A stretch of 22,763 nucleotides of DNA, taken from IMG/VR virus record IMGVR_UViG_3300025282_005260, positions 1 to 22,763 of that record; one strand, given 5' to 3'. This document shows, piece after piece, positions 1 to 22,763 of this stretch. The stretch's first letter is position 1. Every line of letters starts with the position of its first letter. The translations under genes were made by a program, and so were the position numbers. The DNA comes from a virus. The notes beneath the pieces were generated by a model. The model made no database searches and was not told the DNA's origin. It saw only the letters and a list, made by a program, of their open reading frames with translations.

Positions 1-111
1 GATCAAGACTTGAAGGAAGAAGGTAGGGCAAAAAGAAAGGCAGCCGGAAGAAAGTATAACCCTGACGCCAAAGCCCCCTCAGAAAAAAAGTCGTTCTTTA
101 AGAAGGACTAA
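1..111 (+). CDS. C-terminal end of an unknown lysine-rich protein (partial)
   Basis: Frame 1 is open from the window edge to TAA at 109-111, giving 36 residues that are highly basic (many Lys and Arg) and end in SFFKKD. The stop is followed two bases later by the next ATG, as expected inside a packed phage operon. The start lies outside the window. The sequence is too short and too low in complexity to assign a family; the charged composition resembles the neighbouring structural-type proteins. Confidence 0.6.
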   Translation, partial: DQDLKEEGRAKRKAAGRKYNPDAKAPSEKKSFFKKD

Positions 112-113
112 AA

Positions 114-503
114 ATGCCTTTACAGAATTGTACGGACTCGGGCAAGTCTGGTTGGCGATGGGGAAAAAGCGGCAAGTGCTATACAGGTCGAGACGGAAAG
201 AAAAAAGCCATTCGTCAAGGAATTTCAATCGAAGGCCCCGAAAAGTTTCAGCAGATAGCTTCTGCTGGAAACATAGAACTTTCGGAACAAGATATTCCAC
301 TTGTTTCCTACTCCCTATATGAAGAAGGCTATTCTTTGTCGAATATAGTAGCAGTAGTAGCTACAATAAGAGACAGTTTTTCTAGGGCTGACAAGGAGGC
401 GGGCTATCCCCCCCACTGCAATTCTGGTTATAAAGAAAAAGATGGCAAATGTGTGCCTATTGATGATATTAAAGCAAAAGAGGAGAGAAACAAATGTCCT
501 TAA
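114..503 (+). CDS. Phage protein with GxSGWRWGKSGK motif, tandem paralogue 1
   Basis: The protein has 129 residues. ATG 114 follows a GAAGGA ribosome site at 102-107. Residues about 5-45 carry a conserved block (C-x-DSGKSGWRWGKSGKCY, then KKAIRQG and IEGPEKF), a short motif I know from phage head-region proteins. Residues 46-95 form a helical region. The C-terminus has a Cys-containing stretch (HCNSGYKEKDGKCVP). The whole N-terminal 85 residues align with the next gene, so the pair is a duplication. It overlaps the next gene by 10 bp. Function is unknown; a structural or morphogenesis role is inferred from the motif and its partner. Confidence 0.75.
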   Translation: MPLQNCTDSGKSGWRWGKSGKCYTGRDGKKKAIRQGISIEGPEKFQQIASAGNIELSEQDIPLVSYSLYEEGYSLSNIVAVVATIRDSFSRADKEAGYPPHCNSGYKEKDGKCVPIDDIKAKEERNKCP

Positions 504-1399
504 AAAAGTGTACAGTAGATGGCAAACCCGGATGGCAATGGGGAGCGCAAGGTAAGCACTACAGCGGTCGAAACGCCAAGAAAGATGCCATCAAGCAGGG
601 AGTTTCTATTGAGGGACCAGAAAAGTTTTCTCAAAAAGCTGTCGAACAAAATATATCTTTGGATACTAAAGACGTTGAAGCTGTTGCAGAATGGATGTCC
701 GACAACGGATACGACAAGAGAGCCTTAATTGCAACAGTATCTGTCCTTTTATCGCATTCCGCATCAGGCAAAACCAAAAAAGAGTGGGACAAAGTTGATA
801 AAAAAGAACTCAAGCGTGATACCAAAAAAGAAAAAAAAGAACATGAAAAAGATGCTATAGAAGATGATAAAGAAAAAATCAAAAAACTTAAAAAAGGCGA
901 CCCCTCTGAGAAGAAGAGAAGCGAAATTAAAGATCTAGAAAAAGACAAGCGATACGACAAGAAGGACGCCAAAAGCGCTTCTGATAAAGACGAGTATCGT
1001 CAAGACAAAAGAGAAATAGATAGCGAAACTCTTCATGAGCAACTTAAGCACCACAAAGACGCTGTTAAAAATCTTGAAAGAGAAATTAAAGATCTCAAAA
1101 AAGATAAGAGTGAAGACGAAAGAGATGTTAGAAAAGAATCAAAAGGTGCAGGCCTCAGCACACAGGAAAAAAACAATCTGCCTGACTCCGATTTTGCTTA
1201 TATTGCACCCGGAGGAAAGAAGGTTGACGGTAAAACCGAACCTCGTAGCTTGAGGCACTTGCCTATTCCGGACGCTGCACATGTGCGAAACGCGCTGGCT
1301 CGTCTTGATCAGACCGACATTTCTGCTTCCGCTAAGAAATCGGCGTTACAAAAAATCAAGAGCGCAGCAAAGAAGTTTGGTATAGAGGTTGGTGAATAG
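494..1399 (+). CDS. Head-associated protein: GKPGWQWG motif, charged coil, DUF6582-like C-terminus
   Basis: The protein has 301 residues. ATG 494 has GAGGAG a few bases upstream. Residues 1-90 repeat the domain of the preceding gene (CTVDGKPGWQWGAQGKHYSG, then IEGPEKF). Residues about 90-215 are almost only Lys, Glu and Asp and should form a long helical or coiled-coil arm. Residues about 230-301 (SDFAYIAPGGKK, RSLRHLPIPDAAHVRNAL, ALQKIKSAAKKFGI) match a C-terminal domain I recall next to or fused to phage prohead proteases (DUF6582-like, named from memory). A scaffold or head-assembly role is plausible but inferred. Its TAG overlaps the GTG of the next gene by one base. Confidence 0.8.
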   Translation: MSLKKCTVDGKPGWQWGAQGKHYSGRNAKKDAIKQGVSIEGPEKFSQKAVEQNISLDTKDVEAVAEWMSDNGYDKRALIATVSVLLSHSASGKTKKEWDKVDKKELKRDTKKEKKEHEKDAIEDDKEKIKKLKKGDPSEKKRSEIKDLEKDKRYDKKDAKSASDKDEYRQDKREIDSETLHEQLKHHKDAVKNLEREIKDLKKDKSEDERDVRKESKGAGLSTQEKNNLPDSDFAYIAPGGKKVDGKTEPRSLRHLPIPDAAHVRNALARLDQTDISASAKKSALQKIKSAAKKFGIEVGE

Positions 1400-1527
1400 T
1401 GAAGTATCGAGACTTAGCAGAGCGTATTGTTGATGAGCTTAGCAGCGAATCCTTCGACGATACCACTGACCAAGTTGAAGACATGCTAGAAGACTACTTC
1501 AGATTTAATGAGGAAGACAAAGAATAA
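1399..1527 (+). CDS. Small acidic protein of unknown function
   Basis: GTG 1399 overlaps the upstream TAG by one base, and the frame ends at TAA 1525-1527, giving 42 residues. The protein is strongly acidic (many Glu and Asp) and probably all-helical, with hydrophobic residues spaced every 3-4 positions. It is the last gene before a strong terminator. No family is recognised. The start depends on translational coupling because no clear separate ribosome site is present. Confidence 0.55.
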   Translation: MKYRDLAERIVDELSSESFDDTTDQVEDMLEDYFRFNEEDKE

Positions 1528-1554
1528 AATAAAAAAGATCTTGTAAGAGTCGAT

Positions 1555-1590
1555 AAAGCCTCCCATTTTTTGGGGGGCTTTTATTTTGTT
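1555..1590 (+). terminator. Intrinsic terminator after the structural-type operon
   Basis: A 10-bp stem (AAAGCCTCCC at 1555-1564 with GGGGGGCTTT at 1572-1581, including one G-U pair) encloses a 7-nt loop and runs into a T-rich tail. The A-run before the stem makes it weakly bidirectional. It closes the operon that includes 114-1527. Confidence 0.9.
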
Positions 1591-1606
1591 AATAGGGTAT
1601 TTTTTG

Positions 1607-1620
1607 TGTATATAATAGAG
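1607..1620 (+). promoter_or_regulatory. Promoter -10 element TATAAT (1611-1616) for the matrixin gene
   Basis: TATAAT lies 25-30 bp after the terminator in a 150-bp non-coding stretch, about 64 bp before the GTG start of the metalloprotease. No TTGACA-like -35 box is visible. It belongs to a window-wide set of TATAAT sites placed right after terminators. Confidence 0.6.
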
Positions 1621-1679
1621 CGTTAGGAGATTTTCCCCAAGGACTTCTGATATCTAAAATAGAAAGGCAAGGTGTCACA

Positions 1680-2327
1680 GTGAACCTTATATCTAGAAGA
1701 AATATTTTATTGTATGGTTTAGGAGGCTTAGGAGCTACCTTTGGCTTTTCCATAGAAGCTGCCAATGGGGCCATAAGAAACCGAGGCTGTCGTTGCGGTG
1801 TTAAAACTACTCGAAATTATAACAAAAAATTTAATCGAGCTCCGGATAAATGGGGCAAAAATCATTTGACTTATTTTATGTCAGGTCGTGACACGAATGA
1901 TATGGATGCAGAAATTTGGGACACCCAGTTTCGATTAGCATTTGAGTCTTGGTCAGAGGTAACTCCTCTTACTTTTGCGACAATTGATTCTCGGGAAAAT
2001 GCCGATCTTATTATTGGTGTTAGCCGACGTCGCAGATCTAGCTTTGGCAGAAGGGGCGGAGTCTTGGCGTGGGCACAGATGCCACCACGACGCGATTACA
2101 ATGGCCAACTTGTAAGTATGTTTGACTTAGCAGAAAATTGGGTGTTGCCAGACTCAGAATATGGAATCATTCTTCAGGCGGTTGCAGCCCACGAGATAGG
2201 CCATTTGCTCGGACTTGGCCATTCCAGAGTTAAAGGTACACTGATGTACCCCTATATTAATGACGCTTTGATACCTCAAGCAAGCGATATTGCAGAAATT
2301 CAAAGCCTTTATGGTAAAAAAGAGTAA
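1680..2327 (+). CDS. Exported matrixin-like zinc metalloprotease
   Basis: The protein has 215 residues. GTG 1680 follows AAGG at 1669-1672. The N-terminus SRRNILLYGLGGLGA followed by a small-residue stretch to about residue 31 reads as a Tat-like export signal. The catalytic signature is HEIGHLLGLGH (His171, Glu172, His175, His181) with a Met-turn TLMYPY (Met189), and the protein ends in the typical matrixin IQSLYG. Residues 58-100 match the usual start of the catalytic domain (KW-x-K-x-x-LTY). CRCG at 37-40 could serve as a short cysteine switch; a normal propeptide is absent. It is monocistronic, between two terminators. Possible roles are degradation of host envelope or extracellular protein; this is inferred. 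Confidence 0.85.
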   Translation: MNLISRRNILLYGLGGLGATFGFSIEAANGAIRNRGCRCGVKTTRNYNKKFNRAPDKWGKNHLTYFMSGRDTNDMDAEIWDTQFRLAFESWSEVTPLTFATIDSRENADLIIGVSRRRRSSFGRRGGVLAWAQMPPRRDYNGQLVSMFDLAENWVLPDSEYGIILQAVAAHEIGHLLGLGHSRVKGTLMYPYINDALIPQASDIAEIQSLYGKKE

Positions 2328-2352
2328 TTTTCAAATTTTTTTCTTCCCTTTC

Positions 2353-2395
2353 GCCGCTTGCAAGGTATAATACCTTTAGTCAAGCGGCTTTTTTA
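2353..2395 (+). terminator. Intrinsic terminator with a promoter in its loop
   Basis: GCCGCTTG at 2353-2360 pairs with CAAGCGGC at 2381-2388, followed by a T-run (2389-2394). The 20-nt interior contains a second small inverted repeat (AAGGTA / TACCTT at 2362-2367 and 2371-2376), which includes the TATAAT of the next promoter. It ends the matrixin transcript. Confidence 0.85.
2362..2376 (+). promoter_or_regulatory. Promoter -10 element (TATAAT 2366-2371) nested in terminator
   Basis: TATAAT preceded by G lies in the loop of the terminator hairpin. Initiation about 7 bp downstream (around 2378) would exclude the left arm, so the new transcript could not fold into the terminator. The expected leader of roughly 50 nt leads to the start at 2428. 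Confidence 0.65.
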
Positions 2396-2427
2396 TTTAC
2401 TTGTGGATTTTTAATAAAGGAAAACTG

Positions 2428-2655
2428 ATGAAAACTGCGGAAACTACTAATTGGACAACGTTGCTGGCGACAAAAAAGTGCCAGCGAACCCTTTACAACT
2501 TTGCTGTTGGTAAAGCATCTGTTAGTCAAACGACTAAGGCACTTGCATTTTCTGAAGGTGCCGGTGAGTTTAGACAACTTGTTAGAACGCATGGCGCTAC
2601 TTATGCACGACGTCTCACTCGAAAGGCCCTCCGTTATCGTGGGCTATCTATCTAA
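2428..2655 (+). CDS. Small basic protein of unknown function
   Basis: The protein has 75 residues. ATG 2428 is chosen over an upstream TTG because it follows an AAAGGA ribosome site with good spacing and the preceding stretch is the promoter leader. It is basic, with an Arg-rich C-terminus (YARRLTRKALRYRG), and probably helical. It is the first gene of the transcript that continues into SSB, 21 bp downstream. A nucleic-acid-binding role is possible from composition and position only. No family is recognised. Confidence 0.65.
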   Translation: MKTAETTNWTTLLATKKCQRTLYNFAVGKASVSQTTKALAFSEGAGEFRQLVRTHGATYARRLTRKALRYRGLSI

Positions 2656-2676
2656 GAATTTTTAAGGAACTTTTAA

Positions 2677-3093
2677 ATGAGCGATGTAAACAAAGTTATT
2701 ATCACCGGCAGGGTCACTAGAAATAGTGAATTGCGTGAGACCCCCGCAGGAACCCCCGTCACAGACATCAGTGTGGTTTCCAATCGCATTTGGACAAAGA
2801 ATGGGGATCGTCAAGAAGACGCTACCTTTGTCGATGTTACCATTTGGGGTAAGCAAGCTGAGACGCTCAGTCCCATGCTTACAAAGGGACGCCATATTAT
2901 GGTTGAAGGACGACTCAAGCTTAATAGCTGGGAAACAGACGAAGGAGTTAAGCGTAATAAGCTTACCGTGGTTGCAGAAAGCGTTAATCTTACGCCTTCT
3001 AATCCCAACCCGCAGAGAAGTTCAGAACAAGCTGCTCCCGTTCCTGTGGCAGTAGGAGCTTCTCCGCAGACTGAGGACGACACTCCGTTTTAA
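2677..3093 (+). CDS. ssb: Single-stranded DNA-binding protein (OB fold)
   Basis: The protein has 138 residues. ATG 2677 has AAGGA 7 bp upstream. Residues 1-108 form a bacterial-type SSB OB-fold: NKVIITGRVTRNSELRETPAG, the TFVDVTIWGKQAE core and the KGRHIMVEGRLK segment. A Pro/Ser/Ala linker follows, and the protein ends in an acidic tail DDTPF, the motif by which bacterial SSB recruits partner proteins. It protects and organises phage ssDNA during replication with the helicase, primase and recombinase at 17.4-22.5 kb. It is directly followed by a structured RNA element. Confidence 0.93.
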   Translation: MSDVNKVIITGRVTRNSELRETPAGTPVTDISVVSNRIWTKNGDRQEDATFVDVTIWGKQAETLSPMLTKGRHIMVEGRLKLNSWETDEGVKRNKLTVVAESVNLTPSNPNPQRSSEQAAPVPVAVGASPQTEDDTPF

Positions 3094-3101
3094 TTATTTT
3101 T

Positions 3102-3303
3102 AAGGGTAGCTCCCTTAATAAAGGAAGGTGGCTGAATAACCGCAGCAAGCAAGAGGCGGTAAGGCACGAAACCTGTAGAGTATGACCAAAGGGTTGAGGC
3201 TACAGGAAGAAGTACAAAGTAGGGAAGCCCGTCAAACGGTGGACAGATTTTGCCCTGAAAAGTTGTAGGTAACTAACTGTTAATCCTACCCTTCCATTTT
3301 TTT
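3102..3303 (+). ncRNA. Structured RNA element of unknown class between ssb and glycosyltransferase
   Basis: A 240-bp gene-free stretch folds by eye. A closing helix pairs AAGGGTAG (3102-3109) with CTACCCTT (3286-3293). Inside it are ACCGC/GCGGT (3139-3143 with 3156-3160), CCTGTAG/CTACAGG (3172-3178 with 3200-3206), and AGGG/CCCT (3221-3224 with 3253-3256) enclosing CCGT/ACGG (3229-3232 with 3236-3239). A T-run (3297-3303) follows. GTAGG/CCTAC (3265-3269 with 3285-3289) would compete with the closing helix, so it could act as a switch between terminator and antiterminator. No own promoter is visible; it is probably transcribed with ssb. It could be a riboswitch-like leader of the glycosyltransferase or a free ncRNA. 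Confidence 0.55.
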
Positions 3304-3333
3304 CTTTTGAGGAGTGGCTAGAAGAAGAGAGCT

Positions 3334-4407
3334 ATGACGAAGAATATTAATATACTGGCTCCGATTAATAATTTAGGCTACGGTGTAGCATCCATTAACA
3401 TATGCAAATCTCTCTCAAAGAGAGGGTCAAACATATCTCTTTTTCCCATCGGGCAGCCTGTTTTTTCATCTCAGCAGGAAGCCAATGATATTAATCCATT
3501 CGTCCAAGCACAAGGGGACTTTGATTCGTCGGCGCCGTGCCTGAAAGTGTGGCACGAACATAGCATGGGAGAAAGGGTGGGAAGAGGCAAGCTTGTTGGC
3601 TTTCCGTTTTTCGAAGTAAATAAATTTGATCCCCCTCGCAAAAATCACCTTTCTTCTTGTGATGAAATTGTTGTGGCATCACAATGGGCGCAAGAGATAG
3701 TGGAGAAGGAGATCCCCTCCTCAAAGACTCATGTTGTTCCTCTTGGAGTGGATACATCTATATTCATTAATAACAATCCACCAGCAGCAGACAAATTTAT
3801 TTTCTTCAACTGCGGAAAATGGGAAAAAAGGAAAGGTCACGATCTTCTTATATATCTTTTCAGAGAAGCCTTTAAGAGCGAGCCGGATGTTGAGCTTTGG
3901 ATGATGTGCAACAACCCCTTTCTCTCTCCAGAGCAACACTCCCAATGGGTAAATCTTTATAAACAAGATCCAAGAGTAAGACTTTTGGATCGTGTACAAT
4001 CGCAGCTAGAACTATCGCACATAATGAACTCTACAGATTGCGGTATTTTTCCAAGCCGTGCAGAAGGATGGAATTTAGAGATTCTGGAATTGATGGCAGT
4101 TGGAAAACATATTATTACCACAAATTATTCTGCACATACGGAGTTTTGTAATGAAAAAAACAGCATGCTAGTCACCCCTAAAAACAAAGAGCGTGCCATT
4201 GACGGTCAATTTTTTAATGGCTTTGCTGAATGGGCATCTCTAGAGGGCACAGAACAAGAATTTATCAGGCACATGCAAGACATGTACCAGAAATGGAAAG
4301 AAAATGGCAGACAAAGACTTGTCAATGAAGAGGGGGTTAAGACTGCCGAAAAATTTTCGTGGGACGCAACAGCCCAAAAACTAGGGGACATATTATATGC
4401 TAATTAA
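3334..4407 (+). CDS. GT4-type glycosyltransferase (GT-B fold)
   Basis: The protein has 357 residues; ATG 3334 follows an AAGAAGAGAG stretch. The N-terminal domain begins with a Rossmann-like strand and Gly loop (INILAPINNLGYGVASINI). The C-terminal domain has the family pattern: GKWEKRKGHDLLI at 161-173, then SRAEGWNLEILELMAVGKHI at 241-260, which is the nucleotide-sugar-binding E-x7-E region of GT4 enzymes, then TTNYSAHTEF. It transfers a sugar from an activated donor. Candidate acceptors are phage DNA bases, a virion protein or a host surface glycan; the sequence does not decide. It sits downstream of the structured RNA and overlaps dUTPase by 11 bp. Confidence 0.85.
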   Translation: MTKNINILAPINNLGYGVASINICKSLSKRGSNISLFPIGQPVFSSQQEANDINPFVQAQGDFDSSAPCLKVWHEHSMGERVGRGKLVGFPFFEVNKFDPPRKNHLSSCDEIVVASQWAQEIVEKEIPSSKTHVVPLGVDTSIFINNNPPAADKFIFFNCGKWEKRKGHDLLIYLFREAFKSEPDVELWMMCNNPFLSPEQHSQWVNLYKQDPRVRLLDRVQSQLELSHIMNSTDCGIFPSRAEGWNLEILELMAVGKHIITTNYSAHTEFCNEKNSMLVTPKNKERAIDGQFFNGFAEWASLEGTEQEFIRHMQDMYQKWKENGRQRLVNEEGVKTAEKFSWDATAQKLGDILYAN

Positions 4408-4819
4408 GGTGCAAAAGGTGTGCCCACACATCCCGCTTCCTTCAAAGGGTCACCCCTCAGACGCAGGCTGGGATCTATATGCCAACGAAGACTGTACGAT
4501 AGGAACTTGGACACGAAGGCTTGTTGATACAGGAATCAAGCTCGAAATACCAGAAGGATATGTGGGATTGATTTGGCCAAGGTCAGGTCTCTCGGTTAAA
4601 AAAGGCATTGATGTCTTCGCAGGGGTTATAGATTCGGGATATCGTGGTGTCGTAAAGGTGTGCCTTTATAACTCTAGCTTTGAGAATGTTGATATTAACA
4701 GACACGACAGGATAGCCCAAATTATTTTTCAAGAAGTCCCTTCATTCAACATTGGGGAAGTAGAAATGTTAGACGAAAGCCCTAGAGATGATGGGGGTTT
4801 CGGGAGTACCGGAAGATGA
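4397..4819 (+). CDS. dut: dUTPase (deoxyuridine triphosphatase)
   Basis: The protein has 140 residues, the usual trimeric dUTPase length. All five motifs are visible: SDAGWDLYA (21-29), PRSGLS (61-66), GVIDSGYRG with catalytic Asp79, RIAQIIF (105-111) and the mobile C-terminal arm GGFGSTGR (133-140). It hydrolyses dUTP to dUMP and pyrophosphate, which keeps uracil out of phage DNA and feeds thymidylate synthesis. The start overlaps the glycosyltransferase by 11 bp, and the stop overlaps the next ATG (ATGA), so the three genes are translationally coupled. Confidence 0.95.
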   Translation: MLIKVQKVCPHIPLPSKGHPSDAGWDLYANEDCTIGTWTRRLVDTGIKLEIPEGYVGLIWPRSGLSVKKGIDVFAGVIDSGYRGVVKVCLYNSSFENVDINRHDRIAQIIFQEVPSFNIGEVEMLDESPRDDGGFGSTGR

Positions 4820-5367
4820 GTGATCGACTAAATGGGATGAGGACTTATTTAGCTGGGGCGATGGACAGGGTTCCTGATGGAGGAACAGGGTGGAGAAAAA
4901 CAATTACCCCCTCTCTTCAAAACTTAGGCGTTACGGTATTAGATCCCTGCAATAAGCCGATAGAAATAGGAATTGAGGACGATACGAGTCGAGTTTCAAT
5001 CGACCACTGCAAAGAAACTGGTCAATTCGATAAAATAAGAAAAAAATATGGAGTCATTAGAACTTTAGATCTCCGCTGCATAGACATCTCTGATTTTATT
5101 ATTGCTAGTATTGATACAGAGGTACATGCCTGTGGAACGTATGAAGAAATTACGATTGCTAATAGTCAAAAAAAGCCTGTGCTCATATGGTGTCAGCAAG
5201 GAAAAAAACATGCTCCCAATTGGCTATTTTTTATGTTGCCTCACGAGCACATATTTGGCTCTTTAGAGAGCCTTATTGGCTATCTAAGGCACGTAGATTC
5301 AGATGATGATGTTGAGCACCACAAAAGATGGTTCTTTTTTGATCAATCCAAATTACAGTCTACCTGA
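4816..5367 (+). CDS. Nucleoside 2-deoxyribosyltransferase-like protein
   Basis: The protein has 183 residues. ATG 4816 overlaps the dut stop. The N-terminus MRTYLAGAMDRVPDGGTGWR is the typical opening of the nucleoside 2-deoxyribosyltransferase-like fold, and DLRCIDISDFIIASIDTEV followed by GTYEEITIAN matches the second nucleotide-binding segment, with the Glu in TYEEI as candidate nucleophile. KPVLIWCQQGK is the last core strand. The family transfers or hydrolyses 2-deoxyribosyl bonds in nucleotide salvage. Placement after dUTPase supports a nucleotide-pool role. The exact reaction cannot be told. It is the last gene before a terminator. Confidence 0.75.
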   Translation: MSDRLNGMRTYLAGAMDRVPDGGTGWRKTITPSLQNLGVTVLDPCNKPIEIGIEDDTSRVSIDHCKETGQFDKIRKKYGVIRTLDLRCIDISDFIIASIDTEVHACGTYEEITIANSQKKPVLIWCQQGKKHAPNWLFFMLPHEHIFGSLESLIGYLRHVDSDDDVEHHKRWFFFDQSKLQST

Positions 5368-5397
5368 TTTGGAATTAGACACGGAAAGAAACACAAC

Positions 5398-5425
5398 AAG
5401 GCCGCTAAAAAAGCGGTCTTTTTTT
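5398..5425 (+). terminator. Intrinsic terminator after the dut operon
   Basis: GGCCGCT (5400-5406) pairs with AGCGGTC (5412-5418) around an A5 loop, including one G-U pair. A-T pairs extend the base, and a T7 tract (5419-5425) follows. The next promoter begins about 12 bp later. Confidence 0.9.
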
Positions 5426-5435
5426 GTGTGAAAAG

Positions 5436-5448
5436 GGAGTATAATATA
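5436..5448 (+). promoter_or_regulatory. Promoter GGAG-TATAAT-AT giving a leaderless mRNA
   Basis: TATAAT at 5440-5445 is separated from ATG 5451 by only 5 bp, so initiation 6-8 bp downstream falls on or next to the A of the start codon. No Shine-Dalgarno sequence can fit. The site has the same core as the promoters at 8746, 9366 and 15729. Confidence 0.7.
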
Positions 5449-5450
5449 GT

Positions 5451-5864
5451 ATGAAAGATTTGTTTAGATACTTCAAAAGTTTGATTAAAAGAAGGGACAT
5501 CCCTTCCTCTCAAGATGTAACGCCCGACCTCCCAGATACTTCGGGATGCATTCATTTCTTCTGGGACTCGCGGACAGGAGATTTTAATGTAATTTTAAAA
5601 GTAGATGAAGACACTGAAATGTCTGCTGAAATTCTGGGAATGCTTATGTGCTATATTGGCGAGGGACACATGACACAATTCCTTGCAGAAAGCTTACGGT
5701 ACTGGTGTGACTCTCCAAATAAGATGGAGTTTTACACAAACACTCTCAAGGCTTGGAATACTATGAAAGAATTACAGCAAGAAGAGCGTAGATACGAAGA
5801 AGAAAAATCTCTGATTGATCCATCTGACGTATTTAGATTCAAAGGCAATGGAAATGGCAATTGA
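5451..5864 (+). CDS. Unknown phage protein, probably translated from a leaderless mRNA
   Basis: The protein has 137 residues, with ATG 5451 fixed by the promoter that ends 5 bp upstream. It begins basic (FRYFKSLIKRR). A central region (GCIHFFWDSRTGDFNVILKV) looks like a beta hairpin, and the rest is helical, with acidic and polar residues to the end. No signal peptide or catalytic motif is seen. It overlaps the next gene by 11 bp. I do not recognise the family; similar small proteins are common in large phages. Confidence 0.7.
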   Translation: MKDLFRYFKSLIKRRDIPSSQDVTPDLPDTSGCIHFFWDSRTGDFNVILKVDEDTEMSAEILGMLMCYIGEGHMTQFLAESLRYWCDSPNKMEFYTNTLKAWNTMKELQQEERRYEEEKSLIDPSDVFRFKGNGNGN

Positions 5865-6042
5865 TTTTTGTGATTACGACGACGGCAAAGGTAATGTTTG
5901 TAATAGACGTCCTGAGATTGTAGTAAAGAAAAAAAACCACACCATTTATTTGTGTAAACGGTGTCTTTATATGATGGATGTCGATCCAGATGCCGATGAA
6001 GTGGCCTACTTTTCTCAATATGGAAGGGAAAAAGATGCGTGA
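5854..6042 (+). CDS. Small zinc-ribbon-like protein
   Basis: The protein has 62 residues. ATG 5854 is preferred over ATG 5848 because AAAGG at 5841-5845 then has normal spacing. Cys6 and Cys16 followed by CKRC near residue 34 give a probable four-Cys zinc site, with KNHTIYLCKRCLYMM as its second knuckle. It overlaps the upstream gene by 11 bp and the next start by 8 bp. It is one of several small zinc-binding proteins in the window. Function is unknown; DNA or protein binding is inferred. Confidence 0.65.
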   Translation: MAIDFCDYDDGKGNVCNRRPEIVVKKKNHTIYLCKRCLYMMDVDPDADEVAYFSQYGREKDA

Positions 6043-6517
6043 AAACATTCCAATTCCGAGCGGTTATGATGTTTATTGGGAAAAATGGGTAGATGCCTAC
6101 AGTCCCGAGATGGAAACTGATGCCATTGATATGGTAGAGGAATTTTCCGAAGAGGACCACGGAGTATCCTTCGAGGAAGAATTGGGGGCAGAATTCAAAA
6201 AATTTAAAAATATTCAAACTATTTTTACTCCATTTGGAATACTACCTCTTACAGAGCACTCTCTCGCAAGCACTTACTTTAAATTTTGGGTAGGTCATAC
6301 AAATTTTAAAATAACCCCGGCGTTTTACCGGATAATTTCTAATGTTGATGGTGTAGAATCCATTGATATTTTTACCCCTTATCGTTTTCGTATAGGAATA
6401 GCCACGCTATTTAAAGATAGGACAGTTATGGCGCAAATAAGACAAAAGACGATTGATTATATTAAGGGAACTAAAAATGCCTCCTCCCAGAAAACCAACG
6501 ATAGCAGAGGCACATGA
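6035..6517 (+). CDS. Conserved-type phage hypothetical protein
   Basis: The protein has 160 residues. ATG 6035 has GGAAGG upstream, while in-frame ATGs further up lie inside the previous gene without a ribosome site. The first half is acidic. The second half (FKFWVGHTNFKITPAFYRII, then VDGVESIDIFTPYRFRIGIA) is a compact alpha/beta region that I recall from other large phages without a known function. It overlaps the ClpP-like gene by 41 bp with a frame change, a longer overlap than elsewhere here. Confidence 0.65.
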   Translation: MRENIPIPSGYDVYWEKWVDAYSPEMETDAIDMVEEFSEEDHGVSFEEELGAEFKKFKNIQTIFTPFGILPLTEHSLASTYFKFWVGHTNFKITPAFYRIISNVDGVESIDIFTPYRFRIGIATLFKDRTVMAQIRQKTIDYIKGTKNASSQKTNDSRGT

Positions 6518-7142
6518 TAATTGTGTCATAGCATCCAGTAGGGAAATATTTTTACACAACCATTTTGAAGAAGAAGATCCGGGCATAGACTATCGAGCTT
6601 CCACTAAATTTCTTACCAATCTGCGTATTCTTGAGGAGCAGAATCACAAGCCCATAATAATACATCAGCATTCCACAGGGGGAGAGTGGCATGCGGGGAT
6701 GGCAATCTATGACGCCATAAAGGGAAGCCCATGCAATTTTATATTTATTTGTCATGGAATCTGTGCTTCAATGGGGAGCATCATAGCCCAAGCCCCTCTC
6801 GGTAAAGGGGTGCGAGTCTCAATGCCAAATTGCGATTGGCTAATACATGATGGGTCTTGCTCTGTTGAAGGAACCTACAAGCAGGCGTTTTCTATGTATG
6901 AGTTCGAAAAGAAAATTCTAGATAGAAGCTACGAAATATATGCCGAATCTTGCGAGAAAACGGGAGACTACTTTAATGGAGGAAAAAATATTTCGGCAAA
7001 AAAATTCATAAAAAGACAACTAAACTCTAAAGAAGACTGGTGGATTACATCTGAGGATGCGGCATATTACGGATTTGCTGATGGCGTTTTTGGAGAAAAG
7101 GGTTTTGATTCATTAGAAGAAATTAAGAAAAATGTGTCTTAA
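6477..7142 (+). CDS. ClpP-like serine protease
   Basis: The protein has 221 residues. ATG 6477 follows AAGGGA. The ClpP fold is clear: HSTGGEWHAGMAIYDAI (oxyanion Gly-Gly), the nucleophile in CASMGS (Ser98), MPNCDWLIHDGS with His124, and EDWWITSEDAAYYGFADG with Asp187 aligned to the ClpP catalytic Asp. Phage ClpP-like enzymes usually mature the prohead or act as peptidases. No portal or capsid gene is adjacent within the window, so a virion-maturation role is only possible. A host-directed function is an alternative. No ATPase partner is present. Confidence 0.85.
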   Translation: MPPPRKPTIAEAHDNCVIASSREIFLHNHFEEEDPGIDYRASTKFLTNLRILEEQNHKPIIIHQHSTGGEWHAGMAIYDAIKGSPCNFIFICHGICASMGSIIAQAPLGKGVRVSMPNCDWLIHDGSCSVEGTYKQAFSMYEFEKKILDRSYEIYAESCEKTGDYFNGGKNISAKKFIKRQLNSKEDWWITSEDAAYYGFADGVFGEKGFDSLEEIKKNVS

Positions 7143-7212
7143 TGGCACTCATTAGGTGTAATTAATAAGCAGGACAGGATTTCTATTGTTTGGATCTATA
7201 GGATATAAAATA

Positions 7213-7233
7213 ACCTCTATTTAGAAAAGAGGT
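7213..7233 (+). promoter_or_regulatory. Leader hairpin covering the ribosome site of the virion-type gene
   Basis: ACCTCT (7213-7218) pairs with AGAGGT (7228-7233); the right arm is the Shine-Dalgarno sequence of ATG 7241. The region 7143-7212 is AT-rich; GATATAAAAT near 7203-7210 may be a promoter. Such leader hairpins can stabilise mRNA or modulate translation. Confidence 0.5.
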
Positions 7234-7240
7234 AAATGTT

Positions 7241-7861
7241 ATGGCTTTTGTTACTAATCTTGACGGTACGCTTAAATACAACCAGTACGTTAACGGCTTC
7301 CCCAGTGGAGTGGACAACGATCAGGGTAACATTCGTGGCCAAGGCCCTTCGGGGGCTCTGGCTGGAGTGGATTCTAATCTGTGGAGTCAAAATTCCCTAG
7401 GAGAAGAGGAGCGATTTGTTCTAATCTCTTCAGGTGTTAATAATACGGGTGTTATTGCTCCCTCCACAGCGAGCACATTCAACAATCAACCGGGTCAGGT
7501 GATTGTTAAGTACACTACCGATATCGCTGGTGTTAGCGATCTTACGCAGGCCGTTCGGTCAGCCGGTAGTTCTGGAATTATTTCTATTAACCAACGAGCA
7601 GTAATTAGAACCCTTGACTACAAAGTGTCAGTGGTAGCTGGTAACTGGAACATTTTCAGTGGTGCATTTGACCCAGCCCTTTCAACCAGCACAGCAGGTG
7701 GCTGGAATATCATAGGCGGAGTCGATCAATCCAGCAGTTTGATAGGAGATCAAACTGATAAGGCTGCCAATCCAAGTCAAACGGAACCGGGACACCTTGC
7801 ATATATGTATGGTAACCCGATTGCAAAGACCGGACTGTATTCGTCACGATCTGTGTGGTAA
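7241..7861 (+). CDS. Probable virion structural protein (unknown family)
   Basis: The protein has 206 residues with AGAGG 8 bp before the ATG. The composition is rich in Gly, Ser, Asn, Thr and Val, low in Lys and free of Cys, with predicted beta-strands (VIVKYTTDIAG, DYKVSVVAGNWNIFSG, GGWNIIGGVDQ), as in decoration, tail or fibre proteins. It stands apart from its neighbours, has its own hairpin leader, and is followed by strong UUCG hairpins. Its base composition is more GC-rich than its surroundings, which fits a highly expressed gene. Structural identity is inferred, not shown. Confidence 0.65.
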   Translation: MAFVTNLDGTLKYNQYVNGFPSGVDNDQGNIRGQGPSGALAGVDSNLWSQNSLGEEERFVLISSGVNNTGVIAPSTASTFNNQPGQVIVKYTTDIAGVSDLTQAVRSAGSSGIISINQRAVIRTLDYKVSVVAGNWNIFSGAFDPALSTSTAGGWNIIGGVDQSSSLIGDQTDKAANPSQTEPGHLAYMYGNPIAKTGLYSSRSVW

Positions 7862-7868
7862 TCAAATC

Positions 7869-7916
7869 GAGAGCAAGGTCCCCTTCGGGGGGCCAGAGCT
7901 CTCTCCTTCGGGGAGG
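7869..7916 (+). promoter_or_regulatory. Two UUCG hairpins between virion gene and membrane-protein genes
   Basis: The first hairpin pairs GAGAGC (7869-7874) with GCTCTC (7898-7903), and inside it GGTCCCC (7877-7883) with GGGGGCC-type bases (7888-7894) around a TTCG tetraloop. The second pairs CTCC (7903-7906) with GGAG (7912-7915) around TTCGG, covering the ribosome site of ATG 7923. No T-run follows, so mRNA 3'-end protection or translational control is more likely than termination. Confidence 0.7.
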
Positions 7917-7922
7917 TATCGC

Positions 7923-8282
7923 ATGACACGAGAGCAACAGCAGACACAAGTTATTCCATTCCTCAAATACTCAGCAACCATGTGTGTTGCTATAATAATT
8001 GCTATGAGCGGCTTTTGGCTTTCTTACGGGAAGGACCTTGTAACGCGGGCAGAGGCTCGAACTTTGATAAGCGAAGGAACGCATAGAGTTGAAAAGGAAA
8101 TTGACACTGTAAACAATAGACTTGATCGTATTGATGATAGATCAAATAAATTAGAAGAGGAGCTTAGAATAGTTCTTCAAGACAATACAAATGCTATTGT
8201 TGACCTGAAGGTGCAGGTGGCATCTTTGAGCCAAACTATTGAGGCTCTGAGTGATAAAATTAACCAACTAAAGGAGAATTAA
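7923..8282 (+). CDS. Single-pass membrane protein with long coiled coil
   Basis: The protein has 119 residues. ATG 7923 is chosen because GGAGG lies 6 bp upstream; upstream in-frame starts fall inside the virion gene. Residues 15-34 form one transmembrane segment. Residues 50-119 are a coiled coil with regular hydrophobic spacing (VNNRLDRIDDRSNKLEEEL). The layout (short N-terminus, one membrane pass, coiled-coil domain) resembles inner-membrane spanins and phage membrane-anchored scaffold proteins. It leads a cluster of three small membrane proteins, so a role in lysis is plausible but not proven. Confidence 0.65.
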   Translation: MTREQQQTQVIPFLKYSATMCVAIIIAMSGFWLSYGKDLVTRAEARTLISEGTHRVEKEIDTVNNRLDRIDDRSNKLEEELRIVLQDNTNAIVDLKVQVASLSQTIEALSDKINQLKEN

Positions 8283-8283
8283 T

Positions 8284-8469
8284 ATGAGTTTAGATAAGTT
8301 TAAGGCGATGTTTAAATCTCGTCGATTTTGGGTTGGCGTTGCTGGCCTAGTGGTAATATGTGCAGATACTGTTTTTGGGGAGGGAACAATTAACCCCGCA
8401 ACCGTCGAAAGCGTTGTCTTGTTAGCGGCAGCGTGGATTGTTGGTGACAGCTTACGCATCACCGAGTAA
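8284..8469 (+). CDS. Small two-pass membrane protein, holin candidate
   Basis: The protein has 61 residues with AAGGAG before ATG 8284. A basic N-terminus (FKAMFKSRR) precedes one hydrophobic segment (FWVGVAGLVVICADTVF), a short turn (GEGTINPATVES) and a second segment (VVLLAAAWIVGDSL). Length and topology match small class II-like holins, which open the inner membrane at lysis. No endolysin is found nearby, so the assignment rests on topology and on its place between two other membrane proteins. Confidence 0.6.
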   Translation: MSLDKFKAMFKSRRFWVGVAGLVVICADTVFGEGTINPATVESVVLLAAAWIVGDSLRITE

Positions 8470-8492
8470 TTTTTTAAAAAAGGGAGAGCCTT

Positions 8493-8678
8493 ATGGGTTT
8501 TGAAAAAGGTAGACCTATTAAGAATTTGCTGTATGCTATAACGCATCCGCTTGTAGCTGCACGCGAAAGACCTTTGTTGTTCCTGCTGGGAGCAGGAGCT
8601 GGTGTTTATTTTCTAGGGATTGGCATGGGATGGTGGCCAAATATTTTGGTCGATCTTCTCAGTAATCTTAAGAAATAA
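8493..8678 (+). CDS. Small single-pass membrane protein
   Basis: The protein has 61 residues with GGGAG before ATG 8493. A basic and amphipathic N-terminus (residues 1-27) precedes a hydrophobic segment (LLFLLGAGAGVYFLGIGMG) and a short C-terminal tail ending in Lys-Lys. It is the last gene before a terminator and belongs to the same small-membrane-protein cluster. Role unknown; lysis accessory or virion assembly are options. Confidence 0.6.
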   Translation: MGFEKGRPIKNLLYAITHPLVAARERPLLFLLGAGAGVYFLGIGMGWWPNILVDLLSNLKK

Positions 8679-8707
8679 TTTTTAAATCTCACATTAAACG
8701 GATTGTT

Positions 8708-8738
8708 AAAAGGGGACAACTCCGGTTGCCCCTTTTTT
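8708..8738 (+). terminator. Intrinsic terminator after the membrane-protein cluster
   Basis: AAAAGGGG (8708-8715) pairs with CCCCTTTT (8729-8736), and CAAC (8717-8720) with GTTG (8725-8728), leaving one bulged A and a TCCG loop. A T6 run (8733-8738) completes it. The promoter TATAAT begins 8 bp later. Confidence 0.9.
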
Positions 8739-8741
8739 ATT

Positions 8742-8753
8742 GGGGTATAATAT
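8742..8753 (+). promoter_or_regulatory. Promoter GGGG-TATAAT-AT (TATAAT 8746-8751)
   Basis: It directly follows the terminator T-run. Initiation near 8758 would give a leader of about 30 nt before ATG 8789, with AAGAGAG as ribosome site. No convincing -35 element fits, because that space is the terminator hairpin. Confidence 0.7.
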
Positions 8754-8788
8754 CTTGTGGTAATCACAACCAAGAGAGACATTGAAAC

Positions 8789-9151
8789 ATGATAAAGCAA
8801 ATAATTACTACAATAAGCATTCTTCCGCTTATGTTTTTTATTATTCTACTTCTTCTTCCAAACAATGTAGAAGCAGATAATAACCTTTTATCTAAAGAGG
8901 AACGACAAAAACTTATTACAGCAAGGGCGATGAAAGAAGCAGAGGCCCGGCGTGAGCGCATAGAGGAGCGAAAGAAACAGGCTCTACAGCCACAAGTAAT
9001 CTATTATCCCCCCTCTGTAATATACTATTATCCAGTTCCAGTTCACGGGCATTTTACTCATTGCGGTTGCCATGTCTGTACGCAGAGGATGATGATGTAT
9101 CGGTGGCAACTAAACCCGCAACAGTTTTTCTTTTTTCAAGTTAGGTTCTAG
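8789..9151 (+). CDS. Exported Tyr/Pro-rich protein of unknown function
   Basis: The protein has 120 residues. A classical signal sequence spans residues 1-29 (KQ, then a long Ile/Leu core, then VEADN with a likely cleavage site). A charged helix follows (about 36-66, Lys, Arg and Glu rich), then a tract rich in Tyr and Pro (VIYYPPSVIYYYPVPV), a CGCHVC motif and an aromatic tail QFFFFQVRF. It probably acts in the periplasm or at the cell surface. The TAG overlaps the GTG of the next gene by one base. No family is recognised. Confidence 0.65.
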   Translation: MIKQIITTISILPLMFFIILLLLPNNVEADNNLLSKEERQKLITARAMKEAEARRERIEERKKQALQPQVIYYPPSVIYYYPVPVHGHFTHCGCHVCTQRMMMYRWQLNPQQFFFFQVRF

Positions 9152-9339
9152 TGACAGACAAAAAACCATTTAACGTTAATTATAGACAGACTATATATTT
9201 TGATGCTGCACGTATGTATGCAAAAAAGTCTTGTAAGGAATGCTATGGAAGAGGGTATCATAAATATATTACTCCCGAAAAAGAAGAAAATTATTCTTAT
9301 TGCTCTTGTGCGGAAAGAAACATGAAAAAATATGGCTAG
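9151..9339 (+). CDS. Small DnaJ-type zinc motif protein
   Basis: The protein has 62 residues from GTG 9151, which overlaps the upstream stop by one base. CKECYGRGYHKYI is a half zinc-finger of the DnaJ central-domain type (C-x2-C-x-G-x-G), and YCSCAERN supplies two more Cys. It therefore probably binds one zinc as a minimal DnaJ-like knuckle. It is likely co-transcribed from the 8746 promoter. The function is unknown; a peptide or RNA-binding role is possible. Confidence 0.6.
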   Translation: MTDKKPFNVNYRQTIYFDAARMYAKKSCKECYGRGYHKYITPEKEENYSYCSCAERNMKKYG

Positions 9340-9361
9340 CAATAAGTCCCTCTTCTTTCCA

Positions 9362-9373
9362 AGGTGTATAATA
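9362..9373 (+). promoter_or_regulatory. Promoter GGTG-TATAAT-AT (TATAAT 9366-9371) for the reductase operon
   Basis: It lies in a 100-bp gap and is the only visible promoter upstream of 9442, the ribonucleotide reductase and the DUF1501 gene. Transcription should begin near 9378, just before a strong hairpin. Confidence 0.65.
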
Positions 9374-9382
9374 TCGTAGCAA

Positions 9383-9407
9383 AAGGACGACGCACTCTTG
9401 CGCGTTC
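9383..9407 (+). promoter_or_regulatory. 5' leader hairpin of the reductase operon
   Basis: AGGACG (9383-9388) pairs with CGTTCT (9402-9407), and CGCA (9390-9393) with TGCG (9398-9401), with one bulged A and a CTCT loop, giving 10 bp. It starts a few bases after the expected +1 and ends in TTC. It may be an attenuator or a 5'-end mRNA stabiliser. Confidence 0.5.
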
Positions 9408-9441
9408 TTTCATTGTCTAAAATTACCAGTAAGGATTACCA

Positions 9442-9675
9442 ATGCATACGGACGGAATAGGAAAAGGGAAAAAAAGTGTTCCTAAATTCGAAGTAAACTT
9501 TGTAGTAAGAGATAAGTCCGGAAAACCAACCTCCCAACGGAAAACATTTGCTTCCAATTCAGCTCAAGATATGTCGGCTTTCTTTCATAAGCACACAGTA
9601 AAAAATAAAGGAAAGGGAAAAGGAAAAAGGGGAAAGAGGGGCACGAAGCCATCTTCGGGAGGAAACTCTTCCTGA
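9442..9675 (+). CDS. Small protein with very basic Gly/Lys tail
   Basis: The protein has 77 residues with AAGGA 8 bp before the ATG. Residues 14-52 may form a small beta-rich domain (PKFEVNFVVRDKSGKPTSQR). Residues 52-77 are a GKGKGKRGKRG-type basic tail that should bind nucleic acid. Its TGA overlaps the reductase ATG (TGATG), so the two are translationally coupled. No family is recognised. A nucleic-acid-binding or polyanion-binding role is inferred from the tail. Confidence 0.65.
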   Translation: MHTDGIGKGKKSVPKFEVNFVVRDKSGKPTSQRKTFASNSAQDMSAFFHKHTVKNKGKGKGKRGKRGTKPSSGGNSS

Positions 9676-11867
9676 TGTCAGTTTCGGAACTCCAAAACTA
9701 CACTTTTGTTGGTAGGTATGCCCGCTGGATTCCTGAAAAAAAGAGAAGGGAAACTTGGAGAGAGTCCGTAGACAGAGTTATGGGTATGATGTATGAGAGA
9801 TACCCAGAAGTTAACGGGGACATTGAATGGGCCTATGACATGATGTTTAAAAAGCGTGTCCTTGGGTCTCAAAGAGCCCTCCAATTTGGAGGTAAGCCTA
9901 CCTTTAAGCACAACGCCAGAATCTATAACTGCATTTCCTCCTATTGCGATAGATTAAGGTTTTTTCAAGAATGTATGTACCTCCTTCTCTGCGGATGCGG
10001 CACAGGGTTTTCCGTGCAGAGACACCACATTAAAAAACTACCCTCTATTGTTAAAGAGAAAAGAGGAAATAAGAAGTTTTCAATTCCAGATACCATAGAG
10101 GGATGGTCAGATGCTGTTGGAGTGCTGGTCGCCAGCTATTTTGATCAGAAAGAACTCTTTCCGGAATATGTAGGAAAGAACGTTGTGTTTGATTTCTCTG
10201 GAATAAGGGAGGCGGGGGCCCAATTGAGCTCAAGCTCAGGTAAAGCTCCGGGTCCAGAACCCCTCAAGAAAGCTCTGTCGAACATCAAAAAGGTTTTAGA
10301 TAAAGCTCTGAAAAATCTAGAATTCTGCGCCACGTCTATAAGAAAATTAGAGCCCGTCGAGGCCTACGATATTATCATGCATTCTGCGGATGCCGTAATA
10401 TCAGGAGGGGTTCGACGTAGTGCAACAATTTGTTTATTCAGTGTAGATGATGAGGAGATGGCAAAAGCAAAAACTGGTAATTGGTTCCATGAGAATCCCC
10501 AGAGGGGGAGATCCAATAATTCGGCCCTTCTCCTGAGAGACAAGACCACTCCCGAACAGTTCCACTCTTTAATGCAATCAGTAAGGGAGTTTGGGGAACC
10601 CGGCTTTGTGTGGTCCGACTCCACAGAATTGATAGTTAATCCGTGTGTAGAAATTGGAATGTATCCCGTAGATGAAAAAACTGGAAAAACGGGGTGGCAA
10701 GCATGCAATTTGAGCACCATAAATTGTGCTAAAGTTAAAACAGAAGACGACTTTTATGAGGCATCCCGAGCAGCAGCAATAATAGGAACTCTTCAGGCTG
10801 GTTTTACAGATTTGCCATACTTGGGGGAGGTGAGCGAAAGAATTTTGAGACGAGAGGCTCTTTTGGGAGTATCTATGACAGGCATTATGGAACAACATGA
10901 AATATGCTTGGACCCTTCTGTACAAAAGAAAGGAGCTCGAATTGTTAAACAAACCAATAAAGAATTGGCGAAGAAGATCGGAATCAATCAGGCAGCTAGG
11001 ACTACTTGTGTCAAGCCTGAAGGAACTTCTAGCTGTATCCTTGGTACTAGCTCTGGTATTCATCCTCATCATGCCAAGCGTTATATACGACGTGTACAGG
11101 CTAATAAGATGGAGGAAATTTATAGATATTTCAAAAAAATAAACCCACGGGCATCTGAAGAATCGGTGTGGTCTGCCAATGATAGCGATGATGTAATTTC
11201 TTTCTGTATAGAGGTTCCTCCGGGCTCTAAAACCAAAAATCAGATCAATGCCCTAGCTCTTTTGGGGTATGTAAAGGGTACACAGCAGAACTGGGTTATG
11301 ATTGGAAAAACGGATGCTCTATGCACACAGCCTTGGTTGAATCATAATGTTTCTAATACCATTAATGTTAAGCCAGATGAATGGGATGATGTAGAGAAAT
11401 TTATTTATAAAAATAAAAAATATTTTTGTGGGATTTCTCTTTTACCCGTAAGTGGGGATAAAGACTATCCTCAAGCTCCCTTCACCACTATTTACTTACC
11501 GAGCGAACAGGTAGCATACTACGGAGATGGTGCCGTGTTTGTCAGCGGTCTCATCGAAGTAGCTCTTGATTTGTGGGAAGACAATCTATGGGCCGCATGC
11601 GATGCTCTCCTTGGCATTGGGTCAAGAGCAAAAGGGGCATCAAAAAGAGATTGGATAGCAAGATGTAAGAAATTTGCAAGAAAGTACATGGATGGGGATG
11701 TTAAAAAACTAACCTATTGCATGAAAGATGTTTATAATTGGAAAGAATGGGTTGATTTAAAAAGAGAATATAATAAAGTAGATTATACAGAGATAATCGA
11801 AGAAGAAGATAACGTAGACCCAGAACAAGAATGGGCTTGTAGCGGAGGGGTCTGCGAACTCATTTAA
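9675..11867 (+). CDS. nrdJ: Class II (B12-dependent) ribonucleoside-triphosphate reductase, monomeric type
   Basis: The protein has 730 residues, as expected for the single-chain adenosylcobalamin reductase. It reduces ribonucleotides to deoxyribonucleotides for phage DNA synthesis. The radical-site loop NPCVEIG places the thiyl Cys at 324 and Glu at 326. The redox pair is Cys86 (YNC) and Cys344 (ACNLSTIN). GCGTGFSVQ and the C-terminal shuttle pair CSGGVC (Cys722, Cys727) match the family. No class I small subunit and no class III activase is nearby, consistent with class II. The host must supply cobalamin and a thioredoxin-type reductant. It is coupled to 9442 and precedes the DUF1501 gene by about 24 bp. 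Confidence 0.92.
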   Translation: MSVSELQNYTFVGRYARWIPEKKRRETWRESVDRVMGMMYERYPEVNGDIEWAYDMMFKKRVLGSQRALQFGGKPTFKHNARIYNCISSYCDRLRFFQECMYLLLCGCGTGFSVQRHHIKKLPSIVKEKRGNKKFSIPDTIEGWSDAVGVLVASYFDQKELFPEYVGKNVVFDFSGIREAGAQLSSSSGKAPGPEPLKKALSNIKKVLDKALKNLEFCATSIRKLEPVEAYDIIMHSADAVISGGVRRSATICLFSVDDEEMAKAKTGNWFHENPQRGRSNNSALLLRDKTTPEQFHSLMQSVREFGEPGFVWSDSTELIVNPCVEIGMYPVDEKTGKTGWQACNLSTINCAKVKTEDDFYEASRAAAIIGTLQAGFTDLPYLGEVSERILRREALLGVSMTGIMEQHEICLDPSVQKKGARIVKQTNKELAKKIGINQAARTTCVKPEGTSSCILGTSSGIHPHHAKRYIRRVQANKMEEIYRYFKKINPRASEESVWSANDSDDVISFCIEVPPGSKTKNQINALALLGYVKGTQQNWVMIGKTDALCTQPWLNHNVSNTINVKPDEWDDVEKFIYKNKKYFCGISLLPVSGDKDYPQAPFTTIYLPSEQVAYYGDGAVFVSGLIEVALDLWEDNLWAACDALLGIGSRAKGASKRDWIARCKKFARKYMDGDVKKLTYCMKDVYNWKEWVDLKREYNKVDYTEIIEEEDNVDPEQEWACSGGVCELI

Positions 11868-11891
11868 AAATATTTACCAAGGAGAATGGAA

Positions 11892-13139
11892 ATGCTTGAC
11901 TTTTATGCAAACAGACGTGACTTTCTAAGGATAGGTAGTATTGGGGCTGGGATGTCCTCTCTAGGGCTTTCTGATGTTGCTATGGGTGAGGAGACCCAAG
12001 AACTTAAAGATAGCTCTGTGGTGTGGGTGTGGCTTGGAGGGGGTCCAACACAATTCGAAACGTTCCATGCGCCCAAGGAAGACAGCGTTCCTGATGAATA
12101 TAGATCTGTAGGAGGAGCGTTGGTAGACAAACCTACCGGAATGGCTTTCGGTTCTCATTGGCAAAATCTAATCAAACAGGCTCCGCACCTCAATGTTGTA
12201 GACTCTTTTACCCATGGAGACTCTTCTCATAGGCAGGCTACACACTGGGTAATGACAGGACATCGCAACAATAACAGAAGTCAAACATCCGGCCCTATGT
12301 TTCCCTCCCACGGATCAATAGTTTCTTCGATTTATGGGGCCAATCATCCCGAAAATGGTGTTCCTTGTTATGTTAAACAGGGAAGAATAGAGGGCGAAGA
12401 TCCTTCTTGGCTGGGAGGAGCGTATAAGCCCTTTGATCCCTCAAATAAGGACAACCTGACTCCCAGAGTAGACATTCAGCGATTTGTAGATCGGAATGAA
12501 CTTCTAAAGAGCCTCGGAGGGAATCCTATAGCAAGTCCTTCTGCTAATTCCGTTACCAAGTTTAACAGTCAAGCGTTTGATGTGATTCTTGGAACGGCAA
12601 AAGACGCTTTTAATCTGGATAAAGAAGACGCTAAGACAAAAGAATCCTACGGAAACGCTGCGATTGGAAAGCAACTCCTTCTTGCTAGAAGGCTTTGTGA
12701 GTTTGGGACTAGGTTTGTAACCATTCATTATGGTGGGTGGGACATGCATGGCAATATCGCCAACGCTTTAAAGGGAAGAGTGCCTCCCATCGACAAAGCC
12801 CTTGCTGCATTTGTTAAAGATGTGCATCAAAGGGGCCTTAATGAAAAGATCCTATTGATCGTCACGGGAGAATTCGGTCGCACTAAATTAAATAAAAATG
12901 CGGGACGTGATCACTGGCCTTCAATTTCTACAATGCTTATGTCAGGGGGAAGATACGATAGTGGCAGGGTCATCGGCAAAGCCGATAAGTCCTACACACC
13001 AAAAGAAAGCCCCTATGGGCCCATTGATGTTGCTGCCACTATGTTTGATCACTTCGGTATTCCAAAAAATATTCAAAAGGTAGACAATGGTGGCCGTCCA
13101 CGATACTTACTAGAAGGGGAGGCGAAAGTAATTCTGTGA
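11892..13139 (+). CDS. DUF1501 protein with twin-arginine signal
   Basis: The protein has 415 residues from ATG 11892, which has AAGGAG with 7 bp spacing; ATG 11886 (417 residues) is too close to it. NRRDFLRIGSIGAG is a Tat export signal. Family landmarks are GGGPTQFETFHAPK, HRQATHWVMTGH, SWLGGAY, HYGGWDMHGN, TGEFGRT followed by GRDHWP, and GPIDVAATMFDHFGIP. DUF1501 proteins belong to the sulfatase/alkaline phosphatase-like superfamily and are typical of planctomycetes. The conserved His and Asp residues look like the metal-ligand set. The substrate is unknown. It is very unusual in a phage and was probably taken from a host. Confidence 0.88.
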   Translation: MLDFYANRRDFLRIGSIGAGMSSLGLSDVAMGEETQELKDSSVVWVWLGGGPTQFETFHAPKEDSVPDEYRSVGGALVDKPTGMAFGSHWQNLIKQAPHLNVVDSFTHGDSSHRQATHWVMTGHRNNNRSQTSGPMFPSHGSIVSSIYGANHPENGVPCYVKQGRIEGEDPSWLGGAYKPFDPSNKDNLTPRVDIQRFVDRNELLKSLGGNPIASPSANSVTKFNSQAFDVILGTAKDAFNLDKEDAKTKESYGNAAIGKQLLLARRLCEFGTRFVTIHYGGWDMHGNIANALKGRVPPIDKALAAFVKDVHQRGLNEKILLIVTGEFGRTKLNKNAGRDHWPSISTMLMSGGRYDSGRVIGKADKSYTPKESPYGPIDVAATMFDHFGIPKNIQKVDNGGRPRYLLEGEAKVIL

Positions 13140-13324
13140 TAATATTACGGAGAGTGGCAAGTTTATTGTGCGTAGTTGGGGTTGCCTCCTTATTGATGTA
13201 CTCGGCTCAGAATGGAAATTACGCAAGAAAAGAACTGCTCAAAGACATAGGTTTATGGGCGATTGTTGGTTGCCTTAGCTCCTATTTCCTATGTGTGTAT
13301 CTTATTTTTAGGAAAATAAAATGA
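13136..13324 (+). CDS. Small two-pass membrane protein
   Basis: The protein has 62 residues. GTG 13136 overlaps the stop of the DUF1501 gene (GTGA). The hydrophobic segments are residues 6-22 (VASLLCVVGVASLLMYS) and 39-58 (LWAIVGCLSSYFLCVYLIF), with a polar linker and a basic end. No ribosome site is well placed, so coupling is assumed. Unknown role. Confidence 0.55.
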   Translation: MIILRRVASLLCVVGVASLLMYSAQNGNYARKELLKDIGLWAIVGCLSSYFLCVYLIFRKIK

Positions 13325-13336
13325 GGCCATCTTATA

Positions 13337-13492
13337 ATGAATAAATATATAGAGGCTCTTAGTAAATACTTTAAGTCCAAAGCTGACTATAAATACGAAG
13401 ACCCCATGACAGGTGAGGTTTTTACCTATAAAAGAAAGGGAATATACAAAAAGAACGGACGAGTTCTTCGACTTGTAAGGGGTTCCGAATGA
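13337..13492 (+). CDS. Small basic protein of unknown function
   Basis: The 51-codon frame runs from ATG 13337 to TGA 13490-13492, which overlaps the ATG of the next gene (ATGA). TGAGG lies about 10 bp before the start. The protein is rich in Lys and Tyr (YFKSKADYKYED, then GIYKKNGRVLRLVRG) and looks like a compact beta-type domain. No family is recognised. The overlap with the Fe-S carrier gene supports that it is translated. Confidence 0.55.
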   Translation: MNKYIEALSKYFKSKADYKYEDPMTGEVFTYKRKGIYKKNGRVLRLVRGSE

Positions 13493-13812
13493 CAATTAAA
13501 CTAACAGAAATCGCAGCGGCAGAAGCTAAAAAGTATCTTGAAGATAGCGAAGAAAAGTATTTAAGGGTTGGCGTAAAAGGAGGTGGCTGCTCTGGCTTTG
13601 AATACAACCTCACGGTAGGCCATGAATACGATGAAGAAAAAGACACATTATCTCATCAACATGGAGTAGATGTTATTGTAGATAAGAAAAGTGCCCTCTA
13701 CTTAGAAGGCACTACATTGGATTATTATTCTGATATTTCTAAACGTGGCTTCAAATTTGATAACCCTAATGCAGTAAAAAGTTGTGGATGTGGAAGTAGT
13801 TTTCAAGCGTAA
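13489..13812 (+). CDS. A-type iron-sulfur carrier (IscA/ErpA/HesB family)
   Basis: The protein has 107 residues, the normal family length, with AAGGGG before ATG 13489. The three conserved Cys are Cys34 (GGGCSGFEY) and Cys99/Cys101 (SCGCGSSF). These proteins bind and deliver [2Fe-2S] or [4Fe-4S] clusters to client enzymes in the cytoplasm. Phage copies are known in aquatic viruses. Here the likely clients are unknown, since no obvious Fe-S enzyme is nearby. It is followed by the UGA-containing gene with its own strong ribosome site. Confidence 0.93.
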   Translation: MTIKLTEIAAAEAKKYLEDSEEKYLRVGVKGGGCSGFEYNLTVGHEYDEEKDTLSHQHGVDVIVDKKSALYLEGTTLDYYSDISKRGFKFDNPNAVKSCGCGSSFQA

Positions 13813-13831
13813 TTTTATAAGGAGAAAAGAA

Positions 13832-14110
13832 ATGACTAATATTGGAGACTGGCTACAAAGAACCGAGAAACCTCTTGAAGGCAAAGAGGCCTTTGACTGA
13901 CACGACTTCTCTGTTGCGCAGGTTGCGCACATTGATGAAGAAGGCGTTCACGTAGAATTTGCCTGCAACTGTATGACATTTGATGGTAGTAGCACTAAGA
14001 TGTGGTATAATGGTGAATATGAGGTTCTTGACGACAAGTCCTACGAGGCTTGTAAGGTGGCACATGATGCCCAGTGTGCATTTGATAGAGAGTTAGAAGT
14101 CTCTATATAA
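13832..14110 (+). CDS. Putative phage selenoprotein with in-frame UGA at codon 23
   Basis: ATG 13832 has a strong AAGGAG 7 bp upstream. The frame reads 22 codons to TGA (13898-13900) and then continues open to TAA 14108-14110, for 92 residues. Sequence after the TGA looks coding: balanced composition and CNC (45-47), WYNGEYEV, YEACKVAHDAQC. A hairpin with bulged U and GGU loop follows the TGA at the spacing of the bacterial SECIS, so the codon is read best as selenocysteine (FD-U-HDF). Other genes here use TGA as true stop, and both Trp codons in this gene are TGG, which argues against genome-wide recoding. The alternative is a nonsense mutation of Trp. The function is not recognised. Confidence 0.6.
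13906..13940 (+). promoter_or_regulatory. Bacterial-type SECIS hairpin
   Basis: TG-(T)-TGCGCA (13912-13920) pairs with TGCGCA-CA (13924-13931), leaving a bulged U at 13914, and GGT (13921-13923) is the apical loop. CTTC (13906-13909) can pair with GAAG (13937-13940) below an internal loop. Counting from the U of UGA the bulge is position 17, as I recall for E. coli fdhF; the upper stem is 2 bp longer. UGACACG at the codon is also shared with fdhF. SelB would bind the bulge and loop. Confidence 0.6.
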
Positions 14111-14135
14111 AGCTTTTTATGAAGGAGACAGACCA

Positions 14136-14492
14136 ATGAATAGCAAATTAATTGTTTTTCTTTTATTGTTAAATTTAGTTACTACCTTGGTGGTGGGATA
14201 TACAGTATACACAAATGTCTCCAAAGAGTATAATATAACAGTGGAGGCTTCTTCTCTTCCTGAAGACTCTGAAGATCCCGAAGATAAACAATTTAAGATA
14301 GATATGTATAATGGGCTTTCAAATTTAATGTTGGGACAAAACTATCTCAACGTTGGGCTTTTAAGAATTCACCACTATGCAGAACCACATGCAGATAAAT
14401 TTTATGAAAACTGTCCTGATTGTGAATTAGAAAAACAGCGAATCCTAAAGGAAGAAAAGGACGGCTTTACTTCCAACATGAAAGGATTATAA
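14136..14492 (+). CDS. Membrane-anchored protein of unknown function
   Basis: The protein has 118 residues with GAAGGAG before ATG 14136. Residues 5-25 form a transmembrane or uncleaved signal segment (LIVFLLLLNLVTTLVVGYTV). An acidic stretch follows (LPEDSEDPEDK), and then a helical domain with CPDCELEK near residue 90, which could be a metal or redox CxxC. The C-terminal domain is probably outside the membrane. A TATAAT site and an in-frame GTG at codon 36 inside the gene are noted separately. Its stop overlaps the next ATG by one base. Confidence 0.65.
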   Translation: MNSKLIVFLLLLNLVTTLVVGYTVYTNVSKEYNITVEASSLPEDSEDPEDKQFKIDMYNGLSNLMLGQNYLNVGLLRIHHYAEPHADKFYENCPDCELEKQRILKEEKDGFTSNMKGL

Positions 14493-14695
14493 TGGATATG
14501 CAAGGTGTAGCTAGAATACTTCTTGTTTCTTTTTTCTGTGGAATTTTTCTATGGGATATGGGAGTGATGCTTTTGTCTAAAGATCCAAGCTATTCAATCA
14601 GTTGGGCTTTGTATTCAATATCTTGTCAACACCCCATTATAGCCTTTGCGTTTGGTCTTTTATGTGGTCACGTTTTTTGGCCTCTTAAATCGTGA
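14492..14695 (+). CDS. Small two-pass phage membrane protein
   Basis: The protein has 67 residues with AAAGGA before ATG 14492. The hydrophobic segments are about residues 6-28 and 47-63. The stretch SISWALYSISCQHPIIAFAFG followed by GHVFWP resembles a small membrane protein of the form HPIIxFxxGxxxGHxFW, which I recall from many phages. It has no known function. The stop is just before the GAPDH start. Confidence 0.65.
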   Translation: MDMQGVARILLVSFFCGIFLWDMGVMLLSKDPSYSISWALYSISCQHPIIAFAFGLLCGHVFWPLKS

Positions 14696-14702
14696 GTAAT
14701 AT

Positions 14703-15701
14703 ATGATTAAAGTCGGAGTGGTGGGCTACGGTACCATAGGAAAGCGTGTAGCAGACGCCGTACTACTGCAAGATGACATGGAGCTTGTCGGCATTACAGC
14801 AAACAGCTACAATTATAGAATTAAGACAGCTCAACAAAAGGGAATCAAGATATTTCCCATGACGGCTGGATATGAGCATATAGAACACGGTATAAATGTA
14901 GCTGGCTCTGTTGACAATTTAATTGAAAGATGTGATGTGGCTGTAGATTGCACCCCTAAGGGCGCTGCTTGTAAAAACAAAGAGATGTATAAAAGGCATC
15001 GAGTGAAAGCAATATTTCAGGGAGGGGAAAGCTCTGAGGTTGGACAAAGTTTTGTAGCTCAATGTAATTACAAAGAAGCAGTTGGGGCAGATTTCATTAG
15101 AGTAGTTAGCTGCAATACCACGGGCCTTTGCAGAACACTTCACGCTATAGACTGGAAATACGGAATAAAAGGAGTTCACGCGACTATGGTAAGAAGAGCC
15201 GCTGACCCTTGGGACATACGTCATGGGCCAATCAATGCTATAGTGCCCAACTTGGTGCTACCCTCCCATCACGGGCCAGACGTGAGAACTGTTTTGCCCA
15301 ACATAGAAGTATTTACCATATCTCTGTCTGTTCCAACAACTGTTATGCATATGCATAGTCTAACCGTAGATTTAGAAAAACAAGCCGATATTAAAGGAAC
15401 AATAAAACTATTCAAAGACACTACCAGAGTAAGAATGGTTAAAAACACTGAAGGAATAAGATCTACTGCTGAAATCATGGAGTATGCTAAAGACATTGGA
15501 AATTCCAGAGGAGATATGCCAGAAATATGCGTTTGGGAAGAAACAATCGGTACGTGGGGAAATAAATTATTTTATTTACAGGCTGTTCACCAAGAGAGCA
15601 ATGTAGTGCCAGAGAATGTTGATGCAATCCGGGCAGCCATAGGAGTTTGTAGTGGAGAGGAAAGCATAAGAAAAACAAACGAGAGCATGAGTCTTCATTA
15701 A
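14703..15701 (+). CDS. Archaeal-type (type II) glyceraldehyde-3-phosphate dehydrogenase
   Basis: The protein has 332 residues, matching type II GAPDH rather than the bacterial gapA family. KVGVVGYGTIGKRVADAV is the NAD(P)-binding Rossmann loop. The active-site Cys137 lies in VSCNTTGLCRT. RRAADPWDIRHGPINAIVPN, PSHHGPDVRTVLP, PTTVMHMHS, CVWEETI and LQAVHQESNVVPENVDAIRA are strongly conserved blocks of the family. It oxidises glyceraldehyde 3-phosphate with phosphate to 1,3-bisphosphoglycerate and makes NAD(P)H. In a phage this is highly unusual; NADPH supply for nucleotide reduction is one hypothesis. The ribosome site is weak. Confidence 0.92.
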   Translation: MIKVGVVGYGTIGKRVADAVLLQDDMELVGITANSYNYRIKTAQQKGIKIFPMTAGYEHIEHGINVAGSVDNLIERCDVAVDCTPKGAACKNKEMYKRHRVKAIFQGGESSEVGQSFVAQCNYKEAVGADFIRVVSCNTTGLCRTLHAIDWKYGIKGVHATMVRRAADPWDIRHGPINAIVPNLVLPSHHGPDVRTVLPNIEVFTISLSVPTTVMHMHSLTVDLEKQADIKGTIKLFKDTTRVRMVKNTEGIRSTAEIMEYAKDIGNSRGDMPEICVWEETIGTWGNKLFYLQAVHQESNVVPENVDAIRAAIGVCSGEESIRKTNESMSLH

Positions 15702-15724
15702 TCTCAGACAGTTCCTTGTTTCCG

Positions 15725-15737
15725 AGAGTATAATATA
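15725..15737 (+). promoter_or_regulatory. Promoter AGAG-TATAAT-ATA, near-leaderless
   Basis: TATAAT at 15729-15734 lies 9 bp before ATG 15744, so the transcript should begin 0-3 nt before the start codon. No ribosome site is possible. The 13-base context from AGAG to ATA is the same as at 14225-14237. Confidence 0.7.
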
Positions 15738-15743
15738 TTACGA

Positions 15744-15965
15744 ATGATCAAAGAGAATAAATGCAATAGCTGCGGAAAAATAATAGAAGACAAGGAGAAA
15801 GTAACTATAATTATTCGTGATGTGGAGGCTACTACAAGGGTCAAACGCCCCAACAGCATACACCTCAAGTTGGCAGAAACATCATTGGGAAAACGTGCTT
15901 TCAAACTTTATTGTGAAGGATGTCTTAACACTGAAAATTATGTTTGTAGCGGAACGATTGAGTAG
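15744..15965 (+). CDS. Small zinc-ribbon protein from a leaderless mRNA
   Basis: The protein has 73 residues. CNSC at 7-10 and CEGC near residue 57-60 are the two knuckles of a probable zinc ribbon, with another Cys near the end (YVCSG). The middle (VTIIIRDVEATTRVKRP) is likely a beta hairpin. It is the first gene of the transcript that leads into the replication-recombination region. Regulatory or DNA-binding function is possible, but the family is not recognised. Confidence 0.65.
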   Translation: MIKENKCNSCGKIIEDKEKVTIIIRDVEATTRVKRPNSIHLKLAETSLGKRAFKLYCEGCLNTENYVCSGTIE

Positions 15966-15970
15966 TCCAG

Positions 15971-16348
15971 ATGCCAGAATATAGTTTCTTATGTGAAAGC
16001 TGCGCACACAAATGGTCTATTGCGTGCAGTATGAACGAATATACCGATAAACAAAGTTGCCCTTCTTGCAGGAAAAGAAAAACAGTTTTTAGAAATTTTG
16101 AAGAAGATCAGACACATGCATCTGTAGTCCTTTCTCTTTCAGAGGTAAAAACACTTGGGCATTATGCAGACAAACAGACAAAAAAATATGGCAAAGCGAA
16201 ATGTGAAGAGATGGCACGCGGGTTTAAGACAAAAAAAGTAGAGGGAGGAAGAGAGCTCCCTGCTGGAATGAGTAGAATGGAACGCCCCACAGATGCCCCT
16301 ATATGGCCGGGGCAGACAAAAAAGAAAAGAAGATCGAGGAAAAAATAA
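15971..16348 (+). CDS. FmdB-like zinc-ribbon phage protein
   Basis: The protein has 125 residues. YSFLCESCAHKWSIACSM followed by CPSC is the FmdB/zinc-ribbon pattern, with four Cys in two CxxC pairs within 36 residues. The rest is polar, with a Lys/Arg-rich tail (QTKKKRRSRKK) able to bind nucleic acid. It starts 5 bp after the preceding stop, with only a weak ribosome site. Proteins of this layout are common in phages without a known role. Confidence 0.75.
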   Translation: MPEYSFLCESCAHKWSIACSMNEYTDKQSCPSCRKRKTVFRNFEEDQTHASVVLSLSEVKTLGHYADKQTKKYGKAKCEEMARGFKTKKVEGGRELPAGMSRMERPTDAPIWPGQTKKKRRSRKK

Positions 16349-16741
16349 ATGAGCACTTTTAAAATACACAAAGAAAAAGATGTCCAAAAATCGAACAAAG
16401 AGGAACTCCAAGAACAAGAGACCCTCTTTTATACCATCTTTGGCAAACATGAGTGGTTAGATGAAAAAGGTTTCCCTAGAACAAATCAAGAGAGTCCAGA
16501 CGCTTACGCAAAATCAATAGTTGGGAACTCTAAGCCTAAATTTTTTGTAAAAAGGGGCCGTTATGGAAAACTGTATAACCCCATTGGGCTATATAGCGAA
16601 GGAACTGCCAACAAACAATTGCGACATGCTGGAAAGCCCGAATGGGAGTTCAAAGAAGAAACAGAAAAGGTCTTTAATTTTTACATTCAGTTCTTAAAAA
16701 CTAAAAATAGCGCGTGGTTAAACAACGCAGAAAGGGATTAA
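16349..16741 (+). CDS. Conserved-type phage hypothetical protein
   Basis: The protein has 130 residues. ATG 16349 follows the previous stop directly, with GAGG upstream. The core KPKFFVKRGRYGKLYNPIGL followed by YSEGTANKQLRHAGKPEWEF is a pattern I recall from large phages near the recombinase and helicase genes, function unknown. The C-terminus is helical (FYIQFLKTKNSAWLNNAERD). No enzymatic motif is seen. Position suggests a replication-linked role. Confidence 0.65.
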   Translation: MSTFKIHKEKDVQKSNKEELQEQETLFYTIFGKHEWLDEKGFPRTNQESPDAYAKSIVGNSKPKFFVKRGRYGKLYNPIGLYSEGTANKQLRHAGKPEWEFKEETEKVFNFYIQFLKTKNSAWLNNAERD

Positions 16742-16745
16742 TATA

Positions 16746-17054
16746 ATGGGAAAGCTATCAAAAGCAAAGCAGTTGACTGATGCAGAAAAATATTGCATCC
16801 AAGGTATGCATTACAATAAGATGTCAGCACAAGACATTTCCAAAACCCTCGGCAGAGAGGCCGAAGAGGTAGAGACCTATGTAGAATCTTTAGAACAAGA
16901 AGAAGACCGTACCTTTATTATAAACGAAACAGGAACAGGTAATAAAGGGGTAGCCATTATGACTCAAGCTGGCTCTGAACGAATAGATGCAGCAAGAGAA
17001 AGACATGTTGCTCCACGCAACAATGCCAATACCATTCACTCAATTCATGACTAA
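16746..17054 (+). CDS. Small protein with helix-turn-helix-like N-terminus
   Basis: The protein has 102 residues with AAAGGG before the ATG. Residues 10-48 (LTDAEKYCIQGMHYNK, MSAQDISKTLGREAEEV) read as a helix-turn-helix of the sigma-region 4 or small-terminase kind (a trihelical domain). The rest is polar and partly disordered (NETGTGNKGVAIMTQAG). It may be a DNA-binding regulator. It overlaps the following gene by 8 bp. Confidence 0.6.
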   Translation: MGKLSKAKQLTDAEKYCIQGMHYNKMSAQDISKTLGREAEEVETYVESLEQEEDRTFIINETGTGNKGVAIMTQAGSERIDAARERHVAPRNNANTIHSIHD

Positions 17055-17481
17055 AAAGAGAACAAACAAAAGTCAATATCCCTCCCGCTACTCTCCCGGA
17101 GGATGGGTTTCTGCGCCGCAATACATCACTGAATTAATTTGTGAAAAAAAGGCTCAGAAAGACCAAAAGGAACTTCCAATAAAGTTTTGGGAGATTAAGG
17201 AATGGCGTAATTATTACAGATATCAAATTACGCTTGCCAACAAACTCCTTAAAGAATTTCCGGCAGACGCTATCATAGCTGCGTTGAAAGATAAGAGGTG
17301 CTGGAAGACATATTCTCTTCGCGCCCCCATGTTGTATGGTATAATTCAAGAGAAGGACAGCGAGATTGTAAAGAGAGAGTCTGAAACAAATTATGATGTG
17401 CCTGAAGAAGACAACATAAAACATAAAAGTGCTAACAAGAAACAGTCTATCATATCAAAACTAAGAGAGCTTGATGAATAA
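17047..17481 (+). CDS. Conserved-type phage protein upstream of the recombinase
   Basis: The protein has 144 residues from ATG 17047; a longer form from ATG 16987 (164 residues) is open but would overlap the previous gene by 68 bp, and neither has a ribosome site. SQYPSRYSPGGWVSAPQYITE and LPIKFWEIKEWRNYYRYQI followed by ANKLLKEFPADAIIAALKDK match a hypothetical protein I recall from phages of this type. The C-terminus is charged and probably disordered. Function unknown; it is coupled to the RecA-like gene. Confidence 0.65.
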   Translation: MTKKRTNKSQYPSRYSPGGWVSAPQYITELICEKKAQKDQKELPIKFWEIKEWRNYYRYQITLANKLLKEFPADAIIAALKDKRCWKTYSLRAPMLYGIIQEKDSEIVKRESETNYDVPEEDNIKHKSANKKQSIISKLRELDE

Positions 17482-18451
17482 GGATATTATTAAAGAATAC
17501 GGTAACGTTCTTCATGATCCTTCAGTAATAACAGATCGCCCCCTCAAAACTCTTTCCGTAAGCCCTAAAATAGACATTGCTCTGGGGGGCGGAGTACCAG
17601 AGGGTTCTCTGTTTATCATGACAGGCCCAGAAAAGGTTGGAAAAACCGTAACAGCCCTTGCATTTTGCGCAAACGCCCAAGAATACGAACGAGATGTATA
17701 CTATGCCAACATAGAGGGGAGGCTAAGAAAGCGGGACTTAGAAGGCATTAGTGGGCTTGATCTTAATGCTGAGACAATGCAAATTATTTCCTCCACCGAG
17801 GGCAATATTCTTTCAGCAGAAAAATATCTGTCAATAATAGACAACATAGTCCACACAAAACCGGGATCAATAGCGGTAGTGGATTCCTTCTCGGCTTTGG
17901 CGAGCGAGTCTGAGCTAACAGGGGACCTAGCAGACGTGCAAGTTATGAGTGTACAAAAAATACTGGCTAAGTTCTGCCGCCGTATATCAAATGCTCTACC
18001 TATAAATCGAGTCACCGTAGTGGGAATTACTCACTTGATGGCAAACGTTCAAAAGTTTGGTCGTGGAAAAGCTAAAATAGAGAAGTCTGGGAGTGCTCTT
18101 AAGTATCAAGTGGATGTTAAGCTACATGCCAGCCACTCGCAGCCCATCATGCAGGGAGATACCCAGATTGGACAGACTGTAAATTGGCAAGTGATGACCT
18201 CTGCCATCGGGCCGCCGGGACAGAAGGTTGCAAGTCACATCAAATATGGTCGAGGGATCTGGAAAGAGATGGAGCTTGCCGACCTTATGGTTGACTTCGG
18301 CCTTGTTGTCAAGTCTGGATCTTGGCTCAAGCTTCCTAACGATGAAAAGATTCAGGGAAAAGTAAATCTCGCATCCTACCTAGAGGAAAACCCTAAAGAG
18401 TATAAGAGCTTTGAAAAAGAAGTATTTACTATGGTTGGAATTGAAAAGTGA
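17474..18451 (+). CDS. RecA/UvsX-like recombinase
   Basis: The protein has 325 residues. ATG 17474 is preferred over TTG 17471 and follows AGAGAG. Walker A is GPEKVGKT (51-58) and Walker B IAVVDSF (Asp137). Glu in YYANIEG fits the catalytic Glu of RecA folds. The region VVGITHLMANV has His where bacterial RecA has Gln, as in UvsX. It forms a filament on ssDNA and drives strand exchange for phage recombination and repair with SSB, the nuclease (18448) and the helicase (19939). It overlaps both neighbours by 8 and 4 bp. Confidence 0.88.
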   Translation: MNKDIIKEYGNVLHDPSVITDRPLKTLSVSPKIDIALGGGVPEGSLFIMTGPEKVGKTVTALAFCANAQEYERDVYYANIEGRLRKRDLEGISGLDLNAETMQIISSTEGNILSAEKYLSIIDNIVHTKPGSIAVVDSFSALASESELTGDLADVQVMSVQKILAKFCRRISNALPINRVTVVGITHLMANVQKFGRGKAKIEKSGSALKYQVDVKLHASHSQPIMQGDTQIGQTVNWQVMTSAIGPPGQKVASHIKYGRGIWKEMELADLMVDFGLVVKSGSWLKLPNDEKIQGKVNLASYLEENPKEYKSFEKEVFTMVGIEK

Positions 18452-18864
18452 AAATTCGAGACCTAAACAATGAAAGTAATAATTGGAATTTGCAAGGATA
18501 CGTAACAAAAGCAAATGACACAAGGCCTCGTTCCAAGCTACACTTGAAAGCAAAAAACCTTCTCGTTGAACTTTTTCCTACGGTCCAGATCCTAGAAGAA
18601 GTAGCCATACCGATCACAAGAAACGAAAGACTCTTCTTTGATTTCTATATTAACACCCTCAAGTTAGCAATAGAAGCCCACGGAGAACAGCACTATAAGT
18701 TTAATCCCTTGTTTCACACGTCTGCGCAGGATTTTGCTCACCAACGAAAAAGAGATGCGCGCAAAAAGGAATGGTGCGAGTATAATAATATTACATACGT
18801 CGCACTTCCGTTTAATGAGAAGGTCGAAGAGTGGAAAAGCCGAATACTGCAACGGAACAATTAG
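18448..18864 (+). CDS. PD-(D/E)XK-like endonuclease
   Basis: The protein has 138 residues from GTG 18448, overlapping the recombinase stop. FFDFYINTLKLAIEAHGEQHY gives a likely active site with Asp65 and Glu76, and the following HQRKRDARKKEWCEYNNITY with a final LPF strand matches the Vsr/DUF559-like restriction-endonuclease fold. Phage members act as single-strand, flap or recombination endonucleases. Placement directly after RecA suggests processing of recombination or replication intermediates. The exact substrate is not visible. Confidence 0.75.
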   Translation: MKIRDLNNESNNWNLQGYVTKANDTRPRSKLHLKAKNLLVELFPTVQILEEVAIPITRNERLFFDFYINTLKLAIEAHGEQHYKFNPLFHTSAQDFAHQRKRDARKKEWCEYNNITYVALPFNEKVEEWKSRILQRNN

Positions 18865-19322
18865 CTAGACTAGACTCTGTTTTGGATGAGTACGAGTCCT
18901 CCATAGGACTACCTTCCTATGCTGCTGACTTCCATGAGCCCTCCGTTCATGAATATATGCAGATGGACAGAACTTCCATAGAAAAATTAACCCTTGAAGA
19001 GTGCGCCGAAGCTTCGCTTCTTTTGGGAGGCCTTTCTTTTCATGTGCTTCGCTCCCAGAACCGAGAAGTCGCTCGCGTTCAGTGGGCCCAGACATCGCTA
19101 AAGTCTGTTATTTCTGGCAAAGAAAATCAATACTCTGGTTCATGGGACAGCCAGTACTATCAGGCCATTAAAGAGAACGACTACGCGAGGAAGCTTTTAG
19201 CTATTAAAAAATATGCCCAACAACGCGCGGATAGACTTATCCATATTGCAAGCTCCATTAAAAATTTAGCAGATCTTTTTCTGAATCTTCAGAGGGCGAA
19301 AGCTGGTAGGCGGTATGAATAA
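18831..19322 (+). CDS. Helical phage protein of unknown function
   Basis: The protein has 163 residues from GTG 18831, which has GAAGG upstream and overlaps the endonuclease by 34 bp. It is nearly all helical by composition, with a middle segment (LTLEECAEASLLLGGLSFHVLRS) and a basic C-terminus (KKYAQQRADRLIHIASSIKN). No Cys motif or ATPase signature is seen. Located between nuclease and zinc-ribbon genes, it could be a recombination or helicase-loading partner; that is inference from position only. Confidence 0.6.
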   Translation: MEKPNTATEQLARLDSVLDEYESSIGLPSYAADFHEPSVHEYMQMDRTSIEKLTLEECAEASLLLGGLSFHVLRSQNREVARVQWAQTSLKSVISGKENQYSGSWDSQYYQAIKENDYARKLLAIKKYAQQRADRLIHIASSIKNLADLFLNLQRAKAGRRYE

Positions 19323-19872
19323 AAAAGAAGAATTGAAACGATTATTAAAAGGGCTTACCAAAGCTGAACTTATGGAAATTATAGTCGATTCCGAGAAGGA
19401 AATCGGACCCGATTGTCCTTCCGGAAATGTCGGAGAGGAGGGTGAATCCGGAGAAGAAATGGTTCACCCCATTGACTCCTCTAAAAAGAAAAGAAGAAGG
19501 GGAAAAGGAACCCGACGTAAAAATAAGGAAAAACAGCCTCCACGATCTAAAAGATCCACCAAAGCTTATGGAAATGACAAAGGAGATGCGTGTAGAAGTA
19601 GTGCCGTTGATACTTCTGGTGATAGACCAAATAAATTTGATGATTTTATGAAAAACACCGTGCTAACGGCAGCTGAGAAACAGGAGCTACAAGAAGCTTC
19701 GGCAGCTGACAACGAGAACAAAGGTCTAGATCGCACTCCCAGAACACGATCCTCGAATATCGTAGAGATAGCATGTCGCTCCTGTGGGGTCATAGAAGAT
19801 GTCTCATCTTCAGTGGTATACGATATAAAAAGATGGAAATGTAACAAATGCTCATCACAGGCTTGTGATTAG
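19315..19872 (+). CDS. Zinc-ribbon protein with charged disordered linker
   Basis: The protein has 185 residues from ATG 19315, overlapping the previous gene by 8 bp. Residues 1-30 form a charged helix. Residues 30-130 are low-complexity (KKKRRRGKGTRRKNKEK, then acidic) and likely disordered. The C-terminal domain carries CRSC near 154 and CNKC near 176, a four-Cys zinc ribbon of a kind I recall in phage proteins near recA-like genes. The ribosome site is weak. A DNA-binding bridging factor is possible, but unproven. Confidence 0.65.
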   Translation: MNKKEELKRLLKGLTKAELMEIIVDSEKEIGPDCPSGNVGEEGESGEEMVHPIDSSKKKRRRGKGTRRKNKEKQPPRSKRSTKAYGNDKGDACRSSAVDTSGDRPNKFDDFMKNTVLTAAEKQELQEASAADNENKGLDRTPRTRSSNIVEIACRSCGVIEDVSSSVVYDIKRWKCNKCSSQACD

Positions 19873-19938
19873 AAAAACGGAAATTCAACCTTTTTAAATG
19901 ACCACTTTTTCAAAACCAACAAAAAAACTTTTTTATTT

Positions 19939-21384
19939 ATGATTTTACAAGACTTACCCGCAGAACGAGCGATATTATCTGGCATTTGTCGCTATGGATC
20001 AAGCGCATTCTTTGATGTTGCCGATATTATTGATGATAATAGCTTTACGATAGAATCTAACGTCTCTATTTATTCATGCCTCAAACACATTATAGATAAA
20101 AATGATTCTGCCGAAATAGACGTCCCTTCCATTCTTTCTGCGGCCAAAGAAATAGGATTAACCGGTTTCTTCAACACCCAAGAAGTCTCTCATCTAGCTT
20201 CCATAATGAAGTTTCCAGTTCTTCTGAAAAATGTTAGGTCATTTGCTGCTAAAATTAGAAAGCTACAAATAGCACGAATGATGTATGATCAGCTAGAGCT
20301 TACAAAGGAAAAGTATATAGATGTCAAGGGGGACGAACCAATTTCACAGATTCTTGGAATTGCAGAAGAGTCTATCTTTGAGTTCACATCTCTTTTATCC
20401 GACAGTGACGACGCTCCCGTCAAAATATTCAATGATGTGGAAGAATATTTAACTGAACTTTCAGAAGATCCAGTTGATCAAGTAGGCCTCTCTACTGGCT
20501 ACCGTCGTTATGATTTTGCCATAGGAGGGGGGCTCAGGAGAGGTACCGTCAACGTAATTGGGGCGCGCCCGAAGGTAGGAAAAACCTTACTTGCAGACAA
20601 TATGGGGGTTCATATCGCACGATCTGGTATTCCTGTATTGAATCTAGACACCGAAATGAGAAAGGAAGACCATCAAAATCGTCTCATGGCAATGCTCACG
20701 GGGGTAGAGATTAATGACATTGAAACAGGAAAGTTTGCAGAGAACGCAGCCTCAAAGAAAAAGATATTTGAAGCAGCCAAAGAGATTAAAAACCTTCCTT
20801 ACTATTTCAAATCAATTGGAGGTACTCCGTTTGAAGATCAAATCTCAATTATGCGTAGATGGCTTGCTAAGGTTGTGGGGCTCAATGATAGAGGAAAAGC
20901 AAAAGATTGTGTCATAATTTATGATTATGTAAAGCTAATGGATTCTTCTGATATAAGAGGAGACATGAAGGAATTTCAAGTTCTTGGCTTTATGATGACA
21001 GCGCTCCACAACTTCGCATTGAGATATGAAGTTCCAATTCTTTCTTTTGTGCAGCTCAACCGCGACGGTATAAATAAAGAAACAACGGATACGGCGTCTG
21101 GGTCAGACCGCATCATTTGGTTATGTTCTAACTTTAGCATTTACAAAACCAAGTCTGATGAAGAAATAGCAAAGGATGGCCCAGAGCACGGCAACAGAAA
21201 GCTTGTGCCGGTTATTGCTAGGCATGGAGAAGGCTTGGAAGACAGGGACTATATTAATATTAGAATGAATGGTTCTTGTGGTAAAATAATAGAAGGACAT
21301 ACTGCGTTCGAATTAGAAGATGGTATTGACACAAACGATGATGACGAGCTCTATTCAGACAATGAAGACATCCCCTTCGTATAA
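19939..21384 (+). CDS. DnaB-type replicative helicase
   Basis: The protein has 481 residues. The N-terminal helical domain (1-135) with PAERAILSGIC is DnaB-like. The RecA-like motor (about 185-440) has Walker A GARPKVGKT (208-216), NLDTEM, and CVIIYDYVKLM as Walker B. Downstream QLNRDG matches the helicase H4-type motif, and ARHGEG is in the arginine-finger region. It unwinds the phage fork. The last residues (DDDELYSDNEDIPFV) imitate an SSB C-terminal tail. There is no ribosome site; 66 bp of A/T-rich non-coding DNA precede the ATG. The primase gene overlaps its 3' end. Confidence 0.9.
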   Translation: MILQDLPAERAILSGICRYGSSAFFDVADIIDDNSFTIESNVSIYSCLKHIIDKNDSAEIDVPSILSAAKEIGLTGFFNTQEVSHLASIMKFPVLLKNVRSFAAKIRKLQIARMMYDQLELTKEKYIDVKGDEPISQILGIAEESIFEFTSLLSDSDDAPVKIFNDVEEYLTELSEDPVDQVGLSTGYRRYDFAIGGGLRRGTVNVIGARPKVGKTLLADNMGVHIARSGIPVLNLDTEMRKEDHQNRLMAMLTGVEINDIETGKFAENAASKKKIFEAAKEIKNLPYYFKSIGGTPFEDQISIMRRWLAKVVGLNDRGKAKDCVIIYDYVKLMDSSDIRGDMKEFQVLGFMMTALHNFALRYEVPILSFVQLNRDGINKETTDTASGSDRIIWLCSNFSIYKTKSDEEIAKDGPEHGNRKLVPVIARHGEGLEDRDYINIRMNGSCGKIIEGHTAFELEDGIDTNDDDELYSDNEDIPFV

Positions 21385-22510
21385 ATATGGCGACTACGGC
21401 AAACTAAAAGCCCTTTCGCAGATGGCGGTGCAATATATAGATCAAATATATGAATACTTTGGTACACGAAGCTCCTATAAAAATGAAATTTTAATAAAGT
21501 CGGTGTGCCCTATTCATGGAGGAGACAATCCTACGGCACTCAACATGTATTATAATGGGGACTACAAGGTGCACTACAAGTGCCGCACCCATCAGTGCGA
21601 GGAGGCTTTTGGAAATAGCTTTATACACTTTATTAGAGGGGCACTTTCTCGTTTTCGCCACAATTGGGAACACGAAGGAGATAAGGAAGCCACATTTAGC
21701 GAGGCAGTAGAGTTTTTGTTAAAATTCTTAGATCAAGATTTTGATTCCCTCAGTAGCGAAAATATAAATATCGAAAAAATGAAATTCGGGGGCCTTGTTA
21801 ATAGCCTATCCACTCGGAAAGCTCGTGGAATTGGCATTACTAGGGAGGTTTATAGACAAAAAGTCCAAGTCCCTTCACAATATTATATAGAAAGAGGGTT
21901 TTCTAGAAAAATCCTTGAGGAATATGACATAGGATATTGTGATAATCCCAAAAAGCCCATGCACAATCGCGCCATTGTACCTATATATGACAATGATCAC
22001 AAGTATATTGTGGGTTGTACTGGAAGAAGCATTTTTAAAAGGTGCACAAAATGCAATCATTACCATAGCCCTCACAAAGAATGTAGACATTTCCCTAAAT
22101 GGTTGCATAGCAAGGGATTTCAAAAGGAAAAGTGGTTGTATAATTATTGGAGGGCCAAGGACCATATATTGGAAAGCGGAGTGGCCATACTTGTAGAGTC
22201 TCCCGGAAATGTTTGGAGACTAGCCGAGGCCGGGATTCACAACGTTGTTGCAATTTTTGGAACTGCCTTTAACAACGATCAAAAACATTTATTAGACGAG
22301 TCAGGAGCCCTTTCTCTCATTTGCTTAATGGACAATGACGAGGCAGGAAAAAAGGCGGCAGAAAAAATAGAACAACAGTGCTCAATGCTTTATAGACTAT
22401 ATTTCCCAAACTTTGACAGCAACGATATAGCGGAGCTAAATGTAGATAAAATAACAACCGACATTAAACCATGGATTGACAAAGCCAAGAATTTATACAA
22501 AGGATTTTAA
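21362..22510 (+). CDS. DnaG-type primase (CHC2 zinc domain and TOPRIM)
   Basis: The protein has 382 residues from ATG 21362 (an ATG at 21320 in the same frame would lengthen it; neither has a ribosome site). The zinc domain has VCPIHGG (Cys49, His52) and CRTHQC (Cys74, Cys79). The TOPRIM core has VESPGNVWRLAEAG (Glu279) and CLMDNDEAGKKAA (Asp324, Asp326), which bind the catalytic magnesium ions. It makes RNA primers for the DnaB-type helicase upstream, with which it overlaps by 23 bp. A middle Cys-rich insert (RCTKCNHYHSPHKECRH) may bind a second zinc. The protein lacks a helicase-binding C-terminal domain of full DnaG length. Confidence 0.9.
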   Translation: MKTSPSYKYGDYGKLKALSQMAVQYIDQIYEYFGTRSSYKNEILIKSVCPIHGGDNPTALNMYYNGDYKVHYKCRTHQCEEAFGNSFIHFIRGALSRFRHNWEHEGDKEATFSEAVEFLLKFLDQDFDSLSSENINIEKMKFGGLVNSLSTRKARGIGITREVYRQKVQVPSQYYIERGFSRKILEEYDIGYCDNPKKPMHNRAIVPIYDNDHKYIVGCTGRSIFKRCTKCNHYHSPHKECRHFPKWLHSKGFQKEKWLYNYWRAKDHILESGVAILVESPGNVWRLAEAGIHNVVAIFGTAFNNDQKHLLDESGALSLICLMDNDEAGKKAAEKIEQQCSMLYRLYFPNFDSNDIAELNVDKITTDIKPWIDKAKNLYKGF

Positions 22511-22511
22511 A

Positions 22512-22763
22512 ATGAGTGAGTATAAAACTTTAGCAATTAATTATTTGTGGCACAAGGCACTTTCTGATAAAGAAAAAGCACGCCTTTCTTTAGATTTGCT
22601 ATTAGAAAACGGGGTAGGTATCGGAGATCATTCGACTGGTGACTACCATAAGAACCTCGACGAATCACTAGATCTTTTAGTGGACGCCGAAGATCGTATA
22701 GAAACCATCATTAGATATTATGGAGTTGCGAACGAAGGAGTATCGAATGCCGACGAATCTGAT
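22512..22763 (+). CDS. Unknown acidic protein (3' end outside window)
   Basis: AAAGG precedes ATG 22512 and 84 codons are open to the window edge. The protein is acidic and helical (LWHKALSDKEKARLSLDLLL, then HKNLDESLDLLVDAEDRIET). No motif is recognised. A new gene start lies 16 bp before the edge, so this gene probably ends soon after the window. Confidence 0.65.
   Translation, partial: MSEYKTLAINYLWHKALSDKEKARLSLDLLLENGVGIGDHSTGDYHKNLDESLDLLVDAEDRIETIIRYYGVANEGVSNADESD
22747..22763 (+). CDS. Start of a further gene (only five codons visible)
   Basis: GAAGGAG at 22734-22740 is followed, 6 bp on, by ATG 22747 in another frame from 22512 (MPTNL). The ribosome site is as good as those of the strongest genes in the window. 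Nothing can be said of the product. Confidence 0.4.

Follow-up and report, generated by a model that had tools for sequence, protein, structure and literature searches.

A conserved in-frame UGA followed by a SECIS-like hairpin marks a putative selenoprotein gene in a phage lineage

Is the single in-frame TGA of a small phage gene a stop, a defect or a codon for selenocysteine? The question is raised by a reading frame in the window, the whole stretch of 22,763 bases of the virus record IMGVR_UViG_3300025282_005260 that was analysed (Table 1). Selenocysteine (Sec) decoding at UGA through a SECIS element is known in bacteria. A sequence-only reading of this DNA had described a 92-codon gene with a strong ribosome site, broken by a single TGA at codon 23 and coding behind it, and had proposed a putative selenoprotein. 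The gene was found as described: it starts with ATG at 13832, is preceded by AGGAG and ends with TAA at 14108-14110. A purine-rich site is present at a similar position in most relatives.

Table 1. Coordinates of the putative selenoprotein gene, its elements and its neighbours in the window
Feature	Position	Strand	Evidence
DUF1501 protein	11886..13139	+	PF07394, E 1.3e-60; at least one copy nearby in relatives with enough flank
IscA/HesB-type Fe-S carrier protein	13489..13812	+	PF01521, E 1.7e-20; neighbour in several relatives
Shine-Dalgarno AGGAG	13820..13824	+	sequence
Putative selenoprotein gene, 92 residues, Sec at 23	13832..14110	+	frame open except for one TGA; 12 versions; low dN/dS 3' of the TGA
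Proposed Sec codon 23, in-frame TGA	13898..13900	+	no variation among the 12 distinct versions
SECIS-like hairpin: U17, stem TGCGCA 13915-13920 with TGCGCA 13924-13929, loop GGU 13921-13923	13914..13929	+	pairing, covariation, synonymous constraint, synonymous null 9/2000
118-aa protein, no Pfam match above cut-off	14136..14492	+	next gene in the closest relatives

The five contigs retrieved by the first search were nearly identical, and each had the TGA; more distant relatives were reached via neighbouring genes and a profile. Together, the window and 16 other IMG/VR virus contigs present 12 distinct versions of the gene, with a lowest protein identity to the window of 54 %. Codon 23 was TGA in all 12, which originate from many metagenomes and assemblies, and none of them encoded cysteine or tryptophan at this position. 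Sec or Cys codons in homologues had been named beforehand as support; TGA was present throughout, the hoped-for TGC or TGT in no homologue. Selection was purifying 5' and 3' of the TGA: synonymous changes far exceeded amino-acid changes in most pairs compared, and dN/dS behind the TGA was 0.03-0.17 in the pairs where it was computable. Thus the frame is still coding after the TGA, as had been claimed, and the conserved UGA and the coding on both sides of it are direct observations. Among the matches listed, codon 23 was the sole conserved internal TGA in a sense frame seen in the phage DNA analysed; the other conserved internal TGAs of the scan were mostly minus-strand shadows of real genes and true gene ends. 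A DNA pattern scan with codon 23 left free, a second profile search and a pattern of the C-terminal half returned the same 16 contigs and no further relative. Ten more contigs from the C-terminal pattern had frames unrelated to the gene and were rejected, likewise contig L006 (Caldilineaceae), a chance match of 20 residues within an unrelated frame. Neither 50,697 phage records nor 72,556 plasmids yielded a homologue, and searches of viral contigs, phages, plasmids and 400 Chloroflexota genomes revealed none with Cys; the absence of the protein from the latter genomes says little.

Immediately downstream of the TGA lies the inverted repeat TGCGCA-GGT-TGCGCA, as the sequence-only reading had noticed. 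Counted from the U of UGA as position 1, positions 18-23 pair with 27-32 around the GGU loop at 24-26. Across the versions 98.6 % of the pair cells were standard, and sliding the stem register destroyed the pairing, with no slid register coming near. The proposed look for compensatory changes in relatives revealed two covarying pairs, 18-32 (C-G or U-A) and 21-29 (A-U, G-C or G-U), both varying on either side; all 12 versions belong to one phage lineage, and as few as two or three events may account for this covariation. At either pair, one arm changes silently where the opposite arm alters an amino acid (A29 GCG/GCA with A32V; V/I28 with H/Q33R), a pattern that protein selection alone would not be expected to produce. 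Synonymous codon identity was highest at codons 21-33 (0.82 versus 0.55 elsewhere, permutation p 0.0005). When the same protein was encoded by random synonymous codons, an equally stable SECIS-like hairpin was obtained in 6-45 of 2000 draws (0.3-2.3 %), and a hairpin as stable follows 6 of the window's 696 TGA triplets. The plain folding energy was unremarkable (z -1.1), thus the evidence is comparative and positional rather than thermodynamic. The conserved hairpin, its covariation and the codon constraint are observed directly. A bulged U had been claimed at position 17. The U itself is there (13914, invariant in 12 of 12 versions), but the bulge is supported in part: six versions allow U17 to form a pair with A33, and in the window the fold of lowest energy has C33 bulged rather than U17. 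No second SECIS of this type turned up in 950 kb of related phage DNA.

The element was compared with that of E. coli fdhF, taken from the genome NC_000913. The agreement noted earlier in the codon context TGACACG and in the U at position 17 proved correct: UGACACG and positions 16-20 (GUUGC) are identical. Both elements have U17-U18-G19-C20 and AGGU at the loop and are situated within the coding region just after the UGA. The apical stem of fdhF consists of 4 bp with a GGUC loop, whereas that of the phage gene is 2 bp longer (6 bp) and carries GGU. The bulged U17 is a feature of the fdhF type; in the phage versions the U is invariant, but the bulge is not consistent. Whereas fdhF encodes formate dehydrogenase, the phage protein matches no known family in sequence and is, as first stated, not a formate dehydrogenase.

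Four constraints of the bSECIS model (PMC13188914) were applied to all 12 versions. The model places an apical loop of 3-9 nt on a stem of 4-16 bp; the versions have loops of 3 or 5 nt on stems of 6-7 bp. A G is expected within the first two loop positions (PMC13188914), which is provided by GGU in 11 versions and by a 5-nt loop, AGGUA, in one (L122). The distance from UGA to loop, 16-37 nt in the model (PMC13188914), was 20 nt, but 19 in L122. For a limit of at most -7.5 kcal/mol (PMC13188914), folding energies over 45 nt were -7.6 to -13.6 in 12 of 12 versions; the hairpin only gave -6.0 to -8.2. Like the known prokaryotic selenoprotein families (PMC13188914), the phage gene combines an in-frame UGA with a consensus-fitting bSECIS, in contrast to them it is phage-borne, without sequence match to any of them and without Cys homologues in the data searched. 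Nearly all known selenoproteins have a Cys homologue, which is usual, not universal (PMC13188914). Among the marks by which selenoproteins are recognised, an in-frame UGA conserved in 12 of 12 versions within a coding frame of low dN/dS was present; no homologue was found with Cys at the Sec position.

Selenocysteine decoding of UGA codon 23, leading to a 92-residue selenoprotein, is by far the best explanation for these comparative data, and we consider it highly probable. The retention of the TGA and of the downstream hairpin in all 12 versions strongly suggests that the infected cell reads the codon as selenocysteine, and together with the compensatory changes it supports the initial interpretation. 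Speaking against it are the lack of a Cys homologue in the data searched, the restriction of the 12 versions to a single phage lineage, the ordinary folding energy, a stem longer by 2 bp than that of E. coli and a U17 without a clear bulge. Programmed readthrough stimulated by the hairpin, by which some of the products would receive tryptophan or a different ordinary residue from a near-cognate tRNA, is unlikely. It gains from UGA-C being a leaky context and from the ability of a downstream hairpin to promote readthrough, and from the lack of a Cys homologue in our searches. However, the UGA was never exchanged for UAG, UAA, TGG or a sense codon among the 12 versions, and the hairpin has the spacing and the loop of a SECIS in an fdhF-like context. 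The UGA also falls within the block of highest conservation in a small single domain, and termination there would leave a useless 22-mer. The arrangement might be divided into two units, with the UGA terminating a leader peptide of 22 codons that regulates a restarted downstream gene, in view of the strong ribosome site before a short frame and an invariant Met48 after the UGA. This division has a very low probability, since the protein sequence of codons 24-47, directly behind the UGA, is conserved, the window contains no ATG, GTG or TTG between codon 23 and codon 48, and the leader frame stays in phase past the UGA in 12 of 12 versions.

One stop in an otherwise open frame would also be left by a nonsense mutation, a pseudogene or a sequencing error, but the same TGA in 12 distinct sequences of many assemblies, together with the low dN/dS, refutes this and reduces its probability to almost nil. 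The outcome that had been named in advance as speaking against a selenoprotein, TGG at codon 23 and a hairpin that is not conserved, did not occur; TGA and hairpin were present in every version. A reassignment of UGA to tryptophan in phage or host, for which nothing beyond the in-frame TGA speaks, is just as negligible. TGA terminates 10 of the 36 listed ORFs in the window, several of which overlap the next start, and the true stops cited earlier at 4819, 9675, 13139 and 18451 were all correct. In two versions, L058 and L123, the terminal stop of the gene itself is TGA. Thus the codon is not reassigned. Tryptophan is encoded by TGG, as had been stated; the listed ORFs have 109 such codons and lack an in-frame TGA.

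If UGA is decoded as selenocysteine, the host SelB carrying Sec-tRNA would bind the hairpin (U17, six base pairs, GGU loop) whose start lies about 14 nt behind the UGA, and selenocysteine would be delivered at codon 23 in place of termination. We infer both the Sec at residue 23 and the origin of the machinery in the host. Searches of Pfam, PHROGs, NCBIfam and PDB with the 92-residue protein yielded matches at chance level only. The motif FD-U-H(D/E)(F/Y)S(I/V)AQV is conserved across the TGA. Invariant residues include U23, H24, C45, C47, H78 and C82, that is Sec-His, Cys-x-Cys and His-x3-Cys, as well as Met48; the former six suggest a metal or redox site to which Sec would contribute. The AlphaFold model is a small barrel plus a C-terminal helix (pLDDT 81.5, pTM 0.69; pLDDT 77 with 12 sequences). 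The best fold matches were SH3-like barrels, weak and with no E below 0.001. The protein may be a small factor with a redox or metal-binding role, Sec23-His24 acting together with Cys45, Cys47, His78 and Cys82, and is perhaps linked to the phage genes for Fe-S proteins (IscA, SufB) and DUF1501 proteins.

In the window the gene is located downstream of a ribonucleotide reductase with an insertion domain of the B12-dependent type. A DUF1501 gene aligns from directly behind the gene in L121, L122, L124 and L125, and the long relative G005 (125 kb) contains a SufB core gene and four DUF1501 proteins. Several diverged DUF1501 paralogues are arranged in tandem in G005, L121, L123 and L124. At L162 of G005, a DNA polymerase III alpha homologue is present in two pieces (2885-4741 and 5849-7480) with other genes between, possibly a split gene. 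The window itself (+ strand) also carries a glyceraldehyde-3-phosphate dehydrogenase-like phage gene at 14703-15701 (C-terminal domain PF02800) and an HNH homing endonuclease gene at 18448-18864 that overlaps the end of the UvsX-like recombinase gene. A manA-like RNA (RF01745; 3100-3299, +), which at 28.4 bits (E 0.0008) stays under the gathering score, directly precedes a glycosyltransferase gene at 3334-4407. In the related virus contigs L147, L148 and L150, tmRNA genes were predicted with the tags AESNLAIAA, AEPSLALAA and VEENFALAA.

The sequence-only reading had expected a phage without own Sec machinery. In agreement, selB was not found in 15 related phage contigs and tRNA-Sec above the Rfam cut-off in none of 31, all of these contigs being fragments. 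Matches to the tRNA-Sec model were below the cut-off and were identified by ARAGORN as ordinary tRNAs for Arg, Ile and others (eight loci checked). The simplest reading of this absence is that the host supplies the machinery. A host search via the helicase, ribonucleotide reductase, UvsX-like, terminase and polymerase genes led to distant isolates only, none above 60 % identity.

An earlier report of a bacteriophage-encoded selenoprotein was not found in the literature searched, which mostly lay outside subscription journals. Phages and viruses go unmentioned in a 2026 review on the selenoproteins of prokaryotes (PMC13188914). According to a marine survey, the metal and selenium protein families examined have, except for three named ones, few or no viral sequences (PMC9402790). 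Viral selenoprotein genes that use the Sec machinery of the host are represented by the glutathione peroxidases of the poxviruses fowlpox and molluscum contagiosum (PMC8310308); these are acquired cellular enzymes of eukaryotic viruses, whereas here a bacteriophage encodes a protein without family match. Basilisk-like Bacillus phages likewise link phages and selenocysteine through a tRNA-Sec gene; this tRNA gene only, and no phage selenoprotein, was noted for them (PMC6145125), in contrast to the phages studied here, which have no tRNA-Sec above the cut-off.

We lean towards an obligate Sec family restricted to phages, without Cys or cellular relatives, that borrows the host machinery and uses Sec23-His24, Cys45, Cys47, His78 and Cys82 as a catalytic or metal site. 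If selenocysteine is indeed inserted, the gene would add a selenoprotein family without known Cys relatives and would show a marine phage lineage exploiting the selenium metabolism of its host. It would serve as a genomic marker of selA, selB, selC and selD in the host, and gene callers would truncate such phage genes at the UGA. With a phage-only Sec family, the host range of these phages would be tied to selenium-using bacteria.
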